In this document: in pieces, positions 1-64,000 of the stretch
Numbering within the stretch: the first letter of the stretch is position 1
Layout: each line of letters opens with the position of its first letter
From: Cyanidiococcus yangmingshanensis
Lineage: Eukaryota; Rhodophyta; Bangiophyceae; Cyanidiales; Cyanidiaceae
Assembly (NCBI GenBank): GCA_013995675.1
Contig: VWRR01000020.1
Span: 238,644-302,643 of the forward strand
Reading direction: 5' to 3'
DNA: 64,000 nucleotides
The notes under the pieces: model-generated
Databases searched by the model: none
What the model was told of the DNA's origin: nothing
What the model saw: only the letters and a program-made list of their open reading frames with translations
Translations under genes and position numbers: made by a program

Positions 1-1321
1 GGTCTCCTGCTGCATTTTACTCGCGTGCGCATTGATGCTGTGGCTCAGGAGGCTAGTGATCTACGCCATGCTGATACCGTGGGTATATTCGAGAGTAGTG
101 GCTCCGAAAAACCGGACCTTGTGAATGATCATCGATGAGTGTTCAAAACCCCTTTCCGATCGCTCGGAGCGAAGGCAACACTGCGCCCATTGCGATCAAC
201 CGTCCTCGGCACTGGAAGAATTGCAAGCATTCCAGCAACCTCCGAACGCCTCCTCCTGTTTGATGATTCCCCTTTGGACGAGTCGTTTCTTTTCGTATAC
301 TGGCGATCCAACTTCATGGCAAGTGCAAGGCCGTGAGGAACAGTTGGGTTCGTTCTGCCACAAGAACGAACTCTACGAAACGTGAGCATGGCTCTTGACG
401 TGAGACCCCATCCGTGCCAGAGATGTACTGAGAGCGCGCGTTCATCATGACAAGCTCGCTGACGCACTGCTCTCGAGTCTGGCGCACGACCAACCGATGG
501 ATCAAGTCGTCGTCTGGCCATTGAAATATATCGACCAGAGTCTCGAAGATGATTCCAGACCTATCATATCGCTCAAGCGAACCACTGCACCAGAAAATTG
601 GTCAAAGCAGGTCGATCACACCCTAGCATGGGCACCTGGATGTTATTGCCGGCACGCGCAAGCGCTGTTGCGCGTCGTGTTCTAGTGAACCCTGCTTGAG
701 CACTCGAGTTGCCTCGATAAAGTCTACGATCGACTACCTCGAACTCAAGTACGTGTCCACCGTCAACAATGACCATCGGTTACGGAATGAACAAATTCAG
801 TTGTTTGGTCGCTTGCTTGGCAACGCGTCAACTTCCTATGGCATAAAAATTCTTTTCAAGACACCCTATCAGAAATCAATCATTATTCGCGTGGCGACAC
901 CCGACACAAACACTTTTTGATCTAGTAGAACCCTCTGCCATACTGTAAGCACCGATCAACCATAATAACGTTATGGTTACGGTATGGAAACCCATCACGT
1001 CCCAGCAAACCCGTCCATGTTGGTCGTGTTGTTCCCAGAGCTCTCCAGTATAGCCCTGCTGCCACTGCTTTGCAACCAAGCGCGGAATTGATGGACCCAG
1101 CCTTGAGATGAGACGAAACTACACTTATATACTCTTCATGAAAACATATGGTATAGGAATGTATTTTTAGGGATCATCCAGACGATCGGCGACGTCCCCG
1201 GGCGTCGCCGCCTCTGCAGGCCTGCACATCGTCCGTGGCAACCCTTGAGCGGCTCGTACAGGCCTGCAACCCGTTGTAGAGAGCAACCGATCAGGTTTTT
1301 GTGAACCAGGAACGGGTGAAT
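1..1321. other. Left-edge region with no recognised gene
   Basis: No protein family is recognisable here. On the + strand, open stretches at about 1-135, 139-336, 404-685 and 696-920 have a protein-like composition. The last three could belong to one gene broken by frame changes that runs in from the left edge, but their lengths are not beyond chance. Just upstream of the eS24 gene there are two copies of a CAGGCCTGCA element (about 1215-1226 and 1259-1268), and a TTATATA stretch near 1124. Confidence 0.35.
1215..1226. promoter_or_regulatory. Palindromic TGCAGGCCTGCA upstream of eS24
   Basis: A perfect 12-base palindrome lies about 95 bases before the eS24 start codon. A ten-base copy of its core follows at 1259-1268. 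The repetition within a short upstream region suggests a cis-element for the ribosomal protein gene. The role is inference from position only. Confidence 0.3.
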
Positions 1322-1711
1322 ATGGAGAAGGCAGCGGTGACGATTCGCACGCGCAAGTTCATGCGCAATCCGCTACTACGCCGTCGGCAGTTTGTGGTGG
1401 AAATCCTTCATCCAGGTCGAGCGTGCGTCACGAAGAACGAGGCGGCGGAGCGCATCGCTCAAATGTATAACTGCGATCCTCAGAACGTTGTTTTGTTCGG
1501 GTTTCGTTACGCATTCGGTGGTGGGCGCACCACTGGTTTTGGTCTCATCTACGATGATATGGACTCTTTGCTTTCGATCGAGCCGCGATACCGCGTCGTC
1601 CGGAAAGGCCTTGCCAAGGCACGTGAGGGGAGTCGCAAGCAGCGCAAAGAGCGAAAGAACCGGGCACTACGAGCTAGAGGAAAGGTCAGGGCGAAAATAC
1701 TTTATGCTTGA
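1322..1711 (+). CDS. RPS24: 40S ribosomal protein S24 (eS24)
   Basis: Small-subunit ribosomal protein eS24, part of the cytosolic 40S particle. The roughly 129-residue product has the family pattern from start to end: a VTIRTRKFMRNPLL-type N-terminus, the conserved segment around VLFGFRYAFGGGRTTGFGLIYDD, and a very basic Lys/Arg-rich tail. Length matches the family. The frame is open a little further upstream from a GTG at 1301, but the ATG at 1322 gives the expected N-terminus and is chosen. The gene is a single uninterrupted exon. It is followed after about 140 bases by the convergent TMEM14-like gene. Confidence 0.95.
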   Translation: MEKAAVTIRTRKFMRNPLLRRRQFVVEILHPGRACVTKNEAAERIAQMYNCDPQNVVLFGFRYAFGGGRTTGFGLIYDDMDSLLSIEPRYRVVRKGLAKAREGSRKQRKERKNRALRARGKVRAKILYA

Positions 1712-1853
1712 TGAGGCTGACTGCGCAGGTTCTCGCGACACGTTGCTGTGTTGGCTGCGTGCCGGTCTCGCTCGACGAACATAGCGCAAGTGAGCGGCAG
1801 ATGGCCCAGCACCCCTCGAGAGGCTAGTGCTCGTGCCTTCGTCGCCGAAGCGT

Positions 1854-2186
1854 TCAAGGACGAACCCCCGCTTCATACAGTTGTATGGCGAACTTGCCGG
1901 TGATTCCGGCGGCAGCGACGGCCACCAGTCCACTCGGTATAAACTTTTTGCTCCGCACGTATCGGCTCAGCATGCTCACCGTGAGCACCACAGAGAGTAC
2001 CGCCGCGACGACTGGTTTCTGCGGTTGCCAGTTGGCGGCAACAGCGATTCCAGCTCCAAGACCAACTCCTGCAACCAGTGATGGTGTCGATCGCTTGCGA
2101 ACATAGCCCGTGACACCTGCAAGCGCCACCGCTAGACCGAAACCTGTCGCTGTCTTGTCGAGCTTGTCCCAGTTCATGTGATTCAT
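1854..2186 (-). CDS. TMEM14 family small membrane protein
   Basis: A protein of about 110 residues with the layout of the TMEM14/FAX1 (UPF0136) family: four short hydrophobic helices rich in Gly and Ala. The first motif is of the type GLAVALAGVTGYVRKRSTPSL, followed by a glycine-rich second helix with AGVGLGAG. Members sit in organelle envelopes; plant FAX proteins export fatty acids from plastids and animal TMEM14 proteins act in mitochondrial haem and lipid transport. Which applies here cannot be told from sequence. Two ATGs, at 2186 and 2177, are possible starts. It converges on the eS24 gene. Confidence 0.8.
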   Translation of the reverse strand: MNHMNWDKLDKTATGFGLAVALAGVTGYVRKRSTPSLVAGVGLGAGIAVAANWQPQKPVVAAVLSVVLTVSMLSRYVRSKKFIPSGLVAVAAAGITGKFAIQLYEAGVRP

Positions 2187-2283
2187 CGAAGAAAAACAAG
2201 TTGATGTGGTTGAGAAGGAGCCTCTGAAACCAATGAAGTAACGCCTGCTTCCTCTCTATACTGATCGTTCCGCGTTGTGTCCG

Positions 2284-2629
2284 TCAGAGCGATATGGTCA
2301 CCGGACCAGACGCCAAGCGGACTGGTGTCTGCGGCTCGGCACCGCCCCGCCCGTCGAGTGTGCTTTTCGCAGGAGCGCTTCTGTCCCAGAGAGGGGTTGC
2401 TCGCGACAATGCGTCGAGTAGTTGCTCGTTTTGAATCAGGTAGTTTGTAGTCTGATGAGATCCAAACGATCCAAGCGATCGCACCAGCGAGAGCTGGGAC
2501 GTAAAGCGGTTTCGTTTTCGGGAGCAAACGGCGACGGTGAGACAGTGCCAGCGGCTGGTCTTCTCGCTCCGAGAAGTAGCGATGCGCGTTCCTCGCTTGG
2601 CCACTGGTGGATGAGTGTCTGGAAAACAC
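2284..2629 (-). CDS. Possible small single-pass membrane protein, frame-broken
   Basis: Not recognised as a family. The minus strand reads into a hydrophobic helix (around PALAGAIAWIVWISSDY), then changes frame near 2444-2446. It continues as a polar tail (LIQNEQLLDALSRATPLWDR) to a stop at 2284. The change is +1 and can be fixed at an AAA run, like the breaks in recognised genes nearby. No convincing ATG is seen, and the 5' end would overlap the divergent helical-repeat gene. This may be a small organellar membrane protein or may not be a gene. Confidence 0.3.
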
Positions 2630-4586
2630 TCTGGAAAGATATACGAATGGATCGCTCTCACGAGAGTCTATGGCGTGAACTGCAGCTCCTGCTTAAGATC
2701 GCTCACGAGGAGCGTCTGTGGGAGTGCATCTCCGTCGACGCTTGGTATGCAGGCTGCTGACTGGCTATCGCTTTTGGAGCACCTGTTTCGATCCTCGAAA
2801 CCAGTTCCGCGGGCCGTTTACGCTGCGTTGAGTTCTTGGTTCTTTTACAGAGCAAACACGGCGTCTGTAGGTGATCGGGACCCGTGGAGTGCCCTCTGCC
2901 AAATGTTGGTCCATCAAGCGAGTACAAACAATGACGCTCTGACGCCGCTGCTTGCATACGTTGCCGCAGGGATGGACCGCAGAAGATGAGTCCTGGTTGC
3001 GAAAGGAGCTCGATGAGCGCACTTGGGCACTTTTGATAGCAGATGAGACCGAAATGCGTGGTCGCGAGCTTGCGATGACCGGCCAACTACTTCTGGCGAA
3101 GGGTTGTCTCCAGCTTACTCTAGAGCGGGCCCTGGAATCGGTTCATCAGCTGGAAAAAGAGGCCGCCACTTGGGTCTTTGGTGCATCTAATGAGCGTGAG
3201 GGTCATACAATGTTGACCAAGGGACCTCTGCAGACGACAGAGACCCTTATCGACAAACATCGGGCACTCTGTACGCTGATCGTGCGCTTGCTTCGCGATT
3301 CGACCGTTGCATCAACAGGTCCGCTACGATTGCCTGTCCAGCTGTTCACCTTTCAGTCCATCACTTGGAACCAGATTGATTTCTATGGAGAGGCGTTGGA
3401 CTCGTCTCCGATACCGCCGATGCTCTGGCTTCATGTCCTGCCGTCGTGGCATCGCGATATCCTACAGGTTTGGGATGCCTGTATCAAGCGTTTTGGAATA
3501 GCAACGTTGCCAGTCGTGACAAAGTGGCTAGACCAGGCGGTACGTAGCGGTCCGTGTAACACGATGCTTCACAGGCTGTTGTGGCGAGCGTGTCGAACTG
3601 TCGGCATTGCAGCTGCATCGTCCGTTGAGCGTTGTCTCCGAGCACACTTGGATGAGGCGATGTCGGATGGAGGTTTTGATCAAGGTGCGGATATCGCCTG
3701 GCTTGAACTCATGACCAGTGCATATCAGTCGCCGGCAGCGTGGTCTCTCATGGAATCAGGTATGACGGGACTAGTGACGGAAAAGCTTGCTCGCCTCTTT
3801 GTATTCGGCGAGTGCGCTGTAGAGAAGCGCACGCGTATTGCCCAAGTGATCGCTGCAGTTTCCTATGCGGCCCGCGACGCACACGCCCTCGAATGGCTAG
3901 CACGACATATTGAACACGACGAGAGCATTCGTAATGTCCTTGGGCCTCTTCTGGAAGCGCTCGCCCATCCGCGAGGATTCGCCTTGGAGTGTTTCACGCC
4001 GTCTGATGCCGCTCGCTCGGGACGCAAGTCCGATTTGGAGTACAGACCATCGCTGAATCGTCCGAGTCATGAGATATCCGCGACCATGATGAATTGCTCG
4101 AACTGCGAACCGATGACCACCAAGACGCCAGGCCACTTGGTTGCAGATCCAGATGATCGACCAATGGCTACTGATGACGCAGCTCACGTGAGCGATCCAT
4201 GTCGGCAGGGCGTGGACGCAAATGCAGGTGCAGTGGGGGAGCCTCGGGCCCTGCACCATCACTCGCCAGTCGAAGCGCTGGCTTCCGTGGAATACACGCC
4301 ATACCAATCGGATCGAATACCAGCAAGCGTTTCAACGGGCCCAAAACCGCCTCTGTGGACGCCAACCCTGCAACCAAATAGCGCACCGCTGACGAACCCA
4401 GACACTGCATGTGTATCCGCGGAGTGGCCTGAGCAGCGTCGAGTATCGGTCGATGATGCGTCGGAAGCATCCGTTGAGGCGCTTCTTGACCAGGTCCTCG
4501 AGGTGACCCCGTCACCGGAGCCTATCGAGCATCCATCAGGCAGCGAATTCGATCCTCAAACGAGAACGATGGATGGAAATGAATGA
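2611..4586 (+). CDS. Uncharacterised helical-repeat protein, two +1 frame breaks
   Basis: The main part, from about 2970 to 4586, is a 540-residue open frame rich in amphipathic leucine helices (for example LHRLLWRACRTVGIAAASSVERCL), suggesting an alpha-solenoid. It ends in a polar, probably disordered Pro/Ser/Thr tail. Coding-like sequence extends upstream in two other frames. One runs from an ATG at 2611 or 2647 to about 2745, then another to about 2970. The two joins are both +1 and sit at GG (2744-2745) and GGG (2969-2971). I treat all three pieces as one gene of roughly 650 residues. No family is recognised; a pre-rRNA-processing solenoid of the Rix1/PELP1 kind is only one possibility. 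Confidence 0.6.
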
Positions 4587-6222
4587 CGCCGAATGGGTCT
4601 GTCTCGTTGGAGGGTATACCCAGCGACTTGAGGATACTTTCGGAGAACCATTCATGTCGCAACATCGCTGAAGACGAGGCGAGATATCTCGATGAAAGTG
4701 ATCGTTCATCAATATCGATGCAATCACCCGACGTGAAATTCAAGGCAGCGTTCCCATGAACAGTGATTCCCTGTCACGGGAGAATCTACTCTAAACGCTC
4801 TCGACTTTGGGTATATTCGCTGCAATGTTCGATAACCTCCTCTGCTCGTCGTGGACAAATACGAAGAGCAGCATTCCAGAGGCCGCGGCCTCGAGCCATG
4901 GCATGGCGACTTGTGCGAGTTTCACGCAAACAGCCGGACAATTTCGGTGATTCAAACCGAGTTTCATGGACAGGCGCTAGTCTGGTATGAAACGTGTCAG
5001 CGTATGAGCATACGTAGTTCCGCGACTCGGAATGCGTTCCATCTCCTCAGGCGGACCTGCAAAATAATCCCTTGCAGGCACTATCTAGGTCGAAGACCAG
5101 GCTGCTGGCGTAAACCCGAGCACGACTCGAGCGTATCAGTGAGTTCGCGTGCTCACGAAATCTGTCTGGCCGATGACTCGAGGCGTTTTGCGAAACGGAG
5201 TACCAGATATAACCGGTGCTGGGCTTTCAACGCCCCTCTCGATGCATTCGTGTTGGTATGCACCAAGTTGCGATCTCCAGCAATGGATCAGAGACGTCTC
5301 GCGACCCGCTGTTTTTGGGTATGCTCTTGAACGTATCTGGACGAGCGGATCGTCTGCGCTGCGGAAAGGTTTGTGTCCTGATCATTGATATAGGGGGCGC
5401 CAACGAGTCCGTTTTGAACCGACACTTACTGGAGCGTCAATCCTTCCAGAGCGGCTCCTCAGCATATGCACGAATTCGGTGCTGCTAGAGCCACCTTTGT
5501 GGAGCGTCACGCTTCGCCGACGTCTGAAGCAACCCCTGGCATGGACGTTGGCATCTCGAGAATGCATCCATAGACGCGATCAGCACTCCCTGATCAATGC
5601 CTGGATCTGTGAGATCATCGAACGCATATGCTTCTGCAAATCAGAAAGATCATTCACTAGTAGTCTTGAAGGCTCTCGTGTCCTGAATTGAACCCATTAT
5701 CATCCCACAATCGAATATCTCAAGGAAAAAAATGTTCCGCTCATCAGCGTAGCGACGTTTTCTCGATACTCGACAAAAGTTGTCGCCTATCATTCGATCT
5801 TTTATGGAGCTGATCAACTCGATGGAAGGCTCTGTATTTAGCGTAGGCTTGATACGCGAAAGGTAGGACTTGGAGCTCGAGTCGCCCTACTCACCTGAGG
5901 TTCGTCGCCGGTCTGGGCTGCGCTCAGGGATGCAGCATGAAATCGTGGCAGCGTGCCGAGTCCCATTTGCATTCTTTATGACAGTATTGTCGCAAGTGTT
6001 TCTTCGGATGCTTCTACTGCTGGATTGCCGTTCTCTTCCGAGAGACCAAGGACTGCCGTTGTCATCACGAGTGCCGACTTGGTTTGAACGTAAAAACATC
6101 GTTTGGCCGCGCTCAGTGTGTCAGGAATCTATCTTAGTTTCAGTTGCTGGACTTTTCTTGAGCGGCTTTGAGGTCTGCGCGCTGGTCACGGACGGTGGCG
6201 GCCCGCAGCGAGAGGTCTCGGT
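4587..6222. other. Gap with no recognised gene
   Basis: Only short open frames, none with a recognisable family or a length beyond chance. From about 5870 a + strand frame with a hydrophobic stretch (ILVSVAGLFLSGFEVCALV, near 6125-6180) may be the 5' part of the coiled-coil membrane protein that follows, in a different frame. Confidence 0.4.
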
Positions 6223-8066
6223 GTGGGCATGGCGCTCGCCACCGGCCTCGATCGTCCTCTGGCAGGCGCTGGACTCGGATTTTCAAGTACGTCTTTCATC
6301 TTGGTTCAGTTCCAAAGACGGGCGTATTCTCAGAGGTATAGATACTCGTTTTCATGCACGTTTGAGGTTCATTTTTGGCGCAGGTACCGGCGAAGGTATG
6401 TCTCGTTGGATTTTGCGTCGATGAAGATGACGAGCTTGCGAGGGCAATGCCCTTCCGGCGAAAGCCATTTTCAAACGTTTCAAAACCCAAAATATGCCTC
6501 GATCGCTGTTTTGCGTAATGATCAGGTACGAAACAGACCCAGTGGTCGCATCTGGACGCCACAATACCTGCAGGGGCACTATCCGCGGTCTGCTCAGCGG
6601 TATGTTGCTGTGCTGCCGGTATTGGAGCCACTGCAGCGATGGCGTCTTGATCCATTGCTTTCGTTAGCTTTTTTGGGATTGGTTTGTTTGAATCTTTTGA
6701 TTTGGTTCTGGAGAAGAATCGCTTTGATTAGACGGATAGAGGACACAGACGACCTCCGACTGGATACCAAGTTGCATTCAGTCTCATTGGGCGTAGGCGA
6801 ACGACAGACCGGTGTCTGGAAAACACCTGGAGTCGATGAGCTGCGGCGCTCTATAGCGCGCCCTGAGCAACTCGATTCCAGGGTGACGGCTCAAAGCCAA
6901 GCAACGAGCGATCCCCTGACTTCAAACTGTATTCCAAACGTTGGGTTTGGAGAAACGGTGCGCCAACTCAGCAAGCGACTTCGAGACCTGGAGAAGCTGG
7001 TTGCTGAAAAGGAGGCACAGCAGGCGGCACTTGAGCGTGAACGACGCGAGCTAGAACAAGTGCATTTGGCAACGAAAGCACAACTTCAGGCCTGTCAGCA
7101 ACAGCTCACCCAGTTGAAACAGGTGCACAAGCAACAGGTGAAGGAATGGAATGAAAAATGGGCTGTCTATCATGCAGAGACAGCTGATCAGGTTCAGCGG
7201 TTGAAGACTCAAGCCAGAGAGCGTTTTGCAGTCTCTACGATCACAGCTACAAACGATGACGGAACAGGCCAAACGATGGCAAGCACGGGCTCAGGCGCTC
7301 TCTGCTCAGCTGGAGACGTTGCGCTCGGATCTAGAAACCGTTTCTCAACAGGAGCAGAAGCTTCGAGAAGAAGACTCGGAGCGCTCGCAACGATACAGTG
7401 CTCTGTTGCGTACCTGGAAAGAATTGCGCGCAGAATGTGAACAGAAGCAAAGTGTGTTAGATGCGCGAACGTTAGCGCTTGACAATGAACGGAAAGCGAG
7501 AATGCGTTTACAGCGTCAAAACGCACAGCTTCGACAGCAAATCCAGGCCTGGATAGAACACTACCAGACGCAGGAGGCAGCGTCGGTTTCACCGATCGAT
7601 TCCGAGGCAAAACCGACCCCAGTGAGTGAATCCGCTCCAGAGTCATCGACAGAGCCTGGAGAAGTTGCCGACATGGAACCAGGACCGACTGTACCTGAGC
7701 ATGTTGCTTCGTCTGTTACGAAAACTGCATGGGACGATCTCGAGTCGCAAACGACGTATCCAGCTCGATCAAGTGGATCACGTTCTAGAGGTGGGATTCT
7801 TTCGACAAGAGTTTGGAAACGCAGGGACCGAGGATGCAGCAAGAACGGCTCACGGCGCTCACAAGGACTCTGGAGCAATGACTGAAACGGACCGAACTGC
7901 GGCCACGACAGCAACAGGTACTGCTGCCAAAACAGCACATCCAACGACAACCGTTGGGCCGGCGCCATCTCCGACAAGCGAGAAGCAAACCGAGCAAGCG
8001 TCCGGCACTGATCTTTACCAGAGCAACAACAATCGTGGTACGAGCGATAACCATGACCATCCCTAG
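6223..8066 (+). CDS. Predicted membrane-anchored coiled-coil protein, frame-broken
   Basis: Not assigned to a family. The first frame contains one strong transmembrane helix (LLSLAFLGLVCLNLLIWFW, near 6655-6710). It leads into a long heptad-repeat coiled coil of Glu/Lys/Gln/Leu (from about 6950). At a TTTT run (7224-7227) the coiled coil continues in the +1 frame to about 7550, followed by a Pro/Ser/Thr/Glu-rich segment. Near a GGG at 7793-7795 it seems to pass to a third frame and ends at 8066 in a Thr/Ala-rich tail. The layout fits a tethering or golgin-like protein. The true start is unclear: ATGs at 6223 and 6421 are both possible, and more N-terminal sequence may lie upstream in other frames. 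Confidence 0.5.
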
Positions 8067-9350
8067 ACGGCACCAAGTTTGAGCATTTCTTGTCCGCTGC
8101 AGCCCGCACTGAGTCACGCGGACGACATCTCAGAATGATCATCGAGTTGGCTGAGCGTCGATCCCATTCTTGGACTCAGACGAGTGAAGACTTGTGTTCT
8201 ATCGAGCCGTCATCACAGCCGTGTAGATGGAGGAAAACCAGTCCTCTGGCTACATTCAAGCGATCGGAGGATTCCAGCCAGTTGTCGAGATGCGTTGACC
8301 GCAATGCTCACTTCTTTTTTCAAACGAATCGTTCACGAGTGTCACGCTTCTATTCATTGAGAATAGAGTGCATGCGCTCTCGCTCGATGCTGCAGAGGCC
8401 AGCCAGAGAGACTCACCAATGAACATGGCCCAACACCAACCAGGGACTGATGGCTTCGTCTCAATGGTCATCACGAATCGGCTTGACCGCATCCAGCCTC
8501 TGGAGCTGAGAGCCGTCAATCATCGACATCTACGGGGCGAACGAGGCGGTCGCAAGGCTCGCTCGTCGATGTCGGTTGTTTCGGCCGAGTGGCTCCAGGT
8601 CGTTGCCCAGAATCAGGGATGCTCATGGGCATCGCTTGATGCAATGCCATGCCGAGAGCGTTGCTTTCGCTCAACGATCCAGTTGGTTGGCACCGATGAT
8701 CTCGTAGGTGGTAGCAGTATCTGGTGTCGTGTTGGATCTGGTAAACAACAGCGTCCTTGGGTTTGTCGATTCACTCGAGAAGCCTCGACGCGAATGTCCC
8801 AGAAACATGCCAGACGAGTGACAACGCCAACAGACATTGGACAAGTGCGACGCTGGACTCATACTGCTCCATTGAGTTCCTGTTGAGACAGAGCCAGCGG
8901 CGCGCCCCTATAAAATGAGATGCATCGATTCTGAGTGTGCTGGCCACAAACACCGTCTCAGCTGAGCAGAGTCGAGTTCGCGCAGACGATGTTACGGTCA
9001 CGCTCCTGGTTGGTAAAGGCGTCGAGATGCACGTTGGCGCGCTTTCATCGTTGACGACATGTGTTTCATTGATAGCTTCATGGCGCTCAGGCTCGTTCGA
9101 TGCTCTTTGACGAATTCGACGGTTGCTCGAGAGCCAGTCTATACGACGTCGAGGGCAATAAGGCATGCCGTAACCTCTATTCCTGCGGGCGTTGCGAATA
9201 GACATCTGCGGATCGCGAACGACTTCGATATCCGTAAAGCTTTCGATGCAACCAAGAGAGTCAACATTGATGAGAGAGGGAACTACCCAGCGCTGATCGG
9301 GGCATCGTTGCACTGCTTTGGGTGCTTGGCCCGCTTCTCCGTAAGAATGC
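8067..9350. other. Gap with no recognised gene
   Basis: Open frames of up to about 180 codons on either strand (8368-8886 +, 8771-9313 -) show no family signature. I see no tRNA and no repeat. It may hold the shared 3' region of the two converging genes on either side. Confidence 0.4.
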
Positions 9351-10780
9351 TCAGTTCATCGAGTCCAAGGCCAGAGCCTGCAACGTGAGCGAGTATCCTG
9401 ATCGAACCGAATCATGGCTACTCGTTCTAAAGATAAGATTTCGCCATCCTCGTGGTTCAGGTCTAGCTCGCCTGCTCGGCAGCTTCGAAGATGCTCTCAC
9501 CGCGTGCTCACGGCGTTCGCCCTCCTCTAGGTCGCGATTCCAAGGACGCGGTAACCGAAGCAGTCTACGCAAGGACGCAGAATCGACAATATCCACAAAC
9601 AAGTCCATTGAGCGATTGCCAAATACCAATCGGCTAAGGATCTGCTCCCACTCTGTGGTGCGAGGAGGCCATTGCGCCACTTTGGCGTGAGGCCAGGAGG
9701 AAGACTCTCCCACTGCCGTGACATGGTCGGACAAGCGGCTGTCGGGGCTCCTCTGCCGCATGGCCATCTCGCTTTGAGTGCTCGCTGGTGTCATTGCAGT
9801 CAGCAAGTCGGTGGTCCTAGACCATCCTGCATCTTGGACGGTGTCGCTATTCTGCTGGAGCGAGCTCATCTCAGCGACTGCTGCGATCAACGGCGCTCGA
9901 TCAACAAGCGTACTTGAATCCATTCGGTGCTCATGGAGTTCATCGACGGTAGTCGTGCCGAGCGCCCCCGATACACTGATCACGGCACGTGCGTCTGCAC
10001 CCTCACGACGATCATCGGTATCCTGTCTGTTCGTATCGGAACCAGTAGAGACGGCTGACTGTTGCCGAGGAACTGTCGCGTCTCCCGGTGCAGACACTTT
10101 GACGACTTGCTTGGCCCCCGCGACAGCTCGTCCTTGTGAGGTAGCATCGCGCTGCACCTCGGCGCCGTCTTTGGATGCCCCGTTCGAGTAACGTAGGCGC
10201 AGATACGGGTGTCGAGTGATACAGCGACCGCCCCAGAGCCATACTGGTCGATCAGCCGGCAGCGTAACTTCGCCTTTGAAGCTCTCTACGTACTGCGACT
10301 CGCTGAGTCGAATTTCGCCGCCTTTGACATATCGACAGAACTCCGAAAAGATCACGGAGAGATTCCAGTTTTGGAGCCGTCTCAAACACATGATCACAAG
10401 CCCAGTATTGTGACCGCCGTCTCGGCAGTGGATGAACAGAGGATGGTTCTGCACGTCCACAATACAGTGCAGGATCGTAGCAACTTTGCTACGCTGTCAA
10501 CGTAGGAACATCCTCAAACTTTTCTGTCTGCCAGTGCCAAAGTCGAACTTGCTCGTTCCGACAAAAGTCACTCAGGTCTGCGGTCGGTGCCTTCCGCTGA
10601 CAAGGTCACGATAGATCGCAGCTGAAGGCGCCGTAAAAAGCGCCAGTTCTTCAGCGTTGGGTATGCACCACGATAGAGGCCGTCTTCGACGATCCCAAAC
10701 CGGAAAGGCGTCACCAACGCGGGCAGTTCCCAGTCCGGCATCTGCAACAGTCCGAGGGACGTCGCTTGCCAACGCGCCAC
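9351..10780 (-). CDS. Siw14/OCA-like protein phosphatase family member, two +1 breaks
   Basis: Member of the plant/fungal atypical dual-specificity phosphatase family (Siw14, OCA proteins), whose active members cleave inositol pyrophosphates. The N-terminus has the family opening (FRFGIVEDGLYRGAYPTLKNW), then the segment ending in a signature region. The expected catalytic loop HCxxGxHRTG reads HCRDGGHNTG. The nucleophile Cys is kept, but Arg of the CX5R motif is Asn (AAT). Two frame changes are needed, near 10590 (a GG run) and within 10489-10497; both are +1 and both restore the family spacing. A ~250-residue Ser/Thr-rich extension follows the domain. The start could be either Met of M-A-R-W or the later M-P-D-W. 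Confidence 0.75.
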
Positions 10781-10846
10781 CTGACCAGTACAACACCACT
10801 GAAAAGAGGCAGTCCAAGAGCGGTTCCTCGATCTATATTCAGCCTG

Positions 10847-11350
10847 TTACACCTTGAAGCCCGTAGACCTGTCGTCGAACAAAACGAAAACGTGTCGTGC
10901 TCGAGCGCCATAGCTCAGCCTGGCATAGGCAGGGTGCGTTCCTGGCCAGCGACCGCCCGGCACCTGGTGATAGCATGCCGAACAGGTGCCGCCTATCGTG
11001 TTAGGCCAGACCATGACCCTGTTTCTGGCTATGAACACTGGTTTTGGTACCGCACAACGACCTCCCTTCATTAGCGTCGGGTTGTCGTTTAGCCCGAGAT
11101 TCCAGTCATCTATGGAGCGGTGCAAACGCCGTATCGTGTCGAGGCAGGGAACGGATTGTGACGCGTTCGATCCTCCGTGGTGCAGGACCGCGCTTTCCAT
11201 CACCTGCTTGCATGCGCTCCAAGTTGGGTGGACGCAAGCCTCTATGACCACGGTACCTCCGCGGGGTACATGTGCGGTAACCAGAACATGCCTCAGCTGA
11301 GTCGCATCAACAGAATCGTAGGCGACCCCCGACGCTGTACTCCAGAGCAT
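10847..11350 (-). CDS. Hypothetical protein
   Basis: A 167-codon frame opening with ATG, directly upstream of the Siw14-like gene on the same strand. Its product has scattered Cys and His residues and no recognisable domain. The length is only slightly above chance for this base composition, so it may not be real. It could also be 5' sequence of the phosphatase gene in another frame. Confidence 0.22.
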   Translation of the reverse strand: MLWSTASGVAYDSVDATQLRHVLVTAHVPRGGTVVIEACVHPTWSACKQVMESAVLHHGGSNASQSVPCLDTIRRLHRSIDDWNLGLNDNPTLMKGGRCAVPKPVFIARNRVMVWPNTIGGTCSACYHQVPGGRWPGTHPAYARLSYGARARHVFVLFDDRSTGFKV

Positions 11351-12343
11351 TTATCTCTGTTCACGTGACCGAATGTGAATGTTACCCTGGTAACTCATTG
11401 CTAAGATACCTCATCGCCTCCACATCATCTATACTTGAAATCATACGGAATTATTGACGAATAATCCACCAGTATCGAGATCAAAGCTACCTGAGCGCAC
11501 CTGGCTCAAAACGGGTGCGAGGGAAGCTTCCCCTACCAACTGGTGGATTCCTGGACGCATTGCAGGTGCATGGACGAGAACGCGATGCATCCAAAGCCGT
11601 CAATCAGCAGCCAATGCGTCTATCCATACATAATCAATCGACTCGAGACAAGGATGATCAAAAAGTCCATACGTAGATACTCAATCCACCACGAGTCCAT
11701 CCATCGACATCTAGATAGATGACAATGCAAGCATCTTTCAACATACACGGCTCATCAAAGCGTCCATCCATCGACATCTAGATAGATGACAATGAAAACA
11801 TCTTTCAACATACACGGCTCATCAAAGCGTCCATCCATCCATGGGCCTCTCTGTGCGCGCTCGAGAGCCGGATCGATGACTGGCCCGGGGATCGAGCGGT
11901 TTGGCCCGGCGCGCGCCGATCGCGGCCGCACCGAATCGATCCGATGGCCAATGGCCCGCCCGGTGAGATGAGGGACGTACACGTGTCCTTTTTCTCCTCC
12001 GACGGCTCTGCGAGGTGGTCGGAGGCGAAATCGCGCTACCCCTCGTGCGTTCGCGATATCGCTCTGTTTCAGGAAAAGACCGTTCGGTGTGCTAAGGTGT
12101 GCGGTTTGTCCCGTCTTTAGGGACAGTATACACGCGCGTCTTTACAGTGATACGATATCGGCGGGTGCCTGTTGGACGAGTTTTGTCTCTTGTGGCGGGG
12201 CCGACACTTGTGCGTTCCTAGTCGTGCCTATTTGTGCGTGCGTGTGCGTGTGCGTGTGCAATTCTAACCATTGCCGTGTTGCTAGCGTTGTGCATTGCTC
12301 ATATTGCGAAAACCTTTGACTCCATTGTTTTATTGGTACAACG
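11351..12343. other. Non-coding gap with tandem repeat, upstream of the CCCH gene
   Basis: No gene is seen. It contains a 67-base tandem duplication (11696-11829) and a GC-rich patch near 11870-11950. A GT/GC-rich simple repeat, (GTGTGC)-like, lies at about 12232-12260 some 85 bases before the CCCH gene start. The right half is likely the promoter and 5' leader of that gene. Confidence 0.5.
11696..11829. repeat. 67-base tandem repeat, two copies
   Basis: Two adjacent copies with a period of 67 bases: 11696-11762 and 11763-11829. They differ at only a few positions and contain the direct motif GACATCTAGATAGATGACAATG. The start of a third copy is present just after 11829. The near identity implies a recent duplication. 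Confidence 0.9.
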
Positions 12344-14207
12344 ATGATGTGGGTGACTGCAGATGACGGGCAAGGGAATATGCGGGAGTCGGCGCTTGGC
12401 AGTACGTCCTCGTGGCTGACGACGGCGCTGCAAGACGAGGCGAAAGAGGTGTTTCGATGCGGTACGCTGGCGTCGTCAGCTGTACACACAGCGGAAACAA
12501 GGATTGGAAGTGAGTTGGAAACAGTCTCTTCGCTGGACACGATATGTGCGGAGCGTGCTGGGACCAGCAACGACAACAACAACAACAACACGACCAAGGT
12601 CTCTCTCTGGGAGAAGCGCTCCCTTCCCGGTGTCCATATCGACACCGATGTTTTGCGTTCGGTGCATGGGAAAGCGTCTACCCTGAATATTCGCGGGGGC
12701 GTTTCGCCGCCGGCTCCTGCATCGCGCCCTGAGACCTCTTGTGGGCGTGCAGTTTCCCCGGGACGGAATTCGAGTGTCCGTCGTGGAGATGGGGCTGCTC
12801 CTGGTGAGCAGTTGCCGCCAGCCTCGCCATCGAAGAAGGACCCTGGGCGCGCTGCTTCGAACGAAATGATTGCAGCGCGCGGTTGTCTCACTTGCCGCCC
12901 ATCTCAAGGATGTAATCGGACACACGGACTCTGGTCTCAGGCATCGGGCTCGATGGGTGAAAACTGTCAAGGCGGCCACACCTTGACGGCGACGCCGCGA
13001 ACACCTGCCAGTGCGCCATCATTTGGCGCCCATGCCATCAACGAGCTCTACAAGACCGAAATGTGTCGGTCGTGGATGGAGACAGGGCACCTGCCGCTAT
13101 GGTGCAAAATGCCAGTTCGCGCACGGGCAGGAGGAGCTGCGCCCTTTACCTCGTCATCCCAAGTACAAGACCAAAGTGTGTAAGAACTTTGCAGAGAATG
13201 GGAGCTGCCCATATGGAAGCAGGTGTCGATTTATTCATGAGCGTGGGCGGACGGGGAGTTTCGAGGGCCTCGAACCCGAGCTGTTGGCCGTGGTCACCGC
13301 GGGGTCTTGTGCGACGCCGCGCAAGTTACCGATTTTTCAACAACTGCATCACGGCATTGCGATGGATGCGACCGCTACAAAGCAGGAGACCATGATTGTC
13401 AAGTCCGAGCAAAGGGCGTCGAACAGCAGCAACGCGGGAACCAAGAGCCCCAAGCAGCCGTTCAATGGACACTTGTCAGTTGATTCGGATGTGCAACCAT
13501 GGCAAACATCAATAATTGCATCACGGTCGCATTTGACAACAACGTCATTGGCTTCAGTAGAGGCGTCGATAGCACCGGTCGGACCGAGCCCACTCAGCGC
13601 TGACGCTCCCACACCATCTTCACTTGACCCAGTCGAGGAGTACTTGCCATGGCAAACCGAAGATGTGACTCGTACCGACTCCAGGACACGTGACAACTTC
13701 GCTGCGCAGTATTGGAGCTGGTGGAGCGCAACGCAGTCGCCACCAAGCACGCAACAGTTGGGTCCTCTGCCATCAGCGGCCTCGGCTCCAGCCGTCACCC
13801 AGTATTCACCGGGGCGTCAGGAGCTGGCCTCAACGGTGAGTACATACAGTGCCTATTGCAGCCCAGTGACACCAGCGAACAAGCTCTTCACGAACAGTTC
13901 AGAGGAGCCCACGAAATCAGCGTCGACCACCTGGGGGAGTGCCCGGAGCCTCTGGACCGCGCTGAGCACCGCGTCGGCACCGTTCTCAACATCGACCTCT
14001 GCGACTTCGTCTGCATCATCACCTTCGTCTTCATCATCCGCGTGCTTGTCAGCATCGACCTCGATGAATGCACTCAACTTCAATCGGGTCGGAGCGAGCG
14101 CGGCTGAGACTAAGTCGAATAACCAGCCGGATACAAGCCTGTCGATCGGATCGGTCGAACATGCCGCCTCCAGCAACAGAAACGACACCTTTACATACAT
14201 TCATTGA
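12344..14207 (+). CDS. Tandem CCCH zinc-finger protein (tristetraprolin/Tis11 family), +1 break
   Basis: RNA-binding protein of the TTP/Tis11 family, which binds AU-rich elements and promotes mRNA decay. It carries two CX8CX5CX3H fingers, each preceded by a YKTE/K lead-in. The first is around YKTEMC...[11 protein letters not shown], the second around YKTKVC...[11 protein letters not shown]. The first finger is split: its first Cys is in one frame and the rest in the next, joined +1 at GGG (13085-13087). Removing one G gives exactly the CX8C spacing. A ~240-residue N-terminal region and a ~330-residue C-terminal Ser/Thr/Ala-rich region are probably disordered. The start is the ATG at 12344. 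Confidence 0.9.
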
Positions 14208-14224
14208 GTATCATACTCACCTGT

Positions 14225-14824
14225 TTATGCGTCTGGAAATTCAAAAACAACATCCTTCCCGGTAAGCTTCTTATAAACGACCGCATATGTATCGATACGA
14301 TGCTCAACCTGGGGACGCTCGCGCGGATCCAAGTGCACCCGCATCAAACGGCTCTGGTCCGTCCGATAAAGAACCCGCTTACCTATAATATCAGTCGGAT
14401 ATACCACATCCTCCAAATAGGCCTCGTGCACGGCGGTAAGCGTGCGCGACCTAGGCCGTTTCTGCTTCAGCAAGCGTCGTCCGTGCCGTTCCTTTGGCAG
14501 GATGCGCCGCTTGCCAATAATCACCACCTGCCGCCCACTAAACTTTTTCTCCAACTCTCGAACGAGACGCGTATGCACACGATGATACTTGGCAAGCAGG
14601 CGATAGGGCACGACGAGGAGGATCGCTCGCCGGCCGCCGCCAATGTCCATCTCCGTCGCGTTATGAAAGACCAACTCTCGCAGATCAGTTCGCCACTCCG
14701 CAGAACCAGCTTCCAAGTCCTGCATCGCCTGCGCCATCTGCTCCTCAATAGGAAGAATCGTCTCTTTCGGTCCTTTCAAAATTCGTCGCTTCAACACAAC
14801 TTGGCCCTCGGCTGTAGACTCCAT
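14225..14824 (-). CDS. RPS7: 40S ribosomal protein S7 (eS7)
   Basis: Small-subunit ribosomal protein eS7. The ~199-residue product shows family blocks in order: the region around LVFHNATEMDIGGGRRAILLVVPY, then LVRELEKKFSGRQVVIIGKRRI, then the tail segment around LTAVHEAYLEDVVYPTDIIGKR, ending in GKDVVFEFP. Length fits eS7. The frame is open upstream to a GTG at 14872, but the ATG at 14824 fits the family N-terminus. It converges with the CCCH gene, leaving only about 17 bases between stops, and diverges from the permuted tRNA gene. Confidence 0.95.
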   Translation of the reverse strand: MESTAEGQVVLKRRILKGPKETILPIEEQMAQAMQDLEAGSAEWRTDLRELVFHNATEMDIGGGRRAILLVVPYRLLAKYHRVHTRLVRELEKKFSGRQVVIIGKRRILPKERHGRRLLKQKRPRSRTLTAVHEAYLEDVVYPTDIIGKRVLYRTDQSRLMRVHLDPRERPQVEHRIDTYAVVYKKLTGKDVVFEFPDA

Positions 14825-14955
14825 GGTTGGCAGCGACCCACGCACGCACACACGCACAGTCCTTGTCGACACGCCTCACGCATGCATCATGGACGCGCAC
14901 GCATCGCGCCGCGGCGACGACGCCGACGCACACCCATGCGCTTGACACCACGGCC

Positions 14956-14963
14956 TTTATATA
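14956..14963. promoter_or_regulatory. TATA-like box upstream of the permuted tRNA gene
   Basis: TTTATATA lies about 43 bases before the 3' half of the tRNA gene, between it and the divergent eS7 gene. Position fits a TATA element for RNA polymerase III, though it could equally serve eS7. Confidence 0.45.
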
Positions 14964-15005
14964 CCAATTTGGACACCAGTACTCACATCTTCGTAACGGG
15001 ACCCC

Positions 15006-15098
15006 AGGATCGAAACCTCGTCTCGCTAACGAGCATGTCCAATGCATCCAGCGAGATGGCGCAGCGGAAGCGTGATGGGCTCATAACCCATAGGTCCG
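15006..15098 (+). tRNA. Circularly permuted initiator tRNA-Met (CAU)
   Basis: The two halves are in reversed order. The 3' half (15006-15027: T-arm part, T-loop ATCGAAA, acceptor 3' strand TCTCGCT) comes first. A 22-base spacer follows, then the 5' half (15050-15098). The 5' half holds acceptor AGCGAGA, D-arm GCGC-AGCGGAA-GCGT, anticodon arm ATGGG-CTCATAA-CCCAT, and AGGTC. The acceptor pairs perfectly over 7 bp. Joining after 15098 to 15006 makes a perfect T-stem (CGAGG with CCTCG). A1-T72, the GGG/CCC anticodon stem, and A in place of T at position 54 mark the eukaryotic initiator. The exact junction is inferred; neighbouring choices leave one T-stem mismatch. Confidence 0.9.
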
Positions 15099-15106
15099 TC
15101 CGTTCG

Positions 15107-15111
15107 TTTTT
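15107..15111 (+). terminator. RNA polymerase III T-run terminator
   Basis: TTTTT begins eight bases after the inferred end of the tRNA 5' half. This is where the transcript of a permuted pre-tRNA should stop. Confidence 0.6.
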
Positions 15112-15439
15112 GCATCCCTCGAATATGATCGCGTTTCGAGGCGATCACTGAACATCACCAGCATCATGAACGAAATCGGCATCGCACGAGGACGGATACA
15201 TGGTAAGCAGAGCGCGACGATCGTCGCGTGCCGTAGACGACACCCAGCATCGAACTTTAGGGCGTATCGCGTGCATTTCGTAACTTGTTGCTGTATCAGT
15301 CCTGGAACAGATCGGCGACGAGATGTGCGACCTCCATACCAAGTGGATGGCTTTCCATCGATCCACAGCCGGTGGCCGTTGAGTTTGCGCGCATCGGAGC
15401 CAGTTGTCGTACTGTCGCTAGGTGCACGCTATTCGGCGT

Positions 15440-17479
15440 TCAGCTGCCTCGGGAGAGAGACGCAGACACCGACGATGTCTTTCGAATCGTCATCGCAGCA
15501 GCAGCAGCAGCAGTCGCAGATGATGTCGATGTCGATGAACGTACTCCCGTCGAAGCGTAGAATGCACGAAGCTCCGCGAATCGCGCTGCACATGCTGCAG
15601 CACTACGTGTCGGCACAAGCGTGGCTACCAGACGCCAACGTGCTGCCCCGTGAGATGGTCCAAACTGACGAAGTGCCTCTTCAAGCTGCCGCTGTTCCTC
15701 AATCGTCCATGAGGCTGCGTTCGGTGGTGTCAGATTGGCCGTTCGGCTGCACGGTGCTCGCATCAGTGCATGTGCCTGCGCTCGGATCTCCTCAGGCGAG
15801 TATCGATGCTGGAGTGCCTCTGCGATGCGGGTCCATCGATCGCGAGTACCTACAGGGAATTTCTTCAGAGCACGGGATAGTAAAGCTAGCCCGGTGGTGC
15901 TCCATGTTTCTTTGGAGGCACCCGATGCGGACGGGGCATCCACAGCGCGCATGCCGACGCCTTCTTGCGCGAGATCCTTCGCTGGCGACCTTGAGGACGA
16001 TGCGGGCACCTCACAAGATACTGATGCAGCATTCGTATCGCGCATGTTTGCACGCTCCACCGAGTCTGGCGATGCGGACGGCGCTGGTGCTCGTGCCGAT
16101 GTCGTCTCACTTGGGGACAAAGTCCGTCCATGCTCAGCAGACATCGACGGATGCAGATCGGGCGCTTGGTATCCTTGGTGACGACCAGGCGGTTCTGCTG
16201 TTCCGATACCGACAGCAGCATTCGTCATCAGCGCTGAGGCGAGATCCTGGTGGCCATTTGGCTTTTCCGTGGAATGTCGTGGAGTTTGCGTCGCGAGCCG
16301 TTCGCCTCGTGAAGCAGACGGATCGGAGATGCTCGAGCAATCGTTCGTGTTGGTGCGTCGCATCTCTGCACGGGATTGGGATCCTGTCTGGTCATCTGCA
16401 GCTACTGTGCGTCCAGCGCTGGTCTCTTGCCACGACATGACATGCGGTGTTGCACGAACCGATACGTTCTGGAATGCATTCAGCACAACGGTGCCGTTGG
16501 CTGCATCATCTTCGAGCCATTTTTGACGGAACCGTCGTCGAGCGGCGCGCTCCTCTGCCTTGCGTTCCCGTTCCGCTTCTCGCATTCGCCGGATGCGAGG
16601 ATCCAGTCGATAGCATGTCTCTACGAGTTGTCTTAGACGCGCTCGCTCTGCCTGTCTCCGACGCGCTCGCTCCTTACGCTGCTGTCGCTCGTGCCAACGG
16701 CGCTCCTCTCGCGTCATACTCAAATCATCCCAAATCTGATCGTCATCTTCATCGGGAAACTCACGCCACGAGTCAAAAGCCTGCCAGAAGGCGTAAAAGC
16801 GACGTACTTGAGCATCTGGGGTATCCGCATTCCCCAGCTGCGGTACTGGCTGCTGGCGGCTCCAACGGGCATTCCGCTCGAAAGCCGCCCCAAAAACGGT
16901 GTAGAACTCGTCCTCAGTCCGGCTCGTATCCGCATCAGGAATACGATCGTCAAACGTGCCATCCATAGAGTCGTAGAGACAGCGGCGCTGAGGGTGCAGC
17001 AGGACGCGCATCGCCTGCTGCAGTCGTTGAAACACTTCCTGAGCCTGCAGGCGAGCGGCCGGAGGCCAGCGAACGACTCGATCGGGGTGCACCGCCCTCG
17101 AAACCTCTTTATAAGCTCGGCGGATATCCGCTACGGTGGCCTGGTATCGAGTCTGCTCCAGGCCGAGCAGTCGATACCAGTCACTTTCCCGCGCAGCGGC
17201 CAGGAGTGAAGCAGCCAGCGCCGTCGTTGCAGTAGGCGGTGTCGTCGATGCCCCGCTGCTACAAGACTCGGACACTGTGCTCGAAACCGCACCATCAACG
17301 TGATCAGAAGCTTCATTCTCGCGTTCAACTCGCTCAAACTGGTAAAAGAACGCCCATCCAGCACACTCAACGCGACGTTGACGCAGAGAAACCGCCCCGA
17401 ATGCCACGGTTGGCAACAGCGTCACGAACGCAAGCGCCCGAACTGGCCGTTTCACGTCATCAAGCGCACACTCACTCAT
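15440..17479 (-). CDS. ZUO1: Zuotin/DNAJC2 ribosome-associated J-protein
   Basis: A 679-residue homologue of Zuotin (DNAJC2/MPP11), the J-domain partner in the ribosome-associated complex that recruits Hsp70 to nascent chains. In order: an N-terminal segment with the family VE..GWAFF pattern (residues ~37-46); a J domain (~100-165) with the HPD triad at 131-133; the zuotin homology region (~175-310) with FDDRIP, VFGAAFERNARWS, FYAFWQAFDSWREFPDEDD and a highly charged helix; a low-complexity linker; and two C-terminal SANT/Myb-like domains (~550-660, WTIEEQRQLEEALRQFG in the second). The SANT pair matches the animal/plant form rather than the yeast one. A hydrophobic stretch at residues ~15-32 is unusual. 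The frame is unbroken. Confidence 0.93.
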   Translation of the reverse strand: MSECALDDVKRPVRALAFVTLLPTVAFGAVSLRQRRVECAGWAFFYQFERVERENEASDHVDGAVSSTVSESCSSGASTTPPTATTALAASLLAAARESDWYRLLGLEQTRYQATVADIRRAYKEVSRAVHPDRVVRWPPAARLQAQEVFQRLQQAMRVLLHPQRRCLYDSMDGTFDDRIPDADTSRTEDEFYTVFGAAFERNARWSRQQPVPQLGNADTPDAQVRRFYAFWQAFDSWREFPDEDDDQIWDDLSMTREERRWHERQQRKERARRRQAERARLRQLVETCYRLDPRIRRMREAERERKAEERAARRRFRQKWLEDDAANGTVVLNAFQNVSVRATPHVMSWQETSAGRTVAADDQTGSQSRAEMRRTNTNDCSSISDPSASRGERLATQTPRHSTEKPNGHQDLASALMTNAAVGIGTAEPPGRHQGYQAPDLHPSMSAEHGRTLSPSETTSARAPAPSASPDSVERANMRDTNAASVSCEVPASSSRSPAKDLAQEGVGMRAVDAPSASGASKETWSTTGLALLSRALKKFPVGTRDRWTRIAEALQHRYSPEEIRAQAHALMRAPCSRTANLTPPNAASWTIEEQRQLEEALRQFGPSHGAARWRLVATLVPTRSAAACAARFAELRAFYASTGVRSSTSTSSATAAAAAAMTIRKTSSVSASLSRGS

Positions 17480-17765
17480 TCATTGACAAAAAGCGATTTA
17501 CCAAGGCACGAGATCTCCAGGTATGCTTTCGAAGACGCCAATTGTACCGTCGTGAGCAGCTACAACAACGACTCGACCCGCGTTGGAGACGCGAGGCTGT
17601 CCAGGACCGTCCCGGGTCGAGGACGGCTCGGGTGCTACGGCTGCCGCCGCGGGCTCGTTTTGGCCCCTCCGCGCTCGTGCTTGTTCCGTTTGTTGGGTCG
17701 AAGTCGTTTGATGAAATCGACTGGTGGTGCGTTGTGGAGCGAAGACGGCTGCGGTGACGTGGGCC

Positions 17766-20700
17766 TCAGTAAACGGCATGAACGCTTCGAAGCGCTCGTT
17801 GCGGTAACGACGGATACGCGGTGGAGCGCTCGTGCTGGTGCCAGACCCGTACGTGGCTGTTCGCGGATGAACCCGAGGCGAGCGTCTCCTGCGCTTGGTC
17901 GGAGCGCAGGTTTGGCGGCTCATTCAAGGCGAGAGAGATGGTACGAGGTTGCTGGTCGGTGTTTCGTGTCGTCGTTTGCCAGTCTTGGCGGTTGCCAGCA
18001 GCCAGTGGACGAGTTGCGTCGACGGAGCTGGTGGCTGTTGACGACGCCTCGACGCTGCGACCGCTCAGCCAGTGCCCCAGCAGTGCACGACCTTGTTGCC
18101 ACGATCGTTCCCCAGCGTTACGCTCGGTATGTTCATAGAGCACCGTGTCCCAGATGTAGACGAGTCGATCCTCGCTGGCAGTAATCACATAACGAAAGTC
18201 GTCGCTAAAGCCAGCTCGAATATGGTTCCAGGTGCACGAATGTCCGACGTACTTGCTAACAATACGCAAGTCTTGGACTCGATAGAGACGAATACGGCTA
18301 TCGTTGGTGCTGATCAGTACCTCATACTGTTGCGCTGTTGATTTTGGATCCGTCTGTTTGACATCCGACTGCGGTTTGTGGGTCTGGCCTGCCACAGAGG
18401 CGGCTAGAGGTACCGACGGCCGCACCGGCATCAGTGTTCTCGGATTCGATATTCGTTCAGGTGCCGGCATCATCGCAAAACTGGTTATCTTGCTTCCTTT
18501 GCGATTGCGACCCCGACGACTGTGCACCTCCAAGGTGGTGATGTACTGGAGCGCGCGCTCACCCTCCTCGAAGCGGACCACATTGTAGACTTTGCATTCG
18601 CCTCGATACGTGCCAACGAGCGCTTGCTCTCCATTCGGCGTAAAGCCACATGCGGTGACGAGGCCGCGCACTTCAGCATAGTCCGAGACGTGACGTGAAC
18701 TGATGTTCCAGAGGCGTATGCGTTCGTCGAGCGAACCACTGAGAAAAAAGTTCTCGTTTCGGGGATGGAAGGTTACACACGTCACAAAGTCTGCGTGGAG
18801 AAACTTGCGCAACACTTGACCATAATCCACGTGCCAGAGTCGTACCGTCTTGTCCATCGAGCTCGAGAGCAAAAAGTTATTGGCAGACCAAGCGACACAG
18901 AGCACGTCACCTCCATGACCGCGGAACACGCGATGCGGCTCCTCGACTCGGAAGAGTCGGCGTGTGTAGAGACGGTTCGGGTCATCGTCGGACATGACCA
19001 AACCAGTGCCTGCTTTGAGATGAGGCGGCACCAGGAATGGTTGGAATGTGCTGGTACCGGCGGTTGCTGCTGAGCGCAACCAACTAGCTACTTCGGCCAG
19101 GTCAGCGTTCCCATAATTCAACGTATGCGGTTCGTTTTGAACATTCCAGACCATGATCACAGCATCTTGACCGCCAGTGGCCAGGTACTTGCCGTCAGCT
19201 GAGAATTCCATGCTCCAGACAGGGCCCAGATGCGGCCGAAAACATTGCACCAGACACATGTTGGGAATGATCTGCGCGCCGCGAGCCTTGTTTGGTGCCT
19301 GAACCCGTACAAAGAGTTGAGCAACGCGAAAGTCGCGCAGTAAGCGTTGATGCTCACGTTTGTTCAGGGCGACACCTTTGCTGGGGAACCGAAGATGGTA
19401 ACGGGGCCCTTCGGGCAAGACAGCGGCACCAGCCTCGCGACCGCTGGCTGCATTCGAAGAGCCAGCATCCAGACCGGAAAGTTGATCTGCAGTTGGCATC
19501 GTAACAAGGACACCTTCGTCGAGACTCCCCGCCGGTGTACGAAAGCCATCGGTGGAGGCAGTGCTTGCCTGAACTCGGCCTGTGCTGCTCGTTGCATCGG
19601 CAGCATCATCCCAGGCGGCTGCAGTCGTGATTGTGTGCGCTGGAGAGGCATCATCACCATGCTGCTTGCCAGGTAGGTGCACGGGAGTTTCGCTCCGCAG
19701 ATCCAGCCGCTAGTGATGATGCTGGTGCTGTCGCCGATCGATTCGACGATCCAGCCGAGGCAGCTTGTGCTTGAAGATTTTTGGAGCGAGATAAAAGTGG
19801 CACTGAACGAAAGCGACTCAATGGAGTGGCTGAAAAACTTGTCGACGGTCGTCTACTCATCGTACTTGAACGGATAGGGGCGCCGTCATCTTGACTGGAC
19901 TCCCCTGACTGTGCAACGGTGCGATGTCGTCGCACCAGCTGATGCACGATTTCCGCTGAAGTCATCTGCGCAACCTCGCTCTCTGTGAGGTAGCGCTCCT
20001 CGCCTGTATCTAGGTTCTTGATGAGGAACTCGACTCGTTGCTGGGGGCTCTGGGAACGCCCCGGGGTACGCTCTCTTGTGCGAGTGATGACCTGAAAACC
20101 AGCCTGATCGGTCTCCGCTGTACCGAATTCGAGTAGCAAATTGCGTCGACTGGAGTCCGTTGAAGGTTTGCGTAGCGGATAAGTGAACTTGTTCAAAAAA
20201 CTCCGTCCAAACTCTAGAACCCCTTTTCGTCCTCGTTGTTCCGAGACTTGCGTAGTGGGAGCACCTGTTGGAATCGGTCTCGCGCTCATGTAGCTCGCGG
20301 AGCGTTCAGGCTGCCAACTGGAGCCAAACGCGCTGTCGCTACGCGCTCTCTCTCGATCCCCGGGTGCTGCTTGAGCGGGTTCCAAACCTTTCGGACTCAA
20401 CCGTGAACCAGAGTCAACAGAATGCCGTTGGGTTTTCCCGAAAAAGCCGGTGACGGAGCCGACCCAGCCCCGCCAACCTAGCCAGGATGAACTCGGAGCG
20501 AGCGTCTCGGCACTTGACCGCGTACCGACCTCTCTTTTCGTACTCGCGGCGCGTTGTGAGAGATCCGCACTCGACACAACAGCTGCATCGGGGCCCGCAT
20601 CGTTTTCCGAAACGATCGCTGCTCGGTCAAGCGCTCCGGTGTCCTCGTAGAATGTCGACTGGGACGGTACTCGTGACATGGGTTCCCAACCAGGAGCGGG

Positions 20701-20847
20701 CTCGGACCACCTGGACTTGGTGCGCCCAGCGTCAGCCCTGGCTTTTCGTCCCGTTGCTCCAGCTACACTTTCGCGGGTCTGATCGCTTGACTCGCTTTCG
20801 TCACTACCAAAACGCACATAGCGACCGGAGGCGGTTGTCGATTCCAT
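17766..20847 (-). CDS. WDR44: WDR44-like WD40 protein (Rab11-binding family), +1 break
   Basis: Homologue of WDR44/rabphilin-11, a Rab11 effector in endosomal recycling. The first piece (20847 to about 19655) is Ser-rich and contains the family motif IKNLDTGEERYLTESE near its end. The second piece (to 17766) carries the WD40 propeller: GPVWSMEFSADGKYLATGGQD, LLSSSMDKTVRLWHVDYGQ, FVTCVTFHPRNENFFLSGSLD and EVLISTNDSRIRLY. All match the WDR44 order and spacing. The pieces are joined +1 somewhere within about 19655-19690. The motif shared with WDR44 in the first piece shows this is one gene and not two. The ATG at 20847 is preferred over the GTG two codons upstream. Confidence 0.85.
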
Positions 20848-22587
20848 GAACACCGCTTCGTTATGAACAATCGGTACAGGAAGTGTCCTACCCGCTGAGC
20901 CTTGTGACGCGTTCGCTTCAACCTAGTGATATATTGATCGGGGCGTCTAGACGAGTCGTTGCTACAGAAGTTGCGTCTCGCTGAGGGACTGAACCCCACT
21001 GGAAACCGGAACGCGTCCTCCTGCAAAGTGTTGAGCACCCCGGATCGTTACAACCTCCGCTGCAGAAAAAAAAACAATGAGGAATACGAATCACAACCGT
21101 CAACCCAACGCACGCCTCCTGTCGTGGTGCGGTGCGGCTGCTCCCAAACGACCCCGTCGGGTCAGCAGCCCCGGCCAGAGACGAACGCGCACAGGGGGGA
21201 GGCGCTCGCAGCCCCCAGTAAATGATAGAAAAGCCTTTCCCAACAAGGTCAACAAGGACAACTATATAGAGAGGATCAAGGCGATACTCAGCTCAAAGCA
21301 GACTTGTCATACAAGCACCTTGGATGGAAGGAACGCGACGCGCTTCCGCAAGCCCCGCTGGACCTGGGCAGCGTCGGCCACGTCCAGATGGACTGCTGCA
21401 ACGTGGCCACGAGCGACACCCCGGAAGAAGTCTGCTCTTTTACCAAGACACTCCCCCTGCTGGTCCATATCCTGGATTCCTAAAAGTAATGGTTGATATT
21501 TTTACAAGATCGAACGCTCTAACCGTCGAATAGAAAGAGAAGCAAACTGGTAGCAAGTCGCCGTTGGAGTGTCTGATAAAGGTATCTCGCAGAGACGATA
21601 GTAGACAACCAGTGAGCGTATCGGACCTGCGTCCACCCCAATACCCAGCGATATTTTTTTGGAATAAGCTCACAGACGGCAAAGGACTTGAGACACTCAG
21701 TTGAAGGCAGGCATGGATTGTATCGAGTCTCGTGTGCGTCGGTCGGGCTGCACCGAAGCAGCGCCCTTTTGTGGGGTGTTCCGAACTCGGAGGCGCCACA
21801 ACTCGATTCGCCCGTCCATGGCGCGAACCGTGCTCGATGCCGGGAATGCAGTTTGATGACGTGCTCGAGCGCATGATGCTCTAGACGTTTTTTTCCAGGT
21901 CACGATGCAATCATGCCTCGGGGACTGTCCTCTCAGATGGACAAACTCGACGTGCTATCCACGACGTTTCATCCGCGACAGTTGACGCTCCTGCAGCAGC
22001 GCGACGCGGATCAAGAGAACAGTTTCGCCACCCAGATGCAGCGTTGGCCTGCGCGCGTCACGTCACACCATCGATGGATGGGTGCCCATGCGTGGCACCG
22101 GTGGCAACGCCCAGTCGAAAACGAGTAGGCATCTCGCGACGAGCCATCACTCATGGCCACAGACGTTTTTTATGCGGCGCGCGCAGTGCACGATGCACGT
22201 CATGACCAGCGCTTCGGAACGGCGCATACATTGCGCTTGTATAAACGACATCGGTACGAGGTCTAGCATACCATGAAGCCGTGGGTGTTGGCAACCGCGA
22301 CACTTGCGCTAGAGACGCTCACGAGCGTGACACCGAAGGTGTTTGAAACGCCTCCCGCGGTCGCGTCGCGATTCCAGGCGCGTCGGCGCGCACCACGCAC
22401 GCACGCGCGCACGCACCCTGGCACGACGCAGGGCATGCGTGTCGGAAAGGTTTCGCGGCAAACGCGGTCGCGTGTTCGAGTGTTCGGCATAGGTGCTGCT
22501 GGCGACGAGACTTCTAGCGCAGAGACGACATTCTGTTTTGGCGACTAGGATAATCCAGTTTGAGTTTCGTGTTGAAGGGGAGGAGGA
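20848..22587. other. Gap with no recognised gene
   Basis: Only short open frames. A + strand frame at about 21229-21483 (ending LPLLVHILDS) and small frames at 21913-22128 and 22273-22548 show no family. The last 300 bases are the likely upstream region of CKS1 and include a CACGCACGCGCGCACGCA-type simple repeat near 22395-22420. Confidence 0.4.
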
Positions 22588-22893
22588 ATGCCGGCGCAGC
22601 AGATTCAGTACTCGGAAAAGTACTATGATGATACCTACGAGTATCGTCACGTCATATTGCCACCTGATATTGCGAAACTTTTGCCAAAGAACAAGTTACT
22701 GAGTGAGGCTGAGTGGCGAAACCTGGGTGTACAGCAGTCTCGTGGCTGGGTGCACTATGCGATTCATCGACCAGAGCCGCACATCTTGCTGTTTCGGCGA
22801 CCCTTGAACTATGCGCAGTCGCAGGGGGCTGGCCAGGTGCCTTCGAGCCTTTCGCTAAACCCGAGCGAGTCGACGTCGCGTATGGCTCCATGA
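22588..22893 (+). CDS. CKS1: Cyclin-dependent kinase regulatory subunit CKS1
   Basis: CKS1/Suc1 protein of 101 residues that binds cyclin-dependent kinases and docks phosphorylated substrates. Nearly every family landmark is present: [20 protein letters not shown], the LLSEAEWR block, [20 protein letters not shown] and LFRRPLNY. The HxPEPH hinge that allows strand-swapping is intact. A ~25-residue Ser-rich tail follows the core. It sits well away from its neighbours and is unbroken. Confidence 0.97.
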
Positions 22894-23819
22894 CCAGCGT
22901 CGAGACTAGGGAGAAGTTTCGCGAACGAGACGATGGAGGGAGAGAGCGCAGAGCGTGAAGCGTACTCTCGACGTGGCCAGTTTCGTTCTCCGACTAGGTA
23001 AGGCGTGACCGTCGCTAGAGGAGGACGCTGCGTACGGAATGCGTGCTTCACGTCTATCTCGATCGTCTTTGACGGAGACTCGTTGCCCTGCAGACGAAGC
23101 CGTGCAACGAGGGTTCATTCTTGAATCCACGAGGCCTATCGGCGACGCCGGCCATCGGTAGTCTCTGGCAGCGTCGGTCGCAATAACACTTGATCGGCGC
23201 TCGGATGGTCCGCGCAAGGGCTGGCTTAAGCGCTGGCCCGTGCCCAGACGAGTTCATCATGGCGGTCTTGACCCCGTGTCAACTCGACGTTGTTGGCCAT
23301 ACATGCAACGAGTTGCCGGCTTTGCGCGAGTTTTGCGAGCCGACACCCAGCCTATCTGAGCCGTCTGACATCGGCAGGTCGTGGACATGAAATTCGGACG
23401 CGATCAATGCAGGTGATGTCTTGATCTATTTATGAGCAATCGGGAGACGATGTCAAGAGTCAAACCACATTTGTGGCGGATGGACGCGCACTTGCCGAGC
23501 CAAGGCGCTTATTCGCGCTCTACGAAAAACAAGAAACGTGTTCTTCTTTTTTTAAAATCCAACGCAGTCCAATGGAGTATAGGATAGAAACGACACCTCA
23601 CCATTAGGGGTTCGTCCCACAACACAGTGCTGCGGCACGATCGATACACCACCAACGGCCTGTGCGCACCAGCCAAAGGCTTGGTGGTTGTTTGCTCGTC
23701 TGCAGGCATCTTGATGCGTTCCTTGCACTCCAGGATGTTCAGGGTTATGCTTCAAGGTATCGAGAACCAGTTCGGGTCTACGCGCTCGGGCTGATGCGCG
23801 AAGCTGTCTCGCATCCGCG
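22894..23819. other. Gap with no recognised gene
   Basis: Short overlapping frames on both strands and nothing that matches a family. It separates the CKS1 gene from the convergent Tim17-family gene. Confidence 0.4.
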
Positions 23820-24677
23820 TCAGGCCTGGCCGATGGAATGTCGCGCCTCATCCTGACTGGTGCTCTCGGTTCTCTCGTCGCCCAATTGGGCGAGTTCGAT
23901 ACGATGTCGAAATGTTGGCACCTTTGATGCGTCCTCTGCATCATCGGATTCGGTGAACATCCAGTCCGCAAAGGCCCCAAATGCGCCTAACACAGCACAA
24001 ATACCGACGCCTGTACCCAACGAGCCAGCACGCACCCCAAACGCGCTCCCTGCAAGACAACCACCGACGGCACTGTTCCAAGCATCCTGTTTATCACCAC
24101 GCACCGCGCGTGCAGCGTATTCACCGACCACGAACAGTCCGCCAATACTGGATAGAAAGCCTGCGTGTGTTGCAACCGTTCGCCAAGGCGACTGCAGCGC
24201 CGGGTGCACCAGTTCTGACGCAGAAGCAGCCGCTGCAGACGACGTCCGTGACGGTTTTGCGCGCCTCAACGGGCCCTGAAACCCAAACGGTATTCGGGTG
24301 CTGCCTTCGTGAGGCTTTGACAGCCATTGTGGCGCTCTCGGACTCTGCTCATAACTGTGCCAGTAAACAAGCGACGTACCCAGAACGGTCCCGAGCAAGC
24401 CGCCCGTCACCACGTTCTGTACCAGCCTCGATAAAAATCCAACATCATCTTCTTCTGACGCCATGGCAGAGAACTGGTCCGTGTCGATCGGGAACCGACG
24501 CTGTTGCAACGCCCCCCGCGTTCTGTACAACAACAAAGGCGTCGCAGGTACGAAACGCTCTGTTTTAGAGACGCGGCTGGATCGCGCGAGACGATGGCCT
24601 GCTGCCGACCCGGGGCTGCGTCTGTACAGGTCCAGCCGCTGTCGCAGCATCGCTGCGGCCTCGAAGGATGAACTCAT
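23820..24677 (-). CDS. Tim17/Tim22/Tim23 (PRAT) family protein, possibly complex I subunit B14.7-like
   Basis: A 285-residue protein with a long basic, Ser/Arg-rich N-terminus of the kind that targets mitochondria. A PRAT-type membrane domain follows: a glycine-rich helix near VVTGGLLGTVLGTSLVYW, a segment GEYAARAVRGDKQDAWNSAVGGCLAGSAFG, and a last helix GICAVLGAFGAFADWMF. The R-x-x-x-D-x-x-N-x-x-x-G-G-C-x-x-G pattern is the family hallmark. NDUFA11/B14.7 of respiratory complex I, Tim22-type translocase subunits and OEP16-type plastid proteins all share this fold. I cannot choose firmly among them. Confidence 0.75.
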   Translation of the reverse strand: MSSSFEAAAMLRQRLDLYRRSPGSAAGHRLARSSRVSKTERFVPATPLLLYRTRGALQQRRFPIDTDQFSAMASEEDDVGFLSRLVQNVVTGGLLGTVLGTSLVYWHSYEQSPRAPQWLSKPHEGSTRIPFGFQGPLRRAKPSRTSSAAAASASELVHPALQSPWRTVATHAGFLSSIGGLFVVGEYAARAVRGDKQDAWNSAVGGCLAGSAFGVRAGSLGTGVGICAVLGAFGAFADWMFTESDDAEDASKVPTFRHRIELAQLGDERTESTSQDEARHSIGQA

Positions 24678-25959
24678 TCATATGGATGCTGAAACTACAA
24701 CCTGCATTCAAAACCATAAAGTGATTGTTCCATAGGTGCAGTCTTCGTTCGATGTCATCCAATCAAGTCTCTGGGGAGGTTACCGAGAGATTCCTTTCTT
24801 GTCGTGTGCGTGGGTATGCCTCTAAATGCGTACCCCGTCCGAGACGCTGGTGTGAAGCTGCTCTCTGGTCAACGCTCGGTTAACGTGAGCACGGATTCCA
24901 TGGATCGTAGCGTCATTGGCATCAACCTATTCGGCGCATTCAATCAAGCCACCTAGGAAGAAGATGTTCTCACTGGGCACGATTCTGTGGTATCATGAAC
25001 AGTGTGTGGTCGCGTGGCTTCACATCCACAAGTCGTCGTGGCGGCCTAGGACACGTCATGACACCGGCGTATTCATTTTGTTTCCGGATCGAGAGATTCT
25101 TCTTGCATCTGTCGTCAGGTCCAGGATGCAGATCGATATTTGTGGCTATTGTTGACGTTTCGACGACACGCATATCCATGCATGGATGCATAGACAGACT
25201 GTCCAGGATGCAGATCGATATTTGTGGCTATTGTTGACGTTTCGACGACACGCATATCCATGCATGGATGCATGCATCCGTATGCGTGCTGTTCCATGCA
25301 AGCGGAATGTGTCCTGTTGCCCCATTTACAGAACGGACGGAGAAAGATTCCGGTTTGTTTTCTCGAGTGGTTCCTATCGTGAAACTCATCCGTACTTTTT
25401 ATGATCGGACGCTATTGACTCGAGCACGAAGTTTGCAGCAATCGATTCAGATCGTCGGTCTGGATTTCCCTCTTTGCGTCTTGAGATCGATTGAGCACAG
25501 GCAATGAGGGTGCGTCCTTCGACAATGCTTCTCTGGACGTAGTGTAGGAACACTGATTCAAACGCCCAGAGATTCGTCAACGACGCTGTCTACATACGCA
25601 CGGCCTGGATATGAACTGGGACTTGGCCGCTCCAGAAACCTAAATTTGGACGAGGATTTCTGCAAGAAAAGACGTTTGGGAGCTGGCGTGCCGAGTCATT
25701 GGCTCGTGTGGCGCGGCACCGGAGTCGGGCCTGGTATCGGCATCCGCGGAAACGCCAGCGAGAGCGTGGCTCACTGGCTGGCGCGCGCGCCCGAGGCCTC
25801 TCGACAATCATCCAGCGGTATCACTTAGGCGCCTAGCACAACGGTTTTCGCTCTGTGTTGTCTGTGAGCGAGCGTTCCGGAAAAGTGGTTCCGTTGGGCT
25901 GGCACACTCCAGGCCATACACTTGAGTTCAGGGCTGTAGGGTGAACGTGCACTGCGGCC
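24678..25959. other. Gap with direct repeat, no recognised gene
   Basis: No family is recognisable. It contains a 73-base perfect direct repeat at 25119-25191 and 25201-25273. The last few hundred bases are the likely upstream region of the RING gene. Confidence 0.45.
25119..25273. repeat. 73-base perfect direct repeat
   Basis: Bases 25119-25191 recur identically at 25201-25273 (period 82). Each copy ends in an ATGCATGGATGCAT-type palindromic stretch. The perfect identity implies a recent local duplication. Confidence 0.9.
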
Positions 25960-26754
25960 ATGGGCAACCGCGTGACGGCGGAGCGACGGTCGACTGCGGG
26001 GGGCACACAACGTCAGCTGGCTAGCGGGGGACTCGTCTCTGGACCGGACAGTGTGCAGCAACGCGAGTCACAGACACTGACAGAGTCGCTGTCTCCCTTC
26101 ATTTTCGTAGGGGGACCACGTCGGTCCTACGTGCCCAGCATACCAGTGCGACCGTTGACGGAGGTGCCCTACTACCCCTATCTGCGCTATCGAGTCGTTG
26201 TGGAGGATGAGTACGGCTCTCTCTTGGTGGTAACACGAGATGGTTTACGACGCCAGCGAGACGCGTTGCGAATAGCTTGTGAAACGGAAGCAGATCCGCA
26301 CTCACTGATCGCACTAGCGACCTGGCAGCAGCGAAAGGCTCGCATCAGCCCCGTGGAGCTCGAACAAGTGTGTCATCACCAGCGCTACGATGAACTCGAG
26401 GCCCATGGGGCGCTTCCCGCTGACACAGACGCTGTCCAGACCTGTTCGGTGTGCTTTGAGGACTTTGAACCCAGCTCTATGGTTCGACGCCTTCCCCGCT
26501 GTGGTCATATTTTCCATGACGACTGCATTCGCGGTTGGGCGTGTCACAAGAAGGCACAGTGTCCGGTTTGCCGGGCCTGGATTCTCGATGATACCGATAT
26601 GCGGCAACGCTCGATGGCCGAGGCAGCGATTCGAGCAGAGCTCCAGCACGCCGCGCTTGTCGAAGAACGAATACGCGAGTATTTACGTCGTCAGGTGGTT
26701 TTATCGAGAGGGTGCGGTTGCCGGACTGAGGCTCAAGCCTCGAACGGCACCTAA
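25960..26754 (+). CDS. RING-H2 finger protein, probable E3 ubiquitin ligase
   Basis: A 264-residue protein with one RING-H2 finger near residues 163-206 (CSVCFEDFEP...CGHIFHDDCIRGW...CPVCR), the zinc-binding pattern of E3 ubiquitin ligases. It begins MGNRVT, which fits the N-myristoylation pattern G-x-x-x-S/T and suggests membrane attachment. No transmembrane helix is present. A charged C-terminal helix follows the RING. Its TAA stop overlaps the TAG stop of the convergent Sac3 gene by sharing the bases CTAA. Confidence 0.85.
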   Translation: MGNRVTAERRSTAGGTQRQLASGGLVSGPDSVQQRESQTLTESLSPFIFVGGPRRSYVPSIPVRPLTEVPYYPYLRYRVVVEDEYGSLLVVTRDGLRRQRDALRIACETEADPHSLIALATWQQRKARISPVELEQVCHHQRYDELEAHGALPADTDAVQTCSVCFEDFEPSSMVRRLPRCGHIFHDDCIRGWACHKKAQCPVCRAWILDDTDMRQRSMAEAAIRAELQHAALVEERIREYLRRQVVLSRGCGCRTEAQASNGT

Positions 26755-29700
26755 GCGGCCCTGGGTCTTTGCTTGGATTCAGACTGATTCAACGTCTCCA
26801 AAAGACGTTGCTTCAAAGCGTTCAAAGATTGCATTTCATCCCAAACCTTTTGCTGGAGTTGTTGCCAACGCAGCGGCGGCGTGCTCGCGGCGGCGGCTGG
26901 TGTGCGCTCCCCGGAAGAGTTCCATGTCGCGATCCACTCCGATTCGCCGAGATCATTCGTCGGTGAGCGATGCGAATATCCCACCGCATCGGGCCACAAG
27001 TTTGATGGAACTAGTATCGAGGTTGCGTCTAGCTCCTCCAGTTGCTGGGCAATCCACGCGGGTAAGCGCTGGACGGGCAATACCCTGAGCGGGTCTTTGG
27101 TGGTTGCTTGAACAAGGCGCGCAACACATTGCTCTGTGACGTTGGCAATGTGCGTGAACTGGTCGACGCACGACGACGACGACGTCGTCGTCGTCGAGTT
27201 TGTAGCCAATGATCGAATCTTGAGGACCCACGACGTCCATCTTGCAGCAGTGGCCGACCAGGGTCGCGGTTCGTCGTGGATCGCTGGGTCTACTGTGGGC
27301 GCTCCTGTCGGCGGGTGATCGCTCAACTGCAGGAGGATGATGGATAGCGGCAACATGGGTGTCTCGAAGCCATGATGCCTCCCCGATCTCAACTTGTCGG
27401 CGAACCAAGACCAAACAGAACTTGAATCACCAGCGTGATCAATCGACACGCAGAAACAAGCAAAAGAATGCTCTCGGTTTTCGTACACGAGAACGATCCC
27501 TGGTTGGGTGCCGCGTGGCGCATCATCAGCGTCGTCAACGAGCAAGACGAGGAGCGGGGTGTTTCGACAGCTAGCCTGATTTCCAATAACCGCGACTGCC
27601 TCCGCAGGCAGTGTATCGAGGTACGTCGACTGCGCTGGCAGCAGCACGAGCAATCCATCGACGTCTTGGAGCACCGTGCTCAACTGGAGTGTTCCCGCAT
27701 CCGATCGAAGCACAAATTCATTTTCGTCTCGAAGCGCGGCCTGCTGCCATAAGGCCTGCGCGAAACGTATGCAGAGCTGCTGGTCGGGTGGCCACCAGAT
27801 ACCGATGCGAGCACACGTCTCAGAATGAACGTGTCGGCGAGCTTGATCGTGACTCTTTTCGAGTGCTGCCCTCCATTCAGTATTCGGAGACAAGGTTTTC
27901 GATAGCGAGTACAATGGAGTTGCGTCAGGAGCCGGTCCGGGAGGCAGTATGGCGCTCACAGCTACCGGCTTGGTCTGGTACACCAGCTGGTTAATCATGC
28001 GCTCATGGAGTTCTCTGCGAGCCTCGATCTGCGCTGCCTGTTGCGTCAGCATCTGAGATGCTCGGCAAGCCTCTTGAATCTGTTGCTGATATTGATGTAT
28101 TTGACGCACAAGGCGATGCGCGCGAAGGGCCCCGTTCGAGTTTGGGCGCGCGACCTCGACCAGTCGGGAGGCGGCTCGTGCCAGCTCCGACACAGCCTTA
28201 TCGACCTGATCCAGTCGAGCGACCAGCGCTTCGAGTTGCAAATGCGACGCTCGCTCCAGAGCGGTACGGTTAGCCCTGTGTCGTGCAATGATCTGCTCCA
28301 GAGCGAGCCCAACGGGTACCAGGGACTCGATAGCATGCGATCGTGCATGCCGTACCTGGATCCATTCCTGATCGAGCTGCTCGAGGGCGTCCTCAACTTG
28401 AAGATCGTGCTCGGCCTCTCGTTGGGCCAAATACCTTCGATACCCTGATAAGGGATCAGCTTGCTCTTTCTCAAGACGAGACGAGGCTGTTGGCAATATC
28501 GTCGTTACTTTCTCCTCGGTCGATGTACTAAACTCGACACGAGCTGGCTGTGCTCGCGGTTGTGTCTCCGGTATCTCCATGAATTCAGGCGCGCCTTGAA
28601 TCCCGGTTGGTCTCGCTTCCGTTGCGCTCATGGATTCGAGAGGCATCGGTGCGGCCACCAGAGGCGCCTCACTAGGGGCATTCGTCCTCGTTGCATCTCT
28701 ACTGCTGTCATCGATATGGGCTCGACGCGGTGACATCCCCCACGTCTGTTCATGGTGCGTGCGTGTCTCCGAGCTGCCAGTCAGCAGAGGTTTTGGTTCC
28801 GATGGCACGATGGTGGACCCCGAAAGCATCCCATCCTTTTCGGTTTGCTGAACGCCAGTTTCGGAACTGGCACCAGGGTGGGTACGTGACTGGGCCCCGC
28901 TCTGGAGAGGTGCAGGTAGGAAGCTGTTCGTCGTGTCCGACGCGGACCATTCTCGGTCAGGGTACTTGTTCTCAGGTTGCACTGCAAGTTTCGACCCCGA
29001 CGAAATCGTATTTGAGAGACACAGTGGTGCCGCGTGCAACTCTTGAACGAGATGCCCAGGCCCTATTGTACCGTGCATCGATGCTGCGGATGATGCTGTG
29101 GGCGCATCGGCTGCCAACGGGCGAGACTCGACCAGGTACTCTCTTGGTGCCTCTGCAGCGAACAAGAATAGTCTCGTATCTCTGGTTGGCGCTTCGGATC
29201 TTGACGGCGTCGTTGTATTCGAATGGAGTGACGTCATCGTTGTTGTCGTTTCCAATGCTGACTCGAATTCGTGATTCCTCAATGGCCTAACGTTCCGCAG
29301 TGCTCCAGCTTGTTCGAGCTGGTCTCGACTTGTCTTGGGCGGCGTTGGTACGTTCGGAGCCAGTGCCGTATATTGCTTGGCTGGAGGGCGCGGAGAAAAC
29401 CGAGGTTTCGGGAGCGATCCCCAACGTCGCTGACGGTGCGAACGCTGCGTGAGACGCTGCTCTGGTGCTTTGACTCGCTGACGCCGCCGCCATTCCTACG
29501 AAAGACGCTGTCGGCGTAGAAGCCTCGCTGGAGACTTGCTTTTGGGTAGGGTCCATCGTCGACAAGCTCGAGTTGCTCTGCGGTGACGGTGGCACCTCCA
29601 GGTAGGACTTGCCGCTCGTCACCGCTCGTCGTTTGGCGATCTCCGCCGCGATCCGTTCACGCATCCGTTGCTCCAGAGACCCTGTCGACGATTTTCCTCG

Positions 29701-31582
29701 AATAATCTCACTAGGTTTGAGTCCCATGGCTTTGCACTCGATCGTGCGTCGAGAGAGAGACGGACGAAGTAGCTCCTGGGACGCACGCGTCGCAGTCCAT
29801 CGACTTGGTCATCAGTGCTGCGATGGTCGCCTCCTGGGCGCCAAGTCCGATGCCCGTGCCGTCCGGTGTTGTAGCGAGACCGCAGTTCTCCAGAAAGCGA
29901 ATCGTATCGCTTATATCGTCAAAGGCGAGCAAACGCATCAGCTCCGCAATGGGCCAGACCTCATGGCGCGAGGAGGCTCGTGCCAATTGTGCCATTGCCT
30001 GCAGTCGCATTTTTCCGAAATGGCGATGCATCATGCAGGCCTGCAAATAGGTCGCTTGCTCCAACAGCGGGCCGAAGAAGGAGCGAAAATCAGCTCGTTG
30101 ACGAGCAAGCATCACTCGCAAAGCGAAGGCTACGCTTTCGCTATTCAGCGTCGCAGGATCCAGTTCCCGCAATGCCGTGACGAGTGGGTCAGTGCGACTC
30201 TGCATCAAGAGGTAGTAGGCTTCAAATTCGCTCTGTGAGGAGGTGAAAGGCTCGCCGCGTTGGTTTGCCTCACGATACAAGTGACGGAGAGCCAACAAGC
30301 ATTTGTCTAGTTGCTCCATGTTCTGTTTCGAGGAGAAGACTTCGGGCTCGGCGCCTGCGAAGCGATGTTCGGCCATGATATGAAAACGAACACAGTGCTC
30401 GTGAACCCAGACACAGTGGGCGTCGTAGATACCCTGGTAGGTAAAGTCCTGCCGAATACTTCGTGTTCGGTCCCGTAAAAACGCGTAGACTTCGTGGAAC
30501 GGAACGTCCTCTCGATCAGCGATGTGCTGGAGCAGGTACTCCATGGTTTGTCTGAGCACGACCGGAGGGCGAACCTGTTCAGGTCGAACAGCCTCTGCAC
30601 CCGCTGCGGGTCGGGCGAACTTTTTCACCATGATCTGGGGATTCGGTTGCAGCGTCCCGCTGGTGTCTGTACTCATTTCAAAGAAATGCACGTCCCGTTG
30701 AACTTGTCGCTGCTGTTGCTCCTCCAGCGGACACATCGAGAGGCAGGTCCCCACCCATCCAGCATGGCCGAATGGTGCAGTTTCTGCAGTGGCCTCGACT
30801 CCATTCGATAGGGACACCCCCGGGGCTTGGGTCACTTGTTCTCGTTCCGTGTGTCGTATGCGTTCGCCTGATTCCAGGCCAGCGACTGATGCAGAGGCGT
30901 ACACATCCGTTGAACCGCTGTTCTGGACACGATCATTCAGATCTGAAAAAGTCTTGACTGCTGCAGACTTTTGGTTCCTGTTCGGCCAACCCATCGATGA
31001 TGTTGCCGGGTGGAACGAGCCAGGAAGGTTTGACGCAGACTCGGACTCCACCGCAGCGTTCCTATCAGCAAGTCGCTGCATCGCATTGGTCGTTGTCCGC
31101 TCTTCTGTATGGGATGCAATAAACATCTGCGCTTCGTGTTCGTCTGTTCGTCCATCGTTGAGGTTCTGTGCACCAGACTGTTGATACAGCGCTTGCCATC
31201 GCTGTAGCGACGCTCGTGCTCCTGGTGGAATGTAGTAACGCAAACGCAGGCGTGTCGAGTCGTCGCCAATAGTAGCGCCTCTGTGTAGCGCTAGTGCAGC
31301 CGCCCGCTGCGACTGAAACTGGATAAGCGCGCTTCGTTTTTGCAGACGTATCTGTACTCCGACCACTTGATTGCTTGTAACCTGGTCAAAGTGAGACTTG
31401 AGGCGTTGTTCATCGCAGTATGCCTCAGGGCACTGTAGTAGAAGCAGCGTCGCGCCACGATAACGTACCTGACCAGTGGCGGAGAGGTAGACTTGGCCAC
31501 CAGAGGCGACCTCCTCCAGTACGTTCCCACCTTCGCTAACCGTGAACTGTTCCGTTTTCGTAGAGTCGCTCAAGCCGCTCAT
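26751..31582 (-). CDS. SAC3: Sac3/GANP-like mRNA export scaffold, two +1 breaks
   Basis: Homologue of Sac3/GANP (MCM3AP), scaffold of the TREX-2 complex that links transcription to mRNA export at nuclear pores. It has about 1,600 residues in three pieces. Piece 1 (31582-29711) has an RRM-like domain (residues ~45-110), then the Sac3 domain, starting GTCLSMCPLEE and including LRQTMEYLL and DFTYQGIYDAHCVWVHEHCVRFH. Piece 2 (29727-29287) opens LKPSEIIRGKSS. Piece 3 (to 26751) has long helices like the Sac3 CID region and a C-terminal GANP-like domain. Joins are +1, at a GGG run (29723-29725) and near 29360. The ATG at 31582 is preferred to an upstream GTG. RRM plus Sac3 plus a C-terminal domain is the vertebrate-GANP-type layout. 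Confidence 0.85.
27171..27196. repeat. 26-base perfect palindrome (CGA)n/(TCG)n
   Basis: CGACGACGACGAC followed directly by its reverse complement, with no loop. It lies inside the C-terminal coding part of the Sac3 gene, in a Thr/Ser-rich stretch. It could form a cruciform or hairpin. Confidence 0.9.
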
Positions 31583-33991
31583 TATCGACGTTTTTGTCGT
31601 CCTTGATATTATGAAGAGTACGCACACATCCAGAAACCTCACGAGAAAGCGAGCGCACGACTTTGACGAGTTTAGGTCTCTGGTGTTCGTCTACGTCAGC
31701 GCAAGCAGGTCTCTTCCCCGTCTCTGTCTGAAAGCCCGTCTTGCAGCGTATCGCCCGCGCCCTGTCTCCAGCGAATCACGTCTGATGAAGCGGCGAATCA
31801 CCTATACAGCGAAAGGAGTCTGCCAACGAAGACAAACGCCGCTTTGATGCAGGCCAGAGCGATAGCGGCACAGTGTTGTTGGTTGTGTGCAGTGCCGAAA
31901 ACATTCGCGCAGGACGAACGGTTGACCAGCGGATGCTGGAGCTTGTGGATGCTTCTACGTCTGCATGAAAAGTGAAGGAACGATTCTCAATCCAAGTTTA
32001 CGAGTAGAAGCTCAGGGTCGATGTCCAAGGTGAGGGATCAAAATTGAACGAGTTTGGTAACGGAAGCGACGCAGTGTCTGGGCCAGGACAAGCGCTAGAG
32101 CCAGCGTAACAACCCTGTTGAGGGACACTAGAACAACTCGTTCATTCAAGACGTACTTCTAGTCACTTTCTCACCCGAATCTAGTTTCATGACACGAGTT
32201 GATTGGGAACATGCAGTTGAATCGAATCGGTCCCTGCAGTGAGCCTCGTGAAGATTGATTGGTCTTGGTTCTTGAGGTATGTGTTGTTTGTGTTCCGTCC
32301 GCCAAACGTTCACCTGATCCCGACGAGTCCAAAGGTTTTTTTCGTTTCCGTGCAGTTTGAATCGCTCGTCATCCATGTTCATACAAGTGCGGTGAACTGG
32401 TTGGCGTGCAGCAACCACCAGTGACGTGGCAAAAACGTCGAGTTGGCCTGGGGTAACAGAACGATGCTCAAGACTCAAATGGAAAACCTGTGACGAGCAG
32501 CTAGTTTCTCCCTCGTGTCCCTGAAGCGTGCACCAGTCTCATGATGATGCAGACAGAAGGAGTAGGCAATATCTGACGTCGATGCGCTCTCTCTTTCGGG
32601 GAGGTCATCTCGCTCTACGAACTACATGGCGATCTCGGTCCATAGAGATGACCAAGAGCGTCACCAAACGCCAGTTGCGGTTGGAGACGCCTCGGTTTGG
32701 CATCGAGACCAACGCCTCTAGTGCAGTTCGATAAGAATAAAGGGACGCACGTTCGCATCTGGTGCAACCAGTGCTGGCTTCAAGGGCGCGTCTGCGGTGC
32801 TGTCCGAGTCATCGCGTAGCCCAGTTGATTCCGACGAATGCAAACTGCGTACAGAGAGAGCATTCGCTGATGATCGTTCTTGGATGTGGAGCGTCTCTGT
32901 TGCCACGCTCATAGGATTGATATGAGGGTGAACTTTCTTCGAGGCAAAGGAAACAGATCACTCCTATGGTGAGAACGAGAAGCGTCGTTCATCGGATGAT
33001 TCGATGCAAAAATTCCAAAACCAAGAAGGTTCCTGGGGCATACCTTGCGAGTTGTCAACAACCCTTGAATGAGAGATGATACGGAATGGCTGTTGAGCGA
33101 CCATGGCCAGACGAGATGCTTCTTCTTCTTCTTCTTCTAAAAGAGATAAAGTGCTCTCTGCGCTGCGCGAAGACATTGTTTCATTCAAGTCTCGTCGGGG
33201 AAACACGAGGCCAGATCTCCATAGGAGCTGTCGACTCGTGCTCGCAAAGCCAAGTCGTGATGTTTGACCTTCTTGTCGGTTCTTGTCGCAGATTCAATCT
33301 AGCTTCGCTCTCTGGGTATTCGTATGATTGTCGATGCTCCTTATCCGCCAAATCAAGTGCCCTTAAACTCACTATCACCACTTCATGCACGCACAAGAGC
33401 GGCCAGAACATCGATGAGCAGGTAGCGAACGATGTCCGCCGCATCGATGGTGCCTTGACGACCGCGATTCGTTTCTTCAAAAAACGACGGAAACATTTCG
33501 TTGCCAGGGAGCACCTCTTCTCAAGTGGTGCTGCAGTCTCTGAACGGGTACTGAGTCACGTCGCGCACGCCGAGTGCAACACCAAAGCGTCACACAGGAC
33601 TGGCGGTCCGAGCTCCACTCGAATCATGATCGTCTCCGTCTTCCTATCGATGCTCTGCGTGCCGCCTCCCTTATCTATGTCTCCGGCAGCGAATCATGCG
33701 GCATACCCTACCAAGATACCGTCAAGTTGGGAGGCCGCAAGCAACGCCTGATCCACATATGGTAGTTCATGGACCTGGCAGTATCATGTCCAATGCCATG
33801 CGAAGCTTCCGGTTTATCGCAAGCCATTGTTTGGCAAGGGTCGCCAAGTACGCAACCATTTCGGCTGCTATAGCCCATGAATCAGGCCCGAAATCCTTCA
33901 GCGTGCTGCAGAAAAAAGATTCGCGACCTCTCCTGGTGCCATGGATCCGTAAGCGTGGCTGCTCCCCGGATACAATCGACTGATTTTCATT
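31583..33991. other. Gap with no recognised gene
   Basis: 2.4 kb between the divergent Sac3 start and the ATP23 3' end. The longest frame (33086-33751, +) starts in a CTT simple repeat and has no family signature. No tRNA was found. Confidence 0.4.
33118..33139. repeat. CTT trinucleotide repeat
   Basis: An uninterrupted run of about seven CTT units. No function is implied. Confidence 0.8.
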
Positions 33992-34628
33992 TCAAGGTAT
34001 GGTATCAAACGGTGCTGTATCGCGATAACATGTCTCGAATGCTCGCTCGACTGCCTCTCGAGCTTCAAGCTCACTGCAGTTACGATTCATCCGAACACTC
34101 ATCTCAGCTCGTCGTTTGATACAGCGGCGGAACTGTCCGCCGATGCGGAAATGACTGCGAGCCACTTCTCGAATCCAATCACAATCTCCGCTAAGAGCGG
34201 CTGCCCGAATTTCACTACAAGCATGGTGAACACAATTGCTCCAGTCCACATAGGCCCGGCATTGGTCGAATGCATGGATGAGTTCGTGGACGAGCGTTGT
34301 TGAGGCCATGGCCTGGGAACGAATATGGTTCGCACAAAGGATGACCGTGCCATCGTCCTGGAAACCACCACCAACAGCCGCCTCACAATGTCGACAATAT
34401 ATTCTCGAATTCAGACGCTGTTTTGGAGCTGCCAGTACGGTCGCAGTGTCTTGTTTGGCTTCCTTCGACGGACTCCAGTAGCACAGGACAGCCTGCTTCC
34501 CGAAGTGCCCTCAACATAAACTGTACGGTAGGATTCGTGCGGACCGCCCGTTGAAGGAAGTTTTCACATCGCTCTAGAGCGGCCTGTTCACCAACCCCGT
34601 GGTCCTCGATATGAACGTCGACGACCAT
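33992..34628 (-). CDS. ATP23: ATP23 mitochondrial metalloprotease, +1 break
   Basis: Homologue of ATP23, the intermembrane-space zinc metalloprotease that matures and assembles ATP synthase subunit 6. The second piece holds the HExxH site in VHELIHAFDQCRAYVDW, then HACSEIRAAALSGDC and a Cys-rich tail with MNRNCSELEAREAV and FETCYRDTAPFD, all close to the human protein. Upstream lies the CxxC pair (IYCRHCEAAVGGGF). The first piece (from the ATG at 34628) contains CENFLQRAVRTNPTVQFMLRAL, the family N-terminal helix. It joins +1 near 34480-34500, upstream of the CxxC. The start ATG overlaps the ATG of a divergent frame inside CCATGG. Confidence 0.92.
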
Positions 34629-34917
34629 GGCGCAACGTAGTGCCCTTGTCCGTACGCAGCGTGCAGTGGCCAGTTGCCTCGATCAAGCGACTTCGTTCCG
34701 GTCGTGTGCTTCCTCCGAAGCAAGACCTGCTTCGAGCGGCGATCGTTCTGCAGTGGAGTCCTATCTCTTCAGGGGCGAGCGGGCGGCACTCGGTGTCCAC
34801 CGGCCTCGCTGCGGTGATACCTGGCAAGAACCAGCAGCGACAAGTTCTTTGGCTGGTGTCGAGCTTCGGCGCTCTGACCCAGCGATACTCACTTATTTGG
34901 TCCAAAATAATCGGTGA
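34627..34917 (+). CDS. Hypothetical protein divergent from ATP23
   Basis: A 96-codon frame opening with ATG, its start overlapping the ATP23 start on the other strand. The sequence is rich in Ser, Ala and Arg with no known domain. Protein-like sequence seems to continue in the +1 frame after the stop and then in a third frame to about 35288, crossing a CTG run at 35036-35059. If so, it is a further frame-broken gene. Each piece alone is within chance length, so the call is weak. Confidence 0.28.
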   Translation: MAQRSALVRTQRAVASCLDQATSFRSCASSEARPASSGDRSAVESYLFRGERAALGVHRPRCGDTWQEPAATSSLAGVELRRSDPAILTYLVQNNR

Positions 34918-35035
34918 CGAGGGTTGCCTTGTCTCTGAAAGAAGCAGACTCGAACCGATAGCAAGGTCAAGGACAGCGCGTGGTTCATGCAGCTATGTCC
35001 TGAAGCCTTTCTGGTTCGAGCTCTACACGGAGGAA

Positions 35036-35059
35036 GCTGCTGCTGCTGCTGCTGCTGCT
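35036..35059. repeat. CTG trinucleotide repeat
   Basis: About eight CTG units in a row, shortly upstream of the SNARE gene. Confidence 0.8.
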
Positions 35060-35365
35060 TGGATCGATCCAATACCTGAGGACCATTCAGACAAGTTCCT
35101 CCCTCGACAATGTCCCACGAAACTTGATTGGAAAGAGTTTCGTCTCCAAAGGGCTTCAGCCAGCGAACGAGAGCGGAATAGCGGCCAGCGTTGTGTCGCC
35201 GCCGTCAACGCCGCAGCGCAGACAAGCCTTGAAGAGCGAAGGCGCAGTTTACGTTGGCGCTCACGACGCGGTCCATGTTCGTACTTGAGGCTGAACGCTC
35301 AATTCGATTGCGAACCAGCTTTGCTTGATATGGTTCGTTTGATTGCATGTGCCTTCTGATAAAGC

Positions 35366-36154
35366 ATGCAGCCGTCTGGTGAAGATCCGTTTTATAGCGT
35401 CAAGGCGGATGTGGAGCGGCTGCTGCTCTTCATCGAACAACGCTTGCGAGACGGGTCGTCAGGTGTTTCGACGGTTCGACCCGGTGCGGACTCGTTGGTA
35501 ACCGGAGAGGACGGGTTCGATCTGCACAAAATCAAGACAAAACTCGAAACAGACTTATGGGAGCTCGCTGAGACGGTGCGCGTTGTCCGAAACAACCGCC
35601 AGCGCTTTGCCATCACGGACGCAGAGCTTGCCGAACGAGAACGCGCCGTGTCAGCTCTTCGGTCGCGACTGGACACCCTAGACTTGGACAGAGGCAGGCT
35701 TTACAACTCACGTCTGCCGTCTTTGGGGCCCGCTGAACGACCGGTTTCGGATGCTGTTGGTTCGGTGTCGGGTACGAGTCGTGTCCCGTATCCGGTGGAT
35801 TATGCTGCTCAAAAAGCGACGAATCGCATCGAGCAGGAAAACGAGGCGTTCCTCGAGCATGAGGAACGACAACAGCAACTGCTGGTGGAGCAGCAAGACC
35901 AGGACCTCGATGATATGATGCTGGTGGTGAAACGACTCGGTGATATGGGTCTGGCGATTCGGGGCGAGGCGTTGCGACACGCAGAGCTCATCGATGAAGT
36001 GGATACGAGCATGAGCACCGTGCGGACTCGCTTCCAGAATGTACGAACTCGTCTCGAGTCTTTGATTCGGGAGACTGGTCGAGAGCGCCTATGCTCTCTT
36101 CTAGGACTCTTTGCCGTCTTTGTAGTGCTCCTGGTGCTGGTGCTCTATACATAG
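35366..36154 (+). CDS. Syntaxin-6/Tlg1/SYP61-type Qc-SNARE
   Basis: A 262-residue SNARE of the syntaxin-6 group, which acts in trans-Golgi/endosome membrane fusion. It begins with the family N-terminal helix motif EDPFYSVKADVERLL, continues through a helical N-domain, and has a SNARE motif (residues ~170-235) opening LLVEQQDQDLDDMMLVVKRL. A C-terminal membrane anchor of about 20 hydrophobic residues (LCSLLGLFAVFVVLLVLVLY) ends the protein. At the ionic zero layer, where Qc-SNAREs carry Gln, the alignment GEALRHAEL against plant DELVAQERI places His (CAC). The frame is unbroken and the start ATG is clear. Confidence 0.9.
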   Translation: MQPSGEDPFYSVKADVERLLLFIEQRLRDGSSGVSTVRPGADSLVTGEDGFDLHKIKTKLETDLWELAETVRVVRNNRQRFAITDAELAERERAVSALRSRLDTLDLDRGRLYNSRLPSLGPAERPVSDAVGSVSGTSRVPYPVDYAAQKATNRIEQENEAFLEHEERQQQLLVEQQDQDLDDMMLVVKRLGDMGLAIRGEALRHAELIDEVDTSMSTVRTRFQNVRTRLESLIRETGRERLCSLLGLFAVFVVLLVLVLYT

Positions 36155-37661
36155 AGCGGGGTCCAGCACGAGGGCACAACGGGACTCGAGCCGAATGGAT
36201 GCGTCCACCATTCGGTTTTATTGGTCACGGTCGTGGTGACGATGGTCTATCTGTTGTGTTCGGCGGCCGCTTATCGGTGTCGGGATCGCTTCGCTCTGGC
36301 TTGGCGGTCGACGCGGCCATCCAAAATGGGTATCTCTCTGGGCTACGCCTGGTGTGTTTGTGATCGGCGAATCTTTTAAGCATGCAGGATGCTGAGGACA
36401 GAGCGATTCCTCAGATCAATCATGGAGACCTGTGTGAATGGCCGAAACGACCTTGGCACGAACGGTGAGTTTGGCACAGAGACGCAAACGACCGCGCTAC
36501 AGACCTCGCTTTCGCGCTTGTGACCTAGGCGACGCAATGGTTGGTTCCGGATACGCTTGAATGGATCGAGTGGTGTCGCCATCGCCAAGAGCAACTCGCT
36601 CATCGGTCACTGCAGCGCAGCGATGAGATCTTTCGGCCCAATGCGCATTCCCAGTGATAGGGATGGCCAGAATGAACGAGCATTGGATCACAATCCTCTG
36701 ACCTGAAGCGGACGCCAGCCAGCACATGGCATCCTTTTGCAGCCGGTAGGCGACATCCCCTGGACCTTATCGGCATCATTTCGCGGAGTCATTGACTTTA
36801 ACGATCAATGGCTGCCCCAGAGAGCGTTCACCCTTAAAGTGGCATCATACCCGATGCCGCTTGCGGTTAGTGAGACCCGCCCCTCCACGCCTGCCCCTAT
36901 CGTCAACAATTCATATCATCCGGAACGCTGAATCAAAGCGGTAGAACAACAACAACAACAGCAAGGCATCCCCATAACCCTGGATCTCTATCTATCCCGC
37001 AATCGGTATCCCCAGACTGACAGAAAGAAAGAAAGCGCGCATGCGTGTCACCAAGCCGACCGAATCATCCAGTGCAGGGATCGAGGATCGAACGCACGGC
37101 CGCTGCGCGCCACGCCACAGGAGCCCGTGGCGGATGCGACGCCGGCTGGTGGCCCGCCGACGCCCTCGCGTCGCAACGTGTCCCATGTGTGGAGGCGTCA
37201 CGACACGCATCCGGCTGCCTGAACGCGTCTCCATTGGCGCGCCGTGGCGACGCTGGCCCGGTCGGAGAGAGACCGCGCGCCACGCCATCGCATCTTGGGG
37301 TGGCGCGTCACGCTGATCGCCTGGGTCGCATCCCGATAGCCATGCGCGACGAGATACGATGGTGGCGGGACTCGATCCCCAGATGCAGACGTAGTTTGGG
37401 CGATAGGGCTCTGCGGATGCAGTGCATCGGCCTGTGTCGAAACGAGGGGATGCGCACCTTCGATGAATATGCTTCGTGGAGCATTGCATTTGAACGTTCG
37501 TAGCGGCTTACTTGAGTCGCTTAGAGACGGTGGCTGGCTAGTTTGGGGCTAGCGTTGATAGTATTGGTATCAGAAGCGTCGCCCGAGGAGTTTTATAGGG
37601 GGTGGTGAGCGCGACCAGGCAGCTCGTGGTGAACGGCTGACTCTAGGTTCGAATCATAAGG
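36155..37661. other. Gap with no recognised gene
   Basis: Short frames only. A GC-rich patch at about 37060-37320 gives frames on both strands, all apparently shadows. A sequence resembling a tRNA B box (37646-37655) lies in the leader of the next gene, but no tRNA folds around it. TTTTATA at about 37591 may be a TATA box for the next gene. Confidence 0.4.
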
Positions 37662-38600
37662 ATGATTGCGATTGAACGCTGGCTCGAGGAGGCGCCGGTA
37701 CTGCTCGAGGGAGCGCCGCTCTCTCTCAAACGTCAGCGTCTGAAGCGAAGCGTTTTTTGGACGCTGCTTTCGTTCTTCACTTCGCACGCGCTCTGTCGTT
37801 TGGATGTTCCGGCTGTTCTGCAGACGGTGGAGCGCCGGCTTGAGGCGCCGGTTGAGCTGTTGCGCGAGGGCTGGGCGCACGGGATATCGCCAACGGCGGT
37901 TGTCCAGCTCAGCCAGCCACACGTGCGCGAGGCGATGATCGCCATTCTGCTGGCGCCTATACTCTGGAATGGTCTGGCTCGTCTCGAATATCACTACGGT
38001 GTCTGGACGTGGATGACGGGTGGAAACCGCAAGCGTGCCCATCGTGTGTTTGCGCTCTACATCGTGCTATTTTCGGCTTATCGAGAAATCTGCGTGCATC
38101 GAGCCGTTCAACACAGCCCAGTCTGGGATCTGAGGCATCTCTATCACGGTGGTAGCGTTGAGCGGGCTATTCGCATCGTTGGCGCTTTGGTGTACGTTTT
38201 TGGGGGCGTGCTCAGCGCCAGTGGATTTTGGCGACTTCGACTCTACACGTACATGCCGGAATATTTCGGTCTGTTCTGCTCAGAGATGGTGTCCAGCTTC
38301 CCGTTCAATCTCTTCGCGGATCCCATGTACCTTGGCAGTGCGCTAATGCATTTCGGCTATGCGTTGTGGTGTCGCTCATCCACCGGCCTTTTGCTAGCAG
38401 TTGTCTTGTCGTTGGTGTACTGGATGGCAGCGAGGCTCATTGAGGAGCCATTTATGCACAAACTCTATGGCGAGGAACATCAGCGGCGCCAGCAGCAGCA
38501 ACCGCGCCAGCACTGGCAAACGGAGATGCAAACGCATAGGACGTCGCTGCTTGTATCGAACGCACGCTGGCCTACGAAACGCGCCCTAGCTCTAAACTAG
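37662..38600 (+). CDS. PEMT: Phospholipid N-methyltransferase (PEMT/OPI3-like)
   Basis: A 312-residue multi-pass membrane protein of the class II phospholipid methyltransferase family, which converts phosphatidylethanolamine derivatives to phosphatidylcholine using S-adenosylmethionine. The C-terminal half has the family block YFGLFCSEMVSSFPFN, followed by DPMYLGSALMHFGYAL, and a final EEPFMHKLYGEEH. This is the layout of OPI3/PEMT, whose end motif binds the cofactor. At least five hydrophobic helices are seen. The protein is longer at the N-terminus than OPI3, with about 100 extra residues including one helix. Unbroken. Confidence 0.85.
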   Translation: MIAIERWLEEAPVLLEGAPLSLKRQRLKRSVFWTLLSFFTSHALCRLDVPAVLQTVERRLEAPVELLREGWAHGISPTAVVQLSQPHVREAMIAILLAPILWNGLARLEYHYGVWTWMTGGNRKRAHRVFALYIVLFSAYREICVHRAVQHSPVWDLRHLYHGGSVERAIRIVGALVYVFGGVLSASGFWRLRLYTYMPEYFGLFCSEMVSSFPFNLFADPMYLGSALMHFGYALWCRSSTGLLLAVVLSLVYWMAARLIEEPFMHKLYGEEHQRRQQQQPRQHWQTEMQTHRTSLLVSNARWPTKRALALN

Positions 38601-39606
38601 CTTCAGACAAGTTTTCTGAATAGCCTGTAAAGCGGATCGCTTGCGCATGACGCGTACTGTCATGTCCATGGATTCATAGAGAATCAGGGTTTGGAGAGAC
38701 GCCAGTCGCGGGTATCCGGGGAGCGGCCCCGCCTCAGGAGACTGCGGCCCCTACGACCACGACAGCGGCGTCTGCTCATAGACGATTGCACAGGTAAGGT
38801 GACGCTGATGGGTTGACACCGGAAATCATGCCTTCTTCGTGGGAAGGATGTGATCATTCCTGCTGAATCGAACGAGCCTCTACGTCCAGTTCAGTGAGGC
38901 TGACGTCGCTTGAGCGGGTGCTCTCTGAACCTATAAACGTATCTGCAACTATCCGCAATCATCATTGTTTGTGAAAGACGCGAAGTTGGTCACAGGGACG
39001 AGAGAGCAACCAGAAATAAATATTGATACACTCCAGGTGTCGCATACCTTCAGGTCCCATGGCATAGAAACCATCCCTGTTTCGCAAGTGAGCCGGTTCT
39101 GTGCCAGGCGATCGTCTGCGGTCCTCCGCACCTCTTCCACGCTGGCAGTTCCGGGAGACTGGACCAGCACTGCTATTGGGATCACCTCTATGCGTGCGCT
39201 CCCGATAGATTTGCCGAGGAGGGTCAGTCCTCCGGTTCAGCAGCGGCTGTTTCGTTCACGCCAAGTGGTCGCGCCCATAGCCTAGTCCCGGAAGCAGCGC
39301 GAACAGCACGACAGGTCACGGAAACGCGAGCCAGGAGACGCCTTCTACAACTAGTCAATCCAACGGCAAATAAGCAGTTGCTCCTAAACCAAGTCGCCAA
39401 GGTGTTTTCCGTGATCGGTCCGCGCCCAAAGACCTGTTTTTCTTCCCATATCCATCACGCAGGCTTGTGAACGCCAGCGACATGTTCTCAGCGGACCGGC
39501 ACCATTCAACTCGTGAAACCGTGACGGTTCTGTCGTGGTACGCCCGCTCGTGCTGGTGTACTTGGACGGATCAACTGGTGAGCGAGCCATTGAGCGCTAG
39601 AGGTGC
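38601..39606. other. Gap with no recognised gene
   Basis: Open frames up to about 147 codons (for example 39027-39467, +, with no start codon) lie within chance for the base composition. No family is recognised. Confidence 0.4.
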
Positions 39607-40842
39607 ATGTTGCAGGGAAGCGCGCGCTTTTTTCGGGACTCTAGAGGAGGAAGAAGAAACCTCTCGATCCTTTGGCTCTTTCTGGCAAGGGTTTGGGGCT
39701 GGCTCAGAGCGGCATGGCGAGCACTTACTGCTGCTAGCGGCCCGCTTGCACTTGCAACGTGGTCCAGCATTGTGCAGGATGTGGCTCGTACCCGACTTGC
39801 TGCACCCGTGTGCGATGCTCGTCCGTGTGTGCTGCGGGGCGAACGCCGGGTTGCAATCGTGACCGGTGGCAACACTGGTATCGGCTTTGAGACGGTCCGA
39901 GGGCTCTGGCTCGCTGGCTATCACGTTGTCTTGGGCTGCCGAAGTGAGGCGCGTGGTGAAGCTGCACGTGCTCGTCTCCTCAGCGGGCCAGAGAACGGTA
40001 AGGAGCTCGCCGACCGAGGTAGTTTGACCGTGATGCCGCTCGATCTGAGTCGCCTCGACGCTGTAGTCGATTTTGCCACTCTGTTTCGTAAGCACTGGAA
40101 CGGCCTCCATATTCTAGTTCTGAATGCCGGTATCATGTCACCGGGCTGCTACGAGGAGACTGCGGATGGTTACGAAGCGCATCTCGGTGTGAATCATTTG
40201 GCGCAATACCTCCTGGTCCGTTTGTTAGAGGACCTTCTGCGTCAGAGCCAAGGTCGTGTGATCCTCGTAAGCAGTATCCTCGCATTGCTTGCGAATGAGT
40301 TGCGGTGGCATGGTGCTCAATGGTCGAAGCGTGGACAGTGGCCCTTTCTGGCCTATGGCTGGAGCAAGGCCTACAACTACATTTGTGCACTTGAGCTGCA
40401 ACGCCGCGGCCTCGATGCTCTCTGTGTACATCCCGGTGAAGTGCATACCGAAGTGGTACGCCGACTGCCCTCGTGGCTACAACGTGCCTATGATTTTGTC
40501 GCTTCCTGGATGCTCCGCACGCCTGCAGAGGGTGCCGCGACCGTCCTATGGGCTTGTTTCGCTGAGGTATCGGTCTCTCCCGAGGCGTGCCATCAGGGAA
40601 GCAAAGCGATACCGGGCGCACGTTCCCCCTACAGGTCGGATATGGTCTTATTGAAGAGCGCAGAGAGGCAGGCTCTTATAGCTGATGCTGGTCGCCGGCT
40701 CCTGCAGATGCCCTCCTGGATGCGCGCTCCCTCAACTGGTCAGCAGTTGTGGTCCCTATCTGAGCATGCTGTACAACCGTACTTGTCACGGACGCCAAGG
40801 AGCCAATCAGATGCCTTGAATAATTGCCGCCATTCGGCCTGA
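39607..40842 (+). CDS. Short-chain dehydrogenase/reductase, retinol-dehydrogenase type
   Basis: A 411-residue SDR with a ~75-residue N-terminal extension that includes a hydrophobic segment, so it is probably anchored in or targeted to a membrane. The Rossmann part has TGGNTGIGFET (NAD(P) binding), a DLSRLD block, LVLNAGIM, and the catalytic set Ser in VSSIL with Y-G-W-S-K. The pattern is close to RDH11-14, WWOX and plant Tic32-like enzymes. An Arg in GCRSEARG, following the second strand, suggests NADP(H) preference. The substrate is unknown. Unbroken; the start ATG at 39607 is the first in frame. Confidence 0.88.
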   Translation: MLQGSARFFRDSRGGRRNLSILWLFLARVWGWLRAAWRALTAASGPLALATWSSIVQDVARTRLAAPVCDARPCVLRGERRVAIVTGGNTGIGFETVRGLWLAGYHVVLGCRSEARGEAARARLLSGPENGKELADRGSLTVMPLDLSRLDAVVDFATLFRKHWNGLHILVLNAGIMSPGCYEETADGYEAHLGVNHLAQYLLVRLLEDLLRQSQGRVILVSSILALLANELRWHGAQWSKRGQWPFLAYGWSKAYNYICALELQRRGLDALCVHPGEVHTEVVRRLPSWLQRAYDFVASWMLRTPAEGAATVLWACFAEVSVSPEACHQGSKAIPGARSPYRSDMVLLKSAERQALIADAGRRLLQMPSWMRAPSTGQQLWSLSEHAVQPYLSRTPRSQSDALNNCRHSA

Positions 40843-42894
40843 CTATGCTTCTATAGGGATCGAATATGACATCGGTCCGGTTCCTTGTTGTGTCGATTCC
40901 GCAGGAATGGAGAGCGGTGTTGTATTCCGTGGCACCCACGTGCCTAGTTCCTAGTGCTGGACGCGAACATCCCAGTGGTTCTCGGTCGCAACATGAAAGA
41001 ACCAAATGCGCGTCTATATCGTTTTTTTTCTTCTGATGTGCGGTCGATCACCGATGGATGCTCGGGCTCTTTTGTTCCAACGGGAGCACAGAAGCGCGCC
41101 CCATTTGCCTTTCGTTGACAAGGGATATGAGTCTGAGCTCTGCTTGAACCGAGACGATGTTTCGGCACGAGAGGGATGGCGTTGCACGAGTTCGATACGC
41201 GCCGCTTTGGCGCAGGCCTGATGACGTAATGATTTGGATTTTACTCAGATGAATCATTAGGGGTAGCAAGCGGGATGTGGCACGCTCGTATGGTGGACTC
41301 GCCGTACGCCTTGACTTCAAAATCTGGTGTAAATCCTGATCGATCATGAGCAATTATCGTATCGATGACCAGCACCCATTTGTATCTCGTTTCGAGATCG
41401 CTGTCCGATTGATTCATAGACGCGGTCTGGACAAGCTGCTTCATCAAACGCGACGACGACAGATTCTATATCACTTGCAGGCGGAGCAACATTGACTTGT
41501 AGAATCATATCCAGGGCCACCTTCTGGAAACACGGATGCATGGCCACGAGACGATGATCTGGCTTTCAGACTGGATCGATACGAGGGCAAGTAAATGCGA
41601 TCCCCGCAACGACGCCAACCTCGCCTCACTGCAAAAGCGTTTGGTCGATGTCGTCCCAATCGATTTCCGGAGAGACTCGCTCTCACTGGAATTTGGATAT
41701 TCGAATCGATCCAAGGGATGAAGATTCGAACATTCTCGTCTGAACACGAACCAACGCGGTGAATCGTTCCGAACGTCAGATGAAAATCAAGAAATGCACC
41801 TTGCTTCTACGATGTCCGAATCCATGGAGTATGTTGGCATTGAACGTCAGCAGTTGTTCCTATCCGAGAGGTCTGGCTCGGCCTGGTCGCATGCTACGAA
41901 GCAGGCTCTCGTCTAGGCATGGCTCGGGCGCTGCAGGGCAGATGGTGCTCGATTCCCCACTGGGAACGTGCGATCGCTCTGCCCTTGAACGACCGTTTGG
42001 TTATAAGGAGATCACCGGAGGGTGCCTCGGGACGCGTTCAACTTGGTCACCGGCCAGCATGCGCTCCAGCACAGGTTTCAGGAATCGATAGCGTCCTCCA
42101 GGTATGCACTTTTGTGAAGGCTGATTCGATAAACGGCAGAAACATTCATCTGTCAATCAGATACAAACTGGTTCCCTGACGTGATCGCCTGAGAGCATCC
42201 CTCGGAAACGCACCATGCTGGGCAGTACGGCGACTCGATGCGACGGAGAGCCCGAGTTGGCTTCCGATTCAACCACGAGCAGGTTTGGCGGTCCGAGCGA
42301 AATGTTCAGAATCTTCCTATCTTAGTTCAAATCGAGTCTCCACGACTCAGAGGTGCTTGCGCCCATGTTTCCAGCAAACGTCAAAGGAAGGATACCGCCG
42401 AGACGTGTTGGAAATCGACCGGAGAATTGGACGCTCTTCCACCATTCACTCGAGCGAGAGAGGAAGCGCTCTTGCTCGTCCGTATACGGTACAATCTTGC
42501 ACGGACCCTGAATACACAGAGAGACGTCGCTGGTAAGAGAAGCTCTGTGGCGAGTCATTGACTTCATTCATACCCGTGTGCTGTGATACAGCGGCGGAGC
42601 GAACGACGGCGTCTACTGCTGTGCAGCCATCCGCAGGCTCGACGTTCGACGCTCCCGGATGAATGCGGTCATCTGCGACCATGGACTAGTGTTGGGTATT
42701 CATTGGTTACCGCTTCTGGTCTATCAAAAAGTGACAAGATCTTCAATACAGGCGATCGTGCTTGCAAAGCTAGGTTTCGCGGGTCTTCTGAGCGAGGAGT
42801 CGGACACCGCACCGCTGCACTTTGGTCTAAGGACGGTGGTTGCCACCCTTTACGTGTCGCCACCTACGAGCTGGATGTCTTCGAGACACGTTTG
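40843..42894. other. Gap with no recognised gene
   Basis: Short frames on both strands. Minus-strand frames at 41241-41747 look protein-like in successive +1 phases, but each is within chance length. The frame of the importin gene is open upstream from 42583 without family similarity. Confidence 0.4.
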
Positions 42895-45618
42895 ATGACG
42901 GGAACGATGACAAGTCAGTTTTCATTCAAAGAACGCGACTTGGATCCAGTCGTCATTCGCGAACGCTTACAGAGCCTATTGCAAAAGTCTCTCGCGTTGA
43001 CGAGTGACCCCGTGGAGGCCCAGGTCGCAGTGCAGGAACTGGAACGTCTGGAAGCGGAACACCCAGGATGCTTCGTTTCTTGTCTCTTAGAGATCGTTTC
43101 GGATGATCGTTTGGACCCGAGTCTGCAGTGCTTGAGCGCGATCTGCGCAAAAAACGCGGTCCCCAGGCGCTGGTCACAGCATATTCGCCAACGTGTCGAA
43201 GATGCTGACCGAGCTCGAGTGCATCGACTTTTGTGGCAAGCACTGGGGACTGCCCACGAGCCGCTCCTCCCAACGCTATACACCATCATTGGTCTCGTAG
43301 CTAGGTATGATTACCCAACCTCATGGATGGAGCTCGGCCATGAGTTGCAGACTTGGTGCGGACCCGATGCTCCGCTCGCTGCGCAGGTACGTTGGTTACG
43401 AACCGTGAACCATATATGGAAAATGCTCGCGCGACATCGCAGCGGTTATCACCGGGAGCAACTCACAGCGTTCGCGAGTCCATTATGGAGCCGTCTTGTG
43501 GAGTTGTGGTTTCGACTCTGGCAGCAGGGCACTGGGGCGTGGCCCTCCGTATTTTGGTCAGATCACGTCGAGTGCGCTGCGGCAGTGTCACCAGACCAAG
43601 CGTTCTGGCTGGCCTCCATACGGGAGACTCAAAAAGCACTGCGACGCATTGCAGAGTACTGTGTCTTGACATCGACACAGACAGGAATGCTGTCGCACTT
43701 TCTGAATCATCTGAATGAGTTAGCGCGCACCTTGCCGGCGACGGGCAGTCTCGATGCGACACGACTGCGATACTGGATGATCAAGTTCCGCTACATCTGC
43801 TTGGTGAATCGACAGAGTTTGCGGGGGCTCCACTCAGACTTGATTGCGTCGTGGAGTCATGACATCGTTACAGACCTGATCGATGGCGAGGACGTTGATG
43901 CGTTGTCCAGTGATGAGCGCGAGGTACTCGTACAACGACGGTACCTCTATGGACTGCGTTTCCTACGTGAGCTGCTGGCAGAGATTTGTGACGCGAGTGC
44001 CTCTCCAGATATCGAGCAGCAATGCCTCGCCGAGTGCCAGGATACTGAAGCGCATATCACTCAGCGAGATCAACTGGAGCCTCTGGGGAGCGCACTCAGG
44101 GCGTTCTTCATCGCCTCAATGCCGACATTGACGAACGTGCTACTTGATCGTTTTCTTCGTTTGCGTGAGTCAGAGCTTGTCATTTGGTGTCAAGATCCCG
44201 AGTCAGCGGCTCGAGACGATGAGGACCATGAGTGGGAGGACGAACAGCTGCGATCCATGGCCGAACAAGTATGCATTGCACTTGCTGGACTGCAACCATC
44301 CAGCTTTGTCTCTGTGATCGCGGAAAGGATTCAAGATTTCTACGTTGAGCGAGACTGGCTTGGCATCGAGGCAGCGTATCGCGCGTTGGGGCGGGCGGCA
44401 TCCTCCCTGACCGATGTTGTTGACGCACATACACTCGTCATCTCGTCGTTGCATCCGCTGCTCATCACTGAAGTGCAAACAGTGGCAGCGTGCGTCCTCC
44501 AAGCTCGTGCTGCGATCCTGGCCAGCCAGATCACGCCGACGCTGACTCGAGCAGACCGTTGTTTGCTGTACGCAGCGCTGGTGGCGTTGCTACGGGTGCA
44601 GAGGCTGCCGGACACTCTTTTGGCGTCGCTGGCTGCGGCGCGGGCCCTGCGAACGCTCCTTTCTGAGTTGGAATTCTACGAAGAGGATTTCGATCCCCAT
44701 ATTCAATCAGCGCTAGACAACATTTTTCTGCTTATTCAGAACAGTGTTCATCAGGCGGAGACGTTGGCTCGAATGCTGGACCTCGTGGTTTTGGTGATCG
44801 AACGCTGTTCGAATGCGTACTGCAAGATCGACTCGGCACCATCTGGCATGTTCTCGTTGAGCGAGAGGCTGAGGAGTGCTCTAGAGCGGTGCTTTTTCGA
44901 CGCTCCAGATGATGGCGATGGTAATCTCCTTCGTTGCAAGATTGTCGCTCAACTGAATCGAATACTTAGCGTCGACCAATCGGGAATATTCCGGAACCAG
45001 CCGCAAATGTTGCATTTAGCTTTCAGGATGATTGATATTGGCACAGATCGCCAAGGCACTGTTGCGACCTATCTTGTCGACGACGCACTCGAACTGTTTC
45101 ATCGGGTTCTATTGGTCGTCACTGCGTACGATGACGACATCGATCGTCTTTTTCTCCGCATCCTCGACTGGCTAGAGTCCGGGGACCTGTTACGACCTAC
45201 CTTGGGTTTGGTTGCGTCTTACGCCCAGCTGGGCGGACTGGTTTGGTTCGCTCGATACGGATCAGCGGTCGCAGAACGTCTGACGAGTCTCTACGCAAAC
45301 GGCCTCGAGGATCGGAGCGTGGCAAACGTTGCGGACCTACTCATTCAACTTAGCCCTTTTGTCAGTGACCAGCGATCACTCTGGACAAACTTCGGGCCTT
45401 TGATTGCCCTGATGGAGAAGGACTTGCGTTCTGGTCAGTTAGGTCGGAGCACAGGGGCCAGTCTCGCAGTGTGTCTAGCGACCATGTGGCGCGACCAGAC
45501 ACTGACCGACACCAGACTAGTGATGCCGTTTCTCGATGCAGCAGCAGTCGTGTTTTGTACGCAGCACCGAGCCTTGTTGGCGATCCATCTGGCCCGATAT
45601 CTTTTTTACGGAAACTAA
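42895..45618 (+). CDS. IPO11: Importin-beta family nuclear transport receptor, importin-11/Kap120-like
   Basis: A 907-residue HEAT-repeat karyopherin. The N-terminus carries the importin-beta pattern: an amphipathic first helix, the A-x-x-x-L-x-x-x-E-x-x-x-P-G type second repeat, and then LSAICAKNAVPRRWS. Next comes YTIIGLVARYDYPTSWMEL, close to the blocks of importin-11/Kap120 around residues 60-130. The rest is leucine-rich helical repeats to the stop. The ATG at 42895 (or 42907) gives the right N-terminus. Close to the 3' end is a TTTTTT run (45602-45607), where a +1 shift would carry the frame into the next listed gene. The true C-terminus is therefore uncertain. Confidence 0.82.
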   Translation: MTGTMTSQFSFKERDLDPVVIRERLQSLLQKSLALTSDPVEAQVAVQELERLEAEHPGCFVSCLLEIVSDDRLDPSLQCLSAICAKNAVPRRWSQHIRQRVEDADRARVHRLLWQALGTAHEPLLPTLYTIIGLVARYDYPTSWMELGHELQTWCGPDAPLAAQVRWLRTVNHIWKMLARHRSGYHREQLTAFASPLWSRLVELWFRLWQQGTGAWPSVFWSDHVECAAAVSPDQAFWLASIRETQKALRRIAEYCVLTSTQTGMLSHFLNHLNELARTLPATGSLDATRLRYWMIKFRYICLVNRQSLRGLHSDLIASWSHDIVTDLIDGEDVDALSSDEREVLVQRRYLYGLRFLRELLAEICDASASPDIEQQCLAECQDTEAHITQRDQLEPLGSALRAFFIASMPTLTNVLLDRFLRLRESELVIWCQDPESAARDDEDHEWEDEQLRSMAEQVCIALAGLQPSSFVSVIAERIQDFYVERDWLGIEAAYRALGRAASSLTDVVDAHTLVISSLHPLLITEVQTVAACVLQARAAILASQITPTLTRADRCLLYAALVALLRVQRLPDTLLASLAAARALRTLLSELEFYEEDFDPHIQSALDNIFLLIQNSVHQAETLARMLDLVVLVIERCSNAYCKIDSAPSGMFSLSERLRSALERCFFDAPDDGDGNLLRCKIVAQLNRILSVDQSGIFRNQPQMLHLAFRMIDIGTDRQGTVATYLVDDALELFHRVLLVVTAYDDDIDRLFLRILDWLESGDLLRPTLGLVASYAQLGGLVWFARYGSAVAERLTSLYANGLEDRSVANVADLLIQLSPFVSDQRSLWTNFGPLIALMEKDLRSGQLGRSTGASLAVCLATMWRDQTLTDTRLVMPFLDAAAVVFCTQHRALLAIHLARYLFYGN

Positions 45619-46102
45619 GCGAGATATTGAATGCCGTGAGCGTATCCATCGTTTGCTCAGAGAGGTGCAGCGAGAACTTTATGACGATCTCGCCGTGACC
45701 GCCCAGGAGACGGCATGGGCGTCGCTCGAGGATCCCTCGTCCACTGGGATTCAACCCGCTGCTGGGATGCAGACTCATTCAACAGCATCCCTGGCGAAAG
45801 AGCTGGATCAGTATGTAGCCCAGTTGCCAGGACTCGCCAATCCGAACGAACGCAGTGGATATCCGCACCCACTCCTAGTCTGGCTCGGCTTGTACGCTTT
45901 GCCGGCGGTGACCAAACGAGCCAAAAAAGCCCGGCAGGTCGTTGATACGTTTGTCTGGAAGCGATCGCATATCGACAGGAAACGTACGAAACTCAGCGAT
46001 TTCCAAGAGATCATGGCTCCGAGCGAGACCGAAAAGAACCCGTTAAGTGCACTCGTTGCATCACGTTCGGAGATCGAATCACAGCAGTTGCTCCTCTCCT
46101 GA
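45536..46102 (+). CDS. Hypothetical protein or C-terminal extension of the importin
   Basis: A 188-codon frame overlapping the end of the importin gene by 83 bases, in the +1 frame. From about 45605 it is a charged helix (ETKRDIECRERIHRLLREVQREL). A short hydrophobic segment (HPLLVWLGLYALPAV) and a basic tail follow. Either it is a separate small protein starting at the ATG at 45536, or it is the importin's own C-terminus displaced by one extra T in the run at 45602-45607. Other breaks in this window favour the second reading. No family is recognised. Confidence 0.45.
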   Translation: MQQQSCFVRSTEPCWRSIWPDIFFTETKRDIECRERIHRLLREVQRELYDDLAVTAQETAWASLEDPSSTGIQPAAGMQTHSTASLAKELDQYVAQLPGLANPNERSGYPHPLLVWLGLYALPAVTKRAKKARQVVDTFVWKRSHIDRKRTKLSDFQEIMAPSETEKNPLSALVASRSEIESQQLLLS

Positions 46103-46811
46103 ATAGATGCAGCGGATGCGACTCGTTTGCTCGATTCATTCCCAGTGGAGCATGGGGTAGATCCAGCGAGCAGATGCACGCGGTCCCAGAACGCCTATAC
46201 AAATGGAGACACAACCTTTTCGTTCCCTGCTGGACTCGTTTCAAAGAGTACCGTCTCGTATGATGCAGCCTGTATCAGGCGTGTATCGATCGATGCAGTT
46301 CGCGCGTCGCCGCACCCTTCCAGGGGATCAGCAGCGGCACGCTCATTTCACCCACCAGCGTGCACGCCATCCGATGCATATCGATCGCGAGTTTCCCGCC
46401 ACGATCCGTACGGAATCGCCCTCATCCGGGCTGCCGCTCAGCAGGTATTGCATGTTCGGGCAGACGAATAGAAACCCCGAGATAACATGATATACAAGAA
46501 TCCCTCGAAATCGTCACTGCAAGTTGCTCTAAAGCGTCAACCAAACCATTTTAACAACGGATGTATGAGGCGCAACCATGTTCCCGCATCGCGCTCGAAG
46601 ACAGAAACGCAGCTGTCCGGGAATATCCCGCTTGGGGATTCAAGAGGGCGCACGCCAGCACGCACCGCCCCAGCCGTTACGATTTCGTGACGATTTCGTG
46701 ACGATTTCTTTGGCGCCTCGTCCGCCTTGCGGCGTGACCGTTTACGTGACGCGCAGGCGTACGCTCGTGCGTGTTATCGGTTCTGTCGTTGTGCGCTGTC
46801 TCTCGTTCAGG
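46103..46811. other. Upstream region of the Cdc20-like gene
   Basis: No gene is recognised. It holds a short tandem ACGATTTCGTG repeat near 46678-46708. The Cdc20 frame is open upstream to an ATG at 46578, so part of this may be coding. Confidence 0.4.
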
Positions 46812-49328
46812 ATGGAGAACTTGGATGTCATAGAAGCAAGTCTTGGTGATCACGCTCCAGCACCGCGTTGGAAACGACGTCAGCAGCGGCAGGCTTTTGG
46901 TCGAGCCCAAGTGTCGGTCTCGTCGGAGCCTTGTTCGCAGTCCGTTGCTGGCGGCGATGTTCGTCCTGTACACGCCAAGCTCGGTCCCTTGTCCAGCCAG
47001 GTAGACCAGTCTGCGACAGCCTCTATCGCGGGCACCACAGTACTTCGTGAGCATAACCGCTCACTGTTCTTATCAAGTCCGTCAGGGATTTCGCGGAAAC
47101 GCTCACGATCAGGTTTACCGAGTCCAGCAGGGCGGGGGAACTCTCCCCGCTGCGATCGTTTCATTCCCGATCGATCGGCTATGGACCTTGAAGTCGGGCG
47201 TTATGCTCTGACGAGCGCTCTCGGTCGCTGTGGTCATCCTTACGCAGCACGCGAAGAGGTTCTTGAGGCGCCCGAGGAGCACCAGGGAGCAGCACGAGGA
47301 ACCATCGTCGATATCTATCCGAGGGGGTATGCTGCCACAGCCTCACCGGAACGCGCCGTAAGCAACCATGCCGATGGCGATAGGCTCGAGCGCACCGCAT
47401 TTCGAGGATCTTCACCGAGTTCTGTCGCCCGCTCCAGCCAGGAGGCGTTAAACCGGATACCCAGCTGGGCTTCTAGTCTGGATACGCTGCCGTCGCTCCC
47501 GAGCACCACCGAGGAGCTCACCGACGAGTGGCGCACCAGTGAACCGAGCTCCCCCGTACGAATGGCCAGCATGGAGAAAATCCATGCACCGGGTGCTATC
47601 GATCTGCAGCAAATTGCTCAGCAACATGAGTACCAGAATCAACTGGCTGCTGAGCTTGGAACCGACGGTCTGATCGATCCGGTCACCGGCTCGGACACCA
47701 CCGACTCGTGGACAGCCAAGGGCCATCTCGAGGGGCATGACGTATGGCATGTTGGCGGACGAGCAGCACCGCCGACTCATGGACATAGCGCCGGGGCCAA
47801 GATCCTTGCGTTCAAACCGAGGCCACCTTCCCGTATGAATGAGCAAGCCAGCCATGCAGCGATTGCCGTTGTGTACTCGCAGAATCGACTCGGGGAGGCC
47901 TGCCGACGGCACCTCCATCGGCACATCCCAAATGCCCCAGAACGAATTCTCGATGCACCGGAAATGGTCGACGACTACTATCTGAACTTGTTGGACTGGA
48001 GCGCAAACAACACGCTCGCTGTCGCGCTTGGCTCTGCAGTGTATCTGTGGAACGCGAGCACCGGAGGCATTGAACAGCTGTTGGATTTGGCGCCCAGTGG
48101 TCAGAACGTACAGCAGAATTATGTTTGCTCTGTCAAATGGGTGCATCGTGACTCCAGTGGCACGAATGGTGACGTATCGGCACCCATCCCTTATCTCGCT
48201 GTTGGGACCGCTCATGGTCAAGTGCAGATCTGGGATGTTGAAGCGAGTCGGCGTTTGCGGACGTTGCGGACGCATCAAGGCCGGGTCGGCTCCCTAGACT
48301 GGAATGGCCCGATGCTCTGCAGTGGAAGTCGTGATAGCACGGTTCAACAGCATGATGTGCGCCAGGCTCGTCATTTGACGGCCACGCTACTGGCTCATGA
48401 ACAGGAGGTATGTGGTCTCCAGTGGAATCCGAACGGTACTCATCTTGCTTCTGGTGGAAACGACAATTTGCTCTTCGTCTGGGACAGCCGTGCGTTGCAG
48501 CAACCGCGTCTCCGCTTCGATGAGCATACTGCAGCAGTGAAAGCGCTTGGCTGGTGTCCCTGGCAGAGCCACCTGCTTGCATCCGGTGGCGGTACGACCG
48601 ACCGCATGCTGCGTTTCTGGAATACCCACACCGGTGCCTGTTTGCAAGCCATCGATACGGAGAGCCAGGTATGCGCACTCCAGTGGAGCGTCCATCACCG
48701 CGAACTTGTGACGGGTCACGGCTTCAGTCGCAACCAACTCATCGTCTGGAAATACCCGAACTTGAGCAAAGTTGCTGAGCTGACCGGACACACGGCCCGG
48801 GTTCTGCACTTGGCCACCTCGCCCGATGGCCAAACCGTGGTCAGTGCAGCAGCCGATGAAACCCTCCGGTTTTGGAAGGTCTTTCCCAAACCCCAGCTGT
48901 CACGTTTCGGCGTAGGCAAGGCGCTCACCGCTGCGACTGTTCGCGAACGGCTCGTCCCAGAAGACACCAGGCTGCAGCGGGCGAATGTCAGTGCGACCAG
49001 AGTAGCAGCGAGTGGCTCCGAACGAAGCGTATCGACCGCAAGAAGCGCTTCGCTTCCCGCCGTATGGCAGTCGTTACTGGGCTCATCATCGACTGGACTG
49101 GGCACAGAGAACGACGCTCTCGAAGAGAAGGGTATTGCTGAGGCCAGCGGCACGCGAACTTTGGACCAAGATACTGGCCGACGCGCACCGTCAGGGTCAA
49201 CAAGTCTATCGTTCCTGAGCGCATCCGCATCCAGTCAGGTTCGAGGTTCTACCCATTACAACGATACAAGTCGAGGGTTCCGAACTCGAATGCATACCCC
49301 GACGATGCACTCGACCGTGATCCGGTGA
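46812..49328 (+). CDS. CDC20: Cdc20/Cdh1-type activator of the anaphase-promoting complex
   Basis: An 838-residue Fizzy-family protein that recruits substrates to APC/C. All landmarks are present: a C-box DRFIPDR near residue 115; the lead-in ILDAPEMVDDYYLNLLDWSANNTLAVALG near residue 381; seven WD40 repeats (for example LQWNPNGTHLASGGNDNLLFVWD and LGWCPWQSHLLASGGG); and the C-terminal Ile-Arg tail (TVIR-stop) that docks on APC/C. The region before the WD40 domain is about twice the usual length, and a Ser-rich insert of about 100 residues precedes the IR tail. Whether it is Cdc20 or Cdh1 by function cannot be told. An upstream in-frame ATG at 46578 would add 78 residues. Unbroken. Confidence 0.92.
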   Translation: MENLDVIEASLGDHAPAPRWKRRQQRQAFGRAQVSVSSEPCSQSVAGGDVRPVHAKLGPLSSQVDQSATASIAGTTVLREHNRSLFLSSPSGISRKRSRSGLPSPAGRGNSPRCDRFIPDRSAMDLEVGRYALTSALGRCGHPYAAREEVLEAPEEHQGAARGTIVDIYPRGYAATASPERAVSNHADGDRLERTAFRGSSPSSVARSSQEALNRIPSWASSLDTLPSLPSTTEELTDEWRTSEPSSPVRMASMEKIHAPGAIDLQQIAQQHEYQNQLAAELGTDGLIDPVTGSDTTDSWTAKGHLEGHDVWHVGGRAAPPTHGHSAGAKILAFKPRPPSRMNEQASHAAIAVVYSQNRLGEACRRHLHRHIPNAPERILDAPEMVDDYYLNLLDWSANNTLAVALGSAVYLWNASTGGIEQLLDLAPSGQNVQQNYVCSVKWVHRDSSGTNGDVSAPIPYLAVGTAHGQVQIWDVEASRRLRTLRTHQGRVGSLDWNGPMLCSGSRDSTVQQHDVRQARHLTATLLAHEQEVCGLQWNPNGTHLASGGNDNLLFVWDSRALQQPRLRFDEHTAAVKALGWCPWQSHLLASGGGTTDRMLRFWNTHTGACLQAIDTESQVCALQWSVHHRELVTGHGFSRNQLIVWKYPNLSKVAELTGHTARVLHLATSPDGQTVVSAAADETLRFWKVFPKPQLSRFGVGKALTAATVRERLVPEDTRLQRANVSATRVAASGSERSVSTARSASLPAVWQSLLGSSSTGLGTENDALEEKGIAEASGTRTLDQDTGRRAPSGSTSLSFLSASASSQVRGSTHYNDTSRGFRTRMHTPTMHSTVIR

Positions 49329-50880
49329 AGCGAGCGAGCCTAGGGTCGACGACCTCTACGGCGACATACCGCAAATGGCAGCACAGACACGCGTATCGAG
49401 TTTTCGTTTTCCAAGTGGCTGGCGGCTCTGCTTTCAAATACGCTTGTGATTCGTCTTCTCTCGAAAGCGCTTGTCAATCGATGTGTTGAATTCGGGAACA
49501 GACGCGTCTCTCTGAGAGACGACAGGCACACCGCTCCGTTCGACGAGCACAAACCGATAGGCTCTTGATTGGTAAACAAACGAGCGAGCGCACAAGGATA
49601 AGACATGAGGCGAGCAGCACAGTTGCGGTGCGTCACATGGTTGGATTCGTTTTTGCTACGCGGCAACGTCGACGTATCCTTGGCACGGTTCACGTAAATA
49701 TCGCTCGTATATCCCTCCAAATAGGTTGCTGCTGGTTATTCGTCGTTTGCTTCCATTTGGGCAAGCTGAAACCGTCGTCATGGCATCCTCGCTCTAGTTC
49801 TCCTCTCGCGTCGTGCTTTGCGTGCGAGACCGCGACACCAAGTTTCCAACGAGCTGAGACGAACGCTATTGAACAATAGGCTCGGAAAGTCGACCCGATG
49901 CACTCGTCTATCAGGCTAGTCAGGTTTGCGTGGTAGACGCTTGTATCTGATTTGGGAGTAACGAGTCTCCGTTTTCGGATCGTTCTGTAACGCCAACCAT
50001 GAGAACGAGCCTAAAGTCTTCGCGTGACGGCGCGGTCTCGTATCGGGTACATACGCTCCCCTGTTGCTGCGGTTGCTGGAAAGAGGCTGCATGTTCCCGT
50101 GCATGCCGTCAGTGTGCAACGCGAGTATTTTCCTCTAAAGCCTATCCCCGATCAGACGAGAAAATCAAACACTGAAATGCCAATAAACAGTGCCAAGAAC
50201 GGTGCGCGAGGCCAAGTGACGGGTACGCGAGGCCTGCAAGCACCCGCAAGCGCGTCTGGTTCAACCAGCACAGACCTGGACCAACCTTGGTTCTCGCGGC
50301 ACATGGCCCTCATTTTTCAAACAAAAAACCTTCACAGGGATCTGGAACGCCGATAGAGTGTGACGGTGGAGCAGTTTTACGCGCTCGATAACGTCCAATC
50401 ATAACAAGCACAACGCTACAACGGCTTGACGAGCGCTGGCGAGGCACCAAGCAACCGCCGCCCAGGCTGCGCTCCTTTACTTCTCAGGTGACGAGAACCT
50501 ACAAAGCGTGATCTGTGTTTCCATTTCATCTCCCCATGAATGGAATATCATTCCTTCTTGATCGACAAATTAGAAGCCAAAGCCAAAGCCAAGCACTGAC
50601 TGGAACATCGATCCTCAAACCAGAAACTCGGGAACGATGCAGTGCATTATTGGTTGAGGCCGTCAGCGCCAGTACGACGACTTGAACGCAGCTTGCGGTT
50701 CGTTTTCGGCCGAGCAGTGGTGCGTCCTCGCGCGTTTCGCTTCAAACTTGCTCCAGTCTCGTCAGAAAATAACTGTTTTCTACTTAGAGGTGTTTTTCTT
50801 CACGTTCGTCGGAGAGAGGACGCGATCGCTTTGGTGGTGATCCTTCGGAAAGCACGCTCCTCGGGCACTCGGCGAGCTTG
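49329..50880. other. Gap with no recognised gene
   Basis: Short frames only. A small AAGCCA tandem repeat is at about 50573-50595. The end is probably the leader of the Dis3 gene. Confidence 0.4.
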
Positions 50881-53800
50881 ATGCCGTTGCCTTCTGCTCA
50901 GGCTCGACGCTTTCTTAAACGCGCTCGCGGAGGTACTGGAGCCAGCAGACCGGCCTCCGTCCTTCACGTCTCACGAGAACACTATCTTCGAAGTGATCTG
51001 CCGTTGCCGGCTGCTCCGACCCTACGGCCCTTTCTGCTCGTCCCTGACACCAACGTGCTCTTGGGTGCTGTCGGAATTTTTGATTGCGACGCCGTTCAGG
51101 AGGTCGTCTTTCTGCAGACTGTACTTCAGGAGACTCGAAAGCGCAGCCAAGAGGTCTATGATCGGATCCGCCGCCTGCTCACGTCCCCGGAGGCAACCCG
51201 CAGACACTTGTACTCGTTCAGTAACGAGCACTGCGAGGCAACATTTCTCGAGCAGCGTCGAGGAGAGAGTCCAAACGACTACAACGATCGCTTGATACGC
51301 CGAGTGGTGGCCTGGCTGAATGCTCAGTATGCATCGCTTGCCGAGCCTCGGGTGGTGCTGCTCACTCAAGACCGGGAGAATGCTCGTCGTGCACGAGAGG
51401 AGGACAACCTGATTGCCTTTAGCCTGACCGAGGTGGACGCGTGGACTTGGAACGCGGCAGATGCTGAGCTGGTGGCTCTTGTCTCCAGTTGGGAGACCAA
51501 TCATAATCATCATGATAAGACCTCGGACCAAGATGGGACGAGTGAAACTCGGAAACGGGATGCTTGGCTCTACCCAGAGCACTGGTCACAGGAGGAAATT
51601 GAGCGAGGCATGGCCACTGGTGAAATCCTCCGGGGCGTCTTCCGTGCAGACATGTACAAGCCGGTGGAGGGTGGCGTCGTCATCGTCCGTACCGAGCGAG
51701 CTGCTCGAGCCGAATCTGTTGCATCCTTGGTAGGCACGTTGTCGCAAACGTTACGTGTCCACGTCAGAGGCGCTGCGGCTGTGAATCGGAGTATCGATGG
51801 CGACCTTGTGGCAGTGCAGCTTTTGAGTGATCCCTCTACATGGATCACTGAAGAGGCGCTTCTTTCAGATGCCTCGATGGCTGAAGACAACGTCGATGCA
51901 GCAACAGATCTTGTCATGGAGGCGGTTGCAGCGTTGGATCCCGAGACCGACGACGTTGCAGCGTCCTCCATGAAGCAGCGGCTCTGCACCGGACGTGTCG
52001 TTGCGGTGCTCGAACGCCGCTGGCGCCCACACTATTGTGGATCATTGCAACCTGAAAAGTCGACAGACTCGATGACGTGCCAAGCTCGACGGCGCCATCT
52101 CTTTCTCCCGGTGAATCGCCGAATACCCCCAGTATATTTGGAGACACGTCAAGCAGCGACGCTGTACGGCCAGCGGATGGCCGTTGCCATTGATCGCTGG
52201 GAACGACATGCTCGCTTTCCCGTCGGTCACTTGGTTCGTGTGCTGGGACCCATCGGCGACAAGGAGGTTGAAACTCAAGTTCTACTTATTGAGAACGGCA
52301 TCGTTATCCGTCCGTTTTCCGATGCAGCACTCGCCTGTTTACCTCCTGCTGATTGGACTGTTGCAGGAGCCGCTGCTGCAACAGGGGACTCGTCTCGTCT
52401 GGATCTGCGTTCTCTGTTTATTTTTAGCATTGACCCTCCAGGGTGCACAGATATCGACGACGCTCTGCACTGTCGCCTCGTGAATACCAGCGCGGAAGGT
52501 AGAAGCGCTTCGGGCGTCCATCAGCGAATCCAAGTGGGTGTCCATATTGCTGACGTTGCTAGTTTCGTTCAGCCGGGGACGCGACTTGATGAAGAGGCTC
52601 GCGAACGCGGATGCACAGTTTACCTCGTCGATCAACGAATGGAGATGCTTCCTTCGGAGCTGACCAGCAACCTCTGCTCATTGGTCGCCAACCAGGACCG
52701 ATATGCTTTTTCGGTGCTCTTTGAGCTCGGATGCCGAAACCGCGCAAGTGTGTGATGTCCAGTTCACGCGCAGCATCATTCGCTCCCGAGCATCTCTGAC
52801 GTATGAACAGGCCCAGACCGTACTAGATGCGCTGGTGGCGGACAAGAAAAATGCACAAGAGGCGAAGGTACCCGCTGCGCTCGGCGAAGCACTGCCATTG
52901 CTGGCGCAGGTGGCCGCCAAACTTCGTACCAACCGACTTGCAGCAGGGGCGTTGGTTCTGGCCTCTCCAGAGATCCGTTTCGAGGCCGACGACCTCGGAC
53001 CGTCTCTGAACGCGTCAGCATCGGCTCGGAGCTTTGATACGCACCATCTGGTCGAGGAGTTTATGTTGCTAGCGAACGTCACGGTGGCGAAGCGCATCTT
53101 ACGCCAGTTTCCGAATTCTGCTTGCCTAAGAAAACACCCGCCTCCGAGCCTGGAGCAGTACGACCCATTGGTACGAGCTGCAGCGTCGTATGGCATCGAA
53201 TTGCGGGTAACCTCGTCCAAGGCGTTGGCAGAGAGTCTCGATGCCGTCTCGACAACGCCTGCTGGTCGGGCCGATCCGCTGTTAGAAGTGCTTTTGCGAA
53301 TGCTTGCAACACGATGTATGATGCAGGCAGCGTATTGCTCCGCTGGTTCAGGGCCGCCACCCACGTATCATCATTACGGTCTAGCGGTGCCGCTTTATAC
53401 CCATTTTACCTCTCCCATTCGGCGTTATGCGGATGTTCTTGTGCATCGGCAATTGGCTGCTTGTCTGGGGTATCAGGAGGCTCCGGGCGAGCTTCTTGTG
53501 AGCCAGCACGTCGAGCGCATCTGTGAGCACGTCAACGAGCGCTACCGTAGCGCCCAAGCAGCTGGCCGAGCGAGCGCAGCGTTGCACGTGCTGCTCTGGT
53601 TTCGTCGACAGTTGCACCAGTCTGCCGAGACAAGGGACCAGCCATGGACGCTGGAGACCGATGCCCGGATACTACGGCTCCTAGCGAATGGTCTGGTGGT
53701 GTTTCTGCCGAAATTCGGTTTCGAGGGTGTTGTTCGACTCGACGGCGGGCCCGAGTCCTGGACGCACGATGCAGAGTCGTTATCGTTGCGAAGTCAGGGC

Positions 53801-53902
53801 AGGGACAAAGTATATTGGGTCCTGGGGGCTTGTCGCGTTCGTGTCAAGATTGTACAAGACGCGATTGGCAGCGAGCATGTTCGTCTGGAAATGATCGAGT
53901 GA
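50881..53902 (+). CDS. DIS3: Exosome exo/endonuclease Dis3/Rrp44, +1 break
   Basis: Catalytic subunit of the RNA exosome, about 1,006 residues. It has an N-terminal PIN domain (FLLVPDTNVLLG near residue 60, then VVFLQTVLQETRKRSQEVYDRI), cold-shock/OB regions, and the RNB 3'-5' exonuclease domain opening FSIDPPGCTDIDDALHCR with the metal-binding aspartates. Later come QRMEMLPSELTSNLCSL, TYEQAQ, the block HYGLAVPLYTHFTSPIRRYADVLVHR, and an S1 domain at the end. The frame changes +1 at about 52729-52730 (GG), between FSVLFEL and DAETAQVCDVQF, with no loss of alignment. Met at 50881 is the first ATG. All active-site landmarks survive. Confidence 0.94.
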
Positions 53903-54766
53903 ACATTTCTGGCAGCATTCTGTGGCGCGGTGTCCTACTTCATTTGGGGGGTGTCGTTCGAGATAGGTGAACCTTTGGCGTTAACGACAATCGATTCATC
54001 TGCGGCATCCGTACATGAAGTGTTCGGAATAACTCGTGATCTTGGTCGCGTGGTCGCGTGCTTGGAACGGTGATCGGAGTCAGAAGCTGTATTGACGACG
54101 AGTTCTCCGGATACTGCACTGCTGTTTTGGGGATCGGTCAATGCGTACTTTAGGAGAGGACGCTCGCTGGCAAGGATCACGAAAAACGTGCTTTTGGCGT
54201 CGATGACCAGGAGTTTGGCCGCTTGGAAATGGAGTTCATGACCACGTTTTTGTGACCATCGATACGGAACCCTTCTTGACCTGGGCGCTCATCGAAACGA
54301 CTGACTGAAGAACGCAATGGTGTAGACGCACTGGCGCAATACCGTGGTGACCCTGTTCCGACTACATTGCGTAGCGTCTCACAGAGTCGAGCGACATTAT
54401 TCGTTATCTGTCTGCGGATCCATGTTTTGTCTCGCCTGCGTATTGCAGTTAGGTTGCGTCTCGAACACAAGCCGGATGGAATGGGCGACGCTACGGGTGA
54501 ACCTCGCAGGGCCTCCGTTACATGACGATGCCAGGACGCCGTCGAATCTGGTCGACGTGCACCCAAGTTGGTTGTCGTTTGTCTGAACAAGTCCTTGTTC
54601 ATTTCGACTTTAGAGTCGGAGTTTTGTTTTTATCTTCATAGGTAGCGAAGGTGAATTCGGTCCATTGACGCATCGAGCGGAGCGATGCTGTCCGGCGTTC
54701 ATACGCAACGTATTGATTCGATACTCAGATGACAGCTACCACCATCGAACTTTCCTCCAAAGTTGC
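53903..54766. other. Gap with no recognised gene
   Basis: Minus-strand frames of 81 and 141 codons (53935-54180, 54177-54602) show no family. It lies between the converging Dis3 and Hint-domain genes. Confidence 0.4.
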
Positions 54767-56047
54767 TCAAAAACTTGCGTCTATCGAACGCAACAAGGCG
54801 TATAAATCCTGAGCGTAACGCATTATCCCGGTCTCGGTCGAAGGCGCGAACCATTTTGGGTTGCGTTGGCGGAAGCGCACCCAGCGTGCTGGAGCAAACA
54901 CAGCATGCGCAACCGCATGAGACGGGAACGACCCATAGCACGAGACGACGGCTCCGTCTACCACAAGACGCCCTGAGTTGGTGAGCGGTGCAAAGATGCC
55001 CTCTTCATGAATCGTACGAATGGCGACAATACGGACGCCAAGACGCTGCTGGCCATGGTACAGCAGGTCACCGACACGAAGGCGTTCAGCGTAGAGCGCC
55101 TTGAAGGTGCTCCAGTCCTGTTTGGCATCGCTGCGTGGATGGCTCTCAGGACGGTGCGCATAGAGCAGATGCCTGCTGGTGACACGGACTGTCTGCCCAT
55201 CCTCTGTTAGCAGCTCAAGGAAACTGCTTGGTTTGGAGCGCTCCAGGTGCAGCCAACCGATCACTTGGTCTGGTACAAGTTCTCCTTGATGGTTGACCCC
55301 CATAACCTGGTCCCCGATCTCGAGGTCCTGCATGCGTCTGACTTTTCCACTCTCGGCGGTAAGCACTTTCGCTGAGCCGCTGAAGCATTTCGTGCCGCCA
55401 CCACCACTGGAGCCCTGTTGGAACTCAAACGTACAGAGTCCGGCAGCATTGAGAGAGAGATCGGCGAAGGTATATACGAGCGCCGCCGGACCTGGAGACG
55501 TGTTTCCATTGACGGTTATGGATCCATTGATGCCGAGAATCAATTCTGCGGTCGTAAAAGAGGCGCAAGTCGAGGGCAGCGATCCTTCGAACGTGCCACC
55601 TGAAAAGTCCACAGTAATGTCGTTGAACGTGGTATTGCCGGTAACGTTGGAAAAGCTAATAGAGCTCGGACAAACCGATGATCCGCCAAATTGGAACGTA
55701 TTATTGAAAATCGTTCCAGAGTTCGTTGGGTCGCTACTGCTCCGGTTGAAGACGAACTCGACACTGCCCGGACAACTGCTAGGGCCAAAAACCTCAGACA
55801 GACTCGAGACCTGCTGAAGGCGATACCCATAATAGTATGCACCAGCGTTAACACAAACCGAGTAAAAGAGACTCTGGTCGCATAATGCCGCAGCACTGCA
55901 ACCAGTGACGCAGTCCGAGACGTTGACACTCACGGGTGTAACGGACAAACCGCCGCAGTAATAGGTGCAGTTGGCCGCGTATACCGCGCGCAAACGAGTA
56001 GCGCTTGCCACGAACCACACCAGAACCAGAAACCAAAACAGTTTCAT
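54767..56047 (-). CDS. Secreted Cys-rich protein with C-terminal Hedgehog-type Hint (Hog) domain
   Basis: A 426-residue secreted protein. It opens with a signal peptide (MKLFWFLVLVWFVASA...). A ~220-residue Asn/Ser/Thr-rich region with many Cys and N-x-S/T sites follows, then a Gly-rich linker and a Hint module. The module starts at KCFSGSAKVLTAESGK, whose Cys is the expected splice-site nucleophile. It has MQDLEIGDQVMGV, the TxxH motif in VTSRHLLYAH, RVGDLLYHG, and LTNSGRLVVDGAVVSCYG. This is the hedgehog autoprocessing fold, in which the domain cleaves itself from the upstream part. The frame is open further upstream, but the ATG at 56047 gives the signal peptide. It diverges from the ABCG gene. 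Unbroken. Confidence 0.85.
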   Translation of the reverse strand: MKLFWFLVLVWFVASATRLRAVYAANCTYYCGGLSVTPVSVNVSDCVTGCSAAALCDQSLFYSVCVNAGAYYYGYRLQQVSSLSEVFGPSSCPGSVEFVFNRSSSDPTNSGTIFNNTFQFGGSSVCPSSISFSNVTGNTTFNDITVDFSGGTFEGSLPSTCASFTTAELILGINGSITVNGNTSPGPAALVYTFADLSLNAAGLCTFEFQQGSSGGGGTKCFSGSAKVLTAESGKVRRMQDLEIGDQVMGVNHQGELVPDQVIGWLHLERSKPSSFLELLTEDGQTVRVTSRHLLYAHRPESHPRSDAKQDWSTFKALYAERLRVGDLLYHGQQRLGVRIVAIRTIHEEGIFAPLTNSGRLVVDGAVVSCYGSFPSHAVAHAVFAPARWVRFRQRNPKWFAPSTETGIMRYAQDLYALLRSIDASF

Positions 56048-56478
56048 CTTTTTTGGTTCAACTACAGGGAGAGAAGCTCGTTGAACAAGTCCAAACGAGC
56101 AACGAGACTCGTATCGATGATGACACGGAGGAGACACGTTCCCAGACGAATCGACGTGGAACTGCCACGTGGCAGCGTCTGGGCGCGTTCCACGAAATGC
56201 GCCACGGCGGGCGAGATGCGGCCACGCATTGCACCGCGGAACAGGGAGGCGGATCTGTGCGCATCGCATCGGCGCGACCGTTGATTTCCCACGCGCACGT
56301 GCTGTGATGGAGCAACGAAGATTGTAGGTGTTCGAGCATCGAGCAGGCACGGAGCGTGTGCCTTTTATTCACGGCGAGCAGGTTTAGTGTTCCTGTTTGC
56401 AAAACTTTAAGGACTGAAGTGTCGTTCGAAGCAAAGGGTCGTTGTGTTCGTGTTGCTGTGCACGCGACGCTCTTTACC

Positions 56479-58554
56479 ATGGCCCCAGAGGAGCATCCAC
56501 CTGTGGAAAAGGCATCTACGTCAATAGTAAAGAAGCAGGCGTTTTCGCTCTCTGATGGCAAGCTCTACGATCTGGGTAGTGCCCACTATGTTCCGTTTGA
56601 TCCCGTGACCTCGACTATAGATGACGACTTTGCCGAGTTCCGTCGATATGACTGGAGTCGGTCTCTGGTCGATCAAGCGAGCATAGGGCCCACGCTCACC
56701 GATAAAGCCTTGACCCCGTTTAAGACTGTTTCGATGAGCTGGCGCGATATTCGGGTTTCTGTGCAGACCCAGACCGGTGGAGTATTACCCTGCACCAAAA
56801 AAGTCGAGCTGAAACCAATTCTAAGGGGGGTCACCGGGTGCGCACAGCCCGGCCGGATGCTCGCCATCATGGGCGGGAGCGGCGCTGGCAAATCGACGCT
56901 ATTGACGTTGCTGGCAGGCCGAATGCCAGCCGGCGAGTACGAGATCTCGGGTGAGCTGCTCGTGAATGGTCATGGTCGGCACTTGAACACGTTTCGAAGG
57001 ATTACCGGTTTTGTGGAACAGGAGGATCGGATGTTTGCGGAGCTTACCGTGCGGGAGCAGCTTGAGATTAGTGCGCGGTGCCGATTGCCGGCATCGATGC
57101 CACTGGAGCAGAAAATGCGTCGCGTGGACCAAGTGATCTACGAACTTGGGCTAAGCAAGGTTGCGGACACCAAGGTTGGTGGCTTCGAGAGCAGAGGCAT
57201 CAGCGGTGGTGAGCGGAAACGCGTCAGCATTGGCATTGAGCTCGTGACGAATCCGCCGCTGCTCCTGTTGGATGAGCCCACCTCTGGCCTAGATTCCTTC
57301 CAGGCCCAGGCGGTGATGCTCACCATGCTACGCCTGGCTCGCGAAGGACGCACGATTATAGCGACGATCCATCAGCCTCGGTCGCAAATCTTTCAGATGT
57401 TTGACGATCTGCTCTTGCTCAGTGAAGGCTATCAAGTCTATCTTGGTTCGGCCAAAGAGATGGTTAGCTACTTTTCCCAGCTGGGGTACCCATGCCCAGC
57501 GTACTACAACCCAGCGGACTTTGCACTGGATTTGATCTCGCTGAGCACGCACTCGAAAATGTTGGAGGAGCAGACTCGGGACCGCATCGCGTACCTGGAA
57601 GCGAGTTTCTCGAGACACCGCAAAGAAATGGAAGCAAAGCTCGATGAGCGTTTGGATGATGCGATGGTGGTAAAACCCAAGGAGGCTCCTAGGCTGTTGT
57701 CGTTCTTGACCTGCATCGGTGAGCGCAAGTATTCAGCCAGGTGGGTTGAGCAATTTGTCATTCTGCTGCGGAGAGCGTGGTCCCTTAAGCTTCGAAATCG
57801 TGCAATCATTCAGGCTCGCGTCACGCTCAACGTGATCTACTCAATAGCGCTGGGACTGATATGGCTGAACGCAGGCCGCAACACTCTAGACGATCGGGCG
57901 GTGGCTGGTGTCATCTTCTACTTGCTTGTGAACCAGTCATTTGGCGCATCGTCAGCGATCGTCATGACGTATCTGTCGGAGCGCCGCGTTGTGGTGAGGG
58001 AGCGATCATCACGAACGTATCGAATGAGTGCTTACTTTTTGGCAAAAAGTGTTACGGAAGTAGTCTTGCTTGTAGCGCTTGTACTCTTTTTTAGCTGCAT
58101 CACCTATTGGATGGTAGGATTTCAGCCCCACGCAGCGTCATTCTTCATCTTCACAGTAACGCTAACGCTTGCTGCCCACGCAGCAGAGTCGTTGACGCTG
58201 GTTACCAGCACATCAGTGCGATGCGAGCACACAGCATCGATGCTCGCATCAGTGCTGCTCACGTTTTCCTCACTGTTTGCAGGCTTCTTGATCGCACCCA
58301 GTATCATGCCTGTTTGGTTGAGGTGGATCCGATATATTTCTTTCATGTTCTATGCCTTTGCTGCTTTGATGACTGACCAGTTTGGTTCGTTGCCAACTTT
58401 GAGCTCAAGCCAAGACCCGATGCTGGTTTATAACGTGAACTCTTTGGGCATTGGGGCAAATATTGGATTCTTGATCCTGCTGGCTGTAGTCTACCGGAGC
58501 ATTGCATACGTTGGCTTGCTTTTGAACAAGCAGCGGTTCCAGAAAAGTTTATAG
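56479..58554 (+). CDS. ABCG-type half ABC transporter
   Basis: A 691-residue half transporter of the ABCG/White family with reverse order, nucleotide-binding domain first. Walker A is GGSGAGKST, followed by GFVEQEDRMFAELTVREQL (Q-loop region), signature ISGGERKRVSIGIEL, Walker B LLLLDEPTSGLD, and the H-loop in TIHQPRSQIFQMFD. The membrane half shows about six helices from residue ~475 on, with NQSFGASSAIV and a last helix before a short basic tail. Such proteins dimerise and export lipids, sterols or pigments; the substrate is not predictable. The frame is open upstream to a GTG at 56356, but the ATG at 56479 is preferred. Unbroken. Confidence 0.9.
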   Translation: MAPEEHPPVEKASTSIVKKQAFSLSDGKLYDLGSAHYVPFDPVTSTIDDDFAEFRRYDWSRSLVDQASIGPTLTDKALTPFKTVSMSWRDIRVSVQTQTGGVLPCTKKVELKPILRGVTGCAQPGRMLAIMGGSGAGKSTLLTLLAGRMPAGEYEISGELLVNGHGRHLNTFRRITGFVEQEDRMFAELTVREQLEISARCRLPASMPLEQKMRRVDQVIYELGLSKVADTKVGGFESRGISGGERKRVSIGIELVTNPPLLLLDEPTSGLDSFQAQAVMLTMLRLAREGRTIIATIHQPRSQIFQMFDDLLLLSEGYQVYLGSAKEMVSYFSQLGYPCPAYYNPADFALDLISLSTHSKMLEEQTRDRIAYLEASFSRHRKEMEAKLDERLDDAMVVKPKEAPRLLSFLTCIGERKYSARWVEQFVILLRRAWSLKLRNRAIIQARVTLNVIYSIALGLIWLNAGRNTLDDRAVAGVIFYLLVNQSFGASSAIVMTYLSERRVVVRERSSRTYRMSAYFLAKSVTEVVLLVALVLFFSCITYWMVGFQPHAASFFIFTVTLTLAAHAAESLTLVTSTSVRCEHTASMLASVLLTFSSLFAGFLIAPSIMPVWLRWIRYISFMFYAFAALMTDQFGSLPTLSSSQDPMLVYNVNSLGIGANIGFLILLAVVYRSIAYVGLLLNKQRFQKSL

Positions 58555-59236
58555 AGGAACGTGCTGAATATATGCAGAAAAAATTTTGGACCGAAAATTG
58601 ATGAGCAAACAAGCGACACAAAAGTGATTTTCCCACGTAAATTTCGTTTGGATGATTCCAGAACCATCACGGTTTCACTCCGGGCATCTGATTGCTCCGA
58701 CCGAGACGGTTTTTGTCCACTTTACGACGATGAGGTGTATACATACGTCTCTGATGATCCGTTTTGATCAGGACGATGCGCATAGAGAGACTCTAGACAG
58801 CGCGGTGCAACCTTGCTCTTGGTAGCTACACTCTGGAATGATGGCTTGGTTGCCGGTCTCTGGGATATCGGTGCCTGCACAACCGATCAGGAGAGAAAAG
58901 AATTGATGCTTCCTGCAGGAACCGAGACCAAAGTCGCGATCTCCGAGGATTTTTGGACTTGGGTCTTGTGAGAAATCGGACAAAGATGAATATCGAGAGA
59001 CGCTGTAACGTTTATCGAGTCGCCCATGTAGAGAGAGGCTTGCCACGGACATAGACGAGGGTAGCTGTAGCCCTGGGTCCCCGTCCATGCCTCCGGCACG
59101 ATAGTTCCGTGCTTCCTGCTGATGGCCTAGATCCTTTCTGTTCATGAATACGAAAAGAATGCCTATTCCTGCGTCCAGTTCTTGACGACCTCTATCCTTC
59201 AAAAAGTGGTCAGAGAGCAAGCAGTGATACAAGTTC

Positions 59237-60164
59237 ATGACGTACTGCCAACTGCTTCTCCGATCGATAGATCGATTTCTGCGCAAGGCATGTAGCAAGA
59301 AAGATGGCGGCCAGATTGATGGGCATGCATTCTGCGCTCTTCAAGGCGACACCAGGATGATCCGCGAAACGATTCCGGCATCGTGGGATATGCATTCGAC
59401 CCGAGCACCGCTTCAGCGCACTGAGCAAGACAATCGATTGCAAAACATCCTGAGAGCTGTCCGAACTCTGCAAGATGACCTGGTTTGGGCTGATCTCGCT
59501 GAATCTGTTCTTGTGCAGGAATCAGCATCAACGCTGCTGCTCGTGGCGACATCGATCGACCGGGTGCTTGCCAGTGCGGTGCCATTGAATACTCAGGAGC
59601 TTGATCGGATGGCAAGGCGCGCATTCGCTGATATGCTTCCACACGATGCTGCCCCCAAAACCCTGCCCAGAAGCGGTAGAAACGCTGTGATCTCACTTGA
59701 GGGAGCAGATATGCGGCACGGGGGAATCACTCGGCAGAGCCGAGCGCGCATTTTTGGTGGAGACATTGCGTTTCCAAACCACGTCTGGGTACGAGGACAT
59801 CCTAGGAATCGAGTCATCGGTGCTTGCATCCATTCAAAGTATCGTCGACACTAGAAAGACACTCTTTGCCGTTGCATACAGAGGGCCAGATCAGCTTTCA
59901 TGGCTCAAGCATCGATCTGCTTCTGACGAGTCCAAACCACAGAGGATTGCGGAGCGCACCAACATACTCATCGACAAGGAATGCCCATTGCAAGTCTCCA
60001 GAAATCTCATTCGAAGAAAGTGTTCGCACAAAATTGGCAGACTAGAGAAAGCAGCAAATGTCTCGATTGAAAACGCAAGAGATGCCCTCGAAATCAGGAT
60101 CAGAGTGAGAGATGTATTGAGAGAAATCGATGCGCCAACAAGATGCCATCAAAATATATTTTGA
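59237..60164 (+). CDS. Possible hypothetical gene, frame-broken
   Basis: A 205-codon frame from 59237 and a 155-codon frame from 59697 overlap in consecutive +1 phases. A third (60409-60687) follows in the next phase. Pieces look protein-like (helical LQNILRAVRTLQDDLVWADLAESV and LGIESSVLASIQSIVDTRKTLF) but match no family I know. It could be a decayed or frame-broken subtelomeric gene. The lengths are close to what chance gives. Confidence 0.25.
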
Positions 60165-62171
60165 TGAACGGGACATGATATCGAGCCCTGGCCCGGTCGA
60201 TGGATTTATGCGGCCTGCCCATTAGCTTGAATGATGAAATGACGATAACCAGCAGGTGCAGAATACGCTTTACACAACCTGTCGGATATTTCTGATCGCG
60301 AGGAAGGTTTCTGGTTCTGCTGCGGACCGATACTTCCAAGGGAGAACCCATTTAAGGGCGGTAGAGGGAGCTTGACACGAGCAATTTTCAGTAAGTATTC
60401 CCTTAGACATGAAGAGCTCCACGGAAGGGTGCTGCGAGGAATTCAGTCGAAACATGAAAAAGTTGCTGGGAGCCTCACGCGAATGGGAGGATCAAGCATC
60501 CAATCGTGCAAATTTGCGGCCTGGCAAAGAAACCACACTCAAAGTGATGGTTACAACCAGGCAACGCAGGTTGGTGGGCGGTAACGTACTCGAAAGAATC
60601 CCAATAAATTGGGGGAGACGGCAATCGAGTAACCATTTGACGTGCTGCTGTCCTGCGCGTACTATGAAAAGGAACAAGCTTTCGTAGCAATGAATGCAAG
60701 GAGCACCTGTTGGAAAGAATCAGAAGCACGCGCTCATGTTAAGGAGGCTCACGGTTCTGCATGAAAAGCCCGCGCAGTGATGACCCCAGATATCCATAAC
60801 CGAACTGGTTCAGAAACCTGGATACTCATAGCGCTGCGTCTCGACCTGCGTAGCATGCGCAGAGGGTCAGCAGAGAAATCGCGAACGAACTCCTCAAAGT
60901 GCCAATTTATTGAAAACGAATTCATTCTAGTGAGAATCAAACCTTGGTCGACAATGATTTGGCGTATGGCCCGGAGAGAAGCTTGGTGATAATTCTGCAT
61001 TCGAATGCTGACCTAAGGTCAGAGCCAGGTCGAGGGAGCCAGGACAATCACTGGGACCAGTTTCGACTTGTGGGCATTGACTAGATCATGCTACATTCAT
61101 GGCTTTGATGAGCGTTCATCCCTTCGTTGTTCACTATTTAGTGATAAGAAACAGTGTACGGAAGCGATTTTATGTGGTTGGCGGAAGCTTCCGAGATGGT
61201 TCATTTCATGGCTGTGCTCAAGCGGAGCAGATCCGCCTCGCTGAAGGCGGCTGTACTAGAGCACACCAGCAATGGACCGGGCATGGTCCAGTTGCACGCT
61301 GAAAATCTCTCTGGCCAGATGATTGAAGGCATTTTCCTATAAAGTTTTGGCTAGGGTGGTTTCTGCTTTTTTTTCGCTGTCTGGGTGTAGGCCGCTTGTT
61401 ATTGGCCACGGTTGCAGTTTTTGTTGGTAATCCATGGTAGCCACCCGATTAGTCGGCTGCAAGCGGATGTGGCGGACCGTTCCCCGCAGCCTCTAGAAAA
61501 CCTAGACAATGGAGACGATCTTGAATCCTGGACTGGCTCGTGCCGCCGCGGTTTGGATCGCTGGAAAAATTAATTCTTCGAGATTTCCATCATCATGTAT
61601 TGCTCCAACGCGTCTGTAAGCGTGGGTCATTTGTTTTTTTTCCTGTCGTCACTAGTAGAGAAGACAAACGCTGGATCAGGTTTTACCGGGGTGCGCGCTG
61701 CGACATGAAGCTCCAGGAGAAAAAAACGTCTGCTGCCATAGTGAACAGTCCTTGCTTACGATCCCAGCCGCCGCTTTTGCCTGGTTTCGTTCAAGTCAGG
61801 AAGAATGCATGTGACCACCTGAGTGCTAGTTTTCACAAGTTGATGGTTTCGTCTCCTCAGATCATTAGGTAAGTAACGGTGCATTTCTAGCCTTCTTAGC
61901 CTTCTTTCAAACTCCCGATGGATCGTGGAAGTGGCTAGAGGAGATAGCTAAGAACGTGGATCTATGGTTTCTCACGTAGATCTAAAATCCATGATACAAG
62001 ATAGCAGTTGCTGGCATTGGCGCACCTCAACTGGAGTGCGCGCCGTGTCTGCCTGTCTGCTTGGCTTCAGACGTTGTCACGCCGAGGGTGCTGTCCGATT
62101 GTGCTGTTCCGCGGACGCTGTCCTGCCGGCGCGCATCCCCATTGGAGGCGGCGCATCGATTGCGCGTGCGA

Positions 62172-62248
62172 GCGTTCGCATGCAATCGCTCGATCGCTCG
62201 CTGGCGTTCGCATGCAATCGCTCGAGCGTCCGCTGGCGTTCGCGTGCG
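62172..62248. repeat. 32-base tandem repeat
   Basis: About two and a half units starting GCGTTCGCATGCAATCGCTC, at 62172, 62204 and 62236; the last is partial and diverged. Confidence 0.8.
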
Positions 62249-63052
62249 GCGTCGCCGCGTCTGTCCATTTTCGGTCCGGCAAAAGCGTGCGTGCGCCTGC
62301 GCCTACGCCTGCGCCTAGGCATTGGCGGGAAATGCGCGCCGCCCGCTGGATCCGTCGCGGCTAGTCGTGTCCAGTCCGGTCGTGGCCTGGCGATCGACAG
62401 CGGCGCAAGCTGCGTTCGCTGTCCTCTATCGCCGACCGACCGAGCGTGTCCGAGGTGACCGATCGTGCTGTTCGCTACTCCCCAGAGGTTTCCATAACTG
62501 GTATTCATTCAATACGACATGGCATAGCATGTCGTCAGTTCGAATAATATTGAGAAAGCGCCAATACCAATCATTGGTCATTAGAACTAGACTACCATAT
62601 GTTCACTGATATGTTAAATAGTCAGTTGGTCCGATCAATCTATATTTGAGCAGTTGGGCACAAGTGAGTAAGTCAGAGCGAAACGAAAACCTTGAAGATC
62701 TATCCGAGTCTCGAACGATCCATGCTGCTGCCGACGAGCGAATCAGCATCGTCCAGATCTGCATGGGTCCTTGGTTGTGCAGCCATTCGCCAGCTCGTTA
62801 TTGACTAAAACCGGAAAAGATCCCTGCGGGAGCTTCAAGGCCAGGCAGCGGCGTGGTGGAGGATCGTAACTGGGGTCCCAGCCGCGATGTCGATGGCTCG
62901 TCCGGAGCAACCCCGATCGGAGGCAGGCCTATCCAAGATGACCAGGCGCCCATTGAGCAAGTGAAATATATCCATGATCAGGATGGACGCCGGGCCTCTC
63001 CAATGGGAGCGGCGGCATCGCAGACCGGCCAAGAAGCGCCGAATCGAGGGCG

Positions 63053-63103
63053 GCGATGGCGATGATGGCGATGATGGCGGGGATGGCGGGGATGGCGGCG
63101 CCA
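63053..63103. repeat. GATGGCGAT/GGGGATGGC simple repeat
   Basis: A run of GATGGCGAT and GGGGATGGC units, encoding Gly/Asp if read on the + strand. Confidence 0.75.
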
Positions 63104-63795
63104 GCATACCATTCATGGGCAACCTAACGAGTACCGTGTGATCCAATGGCTGTGCGCGAGCAGGTGCGCTATCGAATCTGGAATCGAATGATCTGCGACG
63201 AGTGACCCTGGGAGCGATCCAAGTCCGAATCGTGCGCCAGCGCTGCGTCCAGTATGCATGCCCAACGGCGGCGAAAGAGCACTGAGGATATAGATCTGAA
63301 CAAGAGCTCAAAGACTGACAATTCGAAAAGGTTCCCAGAACCGACAAGCAACCTACTGGTAAGGATCTCGACCGAAATCGTTACCGAAAAAAAACCCAGA
63401 GTAGAAACAAAAAAAAGAAGACTAGCAGCGCCCGTAAACGAAAATTGAAGGACATCAGTGTCTGGACAATATAAACAAACGCAAAAAAAATCCAAAAAAA
63501 TACCAGAAAGCCAAAATGCGCTCCCTAAACACAAAAATAGCAGATAGCGACAGCATCCTAAACGAAAGCTCAACGAGGCAACAAAACCCATCTCCACCTA
63601 AAGAGACCGAGTCGGAAAGCAAAGCAGAAACACCATCTAATGGGCGAGAACCAACCTGGTCAGAGCCAGCCAAGCAGAATGTTCAGACAACAATCGATGA
63701 AGTGCAAGTCACAGAGCAATTGAACGTGCTGACTTGAGTCATCACTGAGACGCTTTGGATAAGAGGCAAGGGGAAAAGGATGAAATGAAGAAATT

Positions 63796-63849
63796 GGGGT
63801 GAATGGGGTGAATGGGGTGAATGGGGTGAATGGGGTGAATGGGGTGAAT
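63796..63849. repeat. Variant telomere-proximal repeats (GGGGTGAAT)6
   Basis: Six perfect 9-base GGGGTGAAT units lie directly inside the canonical telomere tract. They differ from the terminal unit by a G-to-T change. Confidence 0.95.
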
Positions 63850-64000
63850 GGGGGGAATGGGGGAATGGGGGGAATGGGGGGAATGGGGGGAATGGGGGGA
63901 ATGGGGGGAATGGGGGGAATGGGGGGAATGGGGGGAATGGGGGGAATGGGGGGAATGGGGGGAATGGGGGAATGGGGGGAATGGGGGAATGGGGGGAATG
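63850..64000. repeat. Telomere, (GGGGGGAAT)n
   Basis: About 17 units of GGGGGGAAT, a few with five G, reach the window edge. The G-rich strand runs 5' to 3' toward the end, as at a right chromosome end. The unit AATGGGGGG is the published telomere repeat of Cyanidioschyzon merolae. Confidence 0.95.

Follow-up and report, generated by a model that had tools for sequence, protein, structure and literature searches.

A circularly permuted gene for initiator tRNA-Met was, reportedly, originally described in C. merolae by Soma et al. in 2007. There are 34 permuted tRNA genes listed in Soma 2014 (PMC3978253), and in Table 1 of that paper the C. merolae iMet(CAT) gene is entered as permuted, type III, with the junction at 50/51, a 74-bp spacer and no intron. 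The same table includes permuted, intron-free iMet(CAT) genes from Micromonas pusilla and Micromonas sp. RCC299, and a permuted iMet(CAT) gene from the archaeon Thermofilum pendens. However, the junction is at 37/38 in the two Micromonas genes (spacers of 47 and 12 bp, respectively), and the T. pendens gene has its junction at 59/60, contains an intron, encodes the CCA and has a spacer of 7 bp (PMC3978253).

The gene described here, from the hot-spring red alga Cyanidiococcus yangmingshanensis, resembles that of C. merolae in specifying the initiator tRNA, in its 50/51 junction and in having no intron, but the spacer is 21 nt rather than the 74 bp listed for C. merolae (PMC3978253). The junction position and the kinship of the two organisms make orthology with the C. 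merolae permuted iMet gene the most likely relationship. The initial annotation treated the permutation of this particular tRNA gene as notable. This is much less new than was claimed, because Table 1 of PMC3978253 already contains a C. merolae permuted iMet gene joined at 50/51, along with permuted iMet genes of the two Micromonas and T. pendens. A permuted initiator gene, even one with this junction, is thus already in print, and we describe a further example from a relative of C. merolae. Among the titles and abstracts covered by a literature search there was no report of permuted tRNA genes in Cyanidiococcus, and in PMC13353863 the word 'permuted' occurs once, inside a reference title.

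Structure of the initiator tRNA gene

The window, i.e. the whole 64-kb stretch of DNA analysed, corresponds to G000:C13:238644-302643 in a genome assembly of 12,072,675 bases (12.07 Mb) in 20 contigs; the C. merolae genome is 16.5 Mb. All features of the tRNA gene are on the forward strand. The 3' half (tRNA positions 51-72) is at 15006-15027 and is followed by the discriminator base A73 at 15028 (CCA is not encoded), by an intervening sequence of 21 nt at 15029-15049 that separates the two acceptor strands, and by the intron-free 5' half, which covers positions 1-50 and carries the anticodon CAT, at 15050-15098. The 3' half therefore lies upstream and the 5' half downstream, with the spacer linking the acceptor ends. 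Both halves were delimited from the sequence, from ARAGORN applied to the joined form and from a covariance model. The elements that the initial annotation had recorded are all in place, namely the acceptor 3' strand TCTCGCT at 15021-15027, the T loop ATCGAAA at 15009-15015, a gap of 22 bases (15028-15049, with A73 counted in) and the matching AGCGAGA at 15050-15056, as are the 7-bp acceptor stem free of mismatches and the anticodon loop CTCATAA.

When 15098 is connected to 15006, the product is an initiator tRNA-Met(CAT) of 72 nt with the junction at tRNA position 50/51, in which the 7-bp acceptor stem, the 5-bp T stem and the 5-bp anticodon stem are all perfect. The T stem is perfect only across this join, where CG|AGG pairs with CCTCG. 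An alternative T stem formed from the contiguous CCAGG (15004-15008) has a C-C mismatch at 50/64, whereas the 15098/15006 join has none. Eukaryotic initiator tRNA-Met is marked by an A1-U72 pair, three G-C pairs at 29-31/39-41 and A60. Each of these is found in the joined 72-mer, which bears out the initiator-type bases noted previously, and the CAT anticodon and A54U55C56 are also present, the latter being given as a mark of initiator tRNAs in PMC3978253.

The unit occupies a gap of 615 bp. On one side is the gene for ribosomal protein eS7 (14225-14824, minus strand; PF01251, E 1.5e-70), which is divergent from the tRNA gene, and on the other is a gene for a DnaJ/zuotin-type/Myb protein (15440-17479, minus strand), identified by protein search. 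Apart from the window's own protein, the protein search gave relatives with at most 61% identity, none of them labelled as cyanidiophyte.

A TATA-type promoter, CTTTATATACCAATTT, is located at 14955-14970, 51 bases ahead of the 3' half, and a run of TTTTT resembling an RNA polymerase III terminator is at 15107-15111. Both had been pointed out in the initial annotation and both exist, but the box falls outside the interval 15006-15111 that had been assigned to the gene. Neither a TATA box nor a T run is found within the 21-nt spacer. In permuted genes the A and B boxes are in reversed order, making the upstream TATA box important, and most permuted genes of C. merolae are stated to have an upstream TATA box and a downstream T run (PMC3978253). 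T runs are also present downstream of the other permuted tRNA genes of this genome. The exact 16-mer occurs five times in the genome, each time ahead of a tRNA gene (His, Ser, Val, iMet and a Tyr gene read by eye). The pattern CTTTATAN{4,6}ATTT has 23 genome matches, compared with six for the reversed control; 17 of them lead into a tRNA gene within 330 bases and six do not. Those 17 genes comprise 11 called by ARAGORN, three from the Rfam search, one seen by eye (Tyr) and two that are permuted (iMet and Thr), and among the ARAGORN calls that for Asp (L104) and perhaps that for Glu (L089) are doubtful in detail.

The ends of the two halves can be drawn as a bulge-helix-bulge, the motif that the initial annotation had proposed to look for. 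The leader (14995-15005) consists of AACGG, GACC (15000-15003) and CC, the part of the bulge CC|A that precedes the cut, and faces the end of the 5' half and the trailer (15099-15104), which together read GGTC-CG|T-CCGTT, the trailer contributing CCGTT and, from the bulge CG|T, the final T. Here GACC/GGTC is a 4-bp central helix and AACGG/CCGTT an outer helix, and a cut after the second base of each 3-nt bulge would leave 15006 and 15098 as the tRNA ends, exact to the base. There is also an inner helix, which is weak. The minimum-energy fold of the precursor keeps the outer and central helices together with the acceptor, D and anticodon stems, and the centroid fold disrupts part of the bulge-helix-bulge. 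Compared with shuffled sequences the precursor folds modestly better (z -1.91), with 8 of 200 shuffles equally good.

Detection and copy number

Ordinary tRNA finders miss permuted genes. With the DNA in its native order, ARAGORN made no tRNA call at the iMet locus or anywhere in the window, and an Rfam search at gathering scores gave no match in its 64 kb. When the joined 72-mer was supplied, ARAGORN called tRNA-Met(cat). A covariance model was built from eight ordinary tRNAs of the same genome that were permuted in silico at 50/51, with iMet excluded, and was calibrated briefly, so that its E values are rough. This model matches exactly 15006-15098 (47.1 bits, E 2.8e-10) with no broken pair, and up to an E value of 10 the single other match in the window scores 13.2 bits. 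However, ordinary tRNAs used in the training also score with permuted models, reaching 50.9 bits for a Val gene against 47.1 for iMet. The score alone is therefore no proof, and it is the complete match without a broken pair that distinguishes iMet. A strict grammar requiring the T loop, seven perfect acceptor pairs and the D arm has one match in the window (both strands), at iMet. It had no match when 400 random sequences of 64 kb with matching dinucleotide frequencies were scanned, on one strand apiece; when the D-arm test was dropped, five matches were found across the 400. The ARAGORN call on the joined form, the permuted-model match and the bulge-helix-bulge together support the original reading of the locus as a circularly permuted initiator tRNA-Met gene.

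The initial annotation had named, among the findings that would count against this reading, an initiator tRNA gene of conventional layout elsewhere in the genome. None was found by BLAST, pattern searches, Rfam or ARAGORN in the 20 contigs of the assembly, among which the organelle genomes may not be represented. A BLAST search of the assembly with the joined 72-mer recovered these two halves and nothing else. The pattern TGGCGCAGNGGNAGCG has one exact match in the genome, the iMet locus, and looser matching yields a background-level count (248, compared with 217 for the reversed pattern). The iMet locus is likewise the one exact match to GGGCNCATAACCC; 18 more sites match with one mismatch, and at none of them did ARAGORN find a tRNA within the surrounding 301 bases. 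For GGATCGAAACC there are 20 matches against seven for the control. Five of the other 19 have a 7-pair acceptor partner within 301 bases, and none of these five then has the T-R-G start of a D arm. This control rests on the acceptor partner and the D arm; the T-stem test was set aside because the junction splits the T stem, and the real iMet gene would fail it (two of three outer pairs). Among at least 16 Rfam tRNA matches, obtained with 63 of 292 candidates scored, all 16 carry T54 and none has the A54 of the initiator. An elongator tRNA-Met gene was not located in the assembly. The locus is probably the sole cytosolic initiator tRNA-Met gene of the nuclear genome.

Maturation and alternative explanations

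In our assessment the probability is about 0.95 that the cytosolic initiator tRNA-Met is encoded by this locus as a working permuted gene of type III (50/51), which is probably the only nuclear copy, is most likely orthologous to the C. merolae gene and is matured via a circle. The structure of the gene is seen directly in the DNA; for every RNA step we infer the course from work on other algae. Transcription by RNA polymerase III would start from the upstream TATA box and stop at the run of five Ts, and the leader and trailer of the transcript would pair to form the bulge-helix-bulge. The tRNA splicing endonuclease would then cleave both 3-nt bulges, in each case between the second and third bases, and a ligase would seal 15098 to 15006, producing a circular RNA. 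From this circle the 21-nt spacer would be trimmed away at the acceptor stem by RNase P and tRNase Z, and CCA addition would follow. Circular intermediates of algal permuted tRNAs have been detected by RT-PCR, and homologs of Sen2, Sen34 and Sen54, with Sen15 absent, have been reported for C. merolae (PMC3978253). The splicing endonuclease family PF01974 has two matches in the present genome (G000:C6:417326-417559 and G000:C20:206592-206837), a number that agrees with the pair of catalytic subunits reported in C. merolae.

The two halves might instead be non-functional relics of a tRNA gene that was tandemly duplicated and then lost its outer halves, with a conventional iMet gene active elsewhere. 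Such remains could exist, as tandem duplication followed by loss of the outer halves is one of the published models for the origin of permuted genes (PMC3978253), and a gene could be missing from the assembly. We consider this very improbable, given that the acceptor, D and anticodon pairs and the T-stem pairs that span the junction are all intact, that the promoter, the terminator and the bulge-helix-bulge have been retained, and that neither the BLAST and pattern searches nor the 16 T54-bearing Rfam matches offered a second copy.

The probability that the halves are separate split-tRNA genes, joined in trans and not part of one permuted transcript, is negligible. Split tRNAs are found in archaea (PMC3978253) and the halves here are non-contiguous, but a single promoter and a single terminator enclose both, the spacer between them has no TATA box or T run of its own, and C. 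merolae iMet is listed as permuted (PMC3978253). A chance resemblance, or halves swapped by an assembly error, is likewise extremely improbable. This gene order does rest on one assembly of the species. Against chance stand the exact covariance match and the failure of the strict grammar to match any random sequence, and against an assembly error stand the identical junction listed for C. merolae (PMC3978253) and the presence of four further permuted genes on other contigs (two on C16 and one each on C12 and C6). The permuted, circle-matured initiator gene remains the preferred reading.

Other permuted tRNA genes and their significance

The four further genes make up a partial inventory, in which spacers are counted after base 73. 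The tRNA-Thr(AGT) gene (L101:1544-1639; G000:C16:18029-18124, plus strand) is type II with its junction at 37/38, a 24-nt spacer and the promoter CTTTATATATCAATTT. The tRNA-Lys(TTT) gene (L107; G000:C12, about 771,700-771,863, minus strand) is split in the T loop and has a 38-nt spacer; it is type IV by comparison, the exact T-loop base not being fixed, and the Rfam search caught the 5' half only. The tRNA-Gln(CTG) gene (L124:1381-1525; G000:C16:609788-609932, minus strand) is type II, 37/38, with a 73-nt spacer. The tRNA-Glu(CTC) gene (L114:1907-2016; G000:C6:158353-158462, minus strand), also type II, 37/38, has a 23-nt spacer and a T-loop intron of approximately 15 nt. In their joined forms Thr, Lys and Gln were called by ARAGORN, and Glu was called once the intron had been removed. 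A BLAST search of the genome with the joined Glu(CTC) found its own locus only.

The Thr(AGT), Lys(TTT) and Gln(CTG) genes are permuted in C. merolae too, with the same spacer lengths for Thr (24) and Lys (38) but 31 rather than 73 for Gln (PMC3978253). Two of the four shared spacers thus equal the published lengths, which suggests that the same counting convention was used. In contrast, the C. merolae list has 11 permuted genes and Glu(CTC) is not one of them (PMC3978253), and for this reason it is perhaps permuted only in the Cyanidiococcus lineage.

Approximately 400 bases from the permuted Glu(CTC) gene, on the opposite strand, there is a further candidate (L114 near 1500; G000:C6, about 157,800-157,970, plus strand) for which ARAGORN gives Ser(aga), with an intron of 42 nt, and which by eye reads as an intron-bearing Glu(TTC). 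Seven more loci (L091, L042, L043, L046, L119, L126 and L127) contain tRNA genes that, by eye, are apparently interrupted by introns outside the usual anticodon-loop site, and several of these were missed by ARAGORN.

In the two genera the permutation falls at an identical base of an essential and apparently single-copy tRNA gene, and it would accordingly be old and stable and not the quirk of one strain. This old permutation would coexist with a spacer that is free to change. We also suggest, tentatively and at somewhat less than even odds, that the sister genera differ through turnover in which of their tRNA genes are permuted, while the initiator stays permuted. Comparison of the permuted sets of close relatives is a direct route to the origin of permuted genes, a question left open in PMC3978253. 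If the turnover is real, the pair formed by Cyanidiococcus and C. merolae would record that permutation was recently gained or lost, and the lineage would have been making its sole initiator tRNA via a circle from a time that predates the separation of the two genera.
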